In this document: positions 1-64,000 of the stretch, in pieces
Layout of the letters: each line of letters begins with the position of its first letter
Position numbering within the stretch: the stretch's first letter is position 1
NCBI GenBank assembly: GCA_018268195.1
Contig: JAFDWZ010000022.1
Span: 1 to 64,000, forward strand
Length of the DNA: 64,000 nucleotides
Source of the DNA: Bacteroidota bacterium
GTDB lineage: Bacteria; Bacteroidota; Bacteroidia; AKYH767-A; OLB10
Direction of reading: 5' to 3'
Program-made: the position numbers and the translations under genes
The notes under the pieces: model-generated
Database searches by the model: none
What the model was told of the DNA's origin: nothing
The model's input: the letters and a program-made list of their open reading frames with translations, nothing else

Positions 1-709
1 TAACAGGCCCGTTGTTGCCTGCAATGCTAATGTAAATTCCGCCATCTGTTCCGTTAAAACAACTTACATTTTTAATCGAATCAATATTAATTACCGGTTG
101 AGTACTTGCTGCTACGATATAAGTGGCGGAATCCTTACAATTATTCAAATCAGTAACAGTCACAGAGTAGCTACCACTTGCAAGGGATGAAATATCCTCA
201 GTAATTGAACTATTTGACCACAAATAAGTGAAGGTAGGAACACCACCTGAAACTGTTAAATCAATACTTCCGTTGGTGTTGCCGCAAGTAGTATTTACTG
301 TTGAAGCGGAAAGAACTATGTCATCAGGTTCACTTAAAATAAAGGTTTCAACACTGATTTCATTGTTTCCGTCAGTTACCGAAACGGTATAAGTGCCTGC
401 AGGTAGGTTGCTAATATCCTCTGTAATATCACCTGTACTCCAAACGTAGGTAAATGGACCTACTCCCGTAGCGGTAATGTCAATCCAACCATCACTTAAT
501 CCATGACAACTGATATTAAAACCATTGTAATTGGATAAATTGGAGGATATAACGGGAGCCAGAAACCGTGATTTAAGGTTATTTGGGTTGTTTCCGGTGT
601 TTGAAAATGAGGGGAATGTGGAAGACAAAATAATAGCTATAAGCATTATCAATAGCTTGTTAAAATGTCGTAAGAATCTCACATACAAGAGTTTATTCTC
701 GCGGTTCAT
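1..709 (-). CDS. SprB-repeat surface protein, N-terminal part (cut by window edge)
   Basis: An open reading frame on the minus strand begins with ATG at 709 and stays open to base 1, so about 236 residues are visible and the C-terminus lies outside the window. An N-terminal basic stretch (MNREN..., about residues 1-16) precedes a hydrophobic segment (LLIMLIAIILSS), which reads as a signal peptide. After it come at least three SprB-type repeats, with signatures such as ISCHGLSDGWIDI, TTCGNTNGSIDLTVSGG and VSCFNGTDGGIYI, each followed by a YxWS strand and a closing SVTVTD-like strand. SprB repeats occur in Bacteroidota gliding adhesins and in many other T9SS-exported proteins. A sorting domain would be expected at the missing C-terminus. 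A -7 box lies just upstream (735-742). The family call is firm; the specific role is unknown. Confidence 0.85.
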   Translation of the reverse strand, partial: MNRENKLLYVRFLRHFNKLLIMLIAIILSSTFPSFSNTGNNPNNLKSRFLAPVISSNLSNYNGFNISCHGLSDGWIDITATGVGPFTYVWSTGDITEDISNLPAGTYTVSVTDGNNEISVETFILSEPDDIVLSASTVNTTCGNTNGSIDLTVSGGVPTFTYLWSNSSITEDISSLASGSYSVTVTDLNNCKDSATYIVAASTQPVINIDSIKNVSCFNGTDGGIYISIAGNNGPV

Positions 710-734
710 ATAATTTTATCAGGTTCTCTAAGCC

Positions 735-769
735 CAAAAATAGAAAAAAAAGGGTTTTCTCTCTCAAAA
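735..769 (-). promoter_or_regulatory. Bacteroidota-type promoter for the SprB-repeat gene
   Basis: On the minus strand TATTTTTG (735-742) matches the Bacteroidota -7 consensus TAnnTTTG exactly. A TTTTG (765-769) lies 22 nt upstream, within the usual TTG-N17-23 spacing. Transcription would begin near 728, leaving a leader of about 20 nt before the ATG at 709. Confidence 0.45.
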
Positions 770-930
770 TCTGTGAAAAAATCCAAAATTTCATCGTATG
801 TAGGAAATCTGTACTTAAAGTTACTTTTTATTTCTACAAAAAGATAACTTTTGGCATTTATGTACGTAAAATCAGGACAAATAAGAAGTGCCCAATGTCA
901 ATCGTCAAAAGTATAGTTAAAGTGAATTTA

Positions 931-2058
931 ATGAAGTATTTCAGCCTTTCGGTAATACTTTGTACAATCACCTTATTTTCTCAAGCTCAAAGCCCGCAAA
1001 AGCCAAGAGATGTAGATGTGGTTTTATGTATGGATCTCAGTGGCAGTACCAATGGTTTGTTGGATAATTTCAGAGATAAAATGTGGGACATTATCAATCA
1101 ATGGCAGATGTACTCACCGCGCCCTGTTGTTCGGATTGGTTTAATTGGTTTTTCAAGATATTCATTTACTGATGGAAGTGGTTATGTAAGAGTCTTTAGC
1201 GACCTTACTGATGACTATGATGCTTTATCAAAACAGATGTTCGCAGTGCAGCCCTATGTCGAAAACGGAATTCAGTTTGTGGGTGCTGCCATTGGAACAG
1301 CAACAACACAACTTACCTGGAGTAAAAAACCGGATGCTGTGAAAATTATGTATGTCCTCGGAAATGGCGTGGTCAATCTTGGCAGTTTTGATTATCGTGC
1401 AAGATGTGATGAAGCTGCAAAAGAAGGAATCATCATTCATACGGTTTATTGTATTAAAAACGATAAGCAACTAAGACAAAAAGAAATTCCCGGATGGGAT
1501 GAAATTGCGAAACTTACGGGAGGTGAGTTTTCACAGGTTTATGTAAATAAGCGTGCACCATTGGTTACATCAAGAGTCAATATGGTAGCTATTGCTTCCA
1601 TTAATGATTCTATCAATAAAACATTTTTACCGTATGGAAAAAGCGGTATTGACCATCTTAAACTAATGTTGTCGGCAGATAACAATGCAGTTAAAACGTA
1701 TGAAGCCTATTTTTATTCGAGACTGAAATATAAAATGAGTGATCATTACAATGCAAAAATGCTGACATGGGATGTTACTGCTTATAAGAATGCTTACCCT
1801 GAATCCAAACTCGCTGCAGTTCGCAACTCAGTTCGGTCAGACAATACAGGAACTGTGGATCTTGAAGCATTAGCCAAAAATTATTCTGAAACACGAAACC
1901 GTCTTTATGAAGTAATGAAATCTCAATTCCCTACCGGAGAAGAAGAACGAATCCACCAGGAAGTTTCGGCAGAAGAATACGAACTTGAAAACAGACTTGA
2001 CAAAACTCTCATCCGTACTTATCACAATACGCTGATGAAGGAAGGGTTTAAAGATTAG
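931..2058 (+). CDS. Secreted von Willebrand factor A (vWA) domain protein
   Basis: A 375-residue protein if read from ATG 931, which puts a classical signal peptide (MKYFSLSVILCTITLFSQAQ) at the very N-terminus. An upstream in-frame ATG at 895 would add 12 residues. A vWA fold follows immediately, with a metal-ion-dependent adhesion site DLSGS about 20 residues into the mature protein and hydrophobic beta strands VVLCM, VVRIGLIGF and VKIMYVLG. vWA domains bind protein ligands through a divalent metal. The C-terminal 150 residues are charged and helical with no recognised domain and no T9SS signal, so the protein is probably periplasmic. It stands alone with no co-directional partner closer than 249 bp. 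The exact role is unknown. Confidence 0.75.
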   Translation: MKYFSLSVILCTITLFSQAQSPQKPRDVDVVLCMDLSGSTNGLLDNFRDKMWDIINQWQMYSPRPVVRIGLIGFSRYSFTDGSGYVRVFSDLTDDYDALSKQMFAVQPYVENGIQFVGAAIGTATTQLTWSKKPDAVKIMYVLGNGVVNLGSFDYRARCDEAAKEGIIIHTVYCIKNDKQLRQKEIPGWDEIAKLTGGEFSQVYVNKRAPLVTSRVNMVAIASINDSINKTFLPYGKSGIDHLKLMLSADNNAVKTYEAYFYSRLKYKMSDHYNAKMLTWDVTAYKNAYPESKLAAVRNSVRSDNTGTVDLEALAKNYSETRNRLYEVMKSQFPTGEEERIHQEVSAEEYELENRLDKTLIRTYHNTLMKEGFKD

Positions 2059-2149
2059 TTTTTTAATCCATTTGCCGTAAGTTTCTTTCCAGAATATTTT
2101 TTCTTTATTCAGTAGGATTTTCCTTTTCCTGACCGGCATTTATCTGAAA

Positions 2150-2168
2150 AATACTTTTAAATAGTATT
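2150..2168 (+). other. Weak inverted repeat downstream of the vWA gene
   Basis: AATACT (2150-2155) and AGTATT (2163-2168) form a 6-bp AT-rich stem with a 7-nt loop and no clean T tract after it. It lies in the 249-bp gap between the vWA and acid phosphatase genes. It could be a weak terminator but is also compatible with chance. Confidence 0.2.
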
Positions 2169-2199
2169 CTGAAATAATTTTTTCAGCAATTAAAACATA

Positions 2200-2207
2200 T
2201 AACTTTG
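2200..2207 (+). promoter_or_regulatory. Candidate -7 box for the e(P4) phosphatase gene
   Basis: TAACTTTG matches TAnnTTTG. The expected -33 position holds only a run of T, not TTG. If used, the leader would be roughly 95 nt long. Confidence 0.3.
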
Positions 2208-2307
2208 GGGTGTTTTTTAATTTCCTTTGAGCAATCTTATTGCGAAAATTAAAAAGTGTTTTTTTGAAGAACATAATTGTTAACAGAGTTATAGAAATTA
2301 TTGAAGA

Positions 2308-3108
2308 ATGAAAAAACGATTTCTTGTTATTATTGCATTAATTACCTCCTGCACCGCACAAAAAGATTTAACGAAAAACACATCTCCTAACGGGCTTTTA
2401 GTTCCTGATGGAAAACTTTTTAATGCCGTGTTTCAGCAAAAGGCAGCCGAATATATGGCACTCTGTTATCAGGCTTATAATATTGCTACGCTTCGTCTGG
2501 ATGAAAGTTTAAAAGATACTGTTAACACAAAGCCCAAAGCAATAGTTACCGATATTGATGAAACCTTTCTCGATAACAGTAAATATGCCGTTCATCAGGG
2601 CTTGATGGGTAAAGATTATGATACAGTAACATGGAAGCAATGGACATCACTTGGAGATGCCGACACTTTAGCCGGAGCACTTTCTTTTTTCAAATATGCA
2701 GCTTCAAAAAATGTAGAAGTATTTTACATTACCAACCGTGTAGCTGAAGAAAGAGCAGGAACTCTAAAGAATTTGCAGAAGTATGGTTTCCCATTTGCTG
2801 ATGAAGCTCACCTGATAACAAAATCGGATAAATCGAGCAAGGAGGAGCGAAGGCTTAAAGTAGCAGAAACACATAATATTGTTTTGTTGATTGGCGATAA
2901 TCTTGCTGACTTCAGCTCTATGTTCGACAAGAAATCGGTGAATGAAAGAGCTGCAAATGCTCAGCAGAATGCTTCTCTGTTTGGTAAAAAATTTATTGTT
3001 CTGCCTAATTCAGGATATGGCGATTGGGAATCTGCATTGTATCATTATAACTATGGAACAATCCAACAAAGAGACTCCATACTTAAAAGTATCCTTAAAT
3101 CTTATTAA
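2308..3108 (+). CDS. 5'-nucleotidase, lipoprotein e(P4) family (HAD acid phosphatase)
   Basis: 266 residues. The N-terminus is a lipoprotein signal with lipobox ITSC, so Cys15 would be lipidated. The HAD motif I DIDET (Asp82 nucleophile, Asp84 acid/base) is present, followed by a YITNR segment (motif II region), K in TKSDKSSK, and GDNLADF (motif IV), the order expected of class C acid phosphatases of the e(P4)/Hel type. In Haemophilus this family dephosphorylates nucleotides such as NMN at the outer membrane for nucleoside uptake. The substrate here is inferred only by homology. The ATG at 2308 gives a signal peptide of normal length. The gene stands alone and converges on crcB with a 26-bp gap. 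Confidence 0.9.
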   Translation: MKKRFLVIIALITSCTAQKDLTKNTSPNGLLVPDGKLFNAVFQQKAAEYMALCYQAYNIATLRLDESLKDTVNTKPKAIVTDIDETFLDNSKYAVHQGLMGKDYDTVTWKQWTSLGDADTLAGALSFFKYAASKNVEVFYITNRVAEERAGTLKNLQKYGFPFADEAHLITKSDKSSKEERRLKVAETHNIVLLIGDNLADFSSMFDKKSVNERAANAQQNASLFGKKFIVLPNSGYGDWESALYHYNYGTIQQRDSILKSILKSY

Positions 3109-3134
3109 TGCACATAGGACATTAGCAATGGAGT

Positions 3135-3515
3135 TTACTTTTGATACAATTCAATAATTAATCTCCATCCGGCCCAGAAAAATAAAAGACACCCTACTAC
3201 AGAAATAATAATGTTTGCAACTGCTGCCATTGCATGTTGATTTCTGAACAACATAAATGTTTCCGAAGTAAAGGATGAAAAGGTGCTAAACCCTCCACAA
3301 AATCCTGCTATCAATAGTAAGCGGGTTTGCTCATTGATGCGAGTGACTTCAAAAGCAAGTGCAATAAGCATTCCTATTATCAAAGCACTAATTAAATTGC
3401 TGATTAACGTACCAAAAGGAAAGGTAGCCCCTAAATATTTTGCAGATAAATTATTGATGCTAAAACGGGTTATACTACCTAATCCACCACCCAGAAATAC
3501 AAGAAGATATTGCAT
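3135..3515 (-). CDS. crcB: Fluoride ion channel CrcB/FluC
   Basis: 126 residues with four predicted membrane helices. It carries the family hallmarks GGGLGSITRF near the N-terminus, FGTLISN in the second helix and GFCGGFSTFSSF in the third, which contains the Na+-site loop and the Phe residues lining the fluoride pore. FluC works as a dual-topology dimer exporting F- passively across the inner membrane. The length is normal for the family. The gene is divergent from the helicase gene. I see no recognisable fluoride riboswitch in the roughly 95 bp between the two starts. Confidence 0.95.
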   Translation of the reverse strand: MQYLLVFLGGGLGSITRFSINNLSAKYLGATFPFGTLISNLISALIIGMLIALAFEVTRINEQTRLLLIAGFCGGFSTFSSFTSETFMLFRNQHAMAAVANIIISVVGCLLFFWAGWRLIIELYQK

Positions 3516-3582
3516 GATGTTTTAATTTACATGCAAAATAAAAGTAAATTTCAATACCCTGTAAGGTTATAAGATATTCCAT

Positions 3583-3590
3583 TACTTTTG
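3583..3590 (+). promoter_or_regulatory. Candidate -7 box for the AddA-like gene
   Basis: TACTTTTG matches TAnnTTTG and lies 21 nt before the ATG at 3612. No clear TTG is at -33. If real, it excludes the in-frame TTG at 3588 as a start codon, because that codon would lie inside the promoter. Confidence 0.35.
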
Positions 3591-3611
3591 ATTCATCTTT
3601 ATTTTTCCGGT

Positions 3612-6600
3612 ATGAGTCATTTAAAAATTTATCAGTCATCAGCAGGGTCGGGAAAAACTTACACACTTGTGAAAGAGTATTTGTTGCTCGTATTGAAAAA
3701 TCCGGCATACATCCGCAGCACTCTTGCAGTGACTTTTACCAATGACGCCACTGGCGAAATGAAGGAAAGAGTTGTGAAAGCACTGTGGGAATTATCAAAA
3801 GAAAAAAACGAAGTTTTAAAAAACGATATCGAAAAATCTTTAGGTGATAAATTCAATATCAAGCAAGCAGCAGGAATAGTTTTAAATCATATTCTGCATC
3901 ATTATTCAGAACTTGCCATCCAGACTATTGATAGTTTTTTTCTCAACATCACCAGGTCGGTAGCTTACGAAACCGGTTTGCCCGGGCGTTACAATATTGA
4001 TCTCAATCGTGATGCTGCACTTGATTTTATGGCAGCTGAAGTGTTGCTTGCTTCAGGTGAAAATATGGAACTAACCAACTGGCTTATTGATTTTGCTTTT
4101 TACAGAATGGAAAATGAGAATGGGTGGAATTTGCAAGTCTCCATTAGAAATGCCGGAAAGTATCTTTTTAGTGATGAAGTGCAAAGTAGGTTGCAGAATT
4201 TAACGGTGGATGCCGAACTTATAAAGCAAATAAGAAATTGGACCAATGATTATAAAGACACGTTGCAACAAATAGCCGCCAATATTTTGCTGATACTCGA
4301 TTCGGTAGGCATTTCTGACGATAATCTTTTTCAGAAATCCAAAGGATTTATATCGGCAGTGAGGCATATAAATAAAGATAAACTTCCGAAGGATTTAACA
4401 TTCAAATGCCATTTTCTAAAAGCATGTGATGGAGGACAAATCTTCAGTAATGAGCTAGGCAACTATGCATTGGCAAATGATATCAGACAAGAGCTGCAGA
4501 AATTGCGCAAATATTTTGAAGAAGGCAAAACTAGATTCAAAACGGCTGATGCTATTCTTAAAAATATTTATTTGAAAGGCATGCTGGGTTATTTAAATCA
4601 GCAGCTTACCAGATACCGAAAAGAAAATCAAGTGTTGCTGATTAGTGATGTGGGAGGTATCTTAAGGAATTTTATTTCAAATGATGACACACCGTTTATT
4701 TATGAAAAGGCCGGGAATGCTTACCGCAATTTTTTAATTGACGAATTTCAGGATACTTCTGTGACGCAGTGGTTGAACATGCTCCCGTTACTCATTAATA
4801 GTCTTTCGCAAAACAATCAGGTGCTGACAGTGGGTGATGTTAAACAGTCTATTTACCGTTGGCGTGGTGGAGATATGAAATTGCTGATGGAAGAAGTAAA
4901 GAAGTCATTGAGTCATCATGCAAGAAAGACAGATGAGAAGAATCTCAGCTCAAATTACAGGTCAACAGAAGCTGTCATAAATTTTAATAATACCTTGTTC
5001 AGTCTGGCATCTTACATTTTTGCAGACAACCAATTAATAGGAAGAGCTTTTGAAAAGAAGCAGGTAGAGCAAAAGGTTGTTAAAAATCACATGAAAGGTT
5101 ACGTGCAGGTTGAAATAGTTAGTAATGAAAATGTAGAAGAGAATTTTATTTATCCTGATAATGTTAAGGACAATGTAAAATGTATTCTCAGTAAAACAAT
5201 GCTTTATATTCAGCAGCAAATTAGCAAAGGTTACACTTATGGCGATATTGCTTTGCTCGTTCGTGAGAATGCTAAGGGAAGTTTGCTTGCTGATTTTTTA
5301 GTTCTCAACGGTATTACGCAAATAAATTCGCGCGATTCTTTGCTGATAAACAAAGCTCCGCAGATTCGATTTTTAATCAGTGCTTTTCGTTTTATTGTCA
5401 ATGAATCTGATGACATTGCTGAAGCTCATATTCGTTGGTATGCATCCAAAATTCTTAATTTTGATAAGAAGGAATTGGATAAGATGTTTTTTCATTCTAA
5501 AAAGCAATATAGGCAAATGGCTTTAACTGAAGTAGGTGCTGCATTAATTCACCTTTTCAGACTGAATACAACTCCGGATGCCTACATTCAACGTTTTGAA
5601 GATTTGCTTTTGCAAAAAAGCAGCAAGGGGTTATACGATGTGCAGTTGTTTTTGAAATGGTGGGATGTGGAGAATGAAAGAATGAAAATTTCAGTTCAAA
5701 CACCTTCGGATAATAATTCCATTACGGTAATGACCATTCATGGTTCAAAAGGTTTGCAGTTTCCTGTTGTGATTTTGCCATTTACAAGCTTTGAATTTGC
5801 ATCAAGTAAAGGGGAGGTATGGGTTGAAACAGATGTTGAACCGTTTAACCAATTTGGCGTAGTTCCTGTTATGTTTGACAGCGGTCTGGAAGATAGTTAT
5901 TTTAAGAGTGATTTTGATAAGGAGCGAGACGAGAAACAATTGGATGAACTCAATGCATTCTATGTGGCTTGCACACGCGCTGAAGATAAGCTGTTTATAC
6001 TTCTTGAAGGAAAGGGGCCTGAAGAAGTGAAGAAAATTAATCATTTTGTTTTAGCAGCACTTGGTTTTGCAGAGATGCAATCAGTGATACAACAGAAGTC
6101 AGAAAGGTTGTTTGCAGTGGGTGAGGATGATTCAAAACCCGCTTCGAAAAAGAAGACGAATGATTTGCCTGATACCTATAAAACGGATTCGCTTAAAAAA
6201 TATTTGATTAATGAGAGAGGCGTGCATAAAGGTTTTAAAATCAGAAAACATATTTCGGAAGATGATCAGCGTGCATTTGGCATCAGACTTCATGATTTAA
6301 TGGCAACTTTTTATTCAGAAGAGGATAAAAGCAAAATTTTAAATCAGATTGAAACTTTGCCACTGAACGATGCAAAAAAAATGCAACTGAGAAAAGATGC
6401 AGACAGTGCAATTGATTTGATTCAGCAGCGACAATGGATAAAGGAAAAATATCAAGTACTGAATGAGACCGAGATTTGTGACAGTGAAGGGAATATTATC
6501 AGACCTGACAGGCTCATGATTAAGAATAAACAAGCAATTGTGCTCGACTACAAAACCGGACAGCCGTTAAATGAACATCAGCAACAGATGTTAGGTTATA

Positions 6601-6686
6601 AAAATGTATTGGAAGGGGCTGGATTCACCACCGTGGAGACTTTCTTATATTATCCTGAATCCGGTGAAGTGGTGCAAGTAAATTAA
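3612..6686 (+). CDS. AddA/RecB-like UvrD-family helicase with C-terminal PD-(D/E)XK nuclease
   Basis: 1024 residues from ATG 3612, which puts the Walker A motif SSAGSGKT at residues 9-16. The superfamily 1A motifs follow in order: Ia (AVTFTNDATGEMKERV), II (LIDEFQDTS), III (GDVKQSIYRWRGGD), IV (SSNYRS), V (MTIHGSKGLQFP) and VI (FYVACTRAEDKL). The last 150 residues hold a RecB-type nuclease core, with a Glu-rich helix, PDRLM and the motif DYKTG. This is the architecture of AddA, which with AddB resects double-strand breaks for RecA loading. No AddB gene is adjacent; neighbours are crcB and the convergent PAS-like gene, whose stop codon directly abuts this one. An in-frame TTG at 3588 would add 8 residues but overlaps a candidate promoter. 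Confidence 0.88.
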   Translation: MSHLKIYQSSAGSGKTYTLVKEYLLLVLKNPAYIRSTLAVTFTNDATGEMKERVVKALWELSKEKNEVLKNDIEKSLGDKFNIKQAAGIVLNHILHHYSELAIQTIDSFFLNITRSVAYETGLPGRYNIDLNRDAALDFMAAEVLLASGENMELTNWLIDFAFYRMENENGWNLQVSIRNAGKYLFSDEVQSRLQNLTVDAELIKQIRNWTNDYKDTLQQIAANILLILDSVGISDDNLFQKSKGFISAVRHINKDKLPKDLTFKCHFLKACDGGQIFSNELGNYALANDIRQELQKLRKYFEEGKTRFKTADAILKNIYLKGMLGYLNQQLTRYRKENQVLLISDVGGILRNFISNDDTPFIYEKAGNAYRNFLIDEFQDTSVTQWLNMLPLLINSLSQNNQVLTVGDVKQSIYRWRGGDMKLLMEEVKKSLSHHARKTDEKNLSSNYRSTEAVINFNNTLFSLASYIFADNQLIGRAFEKKQVEQKVVKNHMKGYVQVEIVSNENVEENFIYPDNVKDNVKCILSKTMLYIQQQISKGYTYGDIALLVRENAKGSLLADFLVLNGITQINSRDSLLINKAPQIRFLISAFRFIVNESDDIAEAHIRWYASKILNFDKKELDKMFFHSKKQYRQMALTEVGAALIHLFRLNTTPDAYIQRFEDLLLQKSSKGLYDVQLFLKWWDVENERMKISVQTPSDNNSITVMTIHGSKGLQFPVVILPFTSFEFASSKGEVWVETDVEPFNQFGVVPVMFDSGLEDSYFKSDFDKERDEKQLDELNAFYVACTRAEDKLFILLEGKGPEEVKKINHFVLAALGFAEMQSVIQQKSERLFAVGEDDSKPASKKKTNDLPDTYKTDSLKKYLINERGVHKGFKIRKHISEDDQRAFGIRLHDLMATFYSEEDKSKILNQIETLPLNDAKKMQLRKDADSAIDLIQQRQWIKEKYQVLNETEICDSEGNIIRPDRLMIKNKQAIVLDYKTGQPLNEHQQQMLGYKNVLEGAGFTTVETFLYYPESGEVVQVN

Positions 6687-7076
6687 TCAGCGAACGGTAA
6701 TGCGGGTAAATATCTGAGCGGGTTGATACCTATTTAACTGATTATGTTTGCTGTTTTCAATTCGGCAGCGATTGTGAATACGGTTGTCAGTAATCATCCA
6801 GGTATAAGTAACTTCATTCGTTTCCTGATGATGAATGAAAACAAAATCACAGATGCTGTAAAAATCTTTGTATGCAAATGGTATTTGTGGAACGAAATAT
6901 GGTTTGTTATGATAACTCAGGCATCTTATTTCAGGCTCTACACAATTCAATACAGGAAATTTTTTATATATATTTCTTCCTAACATATCGCTTAGTGTAA
7001 ACATGGTATCACAACTCTGAAGAATGATACCGTTCTTATCAAACATTATGATTTGACTTACACCTTGCTGTTTCAT
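6687..7076 (-). CDS. Small PAS-like single-domain protein, partner of the adjacent GTPase
   Basis: 129 residues with no signal peptide or membrane helix. The sequence resembles a lone PAS domain: an opening strand IIMFDKNGIILQS, a helical middle with LGRNIYKKFPVL, then strands around FVFIHHQ and VTYTWMITDNR. The last 30 residues are basic and polar. I recognise the fold only by pattern, so a heme, flavin or protein ligand cannot be named. The ATG directly abuts the stop codon of the upstream GTPase gene with no spacer, so translational coupling is likely and the two proteins probably act together. It lacks any output domain such as a kinase or cyclase. The 3' end touches the convergent helicase stop codon. 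Confidence 0.6.
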   Translation of the reverse strand: MKQQGVSQIIMFDKNGIILQSCDTMFTLSDMLGRNIYKKFPVLNCVEPEIRCLSYHNKPYFVPQIPFAYKDFYSICDFVFIHHQETNEVTYTWMITDNRIHNRCRIENSKHNQLNRYQPAQIFTRITVR

Positions 7077-7592
7077 TTAATAGCTTTTGATTTTTTGAAA
7101 GTATGTTTCATTGATCAGGTCAGCAGCTATAGAATAAAACATTTCACTTACCATGAAATTATTTTTTGCTGAGGTGAAGAACGTTCTGTAACAATCGAAA
7201 TCATCAAAATAGCTGCTACAGTCAATGTTCAGATTTTCTTCAATCTTATTGCACACCAGATATACCGGTGTTGAAGGCATGTGTTTTTTGTAATGTTCAA
7301 TCCAGCTGTCAAAATCACAGAAGGTTGAAGGTCTGTTTATGTCAATGACATGAATCAATGCATCGGTTCCGAGATAGAATGATTTAAACGATTTTAATTG
7401 TGATGCCGATCCCGGTACAGTCCATAAAATCAGATTGAGGTTTTTATTGTGAATGGAAACATCTTTCTTCTCAATCCTCAGATGTTCATCTGTATTATAA
7501 GAATATGAAAACCGGTCATTGGTAAAGCGATTTACTAAAGCCGTCTTTCCGCAGCCGCTATATCCTGTAACAAGAATTTTTTTATTGTTCAT
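7077..7592 (-). CDS. Rab/Ras-like small GTPase with altered G3 and G4 motifs
   Basis: 171 residues, the size of a single Ras-fold domain. G1 is intact (GYSGCGKT, Lys16-Thr17). The following core reads like Rab family members (FYLGTDALIHVIDI). G3, normally WDTAGQE, is WTVPGSA at residues 57-63: the Mg-coordinating Asp is Thr58 and the catalytic Gln is replaced by Ser. G4 is NKIE (115-118) instead of NKxD, and G5 is SAK (141-143). It may therefore bind nucleotide but hydrolyse it poorly. No C-terminal Cys prenylation motif is present. Rab-like GTPases occur in Bacteroidota, often beside sensor or PAS proteins, but I know no assigned function. It is the first gene of a two-gene unit with the PAS-like protein. 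Confidence 0.75.
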   Translation of the reverse strand: MNNKKILVTGYSGCGKTALVNRFTNDRFSYSYNTDEHLRIEKKDVSIHNKNLNLILWTVPGSASQLKSFKSFYLGTDALIHVIDINRPSTFCDFDSWIEHYKKHMPSTPVYLVCNKIEENLNIDCSSYFDDFDCYRTFFTSAKNNFMVSEMFYSIAADLINETYFQKIKSY

Positions 7593-7654
7593 GATGAAAG
7601 CTTTATTCTTTTATAGCGCTTTTCTGAAAAAAGGTTACATGCTAGACAAGCTTA

Positions 7655-10600
7655 TTAATCTTCCTCATAATGATTGGTTTTGCCATCTACGGTTTTGATG
7701 GTCTTCCAGTTGCCATCTGCATCCTGCTGTTGTATTTCATATTTCTCAACACCTTGTTCCCAACCTTTATATGGCGTCCATTCCAGTCGCGACCCATTCA
7801 TGTCGTTCAAAGAGCTTTTTAAAAGTATAGTAGCTGATTCAGATGTCAGTCCTGTTGTGAGATTACAGATGTTTTCCACTTCTATTTTATATGAATAGCT
7901 ATGGTTGATGACATCTGTATTGCGGTCCACATAGGAGAATGTGTTATTATCTACTTTATCCAGAAAGATATATTCTCCCGGCTGGCTGTCGTCAGAGCGG
8001 TAAATCAGATAGTAGGCCACAAGAAAACTCATGGTATCAGGAGCATCCCATTCAGTCAAAACATATTCGTTTCTTACAACAGTAGAGCGTTTAATTTTTG
8101 GCAGTAGGCTGATATTTGGAGGTTGTGGCGTAGCGCTGTTATTATTACTTTCAGAGCTGAAACTTGTGCCCTGAAATTCGGCTTCAACTTTATAATAGAA
8201 AGGGATGGCGCAATATGCTGCTGTATCTATGTAAGTAAGTGCATTTGTTTCTCCAATCAAATCATAGTTCAATGCATCTTCACTTCTGTAAACATAATAC
8301 ACGTCAACCGGTCTTCCTGTGTAAGCGTTCCAGTTAAGATTTACCTTGCCTGTTCCTGCCAATGTTTTCAGATAAACAGAAGTATGGGCTTCGGAACTAT
8401 CAAGAGGATAAGCGGTATCGCAGGAATTTACAGTTACTATTTTATACGAATAAGATTGATTGTTAGGTTGAACTGAAGTGTCAATGAAAACAGATGTTGG
8501 CCCCATAGAAGTATTATTAGAATTGTTGAGCGTGCTGATTAGATGATAATGTATTTGATCATCGGCTCTGTATAATTCATATTGTTTCAGGTTTAATGCA
8601 GTAGAGTTGTTCCACGTTATCCTTATGGAAGAAGAATCCAGTACAGTGATATAACTTATCTCTGCAGGAGGTAATGGATCGCTGTTAAAAGCGGTGATTG
8701 CATGTGTTTTGACAATGCTGTCAGAGCATAAATGCTCGTTGGTTACTACTAATTTCGGAGAATAATGCCCGGGATTGTCATATTGAAATGATGGTGAGAA
8801 TACAGAGGACTGAAATCCATTGTCGCTATACCATTGATAAGTTGCGTTTTGTGTATTGCTACAGCTGTTTGTAAACGTAACACTGAGAGGAGCACACCCT
8901 GTAGGAGAGTTAATGCTGAAATCGGCTGTCGGCTGAGCAACAACTCTGATTAGGTGGTTGTAAGTTAAACTATCGGTACATGCACCATTGGAAGCGGTGA
9001 GTGTGATGGTATAAATGCCGGCATTTTGATAATGGTGTGTTGGAGAGCGTTTGAATGACGAAGTGCCATCGCCAAAATTCCAATAATATTGATTGGCGCC
9101 AGTTGTGGTGTTTATAAAGTTGATGGTTTGGCTGCTGCAGATAGCAGTATCGCTTACGGTAAATTGTAACAATGGAGCTGCATCCACCTTTAGGGTATCG
9201 AGTTGAGTATATACTGACTGGCAACCATTATTGTCGGTAATTATCAGTGAAGCCTGATATGTTCCGGAAGTGGTAAAGGTATGCACCGGTGATTGCAATG
9301 TTGAAGAGTCACCATCGCTGAAGCTCCAGAAATAACTTGCGGCCTGTTGCGAAGAGTCGGTAAATGTAACCGTCAGTGGAGCACATCCATGGGATATATC
9401 AACTGAGAATTTTGCACGAGGACCGGGAATCACAATAGAATTATTCAAAGTATGAGTAGCAGTGCAGCCTGCCGAGTCGGTAATGGTCAGCGATACATTG
9501 TAACTCCCTCCGGATGTATAAATGTGAGTAGGGTGTTGCTGTGATGAGGTGGAGCCGTCACCAAAATTCCAGAGATAAGTAGCTGCATTCTGCGAAAGGT
9601 TATTGAACTGAGCAGTAACAGGTGCACATCCTGATGTAATACTATAACCGAAGTTACAGGTAGGCTCTGTAATTTTAACCTGTGTTAGCATGGCTGTATC
9701 TGCACATCCAAACGAGTCGGTAGCAATCAGCATGGGTGTGAAGTTTCCTGTCTGCGAGTAAGTGTGTGTGGCTGTAATGGTGTTTGCAGTAGTGCCATCA
9801 CCGAAATTCCACAACCACTGAACAGCATTCATACTTTGATTCGTGAAAGTAACCGCCAATGGATTACAGCCTGAGGTGTCAGAAACATTTCCGATAGCAT
9901 CAGGGAACAAGATTTTATCTTTTTCAATCTGCTTAATACAGCCATTCACATCTTCTGCAACAAGAGTTATTTTTCCTGTTGGAACAGTATGGAAGGTATG
10001 CGTAGCATTTTTTACAGTGGATGAATCTCCATCACCCCAATACCATTTCCATTTGTAAACTTCGTTGCTCGAATCAGCAACTGTTATAGTCACAGGCAGA
10101 CATCCGTTTGTGCGGGTGTAAGTAAAATCTGCATAAAAGTTGGGGATATGAACGGCATTGTTTATGGTTTTGGAAGAAGAGCATCCGTTCTTATAAGCTG
10201 TAAGAGTTACTGCATAATTTACAGGTGCATTCTGATTGTAGTAATAATAATTGCTGCAGTTGACTTGGGTAGATGTAATGCCATTGCCAAGGTCCCACAG
10301 GTAGTATGTACTTCCTGTTGATGAATTTGAAAAATCATAATGCACCCAGTTGCAATTGGATGTGGGAGCTCCCATACTGAAATCAGCAACAGGTTTGTTT
10401 ATTTCAACAGGTGCAGCTGAATTGAAAGTCTGATGGCATCCACTCACATCGGTAACGTCAACACTTATCGGATAAAATCCTGCCTTAGAATAACTGTGAG
10501 CCACCGTATTGCCCGTTGCCGAAGTATTGTCACCAAAATTCCAGAGATATGATACATAATTGGAGTTAGGTAAACTGAATGTTAGCACTTCATCGGCACA

Positions 10601-13420
10601 TGCTCTTGATTTATTTACCATTACCGGATTTGTGGAAGTGTAAGAGTAAAATGAAGTACTGTAAACTGATGTACAACCTAAAGAATCGGTTAGTTGTAAT
10701 GAGATAATATAGTTATTGGTATTAGTAAAGGTATGTGTTGGCGACATTAAGTTGCTGGTAGTCTGGTCGCCAAAATCCCAGTGATAGGTTGCTGCGCTCT
10801 GATTTTGTGGTATAGCAGCAATGTTGACGCCTGAACAGGTTGAAACGTTTTGTAAACTGAATGCAGCACTTGTGCCTGCCACCTTAACTGCATGCGATGT
10901 GTAAATAGTATCCGGGATGCCATAATTATCCACGCTGATGAGCATCACATCATAAATACCGGGCATGGTATAGGTATGTGAAGGGTTTAGTTGGGTTGAA
11001 GTGTTTCCATCACCAAAATCCCAAAAGCTGGAAGTAATATTGATAAGCGGATTGTGAAAGTTGATAGTAAGAGGTGCACAACCATCATAATTCATGGTGT
11101 AGGTAGTAGAGTCGGTTGTTGCATCAAATAAAGTTCCTCCGGAGCCGAAATCGGTAGGAGGAAAACTGTAACTTGTAGTACAACTGTCGTTTGCAATAGT
11201 AAGTGTGATAGTAAATGGACCTGTTGTTGTGTAAGGATGAAGAGGGTTTTCTAAAGTTGAAGAATCTCCATCGCCAAATGTCCAAAGCCAGGATGTGGCA
11301 CCAACTGTATTTGCATAAAACTGAACATTCATTGGCAAAACAGTATCCGTAGTTATTGCAGAGGGCGATGCACCTAAGGAAATAAAACTCATGGCATACT
11401 GATGTACCGTGTTTGTATGACATCCGTCAGCAGTAGTAATAGACAGGGAAACATTGTAATTGCCCGTCTGAGAATAAGTATGTGTAGGGTTCTGCACGGT
11501 TGAGGTCTGGCCATCACCAAAATTCCACAGCCAGGAGATAGCATTTGTCGAGCTGTCGGTAAAGTAGCCGATGAAGGGTGGACATAAAGTTTGTGTGTAA
11601 GTGAATTCAGCAGTTCCACCGCCAACGTTATAAGTTGCAAAATTGGTAATCAACTGCGAACAGTTGCCACCGCTGCTTTGTGTCTGTAATGATACTGCGT
11701 AAGTGCCGGGAGCGTTATAGGTGTGTGTTGGACTTTGTTGAGTCGAAGTATTTCCGTCACCAAAATCCCATAGCCATGAAGTTGCACTGGAAGAGTCGCT
11801 GAGGCTGATAGTTAACGGTGCACAGCCCGTAATAGGTTGTGAACTGCTGAAATTATTTACGGTTCCACCGGGATGGATATAATTTGTTTTGATAAGAGAG
11901 TCTTTACATCCTGAAGCATCCATGCCATAAAGTGTAACACTGTATGATCCTTGCTGCTGATAAGTGTATGTAGGACTGAAAGCCGATGAGGTATCACCAT
12001 TTCCAAATTTCCACAACCATGACGATGCATTCAGACTAAGATTCGTGAAATTAACCGTAAGCGGATTACATCCTGTTGTTTTATCTGCTACAAAATCAAT
12101 ATCAGGTCCGTTTACATTAATTCCGTAGGCAAAAGTGTATTCAGTACTGCAACCGTTGGTAGCAGTAATTGTTAATAATGGATGATAGTTGCCTGCATGT
12201 TGATAGGTATAGGTAAAAGTAGAACCTGTTCCGCTGCCTCCGTCATCACTTTGCCACTGGTATGAAGCTCCGTTGGCCACCTGAGGACTGAAGGTTACCG
12301 ATAAAGGTTTGCAACCATTGGTAATATTGGAAGTGAAATTAGCAACAGGAGATGCAAGCACTAAAATGCTTACAGGTGTTGCACTGTTACTGCAACCATT
12401 GGCATAGTTTGCTGTCAGTGATGGTTGGTATGTTCCTGCAAAATTATACAGCGTAGCAACAGAACCGAGCGTTGAAGTGATACCGTTTTTTAAATCCCAT
12501 TGCAGGGAAACTGCACCTGGAGCTGATGCATTAAGCACAGTAGAAAAAGGTGTGCATCCTGAAAGTGTTGAAGCTGTGATTACAGGAACAGGATTACTTA
12601 ATACCGTTATCTGCTTATTTACTTGCAGAGTAGAAGTACATCCGTTTACTGATGTTGATGTTACCGAAACAGTATAACTGCCGGGTGAAGTGTAATGATG
12701 TTGCACGGCACTGCCAATAGCAGTAGCTCCGTCACCAAAATCCCAGACAAGGGTACCTGCAGGTGCAGAAGTTCCGGTAAACTGAAAGTTTTTGTTTACA
12801 TCACATGTTGCAAAAGTATCTACTGTAGCTGTAATGGAAGGTAATGCATGTATGGTGATATAATTGTTTTTAGTAAGACTTGCTGTACATGCCGAACCGC
12901 CTTTGTAAAGAATTAGAGTTACAGGAAAACTACCTGCCAGTGAGTAGCTGTGTGCCGGGTTATTAATTTTAGAAGTTACGCCATCACCAAAATCCCACTC
13001 ACAACTGTCATATCCGCTGCTTTGATTGTTGAAGGATATCAACTCATTCATACAAGCAGATGTTTTTGATGCAGAAAATTGTACTACGGGTTTATTTGAA
13101 ATTTTTATTAGATGGGTTAGAATAACTGAATCAGCCCCTGATGCATTAATAGCTACCAGGCTGATGGTGTAATTACCGGCATTATTAAATGTAATTACCG
13201 GACTCGGTAAGGCAGACGACATGCCATTTCCAAAATCCCAGTGGTAGGAAGTTGCATTTTGACTGTTATTAATAAAATTCACAATCAGAGGTGCACAACC
13301 TTCCGTTTGGCTTACACTGAAGGATGCAACAGGTTGTTGCGCATATACTACCCTTGTCATCAACAAAAGCAGCAATGCACTATAGCCGATTACCTTTTTT
13401 AATGGATTTTTGGTTAACAC
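7655..13420 (-). CDS. Giant PKD/FN3 repeat protein lacking its C-terminal sorting domain
   Basis: 1921 residues from a GTG start at 13420; no upstream in-frame ATG precedes a stop. A signal peptide (KVIGYSALLLLLMTRVVYA) is followed by 19 PKD-type modules of about 80-90 residues, each with a core such as WDFGDGxTS and usually GCxPLxVxF at its start. Three complete FN3 domains follow (for example around ELYRADD, YVYRSED and YLIYRSDD). A fourth begins LEWTPYKGWEQGVEKYEI and stops after NHYEED. In the related protein at 29735-32092 the equivalent FN3 domain continues and leads into a type B T9SS sorting domain; here about 120 residues are missing. The protein would be exported to the periplasm but has no visible surface-secretion signal. 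It may be a truncated adhesin. Confidence 0.88.
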   Translation of the reverse strand: MLTKNPLKKVIGYSALLLLLMTRVVYAQQPVASFSVSQTEGCAPLIVNFINNSQNATSYHWDFGNGMSSALPSPVITFNNAGNYTISLVAINASGADSVILTHLIKISNKPVVQFSASKTSACMNELISFNNQSSGYDSCEWDFGDGVTSKINNPAHSYSLAGSFPVTLILYKGGSACTASLTKNNYITIHALPSITATVDTFATCDVNKNFQFTGTSAPAGTLVWDFGDGATAIGSAVQHHYTSPGSYTVSVTSTSVNGCTSTLQVNKQITVLSNPVPVITASTLSGCTPFSTVLNASAPGAVSLQWDLKNGITSTLGSVATLYNFAGTYQPSLTANYANGCSNSATPVSILVLASPVANFTSNITNGCKPLSVTFSPQVANGASYQWQSDDGGSGTGSTFTYTYQHAGNYHPLLTITATNGCSTEYTFAYGINVNGPDIDFVADKTTGCNPLTVNFTNLSLNASSWLWKFGNGDTSSAFSPTYTYQQQGSYSVTLYGMDASGCKDSLIKTNYIHPGGTVNNFSSSQPITGCAPLTISLSDSSSATSWLWDFGDGNTSTQQSPTHTYNAPGTYAVSLQTQSSGGNCSQLITNFATYNVGGGTAEFTYTQTLCPPFIGYFTDSSTNAISWLWNFGDGQTSTVQNPTHTYSQTGNYNVSLSITTADGCHTNTVHQYAMSFISLGASPSAITTDTVLPMNVQFYANTVGATSWLWTFGDGDSSTLENPLHPYTTTGPFTITLTIANDSCTTSYSFPPTDFGSGGTLFDATTDSTTYTMNYDGCAPLTINFHNPLINITSSFWDFGDGNTSTQLNPSHTYTMPGIYDVMLISVDNYGIPDTIYTSHAVKVAGTSAAFSLQNVSTCSGVNIAAIPQNQSAATYHWDFGDQTTSNLMSPTHTFTNTNNYIISLQLTDSLGCTSVYSTSFYSYTSTNPVMVNKSRACADEVLTFSLPNSNYVSYLWNFGDNTSATGNTVAHSYSKAGFYPISVDVTDVSGCHQTFNSAAPVEINKPVADFSMGAPTSNCNWVHYDFSNSSTGSTYYLWDLGNGITSTQVNCSNYYYYNQNAPVNYAVTLTAYKNGCSSSKTINNAVHIPNFYADFTYTRTNGCLPVTITVADSSNEVYKWKWYWGDGDSSTVKNATHTFHTVPTGKITLVAEDVNGCIKQIEKDKILFPDAIGNVSDTSGCNPLAVTFTNQSMNAVQWLWNFGDGTTANTITATHTYSQTGNFTPMLIATDSFGCADTAMLTQVKITEPTCNFGYSITSGCAPVTAQFNNLSQNAATYLWNFGDGSTSSQQHPTHIYTSGGSYNVSLTITDSAGCTATHTLNNSIVIPGPRAKFSVDISHGCAPLTVTFTDSSQQAASYFWSFSDGDSSTLQSPVHTFTTSGTYQASLIITDNNGCQSVYTQLDTLKVDAAPLLQFTVSDTAICSSQTINFINTTTGANQYYWNFGDGTSSFKRSPTHHYQNAGIYTITLTASNGACTDSLTYNHLIRVVAQPTADFSINSPTGCAPLSVTFTNSCSNTQNATYQWYSDNGFQSSVFSPSFQYDNPGHYSPKLVVTNEHLCSDSIVKTHAITAFNSDPLPPAEISYITVLDSSSIRITWNNSTALNLKQYELYRADDQIHYHLISTLNNSNNTSMGPTSVFIDTSVQPNNQSYSYKIVTVNSCDTAYPLDSSEAHTSVYLKTLAGTGKVNLNWNAYTGRPVDVYYVYRSEDALNYDLIGETNALTYIDTAAYCAIPFYYKVEAEFQGTSFSSESNNNSATPQPPNISLLPKIKRSTVVRNEYVLTEWDAPDTMSFLVAYYLIYRSDDSQPGEYIFLDKVDNNTFSYVDRNTDVINHSYSYKIEVENICNLTTGLTSESATILLKSSLNDMNGSRLEWTPYKGWEQGVEKYEIQQQDADGNWKTIKTVDGKTNHYEED
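8690..13340 (-). repeat. Tandem array of 19 PKD-type repeats
   Basis: Nineteen degenerate coding repeats of about 240-270 bp encode the PKD modules of the giant protein. They diverge at the DNA level but share the core W-x-F-G-D-G. Most modules carry two Cys residues, one in the opening GCxPL strand and one in the D/NGC segment before the last strand. Modules 4, 5, 13, 14 and 19 have the most divergent core (for example WDLKNG, WQSDDG, WYWGDG). Confidence 0.85.
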
Positions 13421-13566
13421 TGTATGCCCGATTTCAATTTATATTGAGCATATTTACGCAGAAGGTGAAAAAAAGTTATAAATCTTACATCTTCTTCTGA
13501 AAATACTGTAATTCAATAGATTTGATTTTGTTGATAAACATCATCTTAATTTGTGAAACTATAATG

Positions 13567-13578
13567 CCATTATAATGG
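13567..13578. promoter_or_regulatory. 12-bp perfect palindrome upstream of the acyl-CoA dehydrogenase gene
   Basis: CCATTATAATGG is a perfect palindrome 43 bp before the ATG at 13622, in the 201-bp divergent gap between the PKD giant and the acyl-CoA dehydrogenase. Its position would suit an operator, but no regulator gene is adjacent and chance is possible in AT-rich DNA. Confidence 0.25.
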
Positions 13579-13621
13579 TTAAACTACATATTTTTAACTC
13601 TGAAATTAAAAGACCACATTT

Positions 13622-15415
13622 ATGAGCAATACACAGGAAAAATCCGCTTCAGTAAAAGGAGGAGAATTTATTATCAAGGAATCTTCAGCAGAGAACACCT
13701 TCATACCTGAACAGTTTAACGAAGAACATTTGATGATAAGGGAAACCGCACATGATTTCCTGAAGCAGAAAGTACAATCGTCCCTTGATCGTATTGATGC
13801 AATGGAACCCGGATTGATGCCTTCACTTCTTGATCAGTCAGGGGAGTTAGGTCTGTTGGGAATTTCTGTTCCTGAAGAATTTGGAGGTTTCGGAAAAGAC
13901 TTTATCACGGCAACATTACTCACAGAAACATTAGGTGCAGGTCACTCTTTTTCTGTTGCATTTGCTGCACATACCGGAATAGGTACACTTCCTATTTTAT
14001 ATTTTGGTACCGCTGAACAAAAGAAAAAATATCTCCCTAAGCTTGCATCAGGTGAGTGGAAGGCTTCCTATTGCCTCACAGAACCGGGCTCCGGATCGGA
14101 TGCATTAGCTGCAAAAACAAAGGCAGTGCTTTCACCGGATGGAAAACATTATATCCTCAACGGACAAAAAATGTGGATTACCAATGCCGGCTTTGCAGAT
14201 GTGTTTACAGTATTTGCGCAAGTTGACGGAGATAAGTTCACTGGATTTATTGTTGAGAAATCGTACCCCGGGCTCACACTGGGTGAGGAAGAACACAAAA
14301 TGGGTATCAAAGGTTCCAGCACACGTCAGGTTTTCTTTAGCGATTGCAAAGTGCCGGTAGAAAATCTTTTAGGTGAAGTAGGTAAAGGACATTTGATTGC
14401 TTTTAATATTTTAAATATTGGTCGTTTGAAACTTTGCGCAGCAGCGCTTGGTGGTGCTAAGGAAGTCAGTTCACTTTCTGTTTCTTATGCCAACACACGT
14501 GAGCAGTTTAAACTACCTCTTTCAAAATTCGGAGCTATCAGATACAAACTTGCTCAGCAGGCTATCCGCATTTATGCCTGCGAAAGTGCTTTGTATCGTA
14601 CAGCCTATATGATTGATGAACTGGAGAAGCAAAAACTTAACGAAGGAGTAGAACACTCAAAAGCATTGCTGGAAGCTGCTGAAGAGTATGCTGTGGAATG
14701 TGCAATGCTGAAAGTGGATGGTTCAGAAACGTTGGATTATGTTGTGGACGAAGGCGTGCAGATTTACGGAGGGTATGGTTACAGTGCCGATTTCCCTATG
14801 GACAGAGCTTATCGTGATTCGAGGATTAACAGAATTTTTGAAGGTACTAATGAGATAAACCGTCTGCTTATTGTTGATATGATTCTCAAGCGTGCCATGA
14901 AAGGTAAAATTGATTTAATGACTCCTGCTATGAATGTGCAGAAGGAGTTGATGGGCATACCAGACTTTGGTGATCCCGATGAAACGCTTTTTGCACAAGA
15001 GAAAAAATATATTTCGAACTTTAAGAAAGCATTACTCGTAGTTGCCGGAGCTGCCGTTCAGAAACTGATGATGACATTGGCTAAAGAACAGGAAATACTG
15101 ATGAACATTGCTGATATGGCTACTGCCATTTATGTTGGTGAGTCTATTCTGTTGCGTACCGAAAAATTAGTGAATGTAAAAGGTGAACAGGCTTGCACTT
15201 CACAGCTTGATATGATGCGTATTTACATTCATGATGCTGCCGATAAAATTAATATTGCCGGCAAGGAAGCTATTTATGCATTTGCTGAAGGCGATGAACA
15301 ACGAATGTTGTTAATGGGGTTAAAAAGATTTTCAAAAGTGCAACCTTACAACACCAAGGAATCGCGAAGAAGAATTGCAGCAAAATTGATTCAGGAAAAC
15401 AGTTATTGCTTTTGA
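13622..15415 (+). CDS. Acyl-CoA dehydrogenase, long form (VLCAD/ACAD9-like length)
   Basis: 597 residues. The N-terminal helical domain (about residues 35-150), the beta domain with the FAD/substrate loop CLTEPGSGSDA (about 155-165) and the C-terminal helical domain with IYGGYGYSADFPMDRAYRD are all present. The catalytic base is Glu407 in RIFEGTNEI. An extra 150-residue C-terminal helical region resembles the extension of very-long-chain acyl-CoA dehydrogenases. The enzyme would catalyse FAD-dependent alpha,beta-dehydrogenation of acyl-CoA in beta-oxidation and pass electrons to ETF. Chain-length preference cannot be read from the sequence. No other beta-oxidation gene is nearby. It probably shares a transcript with the aminopeptidase 51 bp downstream. 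Confidence 0.93.
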   Translation: MSNTQEKSASVKGGEFIIKESSAENTFIPEQFNEEHLMIRETAHDFLKQKVQSSLDRIDAMEPGLMPSLLDQSGELGLLGISVPEEFGGFGKDFITATLLTETLGAGHSFSVAFAAHTGIGTLPILYFGTAEQKKKYLPKLASGEWKASYCLTEPGSGSDALAAKTKAVLSPDGKHYILNGQKMWITNAGFADVFTVFAQVDGDKFTGFIVEKSYPGLTLGEEEHKMGIKGSSTRQVFFSDCKVPVENLLGEVGKGHLIAFNILNIGRLKLCAAALGGAKEVSSLSVSYANTREQFKLPLSKFGAIRYKLAQQAIRIYACESALYRTAYMIDELEKQKLNEGVEHSKALLEAAEEYAVECAMLKVDGSETLDYVVDEGVQIYGGYGYSADFPMDRAYRDSRINRIFEGTNEINRLLIVDMILKRAMKGKIDLMTPAMNVQKELMGIPDFGDPDETLFAQEKKYISNFKKALLVVAGAAVQKLMMTLAKEQEILMNIADMATAIYVGESILLRTEKLVNVKGEQACTSQLDMMRIYIHDAADKINIAGKEAIYAFAEGDEQRMLLMGLKRFSKVQPYNTKESRRRIAAKLIQENSYCF

Positions 15416-15466
15416 TTCCTGCCGGGCATCAGGTTAACAACATGATGCTTTAAAAAATCTTGATGG

Positions 15467-16489
15467 ATGAAAAAGAAAATCTTTCTTACCATCGGCTTTG
15501 CATTACTTATTGGTTTTATCGCCAACTGGTCAATTATTATTTATGGAGTCAGACAACTGAAAGGGCAACTGGCGATAATTTATAATACCAAGCCGGTCAC
15601 AGAAATTCTGAACGATTCTTCCATACCTGATTCAATTAAAATTAAACTCAAGCTGATAGAAGAGGTTCGTAAGTATGCCATTGATTCCTTGGGGTTGAAA
15701 AACACAGAGAACTATCAGGCTTATTATGATCAGAAGGGAAAACCTGTTTTGTGGGTGCTTACAGCTTCCGAGCCATTCAGCATGAAAGCATATAAATGGA
15801 AATATCCATTCCTCGGGAAATTATCTTATAAAGGATTTTTTAGTAAGGAAGCCGGAGAAGCGGAAGAAAAACAATTTATGCAGAAGGGATATGATACAGA
15901 TTTGTCACCAGTTTCGGCATGGAGTACATTAGGATGGTTCAGAGATCCGATTTTATCAGGTATGCTGAAGAGAAAAGAAGGCTCATTAGCAGAACTTATA
16001 ATTCATGAAATGACTCATGCCACCTTGTATGTGAAAAGCGATGTGACGTTTAACGAAAATCTTGCAACTTTCATTGGCGAAAAAGGCGCTCAGAAATTTT
16101 TGTCGGAACGGATGCCTGAGGAAACCGATGATTACAATCAGCGGTTATACGATAATAAACTTTACAGCAGCAATGTGGTACACTCCGTTTCGAAGTTAGA
16201 TTCTCTATATAAAGATTCGCACTTTCTTTCGCTGACGAGGAAAGAAAAATATAAGGCGAAGTATAAAATGATTGCTTCCATATTATCAGACATGAATAAG
16301 TTGCCTTATCACAAACCTGAAAAATACCGATGGAATTTCATTAATGATAAACTTCCGGGTAATACTTGGTTTCTTTCATTCAGTGATTACCATGAAGCAC
16401 AGCCCATGCTCGAGCAGATTTATGCTGACAGCTGCAAAAGTGATGTAAAAGCACTTGTCGCATATTTTAAAACGAAATACGGTAAGTAG
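15467..16489 (+). CDS. Predicted aminopeptidase of the COG4324 family
   Basis: 340 residues. One N-terminal hydrophobic segment (IFLTIGFALLIGFIANWSIIIYG) serves as signal anchor, so the catalytic part lies in the periplasm. The zinc-peptidase motif HEMTH occupies residues 180-184, and NENLATFIGEKGA supplies the third ligand candidate Glu197. A segment reading WSTLGWFRDPILSGML precedes the motif, as in COG4324 proteins annotated as predicted aminopeptidases. The family has little experimental characterisation, so substrate is unknown. The gene follows the acyl-CoA dehydrogenase by 51 bp. Its stop codon lies 1 nt from that of the convergent lipoprotein gene. Confidence 0.85.
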   Translation: MKKKIFLTIGFALLIGFIANWSIIIYGVRQLKGQLAIIYNTKPVTEILNDSSIPDSIKIKLKLIEEVRKYAIDSLGLKNTENYQAYYDQKGKPVLWVLTASEPFSMKAYKWKYPFLGKLSYKGFFSKEAGEAEEKQFMQKGYDTDLSPVSAWSTLGWFRDPILSGMLKRKEGSLAELIIHEMTHATLYVKSDVTFNENLATFIGEKGAQKFLSERMPEETDDYNQRLYDNKLYSSNVVHSVSKLDSLYKDSHFLSLTRKEKYKAKYKMIASILSDMNKLPYHKPEKYRWNFINDKLPGNTWFLSFSDYHEAQPMLEQIYADSCKSDVKALVAYFKTKYGK

Positions 16490-16490
16490 T

Positions 16491-17402
16491 TTATAATGCT
16501 GCTAAAGCATTCAGTATATCATTCTCGGTTACTACCTGCATATTCAATGGTAATTGCTGATTGGCACTTACGGTAAACGTTTGCTGATCCATCACAAAAT
16601 CGTTATTTTGTTTTTGGCCAAATGCAATGAGTTTAACCTGCTCTCCCAAAGGTAGCGTTGTAGTAGCTAAATTTTCTATTCGCATCACCCCTTTGAAATT
16701 TCCGAATGAAACATAAACCTGTATGTTTTGAGTGTTGGTGCCAGGTACGGTAAGTGTAAGCGAAGTATTAGTAGCAGGAAACAGCTTAGCCGCACTGAAC
16801 CATCCTGTGGTTGCAGGAGTGGTGGTGTAATAGGCTGATGATGTGACTATAGAAGAAAGTGTATCATTGAATCCCGGAATGAAATCAGAAATATTGCTTG
16901 TCCAGTTATTTTTTCCTCCCGAATCGTAACCATAATAAGATTGCATATTGGTGGTAGTCGAAGGTAATGCTGCAGTTTCAAGCCAGTATTTTCTTCCGGG
17001 TTTTAAGAAAACTTCAGTTCCATTTTTAAATGCTCTCACTCTGATTTCGGCACTTGTTTCAAGAACATTGCCTGATGCTACTGAAGGAATTCTGCGAAGA
17101 ATCATATCTTTTATAGAGTAGAGTTCTATAACTTTAAGCTGAAAAGGATAGGTAACAGCGCCACCGCCCGTAAATTCAAACATATCGGCACCTACGCAGA
17201 TTTTTGTTCCTTTTTTACATACCAAAGGGCAATTGCCGGTAGAGTCAATGGTATATTCCTGCTCTTCTTCTTCATGGTTACTGTAAAACGAATCCATGTC
17301 TTTGTAATCGTCCTGTGGAACACGATCCTTACGACAAGAAATTAAAACCGTAGTCAGCAATGCGAGTAGGCATCCTGCCAACACAAGAATTTGCTTTTTC
17401 AT
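16491..17402 (-). CDS. Hypothetical lipoprotein, beta-rich
   Basis: 303 residues. The signal sequence ends in lipobox LISC, giving lipidated Cys23 followed by RKDR, which loosely resembles a Bacteroidota lipoprotein surface-export signal (Lys then acidic at +3/+4). After an acidic linker (YSNHEEEEQEY) comes a beta-rich domain with a pattern seen in other Bacteroidota surface proteins: LKVIELYSIKDMILRRIPSV, then GNVLETSAEIRVRAFKNGTEVFL. It contains three Cys near its start (CPLVCKKGTKIC). I recognise the pattern but know no named function. It is transcribed after the small outer-membrane protein, 28 bp apart, so the two may form a unit. Confidence 0.7.
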   Translation of the reverse strand: MKKQILVLAGCLLALLTTVLISCRKDRVPQDDYKDMDSFYSNHEEEEQEYTIDSTGNCPLVCKKGTKICVGADMFEFTGGGAVTYPFQLKVIELYSIKDMILRRIPSVASGNVLETSAEIRVRAFKNGTEVFLKPGRKYWLETAALPSTTTNMQSYYGYDSGGKNNWTSNISDFIPGFNDTLSSIVTSSAYYTTTPATTGWFSAAKLFPATNTSLTLTVPGTNTQNIQVYVSFGNFKGVMRIENLATTTLPLGEQVKLIAFGQKQNNDFVMDQQTFTVSANQQLPLNMQVVTENDILNALAAL

Positions 17403-17430
17403 TTTATATATTTTATTAAAATATTTTTTA

Positions 17431-17973
17431 TCAGGTTCCTTTTACCGAAGGACACTTTTCTTTACTTCTGCTTTTACCGCATTGCCCCGGATAATAATAT
17501 ATTCCTATTCTCAAATGATCTTCTTTCCACTTGAAATCATATCGGTCTTCAATGAAGGGTCTCCAGCAACCTCTGTTACGAACCAATCCTACCCCTGCCT
17601 GTGGCGACAGATTATGTTTCTTTCGCTGACCGGGAGCATATTCATCAACATTCAGCCAGTTATGATAATAAACTCCAGCAAGAGGATAAAAATTATAACT
17701 TCTTATGGCAAACAAATCGTATTGAAGCGCGCCTCCTGCAAACAAATCATGATATCTGTTGAATGACGGGTAATAAGAAACTTCAGGAACGGCATACAGC
17801 TTTCCGGTTACAGGAATTCTCATCCTTACTTCAGCACCAAAACTCTCAGCCTGAAAATTATAAATTACTCCTGCACCGTATCCCCAGGGTTTACTCACTT
17901 TTCTGCGTTGTGCATTAGCACTTACCGACAAAATGACGAGAAATAAAATGGCTATGGATGTTTTACGTTTCAT
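17431..17973 (-). CDS. Small secreted protein, probable outer-membrane beta-barrel
   Basis: 180 residues with a clear signal peptide (TSIAILFLVILSVSANAQ). The mature part alternates aromatic and polar residues in strand-like stretches (GYGAGVIYNF, GKLYAVPEVSYYPSF, GGALQYDLFAI, YPLAGVYYHNW, LRIGIYYYPG). This suits an 8-stranded OmpA/OprF-like membrane barrel, but it ends in a Cys-containing basic tail rather than a C-terminal aromatic strand. It precedes the lipoprotein gene on the same strand. No specific function can be assigned. A TACTTTTG box on the minus strand (18077-18084) lies about 104 nt upstream and could be its promoter, though no -33 TTG is visible. Confidence 0.65.
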   Translation of the reverse strand: MKRKTSIAILFLVILSVSANAQRRKVSKPWGYGAGVIYNFQAESFGAEVRMRIPVTGKLYAVPEVSYYPSFNRYHDLFAGGALQYDLFAIRSYNFYPLAGVYYHNWLNVDEYAPGQRKKHNLSPQAGVGLVRNRGCWRPFIEDRYDFKWKEDHLRIGIYYYPGQCGKSRSKEKCPSVKGT

Positions 17974-18140
17974 TGGTATGACAAGTCAAAGATGCGAATA
18001 TCGTTTTTGCTTTGCTTTGTATAACGTGCAGAAAAAATATTTATTATTTTGTTATAAACGTAAAAGCTTAGAAGGGCAAAAGTATTTACCTGTAATCGAA
18101 TGTAATATCCGCAGCTTTTGGGATTTCCTTTGTTTTAAGA

Positions 18141-18848
18141 TTACTTGTTGATTGTGCGGCTCAGCAACATCACATCTGAAATGGTTTTTTTCAGGCGGCT
18201 GATGGCTTTAATACGTGTAGTTCGGATTTCAACCAATGGAATAGAAAGAGGAATTTCTTTTATTCTGATGTTTTTATCTTTTGAAGCACGAATACAGAAC
18301 TCACTTGGCCACACAGCATGTCTTGTAACACATCCATTTGTGATATGGTCAAGTTTTGATTTTTTGAAAGTTTTCAAACCATGTGTTTCTGTAAGTTTAA
18401 GCCCACAGGTAATCCGCAACCCAAAATTATAAAGGGAAGTAAATAGTTTACGTTTAAAAGGCCGTTGGTCCATTTTTCCGGCAAGTTTTTTTGAACCGAT
18501 GATTAAATCATAATTTGCAAGCAGTTCATTCGACTTTTCAAGAAAAATCATATCGAGATAATCCACTTCAAGAATAGTAACATTATCAAATCTTGCTCTG
18601 TTTATTCCATTTATCAAAGCTTGTCCGTAATCAGCAGCACCATCATCAATTTCAGCAACTACGCAACTTAATTCGGAAGCAAGTTTACGAATGATGGCTT
18701 TGGTATTATCAACACTTCCGTTTTCGGTAATGATGATTTCAAATTCACGGAAATATTTTTGTAAATCTACTGCCAGATCACGAATGCGTTTTTCAAGTAT
18801 TTCTTCTTCGTTAAATACAGGTATTACTATGGAACAGTTGTCAGTCAT
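18141..18848 (-). CDS. Glycosyltransferase family 2 (dolichyl-phosphate mannosyltransferase-like)
   Basis: 235 residues from ATG 18848, which places the GT-A fold strand CSIVIPVFNEEEIL at the N-terminus. That ATG overlaps the end of the preceding oxidoreductase gene by 8 nt. ITENGSVDNT matches the nucleotide-sugar loop normally DDGSxDxT, and EVDYLDM sits where the DxD metal motif belongs. There is no C-terminal membrane pair. The family usually transfers a sugar from a nucleotide donor to a polyprenyl phosphate or glycan acceptor; donor and acceptor here are unknown. Coupling to the FAD-dependent, UDP-galactopyranose-mutase-like enzyme suggests a two-step glycan modification. Confidence 0.82.
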   Translation of the reverse strand: MTDNCSIVIPVFNEEEILEKRIRDLAVDLQKYFREFEIIITENGSVDNTKAIIRKLASELSCVVAEIDDGAADYGQALINGINRARFDNVTILEVDYLDMIFLEKSNELLANYDLIIGSKKLAGKMDQRPFKRKLFTSLYNFGLRITCGLKLTETHGLKTFKKSKLDHITNGCVTRHAVWPSEFCIRASKDKNIRIKEIPLSIPLVEIRTTRIKAISRLKKTISDVMLLSRTINK

Positions 18849-20130
18849 TTTCTTTAAATTTATCAGACAGGAGTTTTCCATCCATGATGGCATCCTGCAT
18901 ACTTGAATATTCCCACCTTCCGTAACGGCCAATCTGATAAATACCGTCTGCTTCCAGTGCTGTCATTAGTTTTTCTACAATAGGGGGGCGTTTGGGTTCA
19001 TAAATGCAATATGCGACCGGAATTTTTATGGAATGAACAAATACAATTTCGTCAATCTGAAATATCGGCATACGCTTTATTTCTTCTACAACTTTTTGTT
19101 CAATTTGCTCAATGCTCAGAGCATGATTGCGGCTTCCAACTTCTACAGCAATAATCTGTTCATCGTTGGGCGTTGCTTTTTTAAAATAATTTTTAGGGAA
19201 GCTGATTCTGTAAAACGAAAGTTCTTTGTCAGGGAAATACATCCAGTGTGTATCAGGAACCTTTCCTTTGATGACCAGATTTACCGTGTAAACAGAAGTG
19301 TAAACCAAATCATCAGCCAATGATTTTAAATCATCGCGGTCACTGTTTCTGATAATGGATTGTAATGGAACTGTTGATGCCAAACGGTTATATTTCACAA
19401 CTGTGCCATCCGACATTTCAATAGTTTTATTTCGGGTATTGAAAAATTTAGCAGTAGTGTTCAGCTTGATATTTTCCAATTGTTGAGCAAAAATATCAGC
19501 CAGATCCTGAATACCTTTCAGCACGGGATAGTAAAAGTCCACATTGTAGCCGAAACTGTCAGTGTTATCTTCAAAAGCATTCTGTCTGATTTTATCCTTG
19601 TCAACGGTGATAAGGTGCGACATAAACTCGCATGTCATATCAGCAGGGTCGGTATCCCATATTTTTTTATTATAAGGCAACAGATAATGATTTGCAATGC
19701 CACTACCGAAACATTTCAATGCATAATCACGGTAGGAACCTTTTCTGATTTCCTGTTCTTCTTCGCGCGAAAGGTGCTTAACTTGTTCCAGACCCTCCAG
19801 ACATTCACGTTTTGTTTTTTCACTCAGATTAAGAAGATTCAGCTCAAAAGGGTAGGGGATGATTACATTGTCGTAATAGATATGAGCTTTACGTTTATGT
19901 GTTTCAACTTTTAGCCCCAGTTTTTCAAAAACCAATTCTCTCACATAAGGATTACGTAAGTGCAGCAGGTGAGGAGCAAGGTCGAATTTGCAGCCATTGA
20001 AGTCAATAGTGCGCACCAGCCCTCCTACAATGTCATTCGACTCGTAAACAGGTAAATTTTTATCGTAATGGTAGGCAAAACTCAAACCCGCCAGGCCTGC
20101 GCCTATTACCACTGTATCGTGCTGAATCAT
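18841..20130 (-). CDS. FAD-dependent oxidoreductase, UDP-galactopyranose mutase/amine oxidase type
   Basis: 429 residues from ATG 20130; an in-frame TTG at 20154 would add 8 residues but breaks the usual start. The dinucleotide motif VVIGAGLAGLSFAYHY is followed by ESNDIVGGLVRT, the FAD-binding pattern of the flavin amine oxidase family. FDLAPHLLHL and LPYNKKIWDTDPADM resemble the substrate-binding regions of UDP-galactopyranose mutase-like and protoporphyrinogen-oxidase-like proteins found in polysaccharide loci. Its TGA stop overlaps the start of the GT2 gene, so the two are translationally coupled. I infer a role in nucleotide-sugar or glycan metabolism; a true mutase activity would need checking of the active-site residues by alignment. 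Confidence 0.75.
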   Translation of the reverse strand: MIQHDTVVIGAGLAGLSFAYHYDKNLPVYESNDIVGGLVRTIDFNGCKFDLAPHLLHLRNPYVRELVFEKLGLKVETHKRKAHIYYDNVIIPYPFELNLLNLSEKTKRECLEGLEQVKHLSREEEQEIRKGSYRDYALKCFGSGIANHYLLPYNKKIWDTDPADMTCEFMSHLITVDKDKIRQNAFEDNTDSFGYNVDFYYPVLKGIQDLADIFAQQLENIKLNTTAKFFNTRNKTIEMSDGTVVKYNRLASTVPLQSIIRNSDRDDLKSLADDLVYTSVYTVNLVIKGKVPDTHWMYFPDKELSFYRISFPKNYFKKATPNDEQIIAVEVGSRNHALSIEQIEQKVVEEIKRMPIFQIDEIVFVHSIKIPVAYCIYEPKRPPIVEKLMTALEADGIYQIGRYGRWEYSSMQDAIMDGKLLSDKFKEND

Positions 20131-20261
20131 CAGGAAAAATGCATAAGCGCGCAAAAATAGCCATTATCCCCCTAATCACAAAGGAATTTTACTCTTTAAA
20201 ACGGTAATTTAAGGGCAAAGTGTTTCTACTGAGAAAGTTCAGTAAGGTTGTGAGATGATTA

Positions 20262-20903
20262 TTATCGCAAATCCACTATTTCCACACCGGGATATTTCTT
20301 TGCGTCAAATGTAAATTGTGCTTCAGAAACAGCTGCTTCCGGGGTGTATTTTGTGATAGTGTAGGTCATGATGGAACCATTGTTGTTGAAAACCTTGGCA
20401 CCTGCTATGGTTTTATCAGTTTTGTTAATATGCAACTGAATTTTAAAGTAGGGCTTTGATTTGTCTAATGGTGTAAGATCAATCGTTTGTAAAGGTTTTC
20501 CACCCACATTTTTTTCTTCTACAAACCGCGAATCAAACCCTTTTTCATAGATGGTGAATATATTGGAAGGCGAAATGCCATCGCCTTTAGCTGTGGCATC
20601 GTTAACCTGCACTTCATTGGCATCTTTAAGGTAGGTCCAGGATGTTTTGCCATCAGATATAATTTGCTGTCCGGTGATGGTCAGGTTATATTTATTACCA
20701 CTGATAAGCATGGTGCCACTTTGGTTTTGTGTGGTTTTTGTCTTTTTATCTTCAATACTGATTTTAAATTCGGCCGAAAGTGATTTTAGTGTTTTGTATT
20801 TGGACGAAACACCTTTGAGTATTTCCTGAGATTTAGCGTCTTTCTGTGCATGGGTAGCTAAGATTGATAAGCAGAAAAATACTGTTGCAATTGTTTTGTA
20901 CAT
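20262..20903 (-). CDS. lolA: Outer-membrane lipoprotein carrier LolA family
   Basis: 213 residues with signal peptide (TIATVFFCLSILATHAQ). The mature part begins with a helix KSQEILKGVSSKYKTLKSLSAEF and continues as an antiparallel sheet (GTMLISGNKYNLTI, QQIISDGKTSWTYL), as expected for the half-barrel LolA fold that shields lipoprotein acyl chains in the periplasm. The gene lies 95 bp downstream of ftsK on the same strand, an order common in Bacteroidota. A TAnnTTTG match (TAACTTTG, 20975-20982 minus) lies in the gap and could give it its own promoter. Confidence 0.88.
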   Translation of the reverse strand: MYKTIATVFFCLSILATHAQKDAKSQEILKGVSSKYKTLKSLSAEFKISIEDKKTKTTQNQSGTMLISGNKYNLTITGQQIISDGKTSWTYLKDANEVQVNDATAKGDGISPSNIFTIYEKGFDSRFVEEKNVGGKPLQTIDLTPLDKSKPYFKIQLHINKTDKTIAGAKVFNNNGSIMTYTITKYTPEAAVSEAQFTFDAKKYPGVEIVDLR

Positions 20904-20998
20904 GATTGTTTTATTTAAAGATTCTATAAAAACAATGCCATTAACCGTTGGTTAGGTGAACAGCGTATGAAATACAAAGTTAAAGATTCCGTAAATAT

Positions 20999-23518
20999 TT
21001 ATTTAAGATTGGAAAGCAGGTTTTCCAAATCGGTAGGGTCTTTGAATTTTACTTCGCGTGCTTTACTTCCTTCAAAGGGACCTATAATTCCGGCTGCTTC
21101 CAACTGGTCAATAAGTCTTCCGGCACGGTTGTAACCCAACTTCAGTCTGCGTTGCAATAAAGATGCTGAGCCTTGCTGATGCTGAACGACCATGCGTGCC
21201 GCATCATCAAAAAGCGGATCACGGTCGGATAAATCAACTTCGCCATTGCCGCCTTCGTTGTCGCCAACAAATTCAGGCAACAAAAATGCATCAGGATATC
21301 CGCGTTGCGAGCCTATAAAGTCAGTAATTTTTTCTACTTCAGGAGTATCAACAAAAGCACATTGCAATCGTATTAAATCTGCCCCAAGTGAAAGGAGCAT
21401 GTCGCCACGACCTATGAGTTGGTCAGCACCACCACTGTCGAGGATGGTGCGGCTGTCAATTTTAGATGTTACCCTGAATGCGATACGCGCAGGGAAGTTG
21501 GCTTTGATAGTTCCCGTGATGATATTTACCGAAGGACGTTGTGTTGCAATAATTAAGTGAATACCAATTGCTCGAGCTAGTTGTGCAAGACGTGCTATAG
21601 GCGCTTCCACTTCTTTGCCGGCAGTCATTATCAGGTCAGCAAATTCATCAACCACCAAAACTATAAATGGAAGAAAACGGTGACCTTTGTTCGGGTTTAA
21701 TCTGCGTGCAACAAATTTTGCATTGTATTCACGGATATTGCGCACCTGAGCTTCTTTAAGCAATTCATAGCGCTGATCCATTTCAATACAAAGCGAGTTA
21801 AGGGTATTGACTACTTTTTTGGTGTCGGTAATAATAGCTTCTTCTTCACCGGGAAGTTTTGCCAGAAAATGTCGTTCAATGGTTTTGAATAACGTTAATT
21901 CTACTTTCTTGGGGTCAACAAGTACAAATTTTATTTGCGAAGGATGTTTCTTGTAAAGCAGTGATACCAGAATGGCATTAAGTCCTACAGATTTTCCCTG
22001 ACCGGTGGCTCCTGCCATGAGCAAGTGAGGCATTTTTGCAAGGTCGGTAACAAACACTTCATTGGAAATAGTTTTTCCTAATCCGATAGGAAGATCCATT
22101 TCTGAATTAACAAACTTGTCGGAAGATAAAACAGATTTCATGGCAACCATATCCTGATTTTTATTCGGCACTTCAATACCAATAGTGCCTTTGCCGGGAA
22201 TGGGAGCGATGATACGAATACCAAGTGCTGAAAGACTTAATGCTATATCATCTTCCAGATTTTTAATTTTAGAAATACGTACTCCTGCCTGAGGAATAAT
22301 TTCAAATAATGTTACCGTTGGGCCAACAGTAGCTTTTATTTTTTCGATGCCGATGTTGTAGTGTCCCAGTGTTTCAACAATTCTGTTTTTGTTGCTATCC
22401 AACTCGGCTTTCAATTCTTCAGGAGTAAGTTTGGATTTGCTTTGATAGTTTTCAAGCAAATCTACTGACGGAAACTGATACCCTGACAAGTCGAGCGTAG
22501 GGTCATATTCACCAAAAGCAGACATATCGGGAAGTTCGTCATTAACGGCAGTTACAACCGGATTAATAACTTCCTCAATAGGTGTTTCAATGGATAATGG
22601 AATAGTGTCATCAGCTACATTTTCTTCAGGATTTTCGTTGCTGTTTATTTCAAGTTCCAGAGAATTATCTTCAATAGAAGGGGTGTTTTCAACCGGAGTC
22701 TCCATAAGGTCTTTAATGGCTTTTTCCATATCCGGCTCAGGAGTAAGATCTATGGGTTGAGATATTTCTTCTTCCAGTTCGGTTGTCAGTGGCTCTTTAA
22801 ATGCATTGGTATTATCATCGGTTTCAGCAATTGAAATATCATCTTCATCATTGTTAACTAAACTGCGTTGCGGTAGCTTTAGTTTGAATTTAAATGTCAC
22901 CATGCTGAATGCAAGCAAAGTGAAACCGAGGAAAAGTCCGGTGCCTGCATTGCCCATCATTAATTGCATCCATTGTGATAACTCATAACCGAATGTGCCA
23001 CCCATAAACAGCAGAGTGCTTGCATTTTTGAATAGATAGCCCATTGCAACAGAAACAAATACTAACAGAAAAGCAGAAATGCGTATGGTACGACCAAAGG
23101 GCAGAAGTGAATCTTTGAATAACAATTTAAATCCTGTTAGAAAAAACATCAGCACAAAAAGAAAACTGCTGATACCAAAGCTATTATAAAAAAAAGAATT
23201 TGCAGTAAGAGATCCTAACTTTCCAAGCCAGTTTTCCGCCTTTAAATCTTTGTTGGAGATGAATGACCACCAGCCGGATTGAACCTTGTCGAAATCAGCA
23301 CGCCAGGTAAACAGATAAGATATAAATGCAATTGTGAGAAATACGCTTATCAGTATCAGTAATAATCCTGTAATCTGATGTATCTGCTCATTGTGAATCC
23401 AGTGAAAATTAAATTTGGAGGCCTTGGACTTTTTAGTCTTTTTGACTTCAGTCTTTGGTTCTGAATTACCGGTATCGAAAGTATTTGCTTCTGCAATAAC
23501 CTTACTGCGTTTGCCCAT
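20999..23518 (-). CDS. ftsK: DNA translocase FtsK
   Basis: 839 residues. A basic N-terminus is followed by four or more membrane helices (about residues 48-70 and 118-210), then a long acidic low-complexity linker (about 225-335). The motor domain contains the Walker A loop GATGQGKSVG, the Walker B strand FIVLVVDEFADL and IIATQRPSVNIITG. The C-terminal winged-helix gamma domain (LLQRRLKLGYNRAGRLIDQLE) reads the chromosome polarity signals and contacts XerD. All domains are complete. FtsK pumps DNA through the closing septum and helps resolve chromosome dimers. A 272-bp gap separates it from the divergent T9SS substrate gene. Confidence 0.97.
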   Translation of the reverse strand: MGKRSKVIAEANTFDTGNSEPKTEVKKTKKSKASKFNFHWIHNEQIHQITGLLLILISVFLTIAFISYLFTWRADFDKVQSGWWSFISNKDLKAENWLGKLGSLTANSFFYNSFGISSFLFVLMFFLTGFKLLFKDSLLPFGRTIRISAFLLVFVSVAMGYLFKNASTLLFMGGTFGYELSQWMQLMMGNAGTGLFLGFTLLAFSMVTFKFKLKLPQRSLVNNDEDDISIAETDDNTNAFKEPLTTELEEEISQPIDLTPEPDMEKAIKDLMETPVENTPSIEDNSLELEINSNENPEENVADDTIPLSIETPIEEVINPVVTAVNDELPDMSAFGEYDPTLDLSGYQFPSVDLLENYQSKSKLTPEELKAELDSNKNRIVETLGHYNIGIEKIKATVGPTVTLFEIIPQAGVRISKIKNLEDDIALSLSALGIRIIAPIPGKGTIGIEVPNKNQDMVAMKSVLSSDKFVNSEMDLPIGLGKTISNEVFVTDLAKMPHLLMAGATGQGKSVGLNAILVSLLYKKHPSQIKFVLVDPKKVELTLFKTIERHFLAKLPGEEEAIITDTKKVVNTLNSLCIEMDQRYELLKEAQVRNIREYNAKFVARRLNPNKGHRFLPFIVLVVDEFADLIMTAGKEVEAPIARLAQLARAIGIHLIIATQRPSVNIITGTIKANFPARIAFRVTSKIDSRTILDSGGADQLIGRGDMLLSLGADLIRLQCAFVDTPEVEKITDFIGSQRGYPDAFLLPEFVGDNEGGNGEVDLSDRDPLFDDAARMVVQHQQGSASLLQRRLKLGYNRAGRLIDQLEAAGIIGPFEGSKAREVKFKDPTDLENLLSNLK

Positions 23519-23790
23519 TATGCCTGTTGTTAATCGTAAAAGTATAATTTCAGCTAAAGTAGGTCAGATGTAAGTCTGTAATATTCTTCATCGAACAACA
23601 TAATGAACATTTTATTGTGGAAAAAACAGATAAATATGGTAAAACGGAAGTGCCTTGATGGCAACGTTTGAGGCCACTTTTGTCAGATAAGATGAAGTTT
23701 CCGGTTGCGAAAAAAAATATTCAATAAAGCTATAACCCAACGATATAGTCTTTCGTAAAATTTCGAAAAATGTTTTAACCGCTATATAAA

Positions 23791-26535
23791 ATGAAAAAGC
23801 AAAACGTTATAATGAGTGTTATTAAAAGATGTTTAATAACACTGACACTTGTACCAGTCTTGAATGGTCAGGTAATGGCTCAGTGTCCTCCATTAGGTCA
23901 CTATACCGGTATGACTGGCGATTTTGGTGCATGCCCCGGGATGTCGTTGTCCTATACTATTAATCCTGTTACTAATGCAACAAGCTATACATGGCAGCTT
24001 CCTCCGGGAGCTACCATCAGTGGAATGAATCCTTATACATCTGCATCAACAACTGTGACCGTTAATTATGGGCCATCGTTTTCGGCACCGGGCAATATTT
24101 GTGTGGTAGCTTCCAATGGATGCTCATCATTGGGAAGTTATTGTAAAAGCCTTTCGCCTGCCGGGTCGCCTTCAGGCGCTTCACAGATTTCAGGTTCTAT
24201 ATTTGCTTGCCCGGGTCAAACATTAACTTACAGCGTCAATAATTATGTAAACAGAGTTTTTGACTGGAAAATGCCTGCCAATGCCACCATTTTAAGTGGA
24301 CAAGGTACGAATGTGATATCCGTGAAATTTAATAACGGATTTAGCGGAGGTGATATTTGTGTGAGAGTAGGAAATGGTTGTGTTTACAGCGGTTATCGCT
24401 GTATGTCTGTATATGCTTCTTCACCTTCTACACCAATTGCTGTTACCGGTCCGGTGGTGTTATGCGGTGGTCAAACCGGAACATTTTCAACAGGATTCGG
24501 AGGAAATGCTCCTGTGACATCGTTCACATGGTCAGCACCTGTAGGTAGTGTGATAACCGGACAGGGAGATAGTATTGTACAGATAAAAATGCCTGCAAAT
24601 TACAGTTCAGGAAATGTAATTGTAGTGGCCAATAATAATTGTGGATCAAGTGGACAAAGAGGATTAAAAGTTCGCGAAATACCTGCTGTTCCAGCTCCAA
24701 TATCGGGATTGGCTGCGGGAATCTGTAGCGGTACTACTTCGTATTCAATTCAAACAGATCCTACTGCCGTAAGTTACAATTGGACTCTGACGGGTCCAGG
24801 TAGTATTAGCAATGGACAAGGAACTAATGCCATAAATATTACTTATCCGATGAATTTTGTTTCAGGTAAAATTTGTGTTTCAATTACCAACGCTTGCGGT
24901 ACAAGTGGATCTCGTTGTTTAGCAACATCTAAAGATATTATAATCACCGGGCAGCCTCAGCATTTTGAAACTTGCAGCGGAACCAATGCTCATTTCACAG
25001 TTTATGCAGACGGGATAAATCTTCAATATCAGTGGAGAAAAAATGGTGTTGCATTAACAAATGGAGGTAAAATATCAGGAGCACTTACCGATTCACTGGT
25101 CATAACCGGTGCCGATAGCTTGGATGCAGGTTCTTACGATGTTGTTGTTTCTAATTTGTGTAATTCGCAAGTTACATCATCAGCAAAAAACTTGGTTATT
25201 AAAGAAGTTCCTTCAAAACCCGGAATTATTTCAGGTGTTCAATCTGTGACCTGCCCGGGTACTACAGGAATTGTATATTCAATACCATTGCAACCTGATG
25301 CCACCGGCTACACATGGGGATACACTAACGGAGTACAGATATTAAACGGACAGGGAACAAACACTGTTACTCTCCAATTTGATTCTACTATTAATTCAGG
25401 TTATTCGGTTTATGTATTCGCAACAAATGGATGCGGTTCAAGCATTGATTCTGCCACTTCATGGACACGTTACTCTATATCTTCTCCTGTTATCAGTGGT
25501 CAGAAAAGAGTGTGCGATAAATTGCCCGGCATAGTTTACAGTTCGCAATTAATTGCTGGAGCAAATTCTTACAATTGGAATGTTCCTGCAGGTGCTACAC
25601 TTGTTAGCGGACAAGGAACCAATTCCATTACCGTTGATTTTGGTCCCTCCTATACAGGTGGTGATATTACTGTGACGGCATCAAATATTTGTTTTACCAC
25701 ACCGGTAAAAAAGCTGACTACTGTAATTGATGTTCCCGGAGTTCCAACATCTTTAACAGGAACTAATTTTGGTGCTTGTAATACGCAGTTAAGTTACACT
25801 GCCGGAAATTCAAATTATGCTACCAGTTATACATGGACGTTACCTCCTAATAGTTCTATAAGTTCTGGTGCAGGTACCAATTCTGTCACTGTTGGTTTTC
25901 TTAACCCGGGAAGTGGTTCATATAATATGTGTGTGGCAGGAACTAACTATTGTCGTACCGGAAATACAAGATGTATAACCGTAAGAGCAGTGCCTCAAAG
26001 ACCTTCAGCTATTACAGCAGACCCAACCGTATTTTGTATGGGTCAACAAGGCGTGCGATTTGCAACTGCAGGTGGTTTAGGAGCTTCTTCTTATCAGTGG
26101 ATCGCACCTTCAGGAACGGTAATAACTGCAGGACAGGGAACCAATAACATTGTTGCTAATATGGGAAATGCCAATGGTATTGTAGGTGTAACCAGTAGCA
26201 ACACATGCGGTAACAGTGGTACTACAACTTACAGTGCGGTGATGAATTGCAGAGAAGCTGGCGAAGAATTACCTCTAGAAAATTTACAGTCTTTGACACT
26301 GTCGCCTAATCCGGCAACTACCGCTGTTCAAATAAGTTTTAACACTGAAAAAAGTTCGACTTACAAAATCAATGTTTATGATATCCTTGGTAAGAGTCGT
26401 TTTGCCGAAGGCGGAATATCAAAGGCCGGAGTCAATAATCATAATCTGAATATTGCAACATTAAGCAGTGGAGTTTATATTATAGAGGTAAAAACTGATG
26501 ATTACTCTATCAAGAGAAAACTTGAGGTGAGATAA
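23791..26535 (+). CDS. T9SS-secreted protein with PKD-like repeats, one Ig-like domain and type A sorting domain
   Basis: 914 residues. A signal peptide (about residues 10-30, ending VMAQ) leads into eight PKD-like repeats of about 85 residues, with motif SGQGTNxIxVxF followed by a Cys-containing strand such as ICVRVGNGC. Between repeats 4 and 5 lies an Ig-like domain (LQYQWRKNGVALTNGG ... LDAGSYDVVVSNLC). The last 80 residues form a type A T9SS C-terminal domain: LSPNPATTAVQI, YKINVYDILGK, SSGVYIIEVKT, ending KRKLEVR. Such a domain directs export through the type IX system and attachment to the surface. No catalytic module is present, so it is probably an adhesin or matrix component. A strong terminator follows the stop codon. 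Confidence 0.9.
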   Translation: MKKQNVIMSVIKRCLITLTLVPVLNGQVMAQCPPLGHYTGMTGDFGACPGMSLSYTINPVTNATSYTWQLPPGATISGMNPYTSASTTVTVNYGPSFSAPGNICVVASNGCSSLGSYCKSLSPAGSPSGASQISGSIFACPGQTLTYSVNNYVNRVFDWKMPANATILSGQGTNVISVKFNNGFSGGDICVRVGNGCVYSGYRCMSVYASSPSTPIAVTGPVVLCGGQTGTFSTGFGGNAPVTSFTWSAPVGSVITGQGDSIVQIKMPANYSSGNVIVVANNNCGSSGQRGLKVREIPAVPAPISGLAAGICSGTTSYSIQTDPTAVSYNWTLTGPGSISNGQGTNAINITYPMNFVSGKICVSITNACGTSGSRCLATSKDIIITGQPQHFETCSGTNAHFTVYADGINLQYQWRKNGVALTNGGKISGALTDSLVITGADSLDAGSYDVVVSNLCNSQVTSSAKNLVIKEVPSKPGIISGVQSVTCPGTTGIVYSIPLQPDATGYTWGYTNGVQILNGQGTNTVTLQFDSTINSGYSVYVFATNGCGSSIDSATSWTRYSISSPVISGQKRVCDKLPGIVYSSQLIAGANSYNWNVPAGATLVSGQGTNSITVDFGPSYTGGDITVTASNICFTTPVKKLTTVIDVPGVPTSLTGTNFGACNTQLSYTAGNSNYATSYTWTLPPNSSISSGAGTNSVTVGFLNPGSGSYNMCVAGTNYCRTGNTRCITVRAVPQRPSAITADPTVFCMGQQGVRFATAGGLGASSYQWIAPSGTVITAGQGTNNIVANMGNANGIVGVTSSNTCGNSGTTTYSAVMNCREAGEELPLENLQSLTLSPNPATTAVQISFNTEKSSTYKINVYDILGKSRFAEGGISKAGVNNHNLNIATLSSGVYIIEVKTDDYSIKRKLEVR

Positions 26536-26554
26536 AATAAAGCTGAAAATCAGT

Positions 26555-26591
26555 AAAGGGAAAGTTATATATTCATGACTTTCCCTTTTTT
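26555..26591 (+). terminator. Rho-independent terminator after the PKD-like T9SS gene
   Basis: Perfect 11-bp arms AAAGGGAAAGT (26555-26565) and ACTTTCCCTTT (26578-26588) enclose a 12-nt loop and run into further T residues. The hairpin begins 20 nt after the stop codon. Confidence 0.85.
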
Positions 26592-26736
26592 AATTTCGAT
26601 AATTGGGAAATTTGGAAATTCTGCTTTTGCAGTATTAAAATATTTCTAAAATCACAGAGTGATACTTCACCTGCATCAACAGAATTGCTATAGTGCCGAA
26701 GTGAGAGTAAAAATATTCTTCAGTTGAGTTTGAGTT

Positions 26737-29643
26737 CTACTCCTGAAGCTGTGTGAGTTTTTCTTTCAGATATTTTCCTGTTAGTGACGATTCACATTCT
26801 GCAAGTCCTTCAGGGGTTCCTTCAAAAATGATGTTTCCTCCCTCATCACCTCCATCAGGACCTAAGTCAATCACCCAATCAGCACATTTAATCACATCCT
26901 GATTGTGCTCTATTACCAGAATGGAATTTCCGTTTCGGATAAGAGCCGTAAAAGCATCCAGTAGTTTGCGTATGTCATGAAAATGCAGCCCTGTGGTAGG
27001 TTCATCAAAAACGAATAATGTGTTGGAGGTGGCATTGCCAATACCGAGATAAGATGCAAGTTTGATACGTTGAGCTTCGCCACCACTTAAGGTGCTTGAT
27101 GCTTGTCCTAAGGCAACATAACCTAGTCCTACATCGGCAAGTGGTTGTAATCTTGCAATGATTTTTTTAGTGTAATGCAGATATCTTTCGTCTGTTTCAG
27201 CATTAAAAAAAGTAATTGCATCAGCAACAGTCATCGAAAGGATGTCAAAAATATTTTTATCACGGTAGGTAATACCAAGAATTTCATTCTTAAAACGCTT
27301 TCCCTGACACGACTCACATTTCAATTGTATGTCGGCCATAAACTGCATCTCAATAGTAACCATTCCTTCACCCTGACACATTTCACAGCGCCCTCCGTCA
27401 ACATTGAAAGAAAACAATGCCGGTTTCATCATACGCTGACGTGCGAAAGGTGTTTCTGCCATCAACGCTCTTATTTCATCGTAGGCTTTAACATAGGTAA
27501 CGGGGTTGCTTCTTGATGATTTTCCTATCGGGTTCTGGTCAATCATTTCAATGCCGTGAAGTGATGTATAATCTCCTTCTAATCGGTCGTATTTTCCGGA
27601 TTCGTCATCATAACCTCCTAAAACTTTTTTCACTGCCGGATTCACAATTTTCTTAATGAGAGAAGTTTTCCCGGAGCCACTTACTCCTGTTACCACAGTA
27701 AGTATTCCTAATGGAATTTTTACATTAATATTCTTCAGGTTGTTTTCTCTTGCGCCTGTTATTTCCAAATGTTGTGTCCAGTTTCGTCTTCGGCTTGGAA
27801 TGTGTATGTATTCTTTACCTGTAAGATAGCGAGCCGTTATACTTTCATTGCTGTGTTGCAACTGGTCAAAATTTCCCTGAAATACCACCTTGCCTCCATG
27901 AGTTCCTGCCAGAGGTCCCATGTCTATCAGTTCATCGGCACTGCGCATGATTTCCTCATCATGTTCTACCACAATCAGTGTGTTGCCTGCTTTTTGCAGC
28001 GATTTCAATACGCTTATGAGTCTTTCCGTATCACGAGGATGCAAACCGATACTTGGTTCATCAAGAATATACATGCTCCCTACAAGGCTGCTTCCTAAAG
28101 AAGTTGCCAGATTGATGCGTTGTGATTCTCCTCCTGAAAGGGTGTTGGAAAGTCTGTTTAGTGTAAGATAACCCAATCCGACATCAGATAGATATTGCAA
28201 CCGGTTTGTGATTTCAATCAATAACCTTCCTGCAACTTTTTGTTCGTAGCTGTCTAATTGTAACGATTTAAAAAATGGTAAACTTTTACTTACCGGCATC
28301 AGCACAATGTCGGTGATGGAGTGCTGATTAATTTTTACAAAATTGGCATCCTTACGCAGCCGTGTACCTCTACATTCAGGGCAAACGGTTTTTCCGCGAT
28401 AGCGACTCAACATAACCCTGTATTGTATTTTATAAGTTTGTGTTTCTACATGTCTGAAAAATTCATTGATGCCTTTTAATTGTTTATTCCCTTCCCATAA
28501 AAGTTGTTTATCAAACTCGTTCAATTCATAATACGGGCGATGTACAGGGAAATTATTTTTATAGGCTTTCATGATAAAATTCTGCTGCCACTCCGACATT
28601 TTATCTCCACGCCAGCAGGCAACAGCTCCATCATAAACAGACAATGATTTGTTGGGAATTACCAGATTCTCATCAATGCCTATGACATTACCAAATCCCT
28701 CACAGTTTTTGCAGGCACCATAGGGATTATTAAAACTAAACAGATGAACACTCGGTTCTTCAAATCTGATTCCGTCTTCTTCAAATAAATTACTGAATGA
28801 GTAATTGTGATTTCCTGCTTCGTCAAGCTCCATTAAAGTACAGTAGCCATGTCCCTCGTTAAAAGCTGTCTGAATGGAATCTGCATATCTCGATTGTAAT
28901 TCTTCCGTCCAAACTTCCGGTACAACCAATCGGTCAATCAAAATTTCAATTTCAGGAAAAACAGGATGAAGGTCATCAGCGGTTTTCGTTTTCTTACGCC
29001 CTCTTTTTTTAGGCTCAGGAGTTTCGTTTTCGGTAGGTAATGCAGCCAATGCATCATCTATTTTAATCATCTCTCCCTCCTGAATTATTCTGCTGAATCC
29101 TTTTTGCTGCAATGCGGATAACTCATCGCCAAGTTTGCGACCCTGATGCGGATGTAATTTTGCAAGAATATAAAATCTCTTTCCTGCAGATTGTTGAAGC
29201 AGAAAATCTACCACATCGGTTACCGTATGTTTTTTTACCAATTTACCACTCGCAGGTGAGTAGGTTTTGCCGATACGTGCAAACAACAGTTTCAGGTAAT
29301 CATAAATTTCTGTTGAAGTGCCAACGGTACTCCTTGGATTTCTGGAGTTAACTTTCTGTTCAATAGCTATGGCAGGAGCAATGCCTTTGATGTATTCCAC
29401 ATCGGGCTTGTCAAGCCGCCCCATAAACTGCCGTGCATAACTTGAAAGACTTTCAACATAACGCCTTTGACCTTCGGCATAAAGCGTATCAAATGCCAGT
29501 GATGATTTTCCGGAACCGGAAAGACCTGTGATTACCGTAAAACTATTGCGCAAAATGGCCACATCCACTTTTTTCAGGTTGTGTACAGCTGCGCCTTTTA
29601 TGATGATATATTTTTTGGGATCGAGTGATTCTATTGTATGCAT
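26737..29643 (-). CDS. uvrA: Excinuclease ABC subunit A (UvrA)
   Basis: 968 residues from ATG 29643; an in-frame GTG at 29655 overlaps a -7 box. Two ABC ATPase modules are present: Walker [10 protein letters not shown] with signature [12 protein letters not shown], and Walker [10 protein letters not shown] with signature [12 protein letters not shown]. The C-terminal zinc module is complete (CEMCQGEG and CESCQGKR). The first insertion-domain zinc site looks degenerate: [10 protein letters not shown] stands where CPxCG is usual, although the second half ACKNCEG remains. A basic segment ([10 protein letters not shown]) sits in the insertion region. UvrA with UvrB scans DNA for bulky lesions in nucleotide excision repair. 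I recall this variant as a second UvrA form in Bacteroidota, which a search should confirm. Confidence 0.95.
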
Positions 29644-29654
29644 ATTAACGCCCA

Positions 29655-29662
29655 CAAAGGTA
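29655..29662 (-). promoter_or_regulatory. Candidate -7 box for uvrA
   Basis: TACCTTTG on the minus strand matches TAnnTTTG and ends 11 nt before ATG 29643, leaving a leader of only a few nucleotides. No TTG is seen at -33. Confidence 0.3.
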
Positions 29663-29734
29663 AAGGCATAGTTATAATGTTTGTGCGGGAGTTTTGTTTT
29701 GTTGAAAAATAAAATTCAGAATTATCAGATTGGC

Positions 29735-32092
29735 TTACCTTATCAGAGTAACGGTGCCACGTTTATATGCTGTTTGATTGTCAACATAATTCTGATAAGT
29801 GATAACATAGAAATAAACGCCTATTGGGGCATCAGCACCTTTGTAAGTGCCATCCCATCCGTTTGATGTTCCTGAAGTTTCGAAAACTATATTTCCCCAA
29901 CGATTGAAAACTTTCAGATTATAGGTTTTTATAAATCCTGATAACGGAAGCCAAGTGTCATTCAGCCCATCGTTGTTGGGAGTAAAAGCATTAGGCGAAT
30001 AAACAGTTGCCGGCTGAATGAGTGAAATTTCGTTGCTCGTAGAGGTTAAGCCAAGAGAATCGCTGATTGCGGCTACATAATAATCAAACACACCGTCATC
30101 TTGCGGAATATTGCCATCGGTATATTCAAATTCATTGGAAGGAAAACTTGCTAGTAAAGCATACGTTCCACCATTGTGATTTTTGCGAAATAAATTATAA
30201 CCGCTCACTCCTCCTGCCCATTCGGTATAAGGCGTCCACTTCAGATGGTGTTGCAACGGAATGCTGCTGCCGGTGAGTAAAATACTGCATGATTCATTGC
30301 TGGCAGGGCTGGTTTTGTTGCAGAAATTTTGTTTGGTAATTCGATAACAAAACGACTTTTCTGAAACCTGTTGATTGAGGTCCTCCAGTGTATCACCGCT
30401 TATACCATTGAGTGTAAGATATGGCTCATAGCTATACCCCGACTCATTGAGTTTCTTTTCAATATAAAAAATAGAGGAAACATTATCAGGTGCAGTAGAT
30501 AAATTGATAACTATACTACTGCCGTTAATGTGCGAACTATACAAGGTCAGTGGCTTGACATTGATCTGGTCATTGGAACAAATAGTATCTGAACTGATAC
30601 CAATATCTCCACATTGATTAATTCCTCGAATAAAGTAGCAGTAATTATTGGAAATACTGTTGCTGGCTGTATTATCAGTAAAAGAGTTTTGACCCTTAAC
30701 GGTACTTCCCACAGGCGTAAATGCCCCGCCATTTACATTTCTGTAAATATCAAAACGCTTAATGAATCTCGGCATATCAAAGGTGTCGCGGTAATTTAGT
30801 TTAATAAAGGTAGTTGCCGTATCTACTTCCAGACAGTACAGGTTAGGAGGAGGAATGGCAGGTAAAGGTAAAACATAAATGTGGAGACTGTCCGTAGAGG
30901 TAAAATGCGTTGGGCATCCATTGTCTTCAACACGATAAGTTACGTGATAAGGTGCTGCGCGACCATGATTGCAAGTGGTGTACCAGCAAAACGAACTGGT
31001 GACAGTGCCGTTACCGGATGCCGTAGAAGTGGTAGCATAAGGAGGAGTAATACCGCTCCCTGAAAAAATATCTCCTGTGTAAGTGAGCGACATTGAATCG
31101 CTGTCTGTTGCTTTTATCGTAAAGCACAACGTATCTGTTTCATAGATGGTAAACGTAAGCCCGTTAATCGTTGCAGTTGAATTCTGATAAGTTATCTGAG
31201 GTGCAGTATTACCCAGACAATTGATAACCGTAAATTCAATTTCGCGTCTTATCATTCCAATGAGATTTCCATTTCTGTATTCGCGTACCACTACGGCCAT
31301 GGCATAGTAACCCTGTAAGCTTGCTTTTACCTGCATCAGCCCTGTTGAACTGTTCAGCGTCATAGGAGGGGAACTTCCGGTAATGTTACTCAGGCTGTAA
31401 CCGGGAGCCCATTGTGCGGTGACATAAGGCCCGGGAGAAGGAGCTGACCACACAGGAGAAACGGTAGCTTTTACAGGGTATCCAAGATCTCCGGCAAGAG
31501 GTGTTTCAAGTGAGTAGGTTAGTACATCTCCATCAGGATCGGTAGCACTGAAATCGAATGAAAAATCCTGACCAACACACATAAACGGAAGCGGATCTGT
31601 TGTGAACCGAGGTGAATTATCAATCATTGCAGGATCAGGAATTTCCATGTAATAAGCAATGCCGGTATCACCCGGGCGATTCAGGTTCAATGTGGTATTG
31701 TTACGGCAGCAACGCTCCCATGATACATAATAGCCGCTTGGATTATTGGCAAGTGTAATGGTATCAACATAGGTGCATTTATCCATACACACACCCTGTG
31801 GAGGCGTAAGACAGGAAGAACCTGTCAGAGTCAATCCTCCTGAATCTTTTAATGCTACGGTATAAGAGCCTACCAGCCCATTGGTGCCTTTATTAAAAAC
31901 TCCTATGAGAATGGTGTTGTCAAATGGTACAAAATCAGAACAGTCGCGGAAAAGTTTTAAGGTAATTTCAAATTGATTGCCACTGAGCCTCCTATAGGTA
32001 AAATCACCTCCTGCTATATGTTTGGACATTACTTCAAGCCCTGACATGCATAGAAGAATAGTACAGAAGAAGATTTTTAATTTCAATGGCAT
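29735..32092 (-). CDS. T9SS substrate with type B (gliding-associated) C-terminal domain
   Basis: 785 residues with an N-terminal signal peptide (KLKIFFCTILLCMSGLEVMS). The first 330 residues hold the segment HIAGGDFTYRRLSGNQFEITLKL, LFRDCSD and DPDGDVLTYSLE, a pattern common at the N-terminus of large Bacteroidota surface proteins. Three FN3-like domains follow (about residues 410-690). The last 90 residues form the type B T9SS C-terminal domain: NAFTPNNDGLNDTW, LKVFNRWGNIVFE, GWDGTYKG and a final TYKRGTVTLIR. The protein should be exported and either released or attached through type B sorting. Its FN3-CTD tail is a useful template for what the PKD giant at 7655-13420 has lost. The role is unknown. 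Confidence 0.9.
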   Translation of the reverse strand: MPLKLKIFFCTILLCMSGLEVMSKHIAGGDFTYRRLSGNQFEITLKLFRDCSDFVPFDNTILIGVFNKGTNGLVGSYTVALKDSGGLTLTGSSCLTPPQGVCMDKCTYVDTITLANNPSGYYVSWERCCRNNTTLNLNRPGDTGIAYYMEIPDPAMIDNSPRFTTDPLPFMCVGQDFSFDFSATDPDGDVLTYSLETPLAGDLGYPVKATVSPVWSAPSPGPYVTAQWAPGYSLSNITGSSPPMTLNSSTGLMQVKASLQGYYAMAVVVREYRNGNLIGMIRREIEFTVINCLGNTAPQITYQNSTATINGLTFTIYETDTLCFTIKATDSDSMSLTYTGDIFSGSGITPPYATTSTASGNGTVTSSFCWYTTCNHGRAAPYHVTYRVEDNGCPTHFTSTDSLHIYVLPLPAIPPPNLYCLEVDTATTFIKLNYRDTFDMPRFIKRFDIYRNVNGGAFTPVGSTVKGQNSFTDNTASNSISNNYCYFIRGINQCGDIGISSDTICSNDQINVKPLTLYSSHINGSSIVINLSTAPDNVSSIFYIEKKLNESGYSYEPYLTLNGISGDTLEDLNQQVSEKSFCYRITKQNFCNKTSPASNESCSILLTGSSIPLQHHLKWTPYTEWAGGVSGYNLFRKNHNGGTYALLASFPSNEFEYTDGNIPQDDGVFDYYVAAISDSLGLTSTSNEISLIQPATVYSPNAFTPNNDGLNDTWLPLSGFIKTYNLKVFNRWGNIVFETSGTSNGWDGTYKGADAPIGVYFYVITYQNYVDNQTAYKRGTVTLIR

Positions 32093-32116
32093 CAGATTAA
32101 TAAAATATCAATTAAG

Positions 32117-32124
32117 CAAAAATA
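32117..32124 (-). promoter_or_regulatory. Candidate -7 box for the type B T9SS substrate gene
   Basis: TATTTTTG on the minus strand matches TAnnTTTG, with 24 nt between its end and the ATG at 32092. The -33 region is T-rich without a clear TTG. Confidence 0.35.
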
Positions 32125-32242
32125 AATAAAAATAAGGGTATTTTTAAAATTTAAAGTAGAGAGATTATTATATATTCATAAGTTTGGTGATATTACCTTT
32201 GATAATTGTGAAGAGTGATAAAATTTTTACAAAGGAACATCC

Positions 32243-32250
32243 TATTTTTG
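32243..32250 (+). promoter_or_regulatory. -7 box immediately before rlmD start
   Basis: TATTTTTG matches TAnnTTTG and ends only 5 nt before ATG 32256. If used, the mRNA would begin at or within a few bases of the start codon. No -33 TTG is evident. Confidence 0.35.
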
Positions 32251-32255
32251 GCGCT

Positions 32256-33647
32256 ATGACTAAAATAATTGAAGGGCTTGCAATAACAGATATTGCAGAT
32301 GAAGGCCGCGGTATTGGAAGGTGGGAAGGCAAAGTGGTTTTTGTGAAGCATGTGGTACCCGGTGATGTGGTAAATGTTGAAGTAAAACGGAAAAAGAATA
32401 AATTTATTGAAGCCTCTGTGTTGGAGTACACTGCTTTTTCGCCTCACAGAATACAACCTGAGTGCAAGCATTTTGGCGTTTGCGGTGGATGCAAACGTCA
32501 GGATATGGACTATGAAACCCAGCTTTTTTATAAGCAGAAACAGGTAAAAGATTCCTTACAGCGAATTGCAGGTATTGAAAATCCGTTGCTTGAAAACATA
32601 CTTCCTTCTCAACAGAAATTTTATTACCGCAACAGGCTTGATTTTGCTTTTTCTGATAAAGAATGGATGACCAGAGAGCAGGTTAGTAATAAGGATTACG
32701 TAACTAAACCTGCACTGGGATTTCATGTTACGGGGCGATTTGACAAAGTACTTGATATCACTGAATGTTTGTTGCAGGATAATGTTTCCAATAAAATAAG
32801 AAATTTTGTTCGAGAGTATGCTTTGCAAAACGGTTATACTTTTTTCAACAGAATAAGTCAGGAAGGAATGTTGCGAAATATGATAGTGCGTAATACTTCC
32901 GGAGGGCAGTGGATGGTGATGATTATGTTTAAGGATGCCGATAAATCGCAACGCGAGAAATTATTGCAGGCTGTTGCAGATAAGTTTCCGGAAATTACTT
33001 CGCTTTATTCCGTTGTCAACACCAAGAAAAACGACACATTTTTTGACCTTGATTTTGAGTTGTACTGTGGAGTGCCATTAATTACCGAAAAAATGGAAGA
33101 TTTGATTTTTCAAATCGGACCTAAAACATTTTATCAGACCAATCCTCTGCAAGCTTATGAATTATATAAAATAGCAAGAGAATATGCCGCACTTCATGAG
33201 GATGACCACGTGTATGATTTATATACCGGCACAGGTACAATAGCAGCATTTGTAGCATCGCAGTGCAAGCATGTCACCGGTATTGAAAGTGTGGCTGAGT
33301 CTATTGAAAGTGCAAAAATAAATAGCGAGCTGAATCATATTTCAAACACTTCTTTTTTCACTGGCGACATGCGCGAAATTCTTACACCTGATTTTTACAA
33401 CCGTCAGGGATATCCCGATGTGATAATTACCGACCCTCCGCGAGCAGGCATGCACCCTGATGTGGTGAAAGTTATTTGCAACAGCAATGCAAAAAAAGTG
33501 GTTTATGTAAGTTGTAACGTGGCCACACAGGCACGCGACATCGCTCTTATGAAAGATTATTACCGGTTTGTTAAAGCACGGCCTGTGGATATGTTTCCGC
33601 AAACTGACCACGTGGAGAACGTAGCTTTACTCGAAAAAATCAACTGA
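32256..33647 (+). CDS. rlmD: 23S rRNA (uracil-5-)-methyltransferase, RlmD/RumA family
   Basis: 463 residues from ATG 32256; an upstream in-frame start at 32184 would add 24 unrelated residues. An N-terminal TRAM domain (GRGIGRWEGKVVFVKHVVPGDVV) is followed by the Fe-S cluster motif CKHFGVCGGCKRQ. The SAM-binding fold carries DLYTGTGTIA, then the DPPRAGMHP motif, the catalytic nucleophile region VYVSCNVAT and the final TDHVENVALL. The family methylates a uridine at C5 in 23S rRNA (U1939 in E. coli); some relatives modify tRNA, so the precise target is inferred. It is divergent from the type B T9SS gene and is followed by the FKBP gene after 170 bp. Confidence 0.9.
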   Translation: MTKIIEGLAITDIADEGRGIGRWEGKVVFVKHVVPGDVVNVEVKRKKNKFIEASVLEYTAFSPHRIQPECKHFGVCGGCKRQDMDYETQLFYKQKQVKDSLQRIAGIENPLLENILPSQQKFYYRNRLDFAFSDKEWMTREQVSNKDYVTKPALGFHVTGRFDKVLDITECLLQDNVSNKIRNFVREYALQNGYTFFNRISQEGMLRNMIVRNTSGGQWMVMIMFKDADKSQREKLLQAVADKFPEITSLYSVVNTKKNDTFFDLDFELYCGVPLITEKMEDLIFQIGPKTFYQTNPLQAYELYKIAREYAALHEDDHVYDLYTGTGTIAAFVASQCKHVTGIESVAESIESAKINSELNHISNTSFFTGDMREILTPDFYNRQGYPDVIITDPPRAGMHPDVVKVICNSNAKKVVYVSCNVATQARDIALMKDYYRFVKARPVDMFPQTDHVENVALLEKIN

Positions 33648-33817
33648 TACTCGAAGTAAAAGAGCAATTGGCAGTTTTACTGATGACTAACAATTGCAAT
33701 AAGAAAACTTTGAAAAATAGTGGGCACACACTCTTCTGAATTGCAGAAACTAATTGTATGTTTGCTTTCAGATGTAAGAAGTAAAAACAGATTCAATTTT
33801 AAATCAGAAAAAAATAA

Positions 33818-34546
33818 ATGACAACAGATTCGGGAGTAGAAATAAAAATCACACACAAAGGAAATGGAGCAAAACCTTCAGCAGGCGACCGCATTATAGT
33901 ACATTACACCGGTAAACTGCAAGATGGAACTGTTTTTGACAGCTCGGTAAGCAGAGGAGAGCCGTTTGTTTTTAATGTAGGAGTAGGTCAGGTAATAAAG
34001 GGTTGGGATGAAGCATTTGCAATGTTGGAACAAGGCGACAAAGCAACATTAACCTTACCTGCACATGCAGGTTATGGTCAGCGTGCTGTTGGAACTATTC
34101 CTGCAAACTCTACACTGATTTTTGATGTTGAATTACTGGAAATAATTCCGAAAGTAAATGCAGTACCATTTAATGTTGAAGGGTTGGAAAAAATAAAACT
34201 TCCATCAGGCCTTGAGTATGTACTGCTGAAAAAAGGCGATGGCATGCAGGCTGCAAAAGGCAAAACAGTATCTGTTCATTATAGCGGCTATCTGGATGAC
34301 GGTACGCTTTTCGATTCATCGGTTGAACGAGGTGAGCCTATAGAATTTCAGTTGGGGATGGGAAGAGTAATTGAAGGATGGGATCAGGGAATTGAATTGT
34401 TGACGGTAGGTTCGCAGTGCAGATTGTATGTGCCTTATCAGTTGGGTTATGGTGAGCGCGGATATCCTCCTGTAATTCCTGCTAAAGCAACCTTGATTTT
34501 TGATGTTGAACTGATGGATGTTTCAGATAACGATTCTTTCTTTTGA
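33818..34546 (+). CDS. FKBP-type peptidyl-prolyl isomerase with two tandem FKBP domains
   Basis: 242 residues without a signal peptide. Two FKBP domains occupy about residues 1-113 and 125-238. Each has VHYxGxLxDGTxFDSSxxRGEP, a GQVIKGWDE or GRVIEGWDQ segment and a GYGxRxxGxIP-like loop. The enzymes accelerate cis-trans isomerisation of peptidyl-proline bonds; a tandem cytoplasmic form is less usual than single-domain periplasmic forms. Its stop codon TGA overlaps the TTG start of the first glycosyltransferase by 4 nt, so it heads the glycan operon, although a chaperone role in that pathway is only inference. Confidence 0.9.
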   Translation: MTTDSGVEIKITHKGNGAKPSAGDRIIVHYTGKLQDGTVFDSSVSRGEPFVFNVGVGQVIKGWDEAFAMLEQGDKATLTLPAHAGYGQRAVGTIPANSTLIFDVELLEIIPKVNAVPFNVEGLEKIKLPSGLEYVLLKKGDGMQAAKGKTVSVHYSGYLDDGTLFDSSVERGEPIEFQLGMGRVIEGWDQGIELLTVGSQCRLYVPYQLGYGERGYPPVIPAKATLIFDVELMDVSDNDSFF

Positions 34547-35817
34547 AAAAAGTTCTGCTGATTACTTATTATTTCGATCCCGGAAATGCCGTTGCAACTC
34601 CTAGGGTAATGAGTTGGGCAAACGATTTTTATAAACATGGGATTGAACTCACGGTTGTTACCCGCCACTTTACGGGCAACGAATCACATTGGATTGATTT
34701 TACTCAACCTACAGAAAAAGAAATTTCTGTGGTGAAAACGGAGGCTTTTACAGTGCACTATTTGCCTTATAAACCTAAAAAACCGGTATATGCCGAAAGC
34801 AATAGGCTGTTAAGTAAAATGTATCATCTGAAAGAATTTCTGTCCGGATATTTCAACCCCGAAATTGATGCTTATCATGCGTTCAAAGATTACTGCAGGA
34901 AACTTTTGTCGTCACAAAAAACAGATTTGATTTTAGTTTCAGCACCTCCACATAATCTGGTGCGTCTTGCTTCAGAGTTAAGTCAGGAGTTTAAAATTCC
35001 TTATGTGGTTGATTTTCGCGATATATGGAATAATCGCATTACAGGTGCTGACCATCGAATGAGTTTGCGTGGTAGGCTGATGAATAGCACAGAAGAATTT
35101 TATATTTCTAAATGGCTGAAAAAAGCAAGCCTTGTAACTACGGTGAGCAATGCTTTAGTACAACAAATTAAAAGAATTTATTCAGGGAATACTGCTGAAA
35201 TCACCAATGGATTCGAATGGCGTTTGTTTAAACCTGTGCAGGAAACATCTCCACCTTCCGACCGGTTTGTTGTTGCAAGCATAGGCACTATTTACCCTGT
35301 TCAGGATATTTCCATTCTTATTGAAGGGCTGAAGAAATTTTATACTCAGCTAGATGATAAAACCAGATTTAAACTAAATTTTATAGGGTTGAAGGCTGTT
35401 GATGTTATCGCTCAAAAAATTGAAACAGAACTTAAGGAGTTGCATCCTTATGTTACAGCAAAACTACCTAGGAGTGAGGTGATGGAATACTATAAACAAA
35501 GTAATATATTGCTTATTCCTGCATGGAAACAATTTCAGGGTATATATTCAACAAAAATTTTTGAATATCTCGGCTCCGGGCGTCCGATTCTGGTTGCTCC
35601 GGGTGATGATGATGTAATTGACGAAATGATAAATAAGTCTAAACGTGGTTTTATTGCAAATACCGCAGATGAATTTGTATCGGCACTTACTCATGCATAT
35701 CAGAAATGGAAATCAGGAAATCTGCCGCCATTAACGGTTACAGAAAGAGAGTTGTTTTACTCTCGCGAAAATCAGGCAAAAATTCTTGCAGATAAAATAC
35801 TTCTTATTCTCAAGTAA
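34543..35817 (+). CDS. Glycosyltransferase family 4 (first of two)
   Basis: 424 residues. Translation appears to start at TTG 34543, overlapping the FKBP stop by 4 nt; the next in-frame ATG is 22 codons later and would delete the conserved opening strand KKVLLITYYFDPGNAVATPR. The N-terminal Rossmann domain includes PYVVDFRDIW, and the C-terminal donor-binding domain has FVVASIGTIYPVQDISILIEGL, IPAWKQFQGIYSTKIFEYLGSGRPIL, matching the GT-B family 4 pattern. Sugar donor and acceptor are unknown. Overlap with neighbours on both sides (4 nt and 1 nt) indicates a single operon. Confidence 0.88.
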   Translation: MKKVLLITYYFDPGNAVATPRVMSWANDFYKHGIELTVVTRHFTGNESHWIDFTQPTEKEISVVKTEAFTVHYLPYKPKKPVYAESNRLLSKMYHLKEFLSGYFNPEIDAYHAFKDYCRKLLSSQKTDLILVSAPPHNLVRLASELSQEFKIPYVVDFRDIWNNRITGADHRMSLRGRLMNSTEEFYISKWLKKASLVTTVSNALVQQIKRIYSGNTAEITNGFEWRLFKPVQETSPPSDRFVVASIGTIYPVQDISILIEGLKKFYTQLDDKTRFKLNFIGLKAVDVIAQKIETELKELHPYVTAKLPRSEVMEYYKQSNILLIPAWKQFQGIYSTKIFEYLGSGRPILVAPGDDDVIDEMINKSKRGFIANTADEFVSALTHAYQKWKSGNLPPLTVTERELFYSRENQAKILADKILLILK

Positions 35818-36938
35818 TGAAACCATCGGTATGCCTTATTTTATCTTTTCACGACAGAGCTGTTCAGTACGAATGGTTCATTGAGAAAGCGCTGGAGCAT
35901 CAAATGAAGTTGCACTTTATATTTCTCAATCCTGAACAGTGGCATATTGAACGTTATGTGAGGCATCGTAAAATTCCATGTCTGTTTATAAAATATCATT
36001 CTAAAAAAGATATTCCGCGGGCTACTGCTTTAATATATCAGTATCTGATAAAAAATAAAATTGATATTGTGCATACTCATTTGTTTGATGCCAATATCTC
36101 AGGACTTACAGCTGCATGGCTTGCCCGCGTAAAGAAAAGAATCTATACACGACATCATTCCGATTTTCATCATCGCTTTCATGCAGGAGCAGTTAAGTAC
36201 GACCGTTATTGTAATAGACTTGCCACGGATATTGTAGCAATAAGCAAGAATGTAGAAGATATAATCATAAATACCGAACAAGTGAAAAAATCAAAGGTGC
36301 ATCTTATTCATCACGGATTTGAATTTGATGCATTTAAAAATGTAAACAGCGATGAAGTAGAGAGCCTTAGGAATAAGTATGACTTGAGGGGGAAGCATCC
36401 TGTAGTAGGTATGATCAGCCGTTATGAAAAAGGTAAAGGCATACAATATGTGATACCTGCATTTAAAAAACTGAGAGAAAAATTTCCTGATGCCGTGCTG
36501 GTACTGGCAAACAGTCATGGCTCTTATGCAAAGGAAATTAAAGCTATGTTAAAGCAACTACCTGAAAAATCTTACAGGGAAATTCGCTTTGAGTATAATT
36601 TGTTTGCCTTGTATAAGTTATTCGATGTGTTTATACATGTTCCAGAGTATGCGGAGTATGAAGCCTTCGGTCAGGTGTATGTAGAAGCTCTTGCTGCTGG
36701 AATTCCATCAGTGTTTACATTAAGCGGCATTGCGCGTGAGTTTATTGAGGATAGAAAGAATGCTTTGGTTTGCAACTTCGAAGATTCTGATGGAATTTAT
36801 CATGCACTTGTTGAATTGATTACGAATGCTGATTTGAGAGAGCAAATCATCAATGAAGGCAGAAGAAGTATTGCTCACAGGTTTGGCATTAATCTGTATT
36901 TTCGTAAACTGCTTGCACTTTATAATTATGCTGAATGA
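35817..36938 (+). CDS. Glycosyltransferase family 4 (second of two)
   Basis: 373 residues. The ATG overlaps the previous stop codon as TAATG. GT-B architecture: the N-terminal domain carries IDIVHTHLFDANISG and RIYTRHHSD, and the C-terminal domain carries VVGMISRYEKGKGIQYVI, then EYEAFGQVYVEALAAGIPSVFT with the conserved E-x7-E donor-binding pattern. Several His residues (TRHHSDFHHRFHAG) lie in the linker. It probably adds a sugar to a lipid-linked glycan in the cytoplasm. Specificity is not readable from sequence. Confidence 0.88.
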   Translation: MKPSVCLILSFHDRAVQYEWFIEKALEHQMKLHFIFLNPEQWHIERYVRHRKIPCLFIKYHSKKDIPRATALIYQYLIKNKIDIVHTHLFDANISGLTAAWLARVKKRIYTRHHSDFHHRFHAGAVKYDRYCNRLATDIVAISKNVEDIIINTEQVKKSKVHLIHHGFEFDAFKNVNSDEVESLRNKYDLRGKHPVVGMISRYEKGKGIQYVIPAFKKLREKFPDAVLVLANSHGSYAKEIKAMLKQLPEKSYREIRFEYNLFALYKLFDVFIHVPEYAEYEAFGQVYVEALAAGIPSVFTLSGIAREFIEDRKNALVCNFEDSDGIYHALVELITNADLREQIINEGRRSIAHRFGINLYFRKLLALYNYAE

Positions 36939-37809
36939 AATGGAGAAGAAAGAATCTGATAAGTTTCATGTGATTTTATTTTGCGAGGATGATTTATCAT
37001 TGCTGCGCAAAAATCTGCAAAACCTAAGCAAACAATATCAAAAGAATTATATTGTGCATATTATTGCTGATATTGCAGCAAGAGAGCAGTTCAACAAAGA
37101 GTTTATGGAGCATAGCACTTCAGGAGGATGGGAAGTGCATTTTGTGAACGGGCTTGCTTATGAAAACCTGAGTTTGCTTGCCGATGTTATTAAAACCATT
37201 CAGGATGGTTGGATTTGTTTTTTGAAACCTTCGGATGAGTGGATGCCTTACCATCTCACAGCCATGAAAGATGCTACAGAGCAATGCCCCGGAAGCAAGT
37301 TTTTTTACTCGCAGAATGTTAAAGGCAGTCTGAAGTGTATCTCTAATCCATATTTTGATTCTAATCAGATTGACTATAATAATGTTGACATAAAGGAAGC
37401 AATAAGTTTGAGTCAGATGATGATTTATCATACGGTAGCGCAAAATATTTTCCTGCCCGCATTATGGTTCGATTCGCATTCAGACCTTATGGTGAAGTTG
37501 TCATTTATGAAATCATTTTCTTTACAAAAGATTAACAGGTTTACTTGCTCCTGTAAGGAGGCAGAACGCAATTACAACAGAAATTATTTCGAACAGCGAA
37601 TACTTACCATCAGTTTTGCAGTACGCAATTGGATAAACGATAACCACGCATTAAGAATAAAGTTAACGAGCAAGGTTTATAGAAACAGTGTTTGGTTGTT
37701 ATTTGTAAGAATGAAACTCGTTTCCTCGTTCATGTTGCTCAATGAAATGATGTGTTGTATCGCAGGCTTGCGTAAAGGTATAAAAGGAGGAATGGTAAAT
37801 GTTGACTGA
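36928..37809 (+). CDS. GT2-like protein with degenerate DxD, possibly inactive
   Basis: 293 residues if started at ATG 36928, which overlaps the previous gene by 11 nt; ATG 36940 is an alternative 1 nt after that stop. The N-terminal 110 residues follow a GT-A family 2 pattern: HVILFCEDDLSLLRKNLQNL, then YIVHIIADIA, then GWICFLKPSDEWMPYHLTAM. In the neighbouring GT2 the last segment reads FLDSDDFYLDNHL, so the catalytic DxD appears replaced by KPSD. The C-terminal 130 residues are basic, Cys-containing and unrecognised. It may be a non-catalytic subunit or have shifted activity. It overlaps the next gene by 11 nt. Confidence 0.65.
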   Translation: MLNEMEKKESDKFHVILFCEDDLSLLRKNLQNLSKQYQKNYIVHIIADIAAREQFNKEFMEHSTSGGWEVHFVNGLAYENLSLLADVIKTIQDGWICFLKPSDEWMPYHLTAMKDATEQCPGSKFFYSQNVKGSLKCISNPYFDSNQIDYNNVDIKEAISLSQMMIYHTVAQNIFLPALWFDSHSDLMVKLSFMKSFSLQKINRFTCSCKEAERNYNRNYFEQRILTISFAVRNWINDNHALRIKLTSKVYRNSVWLLFVRMKLVSSFMLLNEMMCCIAGLRKGIKGGMVNVD

Positions 37810-38692
37810 ACAACAGCCATTTTTCAGCGTAATCATGCCTGTTTACAATCGTGCCGAACTGGTAAAGGAATCTATTTACTCTGTTCTTAGACAGACATTT
37901 TGTGATTTTGAATTGATATGTATCAATGACGGAAGTACGGATAATACCCTTGAAGTATTAAAAGAAATGGAGCACCATGACTCACGTATTAAAGTTTTTT
38001 CACATGAAAACAAAGGAAGGTGTCAGGCACGTAATGAAGGAATTAAAAATGCAAAAGGAAAATGGGTTGCGTTTTTGGATTCAGATGATTTTTACCTTGA
38101 TAATCATCTGGAGACTTTGCGTAAGCTGATTAAGAGATTTCCTTCATTCAACGGAATTGCTACGGAGTTGGTTTTTGAAGACAGAATCCGTGATCATAAC
38201 AAGTGCCGTTATTATCGTGATTTTGTGGTATTAAGTTTAGAGGATTTTGCAGTAACAAATCCTATTTCACTTAATCAATTTTGTTATCATAAAGCCAGCA
38301 ATACTGATTTGCTTTTTCCTGAAATAAACATTCTTGCGGCAGAAGATTTATTGTTTTTCAGAATGTTTAGCTGCCGATTTAAAATTTTGAAAACAGGTAT
38401 TATTACCAATTTTGTGAACACACACGAAAATCGTTCTTTAAATCTTATTACACCTGAGCTTTTTGTTTACTGGAATGTTTTTGCAACCAATTATTTCATT
38501 GATAATTTCAGCGTTACGGAATCTGTTAAAAGGGATATGCAACAGTATGTGCAATTGGTTATCAGTAACGTTTATTTATCGGCAAAGAAAACCAAGGAAG
38601 GATTTCGTGAGTTGGTTAAAGTGCTGAAATATCCTTCAACTTACAGAAATGTACTTTTTTACAAAGCATTGATTAAATTATTCATAAACTGA
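37799..38692 (+). CDS. Glycosyltransferase family 2
   Basis: 297 residues. The canonical GT-A motifs are present: FSVIMPVYNRAELVKESIYSVLRQT, ICINDGSTDNT, NEGIKNAKGKWVAFLDSDDFY with intact DSDD metal site at about residue 97. The C-terminal half is helical and specific to this subfamily, without membrane helices. The ATG lies inside the previous gene (11-nt overlap) and the stop overlaps the asnB start as TGATG. It likely extends a surface glycan; donor and acceptor are unknown. Confidence 0.88.
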   Translation: MLTEQQPFFSVIMPVYNRAELVKESIYSVLRQTFCDFELICINDGSTDNTLEVLKEMEHHDSRIKVFSHENKGRCQARNEGIKNAKGKWVAFLDSDDFYLDNHLETLRKLIKRFPSFNGIATELVFEDRIRDHNKCRYYRDFVVLSLEDFAVTNPISLNQFCYHKASNTDLLFPEINILAAEDLLFFRMFSCRFKILKTGIITNFVNTHENRSLNLITPELFVYWNVFATNYFIDNFSVTESVKRDMQQYVQLVISNVYLSAKKTKEGFRELVKVLKYPSTYRNVLFYKALIKLFIN

Positions 38693-40584
38693 TGTGTGGC
38701 ATAGCAGGTACTTATTCGGTTAATGGTTTTTTCAGCAAAGGCGACATACAAGCAGCTGCTGATAAATTATTACATCGCGGCCCTGATGGTTATGGTTTTT
38801 TTGAAGATGAAAAGGTTTTACTTGCTCATCGGAGACTCTCCATCATTGATTTAGATGAACGAGCCTCACAACCTATGTATTCGCATGATGGACGTTATGT
38901 GATGGTGTACAACGGTGAAGTGTATAATTATGTTGAGCTGAAAGAGAAAATCATTAAGGAACATAGTGATTCTTCATTAGCTGAATTTAAAACCACCAGC
39001 GACTCGGAAGTAGCACTTCGCTTATTCGAAATTTACGGACCTGACTTTGTGACGGAACTAAACGGCATGTTTGCTATTTGTATTTACGACCGTCAGGAAG
39101 GAAAGTTGTATTTGTTTCGCGACAGAATAGGTATAAAGCCTTTGTTCTGGTATCAAGATGCAGCCGGAAATTTAGCTTTCGCCTCGGAGTTGAAGGCGCT
39201 CATGGCGATGAAAAATATTTCAAGAGAAATTGACGAAGATGCAATATTTTATTTTTTAAGGCTTGGTTTTATTCCTGCACCACTTACTGTTTTTAAACAC
39301 ATTCATAAACTTGAAAGCGGAACCTATTTAACTGTTAGCGCAGAAGGAGTAGCATCAAAAAAATTCTGGCAAGCTGCCGAACAGTATTGTGCTGATAAAC
39401 TTAATGATGAGAAGATAATTCAGGAGAAGTTACATTCAACATTATCCGAAGCGGTAAAAATTCAGTTGCGTAGTGATGTTCCTTATGGAATTTTTTTGAG
39501 TGGCGGAGTTGACTCCAGTTTGGTAACAGCATTGGCATCAAAACATGTAAACGGTAAACTGAATACGTTCTCTATTGGTTTTAAAGAACATTCACACAAT
39601 GAGGCTCCGCATGCACGCGCTGTAGCCGCACATCTTGGAACCAATCACCATGAGTTTATCGTTTCGCATAATGATGCTATTGGATTGATAGAAACATTCT
39701 TTGATGTGTATGATGAGCCGTATGCTGATACATCAGGAATTCCAACTATGTTGGTTTCAAATCTTGCTTCACAACATGTAAAAGTTGTACTTTCAGGAGA
39801 GGGTGGTGATGAATTGTTTTTTGGCTATGGTACGCACAACTGGTCAAAACGACTTAAGCAGTTCCCTTTCAATATATGCAGAGTTCCGTTACGGATTTTA
39901 TTCTCTCAACTATCATCACGATACCAAAGAGTTTCAAAGTTGTTGGACTATGATGCAGATAGTATATTTCTACCAGAGCATATTTACTCACAAGAGCAAT
40001 ATTTGTTCAACATTGGAGAAATGGAAGGTATGCTCAGTAAGCATTCGCGTTCCCACTTTAAGACCTTTACTGAAAATTATGCCGGAACACTTCGTAGCAA
40101 GTATGGAAACCTTAAAAATATTGCTCCTGAAGAGTTGCAATCGTTTTTTGAAATAAAATTTTCGTTGCAGGATGATTTACTTACGAAAGTTGACCGCGCA
40201 ACCATGCATCATTCAATTGAAGCGCGTGTGCCTTTGTTGGATAATAATGTAGTACAGTTGGCATTGCAGATTTCCCCGGAGGAAAAAATTAAGAACGGAG
40301 TCAATAAGTATCCTCTGAAAAAAATGCTTTCAGAATATTTGCCGGAAGATATTTTTATGCGACCTAAAAAAGGGTTTTCCATTCCACTTGTTAAATGGCT
40401 GAAAAATGAGTGGAGTTATTTAATCAATGATTATTTAAACGATAAAGTTGTTGAGCAGGTAGGTTTATTTGAACCACAAGAAATACGAAAATTGGTAAAC
40501 CAGTTTTTTGAAGGAAGTGATTTTCTGTATAACCGCATTTGGTGTCTGATAGCATTGCACCGATGGTTTATTAAAAATACTTAA
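38692..40584 (+). CDS. asnB: Asparagine synthetase (glutamine-hydrolysing), AsnB family
   Basis: 630 residues. The start MCGIAG exposes the catalytic Cys2 of the class II glutaminase domain, and RGPDGYG, VYNGEVYNYVEL and SDSEVALRLFE complete it (about residues 1-210). The synthetase domain contains the ATP pyrophosphatase motif LSGGVDSSLV (about 270) and LSGEGGDELFFGYG. Both active sites look intact. As the last gene of a glycosyltransferase run, it may act like WbpS-type enzymes that amidate uronic acids in polysaccharides rather than make free asparagine; this is inferred only from context. Its stop codon directly abuts that of the convergent batE gene. Confidence 0.92.
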   Translation: MCGIAGTYSVNGFFSKGDIQAAADKLLHRGPDGYGFFEDEKVLLAHRRLSIIDLDERASQPMYSHDGRYVMVYNGEVYNYVELKEKIIKEHSDSSLAEFKTTSDSEVALRLFEIYGPDFVTELNGMFAICIYDRQEGKLYLFRDRIGIKPLFWYQDAAGNLAFASELKALMAMKNISREIDEDAIFYFLRLGFIPAPLTVFKHIHKLESGTYLTVSAEGVASKKFWQAAEQYCADKLNDEKIIQEKLHSTLSEAVKIQLRSDVPYGIFLSGGVDSSLVTALASKHVNGKLNTFSIGFKEHSHNEAPHARAVAAHLGTNHHEFIVSHNDAIGLIETFFDVYDEPYADTSGIPTMLVSNLASQHVKVVLSGEGGDELFFGYGTHNWSKRLKQFPFNICRVPLRILFSQLSSRYQRVSKLLDYDADSIFLPEHIYSQEQYLFNIGEMEGMLSKHSRSHFKTFTENYAGTLRSKYGNLKNIAPEELQSFFEIKFSLQDDLLTKVDRATMHHSIEARVPLLDNNVVQLALQISPEEKIKNGVNKYPLKKMLSEYLPEDIFMRPKKGFSIPLVKWLKNEWSYLINDYLNDKVVEQVGLFEPQEIRKLVNQFFEGSDFLYNRIWCLIALHRWFIKNT

Positions 40585-41346
40585 TCATATTTTTTCAATA
40601 TCCTTATCACGAATCCAACCTTCGTTTCCATTAGGAATCTTGATTTTTTTCCAACCCTGAAGTTCGTCCGTAATATTAATTTTGGTGCCTTCATGTAATT
40701 GAAAAAGGTTGGTTCCTTTGTCATCGGGCGAGCTTTTAATATAGGCGCTCTGCGAAATGATTAATGCACTATTGGAATTTTCGTTTAACCTGTTTTGCTG
40801 ATAGGTTACATAAAAATAAAAAAGAGATATTCCAAGCAGCAAAAATGAAAGAAAGAAAAAAGTTTTTTTAACGGAATATACTTTAAAAAAAATATAGAGT
40901 CCGAAGGATATAACAGAAAGCCAGAAAATGATAAGAAAAATAATGGCTCTGGTAGTAGTTGAAGAGTAAGTCAAATAATTCTCCCACCATTCTTCGTAAA
41001 ACACTTTGGGTGCAGGTTCAATTTTGTCAATAGTGTTTTGATTTGCCAAGGCAAGATTTAAATCCACATCGTTGTCATCAGGTTTCAACTTTTTGGCACG
41101 TTCGTAATTAAGTATGGCTTTTGTGTAATTTCCTGTTTTGTAATAGGCATTACCAAGATTAAAGTAAACTTCAAAAGAGGTTGTTCCGGAGTTTAGTATG
41201 CTCTCATATTTTTCAATGGCCTGATTGTAATTTTGTTTTAAGTAAAAATCATTGCCCTGCTTAAACAAATCATCAGCACTTTGTGCAAATGCAGAAGCAG
41301 TGAGGATGCCAATTGATACTATTATCAGATAAAGGATTCTTCTCAT
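40585..41346 (-). CDS. batE: Aerotolerance operon protein BatE (TPR and SH3)
   Basis: 253 residues. A signal peptide (ILYLIIVSIGILTASAFA) is followed by about two TPR repeats (LFKQGNDFYLKQNYNQAIEKYE; YFNLGNAYYKTGNYTKAILNYERA), two membrane helices (about residues 134-155 and 163-180) and a C-terminal bacterial SH3 domain (SAYIKSSPDDKGTNLFQLHEGTKINI ending GWIRDKDIEKI, read as separate strands). This layout fits BatE of the Bacteroides aerotolerance operon. It lies 4 bp after batD as the final gene. The TPR part probably faces the periplasm and binds BatC or other partners. Confidence 0.85.
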   Translation of the reverse strand: MRRILYLIIVSIGILTASAFAQSADDLFKQGNDFYLKQNYNQAIEKYESILNSGTTSFEVYFNLGNAYYKTGNYTKAILNYERAKKLKPDDNDVDLNLALANQNTIDKIEPAPKVFYEEWWENYLTYSSTTTRAIIFLIIFWLSVISFGLYIFFKVYSVKKTFFFLSFLLLGISLFYFYVTYQQNRLNENSNSALIISQSAYIKSSPDDKGTNLFQLHEGTKINITDELQGWKKIKIPNGNEGWIRDKDIEKI

Positions 41347-41350
41347 GTGA

Positions 41351-43225
41351 TTACGCGGTTAATGAGTTTTCCAATTCAGTAATTATCGAAACACTGTCAG
41401 CATAAATCTGCTGCGGATTCACACTCTGTAACTGAGAGGCAAAACGTGCCAACTCGCAAGTGTCAATCGTGTTAATCATTTTTGTTATCAGTGATTCACT
41501 GATATTTTTTTCTGCTAATTTTTTTGCCAGAGTTTCTTTGCTAAGGTCTGCCATATCAATTCCTAGTTTGTCGGAAGCATAACCATTCAGGCCTTTAAAA
41601 ATTTCTTCGTAGAACAATTCTGTTTTACCTGCATCCAGTTCTTTTTTAGCGGAGGCAAGTCTTTTTTGAGCCATCTTGGTTGCTCTTGTGCTTCGCATAT
41701 AAGCTACATCACCTGACATTTTTTCCTGACGTTTTTTATAAACGATAAGTACTATCAGCAGTATTATTGGAATCAATAAAAGAATATAAAAAAGTGAACT
41801 TCCGAAAAATGTACCATGAGCAAAAGTTGTCATGGTTCCTGTTTTAATAAAGGCAATATCTTTTCCGAGAAGTTTTACATCGGTTTTATTCTGGTAGGAT
41901 GCAACGGATTGTGCAGCTGATGCATCACCGCTGATTCCTTTAACGGTAACTTTTAAAGCGGAGGATGACAGTTGAACATATTGTTTTTTATTCAGGTCGA
42001 AGAAAGTAAAATGTATGGGGTCAATGGTATAATCTCCTTCATGACGAGGAATTATCAGATACTCGAAAGTTTTGCTTCCGTTAACACCATTTTCCGAAAC
42101 AGATACATTATCATCAATTTTAGGGTCGTAGGTTTCAAAGTCTGTAGGGAGTTTTAACTCAGGAGCATCAATTAATTTTAAATTACCTTTTCCGCTGATT
42201 TTTACTTTCAAGTTGATGGCATCATTCGCCTTTACCTGATCTTTATCTAATGCTGCCTGTAAAGTAAAGTTTCCTACAGCGCCCTTAAAATGATCATCAG
42301 GTGCAGGAGGCAAATCTTTCACGGTTATTTTTACAGGTTCACTTTTTACATTCACTTTTACATCGCGTGCCATTCCAAAAAATGGATCATTAAAGAATGG
42401 GTCATTGAATATGTCAAAAGGGTTGTTGGAGCGTTTACGTTGATTTTGTACTCTGGCAATACAACTGCCCTGCATGGGGTCAATAGATAATGTGCCTGAT
42501 TGCTGAGGAAAAAGAATCACTTTTTTAACAATACCTACGCGATATTGTTCTCCATTGATTACTTCTGTTTTTAACTCCAGTTGGTCGGGCATTTTAAGTT
42601 CCTGCGACCAAAAACCATTCAGTGCCGGAAGTTTATCAATAGTATAATTTACTAAGCTAACCTTGGTATAAAGTTTATAAGTAGCAAGTATGGCTTCTCC
42701 TCTGTAAACAGAAGATTTGTCAACACTCACACGTAAAAACACACTCTTTGTAGTTATTCCATTGTCATCATCATTGCTTTGTGAGCCTGCAGCACCTGCC
42801 TGTGGTTTACCCTGACCTTTAATGACGTTTAGTGTTAGTACATTCGATTTTATTTTCACTCCATTCACATCAATCGTAGCGGGATCTATACGGAAAGTGC
42901 CTTCTGATTTAGCCTGCAAATAATATGTGAATGAAACTGATTGCGACATATTACCATTAATAAACTGCATGCTAGTGCTTTGATTAGGCCCGCTGAGAAT
43001 ATTAAAATCCTTGAAAGATGGTGCCTGAAAATTACTTGCCTGAGCGTTTATGGTAAAGGTAATTGAAAATTGCTCGTTGGTGCCAATAGGGTTTCGGTTA
43101 ACCGTTGCGGTGAAACTTATTTCAGCAGCTTGTGTGCTTAACCCTAAAAACAATAATGCAAAAGTTAGAACAATTTGTCCTGACTTTCTCAATCGTGAAA
43201 TAAGATTTTTAATAATCATTACCAT
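41351..43225 (-). CDS. batD: BatD, membrane-anchored protein of the Bat operon
   Basis: 624 residues. A signal sequence (QIVLTFALLFLGLSTQAAEI) is followed by a large beta-sandwich periplasmic region matching the BatD/oxygen-tolerance family (VNRNPIGTNEQFSITFTI; VSVDKSSVYRGEAILATYKL; LQAALDKDQVKANDAINLKVKI, seen as repeated strands). A single membrane helix (FYILLLIPIILLIVLIVY, about residue 480) precedes a helical cytoplasmic tail of about 130 residues. The start overlaps the batC stop by 7 nt. The protein probably forms the periplasmic scaffold of the Bat complex; the biochemical role is not established. Confidence 0.9.
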   Translation of the reverse strand: MVMIIKNLISRLRKSGQIVLTFALLFLGLSTQAAEISFTATVNRNPIGTNEQFSITFTINAQASNFQAPSFKDFNILSGPNQSTSMQFINGNMSQSVSFTYYLQAKSEGTFRIDPATIDVNGVKIKSNVLTLNVIKGQGKPQAGAAGSQSNDDDNGITTKSVFLRVSVDKSSVYRGEAILATYKLYTKVSLVNYTIDKLPALNGFWSQELKMPDQLELKTEVINGEQYRVGIVKKVILFPQQSGTLSIDPMQGSCIARVQNQRKRSNNPFDIFNDPFFNDPFFGMARDVKVNVKSEPVKITVKDLPPAPDDHFKGAVGNFTLQAALDKDQVKANDAINLKVKISGKGNLKLIDAPELKLPTDFETYDPKIDDNVSVSENGVNGSKTFEYLIIPRHEGDYTIDPIHFTFFDLNKKQYVQLSSSALKVTVKGISGDASAAQSVASYQNKTDVKLLGKDIAFIKTGTMTTFAHGTFFGSSLFYILLLIPIILLIVLIVYKKRQEKMSGDVAYMRSTRATKMAQKRLASAKKELDAGKTELFYEEIFKGLNGYASDKLGIDMADLSKETLAKKLAEKNISESLITKMINTIDTCELARFASQLQSVNPQQIYADSVSIITELENSLTA

Positions 43226-43941
43226 TGTTTTTCAATCCTGACACGTGTACCTTCTTTTTTGGCCATCTTCTTCTGAAGTTCTTTTTCATCATTATTTACA
43301 GCCTGCAACATTCGTTCTGCATCTTCTTTTGAAATTTTTGGTTGTTGTGCCTGTTCTTTTTGTTGTTGTTTCTGTTCCTGATTTTGCTGCTGTTTCTGAT
43401 CCTGATTTTCTTTCTTATCGTCTTTCTTGTCCTGATTTTGTTGTTTCTGATCTTTTTTCTGGTTCTGCTTATCTTTATTGTTTTTATCTTGTTGCTGTTG
43501 TTGCTGCTGCTGTCTTAGTTTTGAAAGTGCATAAACATAATTGTAACGTGTATCCTCATCATTTGGATTAAGTTTTAAAGCCTCTTTATATGCGTTGGCA
43601 CTTTCCTGATACTTCTCTGCCTTCAGCATGGCGTTGCCCTGATTGTAAAATGATTTTGCTTTCAGCTCATTGTCTGTTTTTTCGTTGGAGAGATTTTGAA
43701 ATGTCCCCGCAGCTTCATCATATTTTCCTTGCTTATACAGCGCATCTCCCAGGTTGAACTTTCCTTCTATGGTCTTGTTATTTTTTTCAATGGATTTACG
43801 ATAGCTCATTTCGGCTTCTGAGAAATCTCCTTTTTTATAATCACGATTACCCTCACGTATCATCGGCTTTTCATTTTGAGCAATGCTGATAAACGGAATC
43901 ATCAGTAATGACAATATCAGAATTAAATTACTTTTTCTCAT
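43219..43941 (-). CDS. batC: BatC, TPR protein with a Gln/Lys/Asp-rich tail
   Basis: 240 residues from ATG 43941 (MRKSNLILILS), which gives a proper signal peptide and overlaps the batB stop by 14 nt; the longer reading from 44007 would run deep into batB. Three TPR-like repeats (AEMSYRKSIEKNNKTIEGKF, AAGTFQNLSNEKTDNELKAK, SANAYKEALKLNPNDEDTRY) occupy about residues 30-140. They are followed by a low-complexity stretch of Gln, Lys, Asp and Asn (about residues 140-205), which would be disordered. The last 30 residues are again helical (AERMLQAVNNDEKELQKKM). It belongs to the Bat operon and likely interacts with BatA/B. Confidence 0.88.
   Translation of the reverse strand: MRKSNLILILSLLMIPFISIAQNEKPMIREGNRDYKKGDFSEAEMSYRKSIEKNNKTIEGKFNLGDALYKQGKYDEAAGTFQNLSNEKTDNELKAKSFYNQGNAMLKAEKYQESANAYKEALKLNPNDEDTRYNYVYALSKLRQQQQQQQQDKNNKDKQNQKKDQKQQNQDKKDDKKENQDQKQQQNQEQKQQQKEQAQQPKISKEDAERMLQAVNNDEKELQKKMAKKEGTRVRIEKQW
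43341..43516 (-). repeat. Low-complexity CAA/CAG-rich tract within batC
   Basis: The tract encodes runs of Gln interrupted by Lys, Asp and Asn. Its densest part is 43490-43512, where CAA/CAG codons repeat eight times in a row. Such a tract could vary in length by replication slippage. Confidence 0.7.
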
Positions 43942-44980
43942 CACCTTCTCCAAATAAATTAAGTTCTTCCATCCATTTACTTCTCTTTTCAGAAATGATA
44001 AATTCAATCAGCAATAATAATAACGAAATTCCTAAAAAATACTGAAACTGATCTGCATAATCTGTAAACATCTTGCTGCCAAACTCATTTTTCTGCATGG
44101 CATTAATTTCTTTCATAATAATTCCAAGTCCGTCATCACTGTTGGTAGCTCGAATAAATTTTCCATTGCCTGCCTGTGCTATTTCTGCCAGAGAGCTTTC
44201 ATCCAGTTTGGTAATAACGGTTTGCCCATTGTTGTCCTGCATATAACCGGTGCGTTGCCCGTTATTAAACACAGGAATGGGGCCTCCGTTTATTGTTCCC
44301 ATACCAATTGTGTGAACAATAATATTGTTTTTATAGGCATTTTTTGCTGCTTGCACTGCATCATCTTCGTGATTTTCTCCATCTGTTATTACAATGATGG
44401 CTTTATTCTTCTTTGCAGAATCGCTGTTGCTGAATGACTGAACAGCTAAATCAATCGCTTTTCCAATAGCGGTTCCCTGTGTTGGAACCATGTTGGTGTT
44501 AACCGATGCGAGAAAAAGTTTTGCAGCTCCATAATCGGTGGTTATAGGCAACTGCGTGTAAGCTTCCCCTGCAAAAACTATCAACCCGATTCTATCGCCC
44601 TGCAATTGGTCTATCAGTCGGGAGATAGCTTGTTTCGACCGCTGTAATCTGCTGGGTTTAATATCTTCTGCATTCATGCTGTTGCTCACATCAAGAGCTA
44701 TCACCACATCTACGCCTTTGCGTTTCACGGTTTCCAACTTGGTTCCTATTTGTGGGCCGGCAATTCCTATAATCAAAAAAGTAAACGCAAGCGCAAGCAA
44801 GACAAATTTGATAACAGGTTTGGTATAAGCTTTCCCCGGAGTAAGCTGACGTACTAATTCGTAATCACCAAATAATCGCAATGATTTTTTTCTCCATCGC
44901 AGTAATGCAATAAATAAAACCACCATAACCGGAACAAGTAAGAGTCCGTAAAGTGCTTCGCTATGTGATAATCGGAACAT
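43928..44980 (-). CDS. batB: BatB, vWA-domain membrane protein
   Basis: 350 residues. Two N-terminal membrane helices (about 8-28 and 57-76) are followed by a periplasmic vWA domain with MIDAS motif DVSNS (Asp97, Ser99, Ser101) and VITDGENHEDD, and a final membrane helix near residue 320 (FLGISLLLLLIEFII). The arrangement is shared with BatA, 13 bp upstream, and the two vWA proteins may form a hetero-oligomer acted on by the MoxR ATPase. The assignment rests on order and domain layout of the operon. Confidence 0.9.
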   Translation of the reverse strand: MFRLSHSEALYGLLLVPVMVVLFIALLRWRKKSLRLFGDYELVRQLTPGKAYTKPVIKFVLLALAFTFLIIGIAGPQIGTKLETVKRKGVDVVIALDVSNSMNAEDIKPSRLQRSKQAISRLIDQLQGDRIGLIVFAGEAYTQLPITTDYGAAKLFLASVNTNMVPTQGTAIGKAIDLAVQSFSNSDSAKKNKAIIVITDGENHEDDAVQAAKNAYKNNIIVHTIGMGTINGGPIPVFNNGQRTGYMQDNNGQTVITKLDESSLAEIAQAGNGKFIRATNSDDGLGIIMKEINAMQKNEFGSKMFTDYADQFQYFLGISLLLLLIEFIISEKRSKWMEELNLFGEGDEKK

Positions 44981-44993
44981 TTCTTCGGTGTTA

Positions 44994-45995
44994 TTATGGT
45001 AGTTTACGTAACCAGGTATATCTTAATAATATTTCAAGCAGCAGAAATATTCCGGCTGCTAATGCAAAAGGAAAAAATTCTTCGCTATATCTTCTGAACT
45101 CTGTGACTTCTATTTTAGTTTTCTCCAGTTTGTCAATTTCATTATAAATTTCTTTTAGTTTACTGTTGTTGGTAGCTCGGAAATATTTACCGTCAGTAGC
45201 ATCAGAAATTTGTTTGCAGACAGCCTCATCAATCTGTACTTCCATATTCTGATACTGAATGCCAAAAGGAGTTTTGAAAGGATAGGGCGCCATTCCCTGT
45301 GTGCCTACACCTATGGTGTAAACACGTATTCCAAATGTCTTAGCAATTTCGCCTGCAGTAAGTGGTGCAATAGAGCCTGCATTGTTTACTCCGTCAGTGA
45401 GAAGAATTATGACCTTGCTTTTTGTTTTAACATCTTTCAGTCGGTTCACTGCTGTTGCCAGTCCTTCACCAATTGCAGTTCCGTCAACAAGCATTCCACT
45501 TTCTATTTTCGAAACCTGATTTTTTAACACGGCATGGTCGGAAGTGATAGGGCACATGGTGAAACTTTCACCGGCAAAAATTACCAATCCTATTAAATCA
45601 TTCGGTCTCTTATCAATGAATTCAAGTGCTACTTTTTTTGCTGCTTCAATACGATTAGGTTTGAAATCTTCTGCCAGCATACTTCCTGAAATATCCATTG
45701 CCATCACAATTGAAATCCCTTCAGAAGTTACTTCCTGACCTTTGGAAGATGACTGTGGTCGTGCCAGTGCAACTACTATAGCTGCTACTGAAAGTACACG
45801 CAACATCAATGGCAGAAATCCTAATTGCTGACGCAATGTGGGCTTATAGTTTTTAAATCCATCATCTGTTGAAACATTAAGGCTTACCTTCTTTTTAGAA
45901 TTAACCTTGAAGTGCCATAGCAAAAGCAATGGTATGAGCAGCAACAACCAGAAAAACTGCGGATAGGCAAAATGTATGTTATTGAAATACTCCAT
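44994..45995 (-). CDS. batA: BatA, vWA-domain membrane protein
   Basis: 333 residues with the same layout as BatB: membrane helices at about 12-28 and 60-78, a vWA domain with MIDAS DISGS (Asp101, Ser103, Ser105) and LLTDGVNNAG, and a C-terminal helix (FPFALAAGIFLLLEILL). vWA domains paired with MoxR ATPases generally act in protein-complex assembly or metal insertion. In Bacteroides the operon affects aerotolerance, but the molecular activity is unknown. It starts 6 bp after the batX-type gene. Confidence 0.9.
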   Translation of the reverse strand: MEYFNNIHFAYPQFFWLLLLIPLLLLWHFKVNSKKKVSLNVSTDDGFKNYKPTLRQQLGFLPLMLRVLSVAAIVVALARPQSSSKGQEVTSEGISIVMAMDISGSMLAEDFKPNRIEAAKKVALEFIDKRPNDLIGLVIFAGESFTMCPITSDHAVLKNQVSKIESGMLVDGTAIGEGLATAVNRLKDVKTKSKVIILLTDGVNNAGSIAPLTAGEIAKTFGIRVYTIGVGTQGMAPYPFKTPFGIQYQNMEVQIDEAVCKQISDATDGKYFRATNNSKLKEIYNEIDKLEKTKIEVTEFRRYSEEFFPFALAAGIFLLLEILLRYTWLRKLP

Positions 45996-46001
45996 GCTTC
46001 G

Positions 46002-46973
46002 TCAGGCTGATTGTTCTTTATCGGGTAAGGTGTTTATTTCTACTTTCTCCTCCTTTGTTTCATTTACAAAGGTGAATGATTCTGTAATGGTCTGTTCGTT
46101 TTCCGATGCCAAAGGAGTGTATTTGGCAAATTTTGCCAGATCGCTTATGGTTAATACCGATTTTAATCGGTTGTAAGTCTCATTAGAAACCTGCTGTATA
46201 AAACTACTGTGCATGATTTCATCCGTGGTTCGTTCCATGGCATCAATGTTCCAGCGGTTTGAAATATATTCTCGAACAGTATCGGAAATAATGGTGTAAT
46301 ATTGTTTGATGTTTCCCTGTTGCCAAAGCTTAGCATCTTGCAACGCATTTAATTTCTCAAGAGCAATTTCATGTGCAGGACGTTTAATTATTACTTCTTT
46401 AAATTCCGTAGGTGCTACTTTCTTTTTCTTCAATAAGTAAACTATCAGCAATGCAAGTGCAATAAATACTAAGCCAATGCCTATATAAAAAGCAATTTCC
46501 TGCCACGATATACCTACCTCAATAGGTCCTTTGATATCACGTATTGCCTTGGTGGTATCTACGGGTATAAGGTTAACAGTGAGCAACTGTGCCTGCGTTT
46601 CTGCTGAATAAGTTGTGGTATCACCTGGTTTGTGATAATTAAAACTAAAAGGAGTTATTACATAAAATCCTGAGTCGAATGCAGTAAGTGTAATTTTTTG
46701 TTCGCGGGTAAGAATACTCTGATCATTACTTTTAAGAGTATCTATTTTACCTTTTGCAACATACTCAATGCCATTCAGTGTATCAGGAATAGATGGCCAT
46801 TGTGACTGATAGCCCGATGGAATACTGAATCGTAATTTTCCGTTAATCTGTTGACCTACCAATATACGGTTGGTATCTAATTCAAAAACAGCATTGGCAT
46901 TTTGAGCTTTAATAAGAGCTGAACCCAATACATTCAGTATAAAGAAAAACAAAATAAATTTATACAGCCTCAT
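46002..46973 (-). CDS. Bat operon accessory membrane protein (between DUF58 and batA)
   Basis: 323 residues. A signal peptide (FILFFFILNVLGSALIKA) is followed by a beta-rich domain of about 130 residues (VFELDTNRILVGQQINGKLRF ... FDSGFYVITPFSF), one membrane helix (IAFYIGIGLVFIALALLIVYLL, about residues 156-178 when read in pieces) and a helical cytoplasmic domain of about 120 residues. The same position in other Bacteroidota Bat operons holds a similar unnamed protein. Its ATG overlaps the DUF58 stop (ATGA). The name BatX in the summary is only a label for it here. Confidence 0.75.
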   Translation of the reverse strand: MRLYKFILFFFILNVLGSALIKAQNANAVFELDTNRILVGQQINGKLRFSIPSGYQSQWPSIPDTLNGIEYVAKGKIDTLKSNDQSILTREQKITLTAFDSGFYVITPFSFNYHKPGDTTTYSAETQAQLLTVNLIPVDTTKAIRDIKGPIEVGISWQEIAFYIGIGLVFIALALLIVYLLKKKKVAPTEFKEVIIKRPAHEIALEKLNALQDAKLWQQGNIKQYYTIISDTVREYISNRWNIDAMERTTDEIMHSSFIQQVSNETYNRLKSVLTISDLAKFAKYTPLASENEQTITESFTFVNETKEEKVEINTLPDKEQSA

Positions 46974-47869
46974 CTTTTTTCACGCTTTTTAAATAGTTTC
47001 ATGAGAGGTTGTATGTAATTCTCACCGGTATATAAATCTGTTTTGTCCACTCCGCTACGATTAAACAATGCGTTTAATTGCAGGTCGTGCAATTGCCTTT
47101 GATGCTTATAGTTTTTTCGCACAGTAGGATTTGATGTGTCCACAATAATTTCACGACCACTTTCTGCATTTTTCACTCTCACCAAACCTATATCAGGTAA
47201 TTCGGTTTCTCTTCTGTCGTTAATTTTCAGAGCTACCAGGTCGTGTTTGCGACTTGCAATCTTGAGCGATTCTTCAAATGTGCTCTTTGTACGGTTGTCG
47301 GTAAAAGAGTTATCGTAAAAATCGGAAACAATAAATGCGATACTTCTTTTCTTAATCACATTACTCAGATATTGTAAGCCTGTTGATAAAGAAGTGCCTT
47401 TTGATTCAGGCTGAAATTTAATAAGCTCGCGAATGATTCTTAAAATATGAGAACGCCCTTTCTGAGGAGGAATAAATTTTTCAATTTTATCACTGAATAA
47501 AATTAATCCCGTTTTATCATTATTCTGAATAGCTGAGAAAGAAAGAACTGCACACACTTCAGTGATGAGTTCACGTTTAAACTGTTTGTTGGTTCCAAAA
47601 TTTCCGGAAGCACTGATGTCCACCAAAAGCATTACAGTAAGTTCTCGTTCTTCTTCAAAAACTTTTACATAAGGATGATTTAGTCGTGCCGTTACATTCC
47701 AGTCAATAGCTCTGATGTCATCACCGGGAATATATTCTCTTACTTCACTGAACGCCATTCCACGACCTTTAAAAGCAGAGTGATATTCGCCTGAGAATAT
47801 CTGACTGGATAATCCCCGCGTTTTAATTTCAATCTTCCGGACTTTCTTGAGCAGTTCTGTTGTTTCCAA
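46970..47869 (-). CDS. DUF58 domain protein of the Bat operon
   Basis: 299 residues from a TTG start at 47869; the first residues (TTG-encoded M, then ETTELLKKVRKIEIKTRG) match the typical N-terminus of this family, so the TTG is likely correct. The signature REYIPGDDIRAIDWNVTAR (about 44-62) defines DUF58. A vWA-like fold follows with a DISAS motif (Asp84, Ser86, Ser88). No membrane segment is present, so it is probably cytoplasmic. Such proteins are nearly always encoded beside MoxR ATPases, here 56 bp upstream. The function is thought to be adaptor-like. Confidence 0.9.
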   Translation of the reverse strand: METTELLKKVRKIEIKTRGLSSQIFSGEYHSAFKGRGMAFSEVREYIPGDDIRAIDWNVTARLNHPYVKVFEEERELTVMLLVDISASGNFGTNKQFKRELITEVCAVLSFSAIQNNDKTGLILFSDKIEKFIPPQKGRSHILRIIRELIKFQPESKGTSLSTGLQYLSNVIKKRSIAFIVSDFYDNSFTDNRTKSTFEESLKIASRKHDLVALKINDRRETELPDIGLVRVKNAESGREIIVDTSNPTVRKNYKHQRQLHDLQLNALFNRSGVDKTDLYTGENYIQPLMKLFKKREKR

Positions 47870-47925
47870 AATTTATTTTACCGTTTAAGTTAATAGAGCA
47901 GTGATGGCAGTAAAACTCAAAACTG

Positions 47926-48912
47926 TTATGGAACTTCAACTACGTTGAGCACTTCGTTAATCACCATATCGGTGGTGTAGTTTTCAGCTTCGGCCTCATA
48001 GGTAAGTCCTATACGATGACGCATCACATCATGGCATACGGCACGCACATCTTCCGGAATAACATATCCTCTGCGCTTAATGAAAGCATAAGCTTTTGCA
48101 GCAAGCGCTAGATTTATGCTTGCACGTGGCGAGCCACCATAGTTGATGAGCTGTGCAATTTTTTCTAATTTGTTATCCTTTGGAAAGCGCGTAGCAAAAA
48201 CAATATCTACAATATATTTTTCAATTTTTTCATCCATATAAATCTCTTTCACCAGCTGTCGGGCTTTTAGTATATCAGCTGTGCGAACAATGGGAGCAAT
48301 GTTGGTTTTTTCCTGAGAAAGATTCTGACGGATGATGAGTTTTTCTTCGTCTTTGGTAGGATATCCGATAACAACTTTCAACATAAACCGGTCGAGTTGT
48401 GCTTCCGGTAGGGGGTAGGTACCTTCCTGTTCAATAGGGTTCTGAGTTGCAAGTACCAGAAAAGGTTCTTCCAGTTTGAATGTTTCATCGCCTATGGTAA
48501 CTTGTTTTTCCTGCATGGATTCCAAAAGAGCGCTTTGCACTTTGGCGGGAGCACGGTTAATTTCATCAGCAAGAATAAAATTTGCAAAAATGGGCCCTTT
48601 ACGAACTGCAAATTCTTCTTTCTTTTGATTATAAATTAAAGTACCTATTAAATCTGCCGGCAACAAATCAGGTGTAAACTGAATACGGCTGAAACGTGCA
48701 TCAATCGCTGATGCAAGGGATTTAATGGCTAATGTTTTTGCAAGCCCGGGAACACCTTCAAGCAACAAATGGCCGTTAGACAACAAACCTATAAGCAGGC
48801 GTTCAACCATATATTTCTGACCTACAATAACCTTGCTCAGTTCTAACTGCAGCAAATCGATAAATTCGCTTTCGCGTTGAATTTTTTCGTTTATTTCTCT
48901 GATATCAAACAT
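47926..48912 (-). CDS. moxR: MoxR family AAA+ ATPase
   Basis: 328 residues. Walker A is GVPGLAKT (53-60), Walker B is ILADEINRAP, followed by sensor 1 (LATQNPIEQEGTYPLPEAQLDRF in parts) and the C-terminal lid (GGSPRASINLALAAKAYA). These are the signatures of the MoxR subgroup. It probably remodels a partner protein by ATP hydrolysis together with the vWA proteins downstream. It is the first gene of the eight-gene minus-strand operon that ends at batE. A near-match to the -7 box (TAAACTTG) lies about 35 nt upstream of its ATG. Confidence 0.95.
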   Translation of the reverse strand: MFDIREINEKIQRESEFIDLLQLELSKVIVGQKYMVERLLIGLLSNGHLLLEGVPGLAKTLAIKSLASAIDARFSRIQFTPDLLPADLIGTLIYNQKKEEFAVRKGPIFANFILADEINRAPAKVQSALLESMQEKQVTIGDETFKLEEPFLVLATQNPIEQEGTYPLPEAQLDRFMLKVVIGYPTKDEEKLIIRQNLSQEKTNIAPIVRTADILKARQLVKEIYMDEKIEKYIVDIVFATRFPKDNKLEKIAQLINYGGSPRASINLALAAKAYAFIKRRGYVIPEDVRAVCHDVMRHRIGLTYEAEAENYTTDMVINEVLNVVEVP

Positions 48913-49037
48913 GTGATGAAATGTGTTTTAAGCGATGCAAGTTTAAGATAATGGCTGTGAATGGATGGTGAAATAGTGTGTTAATTTATGTTAAGCGGTG
49001 AGATGCAAATATAATATTAAGTGATAATGTTAAATCT

Positions 49038-49045
49038 TATTTTTG
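49038..49045 (+). promoter_or_regulatory. -7 box immediately before truA start
   Basis: TATTTTTG matches TAnnTTTG and ends 6 nt before ATG 49052, predicting a near-leaderless mRNA. It rules out the in-frame TTG at 49043 as start if used. No clear -33 TTG is present. Confidence 0.35.
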
Positions 49046-49051
49046 GAGCAT

Positions 49052-49831
49052 ATGCAGAGGTATTTTTTAGAGCTATTTTTTAAAGGCACAGCATACAGCG
49101 GATGGCAGATTCAAAAGAATGCTGTTTCTGTGCAACAGAAAATCAATGAGGCACTGGCTTTGCTACTGAAAATCAATTTCGAATCGGTAGAAACCACCGG
49201 ATGCGGACGTACTGATGCAGGAGTTCATGCAACACAGTTTTTTATGCACTTCGATTCTGCCGAGCCGGTTTCCGACATCAATAGTTTTGTTTACCACCTA
49301 AATGGTATTCTTCCCGGAGATATATCTATCGTTAATATGCACCCTGTTTCACATGATGCTCATGCTCGTTTTGATGCTGTGAAACGTACTTATCATTATT
49401 TTATTCACTCTGAAAAAAATGGATTTCTGACTGAATTTTCAGCCTGCTACTTTAAAAAGCCTGAATTAAGAATTCTGAATCAAACCGCTCAGATACTTCT
49501 TCAGTACACTGATTTCAACAGTTTTTGTAAGTCGAGAGCACAATCCAAAACAACTATTTGTAAAATTTATTCAGCAGAGTGGAAGGAAGAAAACGGATTA
49601 TTAAAATTTGAAATTACGGCAGATCGCTTTTTGCGCGGCATGGTCAGAGCGCTGGTAGGCACTATGGCTGATGTCGGAACAGGAAAAATAAATTTGGAGG
49701 ATTTTAAACATATTATTGAAGCCAAAGACCGTAAAAAGGCGGGACCGGCAGCTCCGGCTTGCGGGCTCTATCTTTCAAAGATTGAATATCCTTATTTGTC
49801 AGTAAGAAATAAAGTAGGATTTCCTTTCTGA
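49052..49831 (+). CDS. truA: tRNA pseudouridine(38-40) synthase TruA
   Basis: 259 residues from ATG 49052. The catalytic Asp55 lies in GCGRTDAGVHA; FDAVKRTYHYFI and FLRGMVRALVGTMADVGTGK are further TruA motifs. The enzyme isomerises uridines 38-40 in the anticodon arm of many tRNAs. The length is typical. It is divergent from moxR, with a 139-bp gap. No downstream co-directional gene is present before the 457-bp gap that follows. Confidence 0.95.
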   Translation: MQRYFLELFFKGTAYSGWQIQKNAVSVQQKINEALALLLKINFESVETTGCGRTDAGVHATQFFMHFDSAEPVSDINSFVYHLNGILPGDISIVNMHPVSHDAHARFDAVKRTYHYFIHSEKNGFLTEFSACYFKKPELRILNQTAQILLQYTDFNSFCKSRAQSKTTICKIYSAEWKEENGLLKFEITADRFLRGMVRALVGTMADVGTGKINLEDFKHIIEAKDRKKAGPAAPACGLYLSKIEYPYLSVRNKVGFPF

Positions 49832-50233
49832 AAATTCGATCAATATTTTATTTGTTTTCGAATAAGAAAAAATACTTTCAAATTTTAATAATACGCTGAG
49901 TTCATGTTCGGTCATCACTCTCAATACTTACTAAATAATTCCCTGCTCTGAGCGCGATGTCGTTTTGATTCATAATATCGCTGGAAGCATTGCTGTGAAT
50001 GAGGCGTTATATAATCAGTTTGTCATTCTGTATCGCTTAGGTACACCATTTGTTTTTTTTCTTGTAAATGTTTTCAAAGTGTGCTCTGAAAAGTTTTTGG
50101 TAATGCAAAATATTTTTTTTCGGAACAATATTACACACTGTGCGGTTATAAAGCTAACCATGAAAAGACATGCAATTAAATACATGCTGCCGAGAAGAAT
50201 GTTTTTTGCGACCGGTTTAAATCTAGTGAGCAT
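49832..50233. other. 402-bp stretch without a supported gene
   Basis: The region between truA and the atpDC terminator is AT-rich. It contains two overlapping open frames: a plus-strand frame of 103 codons (from 49965) and a minus-strand frame of 72 codons (50233 to 50015) whose N-terminus includes a hydrophobic stretch (YLIACLFMVSFITA). Neither has a recognisable domain, a promoter box or a co-transcribed neighbour. I see no tRNA-like or other structured RNA that I can support. Confidence 0.5.
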
Positions 50234-50265
50234 AAAAAAAGCTACCTCTGGGGGCAGCTTTTTTT
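50234..50265 (-). terminator. Rho-independent terminator of the atpDC operon
   Basis: On the minus strand GCTGCC and GGTAGC form a 6-bp stem (one G-U pair) around a 6-nt loop CCCAGA, flanked by seven A and seven T residues that extend the stem and supply the T tract. On the plus strand the same position would be an A-C mismatch, so the hairpin is oriented for transcripts of atpC, whose stop lies 24 nt upstream. Confidence 0.85.
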
Positions 50266-50288
50266 ATAATAAGTAATTAGTATAGTCT

Positions 50289-50528
50289 TTACACTGACTC
50301 AGCCAACACTACCACTTTGTTTTTCATCATTTCAACCACACCGCCTTTTACATTAAATTCAAGTGTTTCTTTGGCAGTCTTTACTTTCACTTTTCCTTTT
50401 CCCAATGTGGAAATAATAGGAGCGTGGTTGTTCAGCATCTGAAATTTTCCGTCAGTACCGGGTACCGAAACAGAGGTAACTTCGCCTGAGAAAACCTTTT
50501 TGTCCGGAGTGATTATTTCTAAAAACAT
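50289..50528 (-). CDS. atpC: ATP synthase F1 subunit epsilon (short form)
   Basis: 79 residues that cover only the N-terminal beta-sandwich of epsilon: FLEIITPDKKVFSGEVTSVSVPG, then GKFQMLNNHAPIISTL, and FNVKGGVVEMMKNKVVVLAE. The C-terminal helical hairpin, which inhibits ATP hydrolysis in many bacteria, is absent; this short form is usual in Bacteroidota. It follows atpD by 18 bp and is terminated by the hairpin at 50234-50265. The subunit links F1 to the c-ring rotor. Confidence 0.93.
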   Translation of the reverse strand: MFLEIITPDKKVFSGEVTSVSVPGTDGKFQMLNNHAPIISTLGKGKVKVKTAKETLEFNVKGGVVEMMKNKVVVLAESV

Positions 50529-50546
50529 AATGTGTTACGATTTCAA

Positions 50547-52061
<1,515 letters not shown>

Positions 52062-52123
52062 TTACTTTTTTATTTAGCTGTTGACTTATTTTTCAAGCCG
52101 CGAAATTAGTAAATTTTGGCTAC

Positions 52124-52153
52124 CAAAAGCTAAACCCTGAAGAATGTTGTCAA
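52124..52153 (-). promoter_or_regulatory. Promoter of the atpDC operon
   Basis: On the minus strand TTGACA (52148-52153) is separated by about 15 nt from TAGCTTTTG (52124-52132), a -7 box with one extra T relative to TAnnTTTG. Counting from TTG, the spacing is 18 nt. The leader to ATG 52049 would be about 70 nt. It lies downstream of the sigma-gene terminator, so atpDC has its own transcription. Confidence 0.5.
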
Positions 52154-52181
52154 CAGGTTGTTAATTAGTGGTTTATCTGAT

Positions 52182-52214
52182 AAAAAAGGCGCTGCAAAAG
52201 TTGTTTGCAGCGCC
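52182..52214 (-). terminator. Rho-independent terminator of the RpoD-like sigma gene
   Basis: A perfect 11-bp stem GGCGCTGCAAA / TTTGCAGCGCC encloses a 5-nt loop, and on the minus strand six T residues follow. The hairpin begins 35 nt after the stop codon at 52249. On the plus strand there is no T tract after it. Confidence 0.92.
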
Positions 52215-52248
52215 TTCCGGGTTTATACCTGAATAGTTTGGTTTCAGG

Positions 52249-53112
52249 TCAGCATAAATGTGTTTTCAGGACGCTTAAAGTAGTAGCTTTTTTAAGCTTC
52301 TTAAGTGCTTTGTCTTTCATCTGGCGCACACGCTCTCTTGATATTTCCATGTGATCGGCAATTTGTTCAACAGAATAATCGCTTTCATGCTCAATGCCGT
52401 AATACATTTTAACCACTTCGCGCTCACGAGGACGCAATACGGTAAGTGTTTGTTCAATGTCGTATTTTACGGATTCGCGTTCCAGACTATTATCGGTAGG
52501 GAGTATGGAGTAATCGGGAATAAATTCATACATCGAAGAATCATCTTCAGCACCTACAGGCATATCAAAGGAAAGGGGAGTTGATTGTAATCTTATAGCT
52601 TCTTTTATTGCCTGCTCACTGAGCTGGGTAGCTTCTGTAAGTTCTTTGTCGTTCATTTCGCGCCCATGCTGTTGTTCAAATGCTGTTTGCAGTTTTTTTA
52701 TTCGTGAATATTGTGTCACCTGATTAAATGGTACACGAATAAGCCTAACTTTCTCAATTAATGCAAGCATGATTGACTGACGAATCCACCAAACTGCATA
52801 GGAGATAAATTTAAAACCTTTGGTGGCATCAAATTTCTGTGCTGCTTTAATTAATCCTATGTTGCCTTCGTTGATAAGGTCTGATAATAACATGCCTTGG
52901 TTCTGATATTGTTTGGCAACACTTACTACAAAACGCAGGTTGCCTTTTATCAGTTTTTCCATAGCTGCTTTATCGCCATTTTTAATTCGTGCTGCTAACT
53001 GTTCTTCTTCAGTAGCCGATAAAAGTTGCTCAGCGGCAATTTCGTTGAGATATCTTTTCAGACAATCGTTTTCACGTAACGTGATTGAGTTTGTGATTTT
53101 CAGCTGCCTCAT
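52249..53112 (-). CDS. RpoD-like sigma-70 factor, divergent paralogue
   Basis: 287 residues, the length of Bacteroidota RpoD. Region 1.2 (LKRYLNEIAAEQLLSATEEEQLA), region 2 (NLRFVVSVAKQYQNQG, DLINEGNIGLIKAAQKFD, FISYAVWWIRQSIMLAL), region 3 and region 4 with the helix-turn-helix (VEQIADHMEISRERVRQMKDKALKKL) are complete. Region 2.4-3.0 reads IEKVRLIRVPFNQVTQYSRI, whereas the housekeeping Bacteroidota RpoD, as I recall it, reads AEQSRIVRLPLNQVGSLNKI. I therefore think this is a second group-1/2-like sigma rather than the main one. It is monocistronic, bounded by a strong terminator and by a 340-bp upstream gap containing a hairpin. Confidence 0.88.
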   Translation of the reverse strand: MRQLKITNSITLRENDCLKRYLNEIAAEQLLSATEEEQLAARIKNGDKAAMEKLIKGNLRFVVSVAKQYQNQGMLLSDLINEGNIGLIKAAQKFDATKGFKFISYAVWWIRQSIMLALIEKVRLIRVPFNQVTQYSRIKKLQTAFEQQHGREMNDKELTEATQLSEQAIKEAIRLQSTPLSFDMPVGAEDDSSMYEFIPDYSILPTDNSLERESVKYDIEQTLTVLRPREREVVKMYYGIEHESDYSVEQIADHMEISRERVRQMKDKALKKLKKATTLSVLKTHLC

Positions 53113-53452
53113 AGCTGTAAGGTTTTAATTAAAAACAGTTATACTTTTTGGGGTTATTCAACCAATTTGCAACAATCTTGCCAAAAAATTCATTATAAAC
53201 ACATCTTACAGTCAATGAAGGAGTTGTAAGATTTTTTCAAAAACAGATGAATATAGCAGAGATGTATCGGTGATTCTTGTTGGGGGATGACTTTGTTTTT
53301 GCCATTTATATTTATGGAATCGTTTATCTGCAATATAATTTAAGGTTGAATTTTATTTCTTTTCACCCAATGTTTATGAGACCGACAGCACATCTGCAAC
53401 CGGTTTTACGTTATATTTTCTTCGTAATTTTACCCTCATCAGAAAATTAAAT
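53113..53452. other. 340-bp divergent intergenic region upstream of the sigma gene
   Basis: This gap separates the divergent sigma and lipoprotein genes. It holds the hairpin described at 53203-53237. I see no supported gene and no exact TTG-N17-23-TAnnTTTG promoter on either strand. The remainder is AT-rich and featureless to inspection. Confidence 0.5.
53203..53237 (+). other. Stem-loop with T tract upstream of the sigma gene
   Basis: ATCTTACA (53203-53210) and TGTAAGAT (53225-53232) form a perfect 8-bp stem with a 14-nt loop, followed on the plus strand by five further T residues. There is no gene upstream on that strand to terminate, so it may be the end of an antisense or small RNA, a regulatory site, or chance. 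Confidence 0.35.
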
Positions 53453-53893
53453 ATGATTAAAAAAGTTTTGTGGTTGCCTGCTACGGTAATTTGTTTGTCA
53501 GGCTGCGTTTCACTCAAAATGCCTGAAGTAACAGGAATAAGTAATGTGCGCCTGACCGACTTATCAAAAGATATGAGTATTGAGTTTAATGTTGGGTTGC
53601 GAAATCCCAATTCCTTTGGGGTTACATTAAAATCAATGAAAACAGAAATACTGCTTGCCGACAGTGTGGTGGCATCGGTAGGTTTGAGTCATAAGCAACG
53701 CTTTGCTGCCGGACAAAAAACACAAATTCCTTTTACGGTTAAACCGGAATTGTTGGCCATGCCTAAGCTGGGATGGTTAGGGATCACTCAGTTGTTTAAG
53801 AAAGACGATAAACGGTTTGCAATCAAAGGAGAAATAAAGGTGAGGAAGTTTATTTTTTCCAAAAAGTACAAGTTCTCCTATCCTAATAAATAG
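53453..53893 (+). CDS. LEA type 2 / WHy-domain lipoprotein
   Basis: 146 residues. The lipobox LSGC gives lipidated Cys18. The mature domain has the LEA14-like pattern: SIEFNVGLRNPNSFGVTLKSMKTEILLAD, then an IPFTVKPELL segment and a basic C-terminus. WHy/LEA2 domains are small beta sandwiches found in desiccation-related and uncharacterised lipoproteins. Function is unknown. It ends 8 bp before mnmH and is probably co-transcribed with the selenium genes, but the link may be only positional. Confidence 0.8.
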   Translation: MIKKVLWLPATVICLSGCVSLKMPEVTGISNVRLTDLSKDMSIEFNVGLRNPNSFGVTLKSMKTEILLADSVVASVGLSHKQRFAAGQKTQIPFTVKPELLAMPKLGWLGITQLFKKDDKRFAIKGEIKVRKFIFSKKYKFSYPNK

Positions 53894-53901
53894 TTTTTAT
53901 T

Positions 53902-54942
53902 GTGGCTGGTATCATTACGGTTGAAAATGTAATTCCTTTTATTCTGCAAGATGATGTGGTGTTTCTTGATACACGCAGCCCTGCTGAATACGAACATGCA
54001 CATATTCCCGGTGCAATGTCATTCCCGTTAATGAACAATGAGGAGCGTGCAATTATCGGAACACTTTATAAGCAGCAAGGCAGGCAGGCAGCTGTTACGG
54101 AAGGATTTCGTTTAATAGGCCCACGTTTTTTTGAATTTATTACTAAGGCAAATCAAATTGCACAAGGCAAAAAAGTTTTTGTTTATTGCTGGCGCGGAGG
54201 TATGCGCAGCGGCATTATGTCGTGGGTACTGGGTATGGGTGGAATTCCTGTTACTATCATTAAGGGTGGATATAAAGCTTACCGTCATTGGGCACTCAAT
54301 GAATTTTCAATTCAAAAACCTATTGCCATTGTTGGAGGAAAAACCGGAAGCAGAAAAACAGAAACATTGCATGAACTTGAGAAACATAATCAGTATATCA
54401 TTGACCTGGAAGCATTGGCCAATCACAAGGGTTCTGCATTTGGTTCATTAGGTATGCCCGCACAACCTTCTACCGAACAGTTTGAGAATATGCTTGCCTT
54501 ACTCTGGCATCGTGCTCCTGCTGATAGATTAATTTGGCTCGAAAACGAAAGTCATAAAATAGGAAGATGTGCCCTGCCAATGGAGTTTTTTCAGCAGATG
54601 CGTCAGGCTATTTGTTTTGAGCTGGAGGTGCCTTATGCTTTACGTAAAGAGCATATTTTGAAAAGCTATGGAAAGTTTGACACCGGAAGCCTTGCATCCT
54701 GCACGGAGAAAATAAAAAAACGTTTAGGCGGTTTGCGCTTAAAGAATGCACTCGAGGCATTATCAGAAAACCGACTTGATGAGTGGTGTGATATAGTGAT
54801 GGAATATTATGACAAGAGTTATCAGCATAGCAATATGCAGCGCAATGCTGATAAAATAATCAGTATAGATACAAAATCAGATGTAGTACAGCTGCTGCTG
54901 CAAGAAGCAAAGAAAATTACAACCAATGGATTCAGCAATTAA
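53902..54942 (+). CDS. mnmH: tRNA 2-selenouridine synthase MnmH (SelU)
   Basis: 346 residues from a GTG start at 53902. An N-terminal rhodanese domain has the active-site loop YCWRGGMRSG with Cys96. A C-terminal P-loop domain follows (IAIVGGKTGSRKTE, residues 142-155). MnmH geranylates 2-thiouridine at tRNA position 34 and replaces the geranylated sulphur with selenium, using selenophosphate. The Walker A Gly that normally precedes the Lys is Arg151 here (codon AGA at 54352-54354). The rest of the sequence is full length and well conserved. It overlaps selD by 17 nt, so enzyme and selenium donor are co-produced. Confidence 0.93.
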   Translation: MAGIITVENVIPFILQDDVVFLDTRSPAEYEHAHIPGAMSFPLMNNEERAIIGTLYKQQGRQAAVTEGFRLIGPRFFEFITKANQIAQGKKVFVYCWRGGMRSGIMSWVLGMGGIPVTIIKGGYKAYRHWALNEFSIQKPIAIVGGKTGSRKTETLHELEKHNQYIIDLEALANHKGSAFGSLGMPAQPSTEQFENMLALLWHRAPADRLIWLENESHKIGRCALPMEFFQQMRQAICFELEVPYALRKEHILKSYGKFDTGSLASCTEKIKKRLGGLRLKNALEALSENRLDEWCDIVMEYYDKSYQHSNMQRNADKIISIDTKSDVVQLLLQEAKKITTNGFSN

Positions 54943-55963
54943 AATGACCGAACATAGCAAACATGGAGGCTGCGGTTGCAAGATAGCCCCGGATGTACTT
55001 ACTCAGATACTAAGTGGCAAGAACAATAGTTTGAATACTTCACAGTTGTTGGTAGGAAATGAAAGCAATGACGATGCTGCCGTTTTTGATTTGAAAAATG
55101 ATATAGCCATAATCAGCACTGCCGATTTTTTTACTCCAATAGTTGATAACCCTTATCATTATGGAAGTATTGCTGCTGCCAATGCATTAAGTGATGTGTA
55201 TGCTATGGGCGGCAAACCACTGATGGCAATAGCGCTGTTGGGTTTTCCGGTGAGCAGCTTACCCGTTTCTGTTGCTGCTGAAATTAAAAAAGGCGCAGAA
55301 GATATTTGTGTCAAAGCCGGAATTCCGCTTGCGGGTGGGCACAGCATTGACAGTGTTGAACCGTTTTTTGGCCTTTCGGTAACCGGTATGGTTTCACCTT
55401 TAAATATTAAACGTAACAATACAGCACAACCCGGAGACGTTTTGTTTCTCACCAAACCTTTAGGTACAGGTATCATTACTTCTGCATTGCGCAAGCACAA
55501 AGTAAAACCATCGGATTTGGATGCTGCCGTTCAAAGCATGATGCAACTGAATGACATTGGTGCAACGGTAAGTCAGTTGCCCGGAGTGCATGCCATGACG
55601 GATATTACCGGTTTTGGATTGATGGGTCATTTGATGGAGTTGTGCAAGGGAAGTAATGTTTCTGCTCATATACAGTTTGATGATGTGGCAGTGTTACCTG
55701 GGTGCAAACAATATGTAGCTGAGTTTATTTATCCTGACATGACCACAAAAATTTATACAAATATTTCTAATGATGTCAATGAACTTACCGCTGAACAGTT
55801 GTTCATCACGTGCGACCCGCAAACCAGCGGAGGGCTGCTTATTGCTGTAGGACATGACAGTGTGAGTGAGTTTAAAAATTTGTGTCAAAGCAAAGGATTT
55901 CAAATCGGGAACCCTATAGGGGTAGTGTTAGAAAAAGAAGAAAAATGGGTTACGGTTTTTTGA
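54926..55963 (+). CDS. selD: Selenide, water dikinase SelD
   Basis: 345 residues from ATG 54926, giving the active-site segment GGCGCK with Cys16 and Lys18 at the same distance from the start as Cys17 and Lys20 in E. coli SelD; ATG 54944 would be an alternative just after the mnmH stop. The catalytic residue is Cys, not selenocysteine. NDDAAVF, DITGFGLMGHL and CDPQTSGGLL are the ATP- and substrate-binding motifs. SelD makes selenophosphate from selenide and ATP. Its partner here is MnmH; no selA, selB or selenocysteine tRNA gene lies in the window. Confidence 0.96.
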   Translation: MDSAIKMTEHSKHGGCGCKIAPDVLTQILSGKNNSLNTSQLLVGNESNDDAAVFDLKNDIAIISTADFFTPIVDNPYHYGSIAAANALSDVYAMGGKPLMAIALLGFPVSSLPVSVAAEIKKGAEDICVKAGIPLAGGHSIDSVEPFFGLSVTGMVSPLNIKRNNTAQPGDVLFLTKPLGTGIITSALRKHKVKPSDLDAAVQSMMQLNDIGATVSQLPGVHAMTDITGFGLMGHLMELCKGSNVSAHIQFDDVAVLPGCKQYVAEFIYPDMTTKIYTNISNDVNELTAEQLFITCDPQTSGGLLIAVGHDSVSEFKNLCQSKGFQIGNPIGVVLEKEEKWVTVF

Positions 55964-56046
55964 TTGTATTCAATACTTTATAACTTCGTCACTCAAATTA
56001 TTCGCATGAAAAAGGAATTTACCTTTCATGCCTAAATACTTTTTTT

Positions 56047-57957
56047 ATGTATCCATATCAAATAAAATCACTGGAAGAATACCGGGAAGCTTATAAGGCA
56101 AGTGTAGATAATCCGGAAAAATTTTGGGAAGAAATAGCAGAAAATTTTCAGTGGCAGAAAAAATGGGATAAAGTTCTTGAATGGAATTTTACAGAACCTT
56201 CAGTAAAATGGTTTGCCGGAGGTAAACTGAATATTACTGAAAACTGCCTCGACAGACATGTTAAAAAATTAGGAGATAAACCTGCCATCATCTGGGAATC
56301 CAACAACCCTGATGAAAAAGGCCGGACACTAACATATAAGGAACTTTTATTTAAGGTAAAACAGTTTGCCACTGTTCTGAAAAATAACGGAATAAAAAAA
56401 GGCGACCGCGTGTGTATTTACATGGGAATGGTTCCTGAATTACCCATTGCCATGCTTGCCTGTGCAAGAATCGGAGCGATACACTCAGTGATTTTCGGAG
56501 GGTTTTCTGCACGTTCCATTGCCGACCGAGTGGAGGATGCACATGCAGAGTGTATCATCACGTGCGATGGCGCTTTCAGAGGAGCAAAAGATATACATCT
56601 GAAGGCAGTAGTGGATGAGGCTGTAGAGCATCACTCCTTTGTTAAAAAGGTGATTGTGTATCAGCGAACCCATACACAGGTGAATATGATGGAAGGGCGC
56701 GATGTGTGGTGGCACGATGAAATAAAAAAAGTGGAGGAAGCAGGCAACCCCGACTGCATTGCCGAAGTGATGGATGCAGAAGATATGTTGTTTATTCTTT
56801 ACACTTCAGGGTCAACAGGTAAACCTAAAGGGGTGGTTCATACCACAGCGGGTTACATGGTGTGGGTAGATTATACTTTTGTAAATGTGTTTCAGTATCA
56901 GCCCGGACAAATTTATTTCTGCACGGCAGACATTGGTTGGATTACCGGTCATAGTTACATTGTTTACGGGCCTCTCAGTGCAGGAGCTACTTCACTGATG
57001 TTCGAAGGAATTCCGACCTATCCTGATGCAGGACGCTTCTGGGATATTGTTGACAAACATCAAGTGGACATTCTCTATACAGCCCCTACTGCAATTAGAA
57101 GCCTGATGGCTTATGGTCCGGATTATCTGAAAGGGAAAAAACTCGACTCTTTAAAAGTGATTGGCTCAGTAGGGGAGCCAATTAACGAAGAGGCATGGCA
57201 ATGGTATTACGAAAATATTGGTAAAAGTAAATGCCCTGTTGTAGATACCTGGTGGCAAACAGAAACGGCCGGAATAATGATATCCTGCATTGCAGGAGTT
57301 ACTCCGCATAAGCCTGCATTTGCAACTTTACCTCTTCCGGGAGTGCAACCTTGTCTGGTTGACGAAAAGGGAAATGAAATCACAAATAACAATGAAGGTG
57401 GAAATTTATGTATCAAGTTTCCGTGGCCGGGAATCATACGTACCACCTATGGCGATCATGAGCGCTGCAGACTTACTTATTTTTCAGCCTATAAAAATAT
57501 GTACTTCACAGGCGATGGTTGCCTTCGCGATGAGCAGGGAAACTATCGTATAACCGGTAGGGTAGATGATGTGCTTAATGTCAGCGGGCACCGTATTGGC
57601 ACTGCCGAAGTAGAGAATGCCATCAATATGCATCCTGATATAGTTGAAAGTGCCGTTGTGGGATTTCCACATCATATCAAAGGGCAGGGTATTTATGCAT
57701 TTGTTATCAGCAAGACGCCTCATGCTGATGAAGAAAAGCTTCGTGAGGAAATACTTCAGACAGTGACAGAAATTATAGGGCCTATTGCCAAGCCTGATAA
57801 AATTCAGATTGTAAAGGGACTTCCAAAAACACGAAGCGGCAAAATCATGCGCAGAATATTACGTAAAATCGCAGAAGGAGAAATGTCGAATCTCGGAGAC
57901 ACTACCACACTGCTCGATCCGAATATTGTGGAGGAAATAAAAAACGGAAGGCTCTGA
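56047..57957 (+). CDS. acs: Acetyl-CoA synthetase (AMP-forming)
   Basis: 636 residues. The adenylate-forming motifs are all present: LYTSGSTGKPKGVVHT (A3), VDTWWQTETAG (A5), YFTGDGCLRDEQGNY and RVDDVLNVSGHRIGTAEVE (A8 hinge), and PKTRSGKIMRR with the regulatory, acetylatable Lys599 (A10). The N-terminal Acs domain (FWEEIAENFQWQKKWDKVLEW) is typical. The enzyme activates acetate to acetyl-CoA with ATP. Reversible acetylation of Lys599 is known for the family; no acetyltransferase gene is adjacent. The gene stands 83 bp after selD. Confidence 0.97.
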   Translation: MYPYQIKSLEEYREAYKASVDNPEKFWEEIAENFQWQKKWDKVLEWNFTEPSVKWFAGGKLNITENCLDRHVKKLGDKPAIIWESNNPDEKGRTLTYKELLFKVKQFATVLKNNGIKKGDRVCIYMGMVPELPIAMLACARIGAIHSVIFGGFSARSIADRVEDAHAECIITCDGAFRGAKDIHLKAVVDEAVEHHSFVKKVIVYQRTHTQVNMMEGRDVWWHDEIKKVEEAGNPDCIAEVMDAEDMLFILYTSGSTGKPKGVVHTTAGYMVWVDYTFVNVFQYQPGQIYFCTADIGWITGHSYIVYGPLSAGATSLMFEGIPTYPDAGRFWDIVDKHQVDILYTAPTAIRSLMAYGPDYLKGKKLDSLKVIGSVGEPINEEAWQWYYENIGKSKCPVVDTWWQTETAGIMISCIAGVTPHKPAFATLPLPGVQPCLVDEKGNEITNNNEGGNLCIKFPWPGIIRTTYGDHERCRLTYFSAYKNMYFTGDGCLRDEQGNYRITGRVDDVLNVSGHRIGTAEVENAINMHPDIVESAVVGFPHHIKGQGIYAFVISKTPHADEEKLREEILQTVTEIIGPIAKPDKIQIVKGLPKTRSGKIMRRILRKIAEGEMSNLGDTTTLLDPNIVEEIKNGRL

Positions 57958-58016
57958 TTTTTTTGCCCCCCGTAGAATTAACAACATTCTGTAAATAACA
58001 TATACTTGTTCATGCA

Positions 58017-58045
58017 TTGTTACAGCAACTAACCCTGTAGCTTTG
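58017..58045 (+). promoter_or_regulatory. Bacteroidota-type promoter before the 882-residue protein gene
   Basis: TTG (58017-58019), an 18-nt spacer and TAGCTTTG (58038-58045) match the TTG-N17-23-TAnnTTTG consensus. The start would be near 58052, about 10 nt before GTG 58062. Confidence 0.5.
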
Positions 58046-58061
58046 AAACAGATTTCTTTCC

Positions 58062-60710
58062 GTGAACAGAGTTGTTGTATCATCCATTATTTCAATTTTT
58101 ATCATTGCCCTCATGGCAGTGGGCTATTATTATTTTTCAGTTTATAAAGAGAAATTTTCAAACCCGGAGGAGGCTTTACCTGCCAGTGCAGCACTCATCA
58201 TAAAAGGTAACCTCAAAAACGTTTACACCGAACTGGAGAATCAGGGAATCTGGAGTCAGCTTGATTCATTATCCTTGATGGGCGACATCAGGAAAGAGTT
58301 TGAAGTGCTTTTGCAAAACACTTCTGATAAATCGGAAATTGCTGACCTTCTTGAATCGGAACAAACACTGGTATCCTTGCATGTTACCGGTGCTGATAAA
58401 GCAGATTTGCTTTTTCTGATGCCATCACCCAAAGATGTAAGCATTTCTACCATGCGAAAAACACTCCTTGGTGAGCGACCGGATGAATACAGACAACGCT
58501 CTTTTTCAGGTAAAGATATTTACGAAGTAAGTTTTCCGCATGGATGGCAGTTTACCTTTTCAATATCCAATGGTGTATTCATTGGAAGTTTCACTTCAGG
58601 TTTGGTTGAAGATGCCATTCGTCAGCAAGAAACCGGTAAGGCCTTCTGGGGAAATAAAAAATTAGATGCGCTTTTTAATTCTGTTTCTGTATCATCTTCT
58701 TATTGCATAGCATTAAACTATGCACAGCTCAGCGGTTTGTTTGCCGTGTCACTTAATCCTGATTCTAATGATAAATTAAATGAACTGACAGAGTGGGCAG
58801 GATGGTCTGTTCATGCTCTTTCATTTGCAGCAAATCAGATTACAGCCAAAGGTTACATTCTTGCAGCTGATACAATGCAGATTATTTCCGGATTTAATAA
58901 TTGTCATGGCGCAGTTTCTGATGTGATAAAAGTGCTGTCGCAAAATACGGTAGCATATCAGACGCATTCTTTTTCTGATGCATGCCCTTGGATTGATGAG
59001 AGTAAAAAAAGAATAGTAGCAAATGACTTTATCAAAGCTGTTGAAAGAAATATTGCGAAAACAGAAAAGGAAATAAATTTTCCTGTGCGAAGGAAATTTA
59101 AAGACGTTATTGACAAGGAAGTTACTTTGGCACTTTCAGGAAACCCATCCGGCTCGTTGGATAACAATACGCTGGCATTTATCAGAGTAAAAAATGTGAA
59201 AGCTGCATTGCAAACACTTAGTGGAATGGATAAAGCGCTGAGTAAAAGCAACAGTCCTGCTGCCGTTGAGCAATTTAAAAATCATGAAATACGCTTGCTG
59301 AATATAGAAGGGTTGTTACCTGCACTGTTCGGAAGTTCCTTCTCTGTTATCAGAAAAAACTATTACACCATACAGGATAATTTTTTAGTGTTTGCCAACA
59401 AGCCCAGTTTGCTCAGAAAATATATTGAAGATGTGGAAGGCGGTTTGCTTTTGAGTAGGTTGCCTGAGTCGTTGCAGAATGAAATAAAAAAGACTTCTGA
59501 CAATATGTTTACCTTGCTCATTCGTCCTGAGCAATGCACACCCGTATGGCAAGCTATTGCATCAGCACCAACACAACAAATGCTGGCACGCAGCAATTAT
59601 CTTGAACGGATTAATACTTTTTATTACGCAGTATCCAATATCAGTAATGCAGAAGGCAACTGCAATTTTTTTATAAACACTCAAAGTGGTGGTATGAAGC
59701 AGGCCGCCTCGCGCATGTGGGCTTATTTTGCAGACAATGCATTGCAAAACGGGCCCTATATTTTTGCTCGCGACAATGAAAAATTTATTCTCTATCAGGA
59801 TGACAGTGCATCTCTTCATTGCATTGATCAGAATGGTAACAACAGATGGAGCCTTCAGGTTGACTCACTGATAGCTGGACGAATATGCCTGGCACCGAAT
59901 GATAATGAAGGAAAGTTGCAATTTGCTTTTGCCACAACTTCACAAGTGTATGTTGTGAATGAAACAGGAAATATTGCTACACGATATCCAATGAAATTGC
60001 CGGTATCTGCAAAATACGGTTTGGCCTCATCGCCATCTACAGATGTTTATTTTGTTGCCTGTGATAATGAAATGATTTATGCATTTGAATACGGAGGACG
60101 CCCTGCTAAAAAGTGGAATAACGTAAAGTGGAGTGGCAATGACTGGCAATGCTCTTTCAGCCCCAATGGTAAGTCAGTTGTGTTTATGGACAATCAGAAT
60201 CTGATGTATTATACCATTGATGGAGCCAGTCGTTTTCTAAAATCTGCTACTGATTTTAACTTGCAGAACTATCGCTGGTCAAATGACTCAGTGCCACAGT
60301 TTGTTTGTCAGGATAAGGAAGGTAGCCTGGTGCGCATCAATATGGATGGTTCTTTCACCAAACAGGCAGGCGCTGCATCATGGCAATGGATTGGACAATT
60401 AGCAGAAGGTGGAAATACTGTGAACTATATCATATCGGATAATAAACTTTTGAAAATCACCTCTGATAAAAAGATATTATCCTCGGCTGATTTAAAAGAA
60501 CAGGTAACCAAATCAACGCTTGTAGCAGGTGACAAAGGGGTTTACTGCGTAATGATTATTGATAAAATGTTAAATATCTTTGATCAGCATCTTAAAGCCG
60601 TTAGTGGCTTTCCTGTTGCAACAACGGGCTACGATATACTAAAACAAGATAACAAAGTATATCTTATCACTTTATCGGGGCAGGATAGACTTGCTTTTTA
60701 TGAGCTTTAA
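58062..60710 (+). CDS. Large membrane-anchored protein, DUF3352-like N-terminus and propeller-like C-terminus
   Basis: 882 residues from GTG 58062. A single N-terminal membrane helix (VVVSSIISIFIIALMAVGYYYF) anchors it, probably with the bulk in the periplasm. Residues 35-560 resemble DUF3352-type proteins: EEALPASAALIIKGNL, repeated segments of the type FIRVKNVKAALQTL, and LLIRPEQCTPVWQAI. Residues 565-882 contain repeated short strands with the motif N-x-W-S or G-x-x-x-x-YPM, such as HCIDQNGNNRWSLQ, VYVVNETGNIATRYPM and CSFSPNGKSVVFMDNQ, which suggest a beta-propeller. No catalytic motif is recognised. Its stop codon lies 1 nt from that of the convergent hydrolase gene. Confidence 0.65.
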   Translation: MNRVVVSSIISIFIIALMAVGYYYFSVYKEKFSNPEEALPASAALIIKGNLKNVYTELENQGIWSQLDSLSLMGDIRKEFEVLLQNTSDKSEIADLLESEQTLVSLHVTGADKADLLFLMPSPKDVSISTMRKTLLGERPDEYRQRSFSGKDIYEVSFPHGWQFTFSISNGVFIGSFTSGLVEDAIRQQETGKAFWGNKKLDALFNSVSVSSSYCIALNYAQLSGLFAVSLNPDSNDKLNELTEWAGWSVHALSFAANQITAKGYILAADTMQIISGFNNCHGAVSDVIKVLSQNTVAYQTHSFSDACPWIDESKKRIVANDFIKAVERNIAKTEKEINFPVRRKFKDVIDKEVTLALSGNPSGSLDNNTLAFIRVKNVKAALQTLSGMDKALSKSNSPAAVEQFKNHEIRLLNIEGLLPALFGSSFSVIRKNYYTIQDNFLVFANKPSLLRKYIEDVEGGLLLSRLPESLQNEIKKTSDNMFTLLIRPEQCTPVWQAIASAPTQQMLARSNYLERINTFYYAVSNISNAEGNCNFFINTQSGGMKQAASRMWAYFADNALQNGPYIFARDNEKFILYQDDSASLHCIDQNGNNRWSLQVDSLIAGRICLAPNDNEGKLQFAFATTSQVYVVNETGNIATRYPMKLPVSAKYGLASSPSTDVYFVACDNEMIYAFEYGGRPAKKWNNVKWSGNDWQCSFSPNGKSVVFMDNQNLMYYTIDGASRFLKSATDFNLQNYRWSNDSVPQFVCQDKEGSLVRINMDGSFTKQAGAASWQWIGQLAEGGNTVNYIISDNKLLKITSDKKILSSADLKEQVTKSTLVAGDKGVYCVMIIDKMLNIFDQHLKAVSGFPVATTGYDILKQDNKVYLITLSGQDRLAFYEL

Positions 60711-60711
60711 T

Positions 60712-62235
60712 TTATTGTTCCGTTTTTTCAAATCGGTAAGGCTGATAATCTACGAAGTCATTCACTTTTACGGTTATTGATTTTACTTTCCCGCCTTTAA
60801 TTTCCAACGGAAACTCGTGAATGCCGTAGGTAGGGTCACTGAAAGTGCAGAGCAGTGTTTCTGCTCCCGATGGTTTTAATGCTCCGGTAAGCGTAGGGTG
60901 GTGACTGAAATACATGGTCAACCCTTTTTTGTTTTTTCTGATTTCCATTTCGCCATATACTTCGTTCTTGTATTTTCCTGTTATCATATCATCACCTACA
61001 GCTAATTTCGAATTCGATTTTGTTTTCTCTTCCAGTGCATTTACTTCTTCCTGATCCTTTTTGTCGTTTTCAGCAAATCGTTTAAAGTAAGCAGCGCTGA
61101 TATTGCTATAAGGTTGTTTTGTAAAATAGTTTATCAGTTGCTGACGCAATGCCACATAAAACCAGTTTGCATCGGTATTGGTGAGGATTACAAAACCTGT
61201 ATTCAACTCAGGCAGCAAGGTGGTGTTGGATACAAAACCATTTGAACCACCATTGTGTGAAACTACCAATGTGCCATACATGTCTTCTAAAACCCAACCT
61301 AATCCGTAATTTGTAAAATGATTAAATGCTCTTGAGGGGCTGGCGGATTCTTTGCTGATCATGTAAGAGTTGCGAGTAGTTTTTATAGCTGCCATGGGCA
61401 CTACTTCTCGTCCTGCATAACGTCCGTTATTCAATTGCATGAGTAACCAGTGTGCCATATCATTTACACATGAATTTATGGCTGCACAAGCTCCAATGTT
61501 ATCTATATTGGCATAATCTAATCTTGTAAGTTTTCCTTTCACAAGCGTATAAGGTCGTGCGGCATTGGCATCACTGATTATTTTTGAATAATGAACGGAT
61601 GTGCGATTCATATCCAACTTATCGAAAAAACGATGTTGAAAAAAGTCTTGCCAGGAGGTGTCGGTAACGGCTTTGATGATGGCACCTGCGGTAACATAAC
61701 CCATATTGCAATAACCATATTGATATCGGAATTCATTCAATGGCGTCACGTTTCGCATATTCTTTATCAAAGCTTCTTCTGTCATATTGCAATTCCAGTT
61801 CAGAAAATCACTCTGAAAAGTGCTGAAGCCAATGCGGTGACATAAAACATCTTTAATCGTTACCATTTCTGTTACACAAGGGTCTTTCAGAGCAAACCAA
61901 GGTAAGTATTTTCGAACTTTATCATCAATACTCAAGCGTTTTTCATTGTCGAGCATGGCCAGAGCAGTCCCGGTAAATGCTTTTGTGTTACTTGCAATCT
62001 GAAACAAAGTGTTTTCATCTACTTTATCTGACTTTCCAAGCTCTCTCACGCCATAACCTTTCAGTGCAACAATTTTACCATCTTTTACAATTCCAATTGC
62101 CACACCGGGAATTTGCCATTGATTCATTTCTCGGACAATATAAGTATCGAGACTGTCTTTTATAAAATCATCTTGTGCCGGTACGGATTCTGCTATTGAA
62201 ACAAATGCCAGTACAAAAAATAGTAGCTTCCTCAT
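60712..62235 (-). CDS. Serine hydrolase, class C beta-lactamase/esterase family, with DUF3471 tail
   Basis: 507 residues from ATG 62235, which starts the signal peptide RKLLFFVLAFVSIAESVPA; the longer frame from 62373 has a poor N-terminus. The catalytic motif SxxK is SNTK (Ser82, Lys85), the YxN motif is YCN (Tyr175, Asn177), and HNGGSNGF fills the third motif. The last 100 residues form a DUF3471-type beta domain (ITGKYKNEVYGEMEI...). This family includes esterases and D-aminopeptidases as well as beta-lactamases; the substrate is unknown and resistance should not be assumed. It is periplasmic or secreted. The stop codon lies 1 nt from the convergent gene end. Confidence 0.88.
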   Translation of the reverse strand: MRKLLFFVLAFVSIAESVPAQDDFIKDSLDTYIVREMNQWQIPGVAIGIVKDGKIVALKGYGVRELGKSDKVDENTLFQIASNTKAFTGTALAMLDNEKRLSIDDKVRKYLPWFALKDPCVTEMVTIKDVLCHRIGFSTFQSDFLNWNCNMTEEALIKNMRNVTPLNEFRYQYGYCNMGYVTAGAIIKAVTDTSWQDFFQHRFFDKLDMNRTSVHYSKIISDANAARPYTLVKGKLTRLDYANIDNIGACAAINSCVNDMAHWLLMQLNNGRYAGREVVPMAAIKTTRNSYMISKESASPSRAFNHFTNYGLGWVLEDMYGTLVVSHNGGSNGFVSNTTLLPELNTGFVILTNTDANWFYVALRQQLINYFTKQPYSNISAAYFKRFAENDKKDQEEVNALEEKTKSNSKLAVGDDMITGKYKNEVYGEMEIRKNKKGLTMYFSHHPTLTGALKPSGAETLLCTFSDPTYGIHEFPLEIKGGKVKSITVKVNDFVDYQPYRFEKTEQ

Positions 62236-62533
62236 TTTTAAAAATATTATTTTCTCAAAAGTATGAAAAACCGTTAGCTTAAGCACCTTTATATCGGATT
62301 TCCGGAAAATCTGTTTTACTATCTGATGTGCAAGCTGTGTTTTTAAGCATGGCTTGCACTTTTTTACTGCCAATTTCTCTTTGTTTTAAATGGTTTTTTT
62401 ATTCTGCCAAACAATGTCTTGCTGCTGATTTTATAAAACTATCGTTGAGGAAAAGTATGTGAATGATTTTTTAGATAAGGTTGATTTTTGATAAAATAAA
62501 ATTAGACCTTTACCCCTGAAAGAATGAAATCAA

Positions 62534-63193
62534 ATGTTCGATTCTCAATTTTATCATAAACTCATTCAGGAATTAAATACTTATAATGCAGCATTGGTTG
62601 CAGTCTCCAAGAAAAAACCGGTGAGTGATATTCTACTTGCATTGGACGCAGGACAACAAATTTTCGGAGAAAATTATGTGCAGGAGTTGTGTGCTAAACA
62701 ACCGGAAATAACGGATTCCATAGAATGGCATTTTATTGGTCACTTGCAGCGTAACAAAGTAAAAAATATTGCCCCGTTTATTCATACGGTTCAAACTATA
62801 GATAATATGAACCTGCTTGCTGAACTAGATAAAGCAGCTTCTCGAAATAATAGAATAATCAATGTGCTTCTTCAGGTTTATATTGCCACTGAAGAAACTA
62901 AATACGGATTTGATAGAGAAGAAGTAGTCAGGTTGTTTGAAGAGGATGTTATGTCATCATATAAAAATATAAGAGTGGCAGGACTAATGGGGATGGCCAG
63001 CAACACAAATGATACTACGCAAGTGCGTAATGAGTTTAATGGTTTGTTTAAATTATTCCGGGACATAAAGCCGGAATTGAATAAAAATATAAGACCTGTT
63101 TTAAGTATGGGGATGACATCAGACTATAAAATTGCGCTTGACGAAGGGAGTACAATGATTCGAATTGGCTCAGCATTATTTGGCAGCAGATGA
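62534..63193 (+). CDS. PLP homeostasis protein, YggS/PLPBP family
   Basis: 219 residues. The PLP-binding Lys26 lies in LVAVSKKKP. GENYVQEL, WHFIGHLQRNK, LLQVYIATEETKYGF, GLMGMASN and LSMGMTSDYKIALDEGSTMIRIG complete the single-domain TIM-barrel signature. The protein holds pyridoxal phosphate and regulates its level; it has no known catalytic activity. The 298-bp gap before it (62236-62533) shows no supported gene. The TGA stop overlaps the ATG of the following gene (ATGA), so the two are translationally coupled. Confidence 0.93.
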   Translation: MFDSQFYHKLIQELNTYNAALVAVSKKKPVSDILLALDAGQQIFGENYVQELCAKQPEITDSIEWHFIGHLQRNKVKNIAPFIHTVQTIDNMNLLAELDKAASRNNRIINVLLQVYIATEETKYGFDREEVVRLFEEDVMSSYKNIRVAGLMGMASNTNDTTQVRNEFNGLFKLFRDIKPELNKNIRPVLSMGMTSDYKIALDEGSTMIRIGSALFGSR

Positions 63194-64000
63194 TAAGTAA
63201 ACATATGGCTTGTTTTTTTAATAAACACATTATTCAGTGGAGCATTTTATTATGTCTGCTGACTCACACACTTCGTGCAACAGATAAGCGGACTTATTTT
63301 CAACAACGGGTTGATTATAACATATCAGTTACGCTGAATGTTAAATTGCATGAGTTAGCCGGAAATGTTGAAATAAAATACATCAACCATTCACCTGATG
63401 TGCTTCATGAAATATATTTTCACCTCTGGCCAAATGCCTATAAGGACAGAACTTCGGCATTGTGTAAACAGTTAGTTAGCCAAGGTGATATGAGTTTGTA
63501 TTTCGCTCCTGACTCCTTGCGCGGCTTTATGGATAATCTCGAGTTTAAAGTAAATGACCATTTGGTGCAAATGATGTATGATTCTTTAAATTCAGATATC
63601 TGTCGGTTGATTTTAAACACTCCATTGCACCCCGGTGACTCAATTGAAATCTCTACACCTTTCAGAGTTAAAATACCTGATGCAAAATTTTCAAGACTAG
63701 GACATGTGGGGGACTCCTATATGATTACACAGTGGTATCCCAAGCCCGCAGTGTATGATAAAGATGGCTGGCATCCGATTCCATATTTATCACAAGGTGA
63801 ATTTTATTCAGAGTATGGTTCGTTCAATGTGAATATTACATTACCCGAAAATTATGTTGTTGCAGCCAGTGGTTATTTGCAAACTCCATCTGAAATAAAA
63901 TTTATTGAAAATAAAATAAAAGAATCATCTGACAATTCTGATTTTCCGGAAAATAATTTCTTTCCATTGTCTTCTGAAAAACAGAAAACCATTCAGTTTA
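63190..64000 (+). CDS. M1-family metallopeptidase, N-terminal part (cut by window edge)
   Basis: The frame is open from ATG 63190 to the end of the window, with 270 codons visible. A hydrophobic signal segment (IIQWSILLCLLTHTLRA) is followed by a beta-rich domain: RVDYNISVTLNVKLHELAGNVEIKYIN, EIYFHLWPNAYKD, MITQWYPKPAVYDKDGWH and YGSFNVNITLPENYVVAASGYL, read in parts. This is the N-terminal saddle domain of Bacteroidota M1-family peptidases. The zinc motif HExxH would lie downstream, outside the window. The start overlaps the YggS stop by 4 nt (ATGA). Confidence 0.85.
   Translation, partial: MISKHMACFFNKHIIQWSILLCLLTHTLRATDKRTYFQQRVDYNISVTLNVKLHELAGNVEIKYINHSPDVLHEIYFHLWPNAYKDRTSALCKQLVSQGDMSLYFAPDSLRGFMDNLEFKVNDHLVQMMYDSLNSDICRLILNTPLHPGDSIEISTPFRVKIPDAKFSRLGHVGDSYMITQWYPKPAVYDKDGWHPIPYLSQGEFYSEYGSFNVNITLPENYVVAASGYLQTPSEIKFIENKIKESSDNSDFPENNFFPLSSEKQKTIQF

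Follow-up and report, generated by a model that had tools for sequence, protein, structure and literature searches.

Our analysis showed that two adjacent minus-strand genes of the window (the whole stretch of 64,000 nucleotides that was analysed), one for a Rab-like small GTPase and the other for a stand-alone PAS protein, descend from the Group 1 Rup module and have parted with its regulator and its kinase. We think it probable, with some reserve, that this pair is what remains of the module after reduction and re-tuning, with the GTPase as a guanine-nucleotide-bound "pseudo-switch" and the PAS protein as its adaptor. The pair is neither a mobile cassette nor a wholly new system but a modified form of the Group 1 Rup module, which is itself uncharacterised. 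What stands out most in it is a fixed reciprocal exchange of Thr and Asp in both switches of the GTPase.

The first gene (7077..7592, minus strand) was called as an ORF for a Rab/Rup-like small GTPase of 171 aa. It matched Pfam Ras (E=1.3e-19), its nearest relatives among solved structures were Rab7, Rab35 and Rab12, and all 60 of its best solved-structure matches were Rab-family GTPases. The second gene (6687..7076, minus strand) encodes a stand-alone PAS-fold protein of 129 aa, identified with AlphaFold and Foldseek and aligned with the N-terminal domains of Rup-associated kinases. As a preliminary description of this DNA had stated, the two ORFs are present without a spacer, with the TAA of the GTPase directly before the ATG of the PAS gene (7074..7079, minus strand, 0 nt between them), and neither protein has an output domain. 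The junction was identical in three species of the source genus, and a 1-nt spacer was found in the fourth. Both ORFs were retained in all four species, in the order PKD gene, GTPase, PAS and then a convergent helicase, and no mobile-element genes were found between the genes flanking the pair. The intergenic region from the stop of the PKD gene to the start of the GTPase (7593..7654, minus strand) contains partly conserved TGTAACCTTTTT / CTATAAAA blocks, which might be a candidate internal promoter. The PKD gene itself (7655-13420, minus strand; Pfam scan and synteny) had been taken for a broken adhesin. It was found to encode a PKD-repeat protein of 1921 aa with a fibronectin-like tail, whose end point is common to all four species, and it is therefore not recently broken. 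No recognisable C-terminal secretion or sorting domain was found in this protein by the Pfam scan.

Synonymous divergence is near saturation between most species of the source genus. The dN/dS of the GTPase was 0.028 at a dS of 0.44 and ranged from 0.028 to 0.045 in the closer pairs, and that of the PAS gene was 0.08–0.16, at near-saturated dS. Both genes are under purifying selection in this genus, and the GTPase is conserved more strongly than the adjoining helicase.

The window GTPase aligns end to end with the GTPases of Rup modules at 25–33% identity. Its G1/P-loop GYSGCGKT (residues 10-17; 7542..7565, minus strand) is intact, and its G4 motif is NKIE (7239..7250, minus strand), which reads NKID in two sister species; the G1, NK(D/E) and SA(K/R) motifs are retained throughout the GTPases of the source genus. 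However, the switch-I Thr is replaced by Asp35 (codon 7488..7490, minus strand), which was found in all four species of the genus, whereas 99 of 100 relatives have T and the other one has S. Conversely, the G3 Asp is replaced by Thr58 (codon 7419..7421, minus strand), giving TVPG for DIAG; this T was also found in all four species (TAPG in one of them), whereas D or E stands there in 101 of 101 relatives. Both Mg2+-coordinating residues are thus exchanged in 4/4 of the source genus and in none of about 100 relatives, and canonical switch residues were present in all 21 GTPases matched when the class and the phylum were searched. The G3 Gln is absent from the GTPases of the source genus, which have S, A or T instead, and few relatives have Q. 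Since two key metal-binding residues are exchanged, the GTPase is probably not an ordinary on/off switch. Key G-motif residues have been lost from a protein that is still under selection, which is one mark of a pseudoGTPase. In the tree, the stem of the GTPases of the source genus is long, at 2.15 changes per site, and their tips are short; because of this stem they were not placed within the Rup tree. Branch lengths of this kind point to a burst of change followed by constraint.

AlphaFold, run with 46 sequences, gave the 129-aa protein a PAS fold with the element order β-β-α-α-β-β-β-α (mean pLDDT 86.5, core about 96), and all 50 Foldseek matches listed against the PDB were PAS or PAS-like sensor domains. 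Structure prediction had been named as a possible means of refuting the PAS-like call, and it yielded this fold and not another. No Pfam match above the cut-off and no NCBIfam match were found for the protein, and a sequence-profile search of solved structures gave no meaningful match. The candidate that it is a roadblock GAP was rejected, as all 50 Foldseek matches listed are PAS-type sensor domains. Gln8 (codon 7053..7055, minus strand) is invariant in the 10 family sequences, and Q occupies this position in 92 of 99 aligned domains; the alignment takes in the N-termini of kinases, where the Gln is retained. In the AlphaFold model this residue sits on the first PAS strand, where it may have a structural role. 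In relatives, a signalling helix, QQERNE, runs from the PAS domain towards the kinase. The aligned window protein lacks this helix, and its ORF stops after the PAS domain, with no kinase or GGDEF/EAL output module.

In the sections used here of the survey in which Rup GTPases were defined (Wuichet & Søgaard-Andersen 2014, PMC4316618), Group 1 Rup neighbourhoods consist of a coiled-coil gene, a roadblock/longin-like (DUF±OmpA) protein, a Rup GTPase and an output protein. The output proteins share an N-terminal region bearing an invariant Gln, which the same sections propose to act in trans on the GTPase in a GAP-like manner (PMC4316618). From the alignment, and as far as those sections describe it, we equate this region with the PAS domain of our model, and its "invariant glutamine" with Gln8. 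None of the Rup GTPases had been characterised according to the same source (PMC4316618), and we found no later study of them in the literature searched.

Both genes were sought in other genomes, as had been suggested. Among 395 genomes of the class, relatives of the GTPase were found in 14, relatives of the PAS protein in 15 and both in 10, and the two were adjacent in all 10 (Fisher p ~1e-13; ~6e-7 at the genus level). The recurring order is a short coiled-coil gene (in many), a roadblock/longin-like protein of about 280 aa, the GTPase, and then either PAS alone or a PAS-kinase, in which PAS is joined to HisKA/HATPase and sometimes to receiver and Hpt domains as well. The ~280-aa protein has a coiled coil and a C-terminal domain that is weakly longin-like (Fuz_longin_1 E=0.0012, below the Pfam cut-off), with an OmpA-like domain in its C-terminal extension at two loci. 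One pattern scan of the GTDB species genomes with this roadblock-like protein as the query found 392 module loci. Among the best 80 of these, all but two were labelled Bacteroidota, and a PAS domain or its kinase followed 85 of 90 GTPases, within 20 nt in 78 of the 85. The association of a PAS domain with a Ras-fold GTPase, as first put forward for the window, is therefore real and recurrent, and the Group 1 Rup module is widespread in Bacteroidota. A third member had also been anticipated; relatives do have one, namely the PAS-fused histidine kinase and the upstream roadblock/longin-like protein, but the window module does not, as its locus holds only the GTPase and the PAS protein.

The scan also revealed several variants of the module. 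Two GTPase genes were present at 11 of the best 80 loci, mostly as double GTPase-PAS cassettes. In the Flavobacteriaceae-type double cassette (L085, L096, L108, L109, L112, L126, L129, L130, L135, L136) the order is roadblock-like gene, GTPase1, a PAS protein of about 200 aa, GTPase2 and PAS-histidine kinase. At L080:6554-7804 a SpoIIE phosphatase forms a fusion with the PAS domain; those sections of the 2014 survey do not mention this type of output (PMC4316618). PAS domain and histidine kinase are two overlapping ORFs at L079:7329-9163, which is either a natural split or an assembly frameshift. The module copies L081 and L082 lie in contigs labelled Gammaproteobacteria, and their GTPases group with those of the Bacteroidota loci L100 and L101 (97/93), which suggests transfer or mis-binning. 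Roadblock-like proteins next to a Rab-like GTPase, such as that of L045:6322-7164 (minus strand), weakly resemble the longin domains of FUZ, MON1 and HPS1 (Pfam E=0.0012, below the cut-off). In the Chitinophagales loci L071 and L075, the roadblock-like gene and a canonical GTPase are present and no PAS gene follows, a loss complementary to that of the source family.

Within the source order, the roadblock-like protein was found neither in the source genome nor in any of the order's 42 genomes, and Robl_LC7 gave no match over the cut-off in the source genome. The GTPase was not found in the 38 other genomes of the order. A search of the order that includes G282, a genome whose contig stops at the PAS gene, likewise found no genus-type GTPase. 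Six genomes of four sister genera have the PAS gene and lack a Rup-like GTPase altogether. In four of these genomes, from the sister genera g5, g7 and g8, the PAS gene and the same helicase still converge, and in genus g2 the PAS gene lies among different genes. The preliminary description had allowed that PAS homologues might be found mostly without the GTPase; this holds within the family, where the GTPase is missing from 6 of the 10 genomes with PAS, but not in the class sample, where it accompanies PAS in 10 of 15. In the tree, the family's PAS domains group in a single supported clade (99/97) with two halves, one that includes the GTPase-bearing genus and one that is free of the GTPase; the simplest explanation is that the second half lost it. 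Because these six genomes have kept the PAS protein, it must have a role that is independent of the GTPase. Its Gln is equally invariant in them, and both an obligate coupling of the two proteins and a purely catalytic Gln acting in trans are therefore doubtful.

Our preferred reading, a pseudo-switch with an adaptor, would run as follows. In the parent module, a Rab-like GTPase is encoded together with a roadblock/longin-like protein and an output protein that begins with PAS, in most cases a histidine kinase, and the GTPase is thought to pass a membrane or cytoplasmic signal via the PAS domain to the output protein. In the source genus, the roadblock-like regulator and the kinase were lost, and the burst of change in the GTPase swapped both Mg2+-coordinating residues while the P-loop, NK(D/E) and SA(K/R) stayed. 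The GTPase most likely still binds guanine nucleotide and no longer cycles as Ras does, and may serve as a partner that is fixed or cycles slowly. The PAS protein, translated along with it, is predicted to bind the GTPase as an adaptor or sensor and to hand its state to a protein encoded elsewhere. A predicted structure of the complex, another check that had been proposed, lent this binding no support. The fused GTPase-PAS AlphaFold run, with TAA read as Gln and a 72-row alignment, gave a pTM of 0.60 and no confident interface; this is about the value for two unoriented domains, and the model is therefore no evidence for an interface. As to the exchange itself, we consider it rather unlikely, though worth stating, that it is a compensated shift, by which the Mg2+ ligand of switch II has been relocated to switch I. 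This would make the GTPase a new kind of Ras-superfamily switch, in which an MglA-like TVPG was reached independently within the Rup lineage and the stand-alone PAS protein serves as the readout.

The pair can also be explained in other ways. The alternative we take most seriously, possible although we doubt it, is that two functionally separate genes are co-inherited: the PAS protein would work with another partner (a kinase elsewhere, or one tied to the helicase locus), the GTPase would have a job of its own, and their adjacency would be historical. The genomes that keep PAS without the GTPase, four of them still with the convergent helicase, and the lack of a confident interface in the fused model argue for it. 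So does a comparison of the sister species G021 and G023, in which dS is about 0.4 for the PKD, GTPase and acyl-CoA dehydrogenase genes and 1.6–1.8 for the PAS and helicase genes (L058 and L059 against window 3588-13420), which apparently places a breakpoint of homologous recombination between GTPase and PAS. As the GTPase and PKD genes of the two are near-identical and the PAS and helicase genes diverged, the GTPase and PAS genes are separable by recombination. However, a junction of 0 or 1 nt is common to all four species, and in the parent module the PAS domain is as a rule paired with the GTPase. An unlikely alternative is that the PAS protein is a GAP-like partner whose invariant Gln acts in trans on a GTPase that still cycles. 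This would agree with the S, A or T in place of the G3 Gln, with the invariance of Gln8 and with the proposal for Group 1 Rup systems in the sections cited (PMC4316618). On the other hand, the Gln is just as invariant in family genomes without a Rup-like GTPase, the exchange of both Mg2+-coordinating residues should disturb catalysis, and the position of Gln8 on the first PAS strand would suit a structural role.

The two remaining explanations concern the history of the locus. It is very unlikely that the pair is a decaying relic of the Rup module heading for loss. The roadblock-like gene, the kinase and the signalling helix are gone and the GTPase is missing in related lineages, but the dN/dS values of both genes are low, their frames are intact in all species, and the GTPase is better conserved than the helicase beside it. 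A small mobile or recently inserted cassette, as first supposed, is an explanation to which we give almost no weight. Although the flanking genes have no obvious functional link to the pair and the GTPase is missing from the other 38 genomes of the order, the pair is at the same site in all four species despite saturated synonymous divergence between most of them. Moreover, the PAS gene adjoins the same helicase in three other genera, and the flanking genes enclose no mobile-element genes.

The window module is a minimal surviving unit of a parent module that ties a Rab-like GTPase to a kinase via the PAS domain, and with it the link between GTPase and PAS is open to study in two small proteins. 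It presents a natural swap of both Mg2+-coordinating residues, and the swap in G3 is the one that sets MglA apart among GTPases. A natural control is provided by the sister lineages with PAS and its Gln but no Rup-like GTPase, which weaken the published idea of a catalytic Gln in trans.

Among known systems, Group 1 Rup shares with the window a small Ras-superfamily GTPase (<240 aa; 171 aa here), which is Rab-like and lacks the G3 Gln, and an adjacent coupled gene whose product has an N-terminal region with, in the sections of the survey cited, an invariant Gln (Gln8 here). Unlike Group 1 Rup, the window GTPase lacks the conserved G3 Asp and switch-I Thr (T58 and D35 in 4/4), and its locus has no roadblock/longin-like (DUF±OmpA) or coiled-coil gene and no kinase or c-di-GMP (GGDEF/EAL) output. 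With MglA of the MglA/MglB system it shares a TVPG-type G3 motif, in which Thr replaces Asp. TVPG is the hallmark of MglA, and the substitutions T78D and P80A abolish MglA function (PMC3000849). In contrast to MglA (TxxGQ), no Gln follows the TVPG of the window, its switch-I Thr has become Asp, its nearest solved relatives are Rabs and its genome has no MglB/roadblock gene. Membership of the MglA family was rejected on the last two grounds, because of which TVPG most likely arose independently of MglA.

Eukaryotic pseudoGTPases, such as the p190RhoGAP domains and the class II septins, similarly have lost switch or catalytic residues and conserved the motifs of the nucleotide pocket. The window GTPase differs from them in that it is bacterial and stand-alone and shows a reciprocal residue exchange. 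The actinobacterial conservons (CvnA-D, with the GAF accessory CvnF) likewise co-encode a small GTPase with a sensory-domain protein and have stand-alone sensor accessories. Compared with them, the window has no kinase, roadblock protein or CvnC, its GTPase belongs to another family, and PAS stands in place of GAF. CvnF8, a stand-alone GAF protein of Streptomyces, acts as a modulator of the kinase in a conservon G-protein system (PMC13343842). By analogy, CvnF8 would provide a precedent for a stand-alone sensory-domain protein in a GTPase/kinase system.
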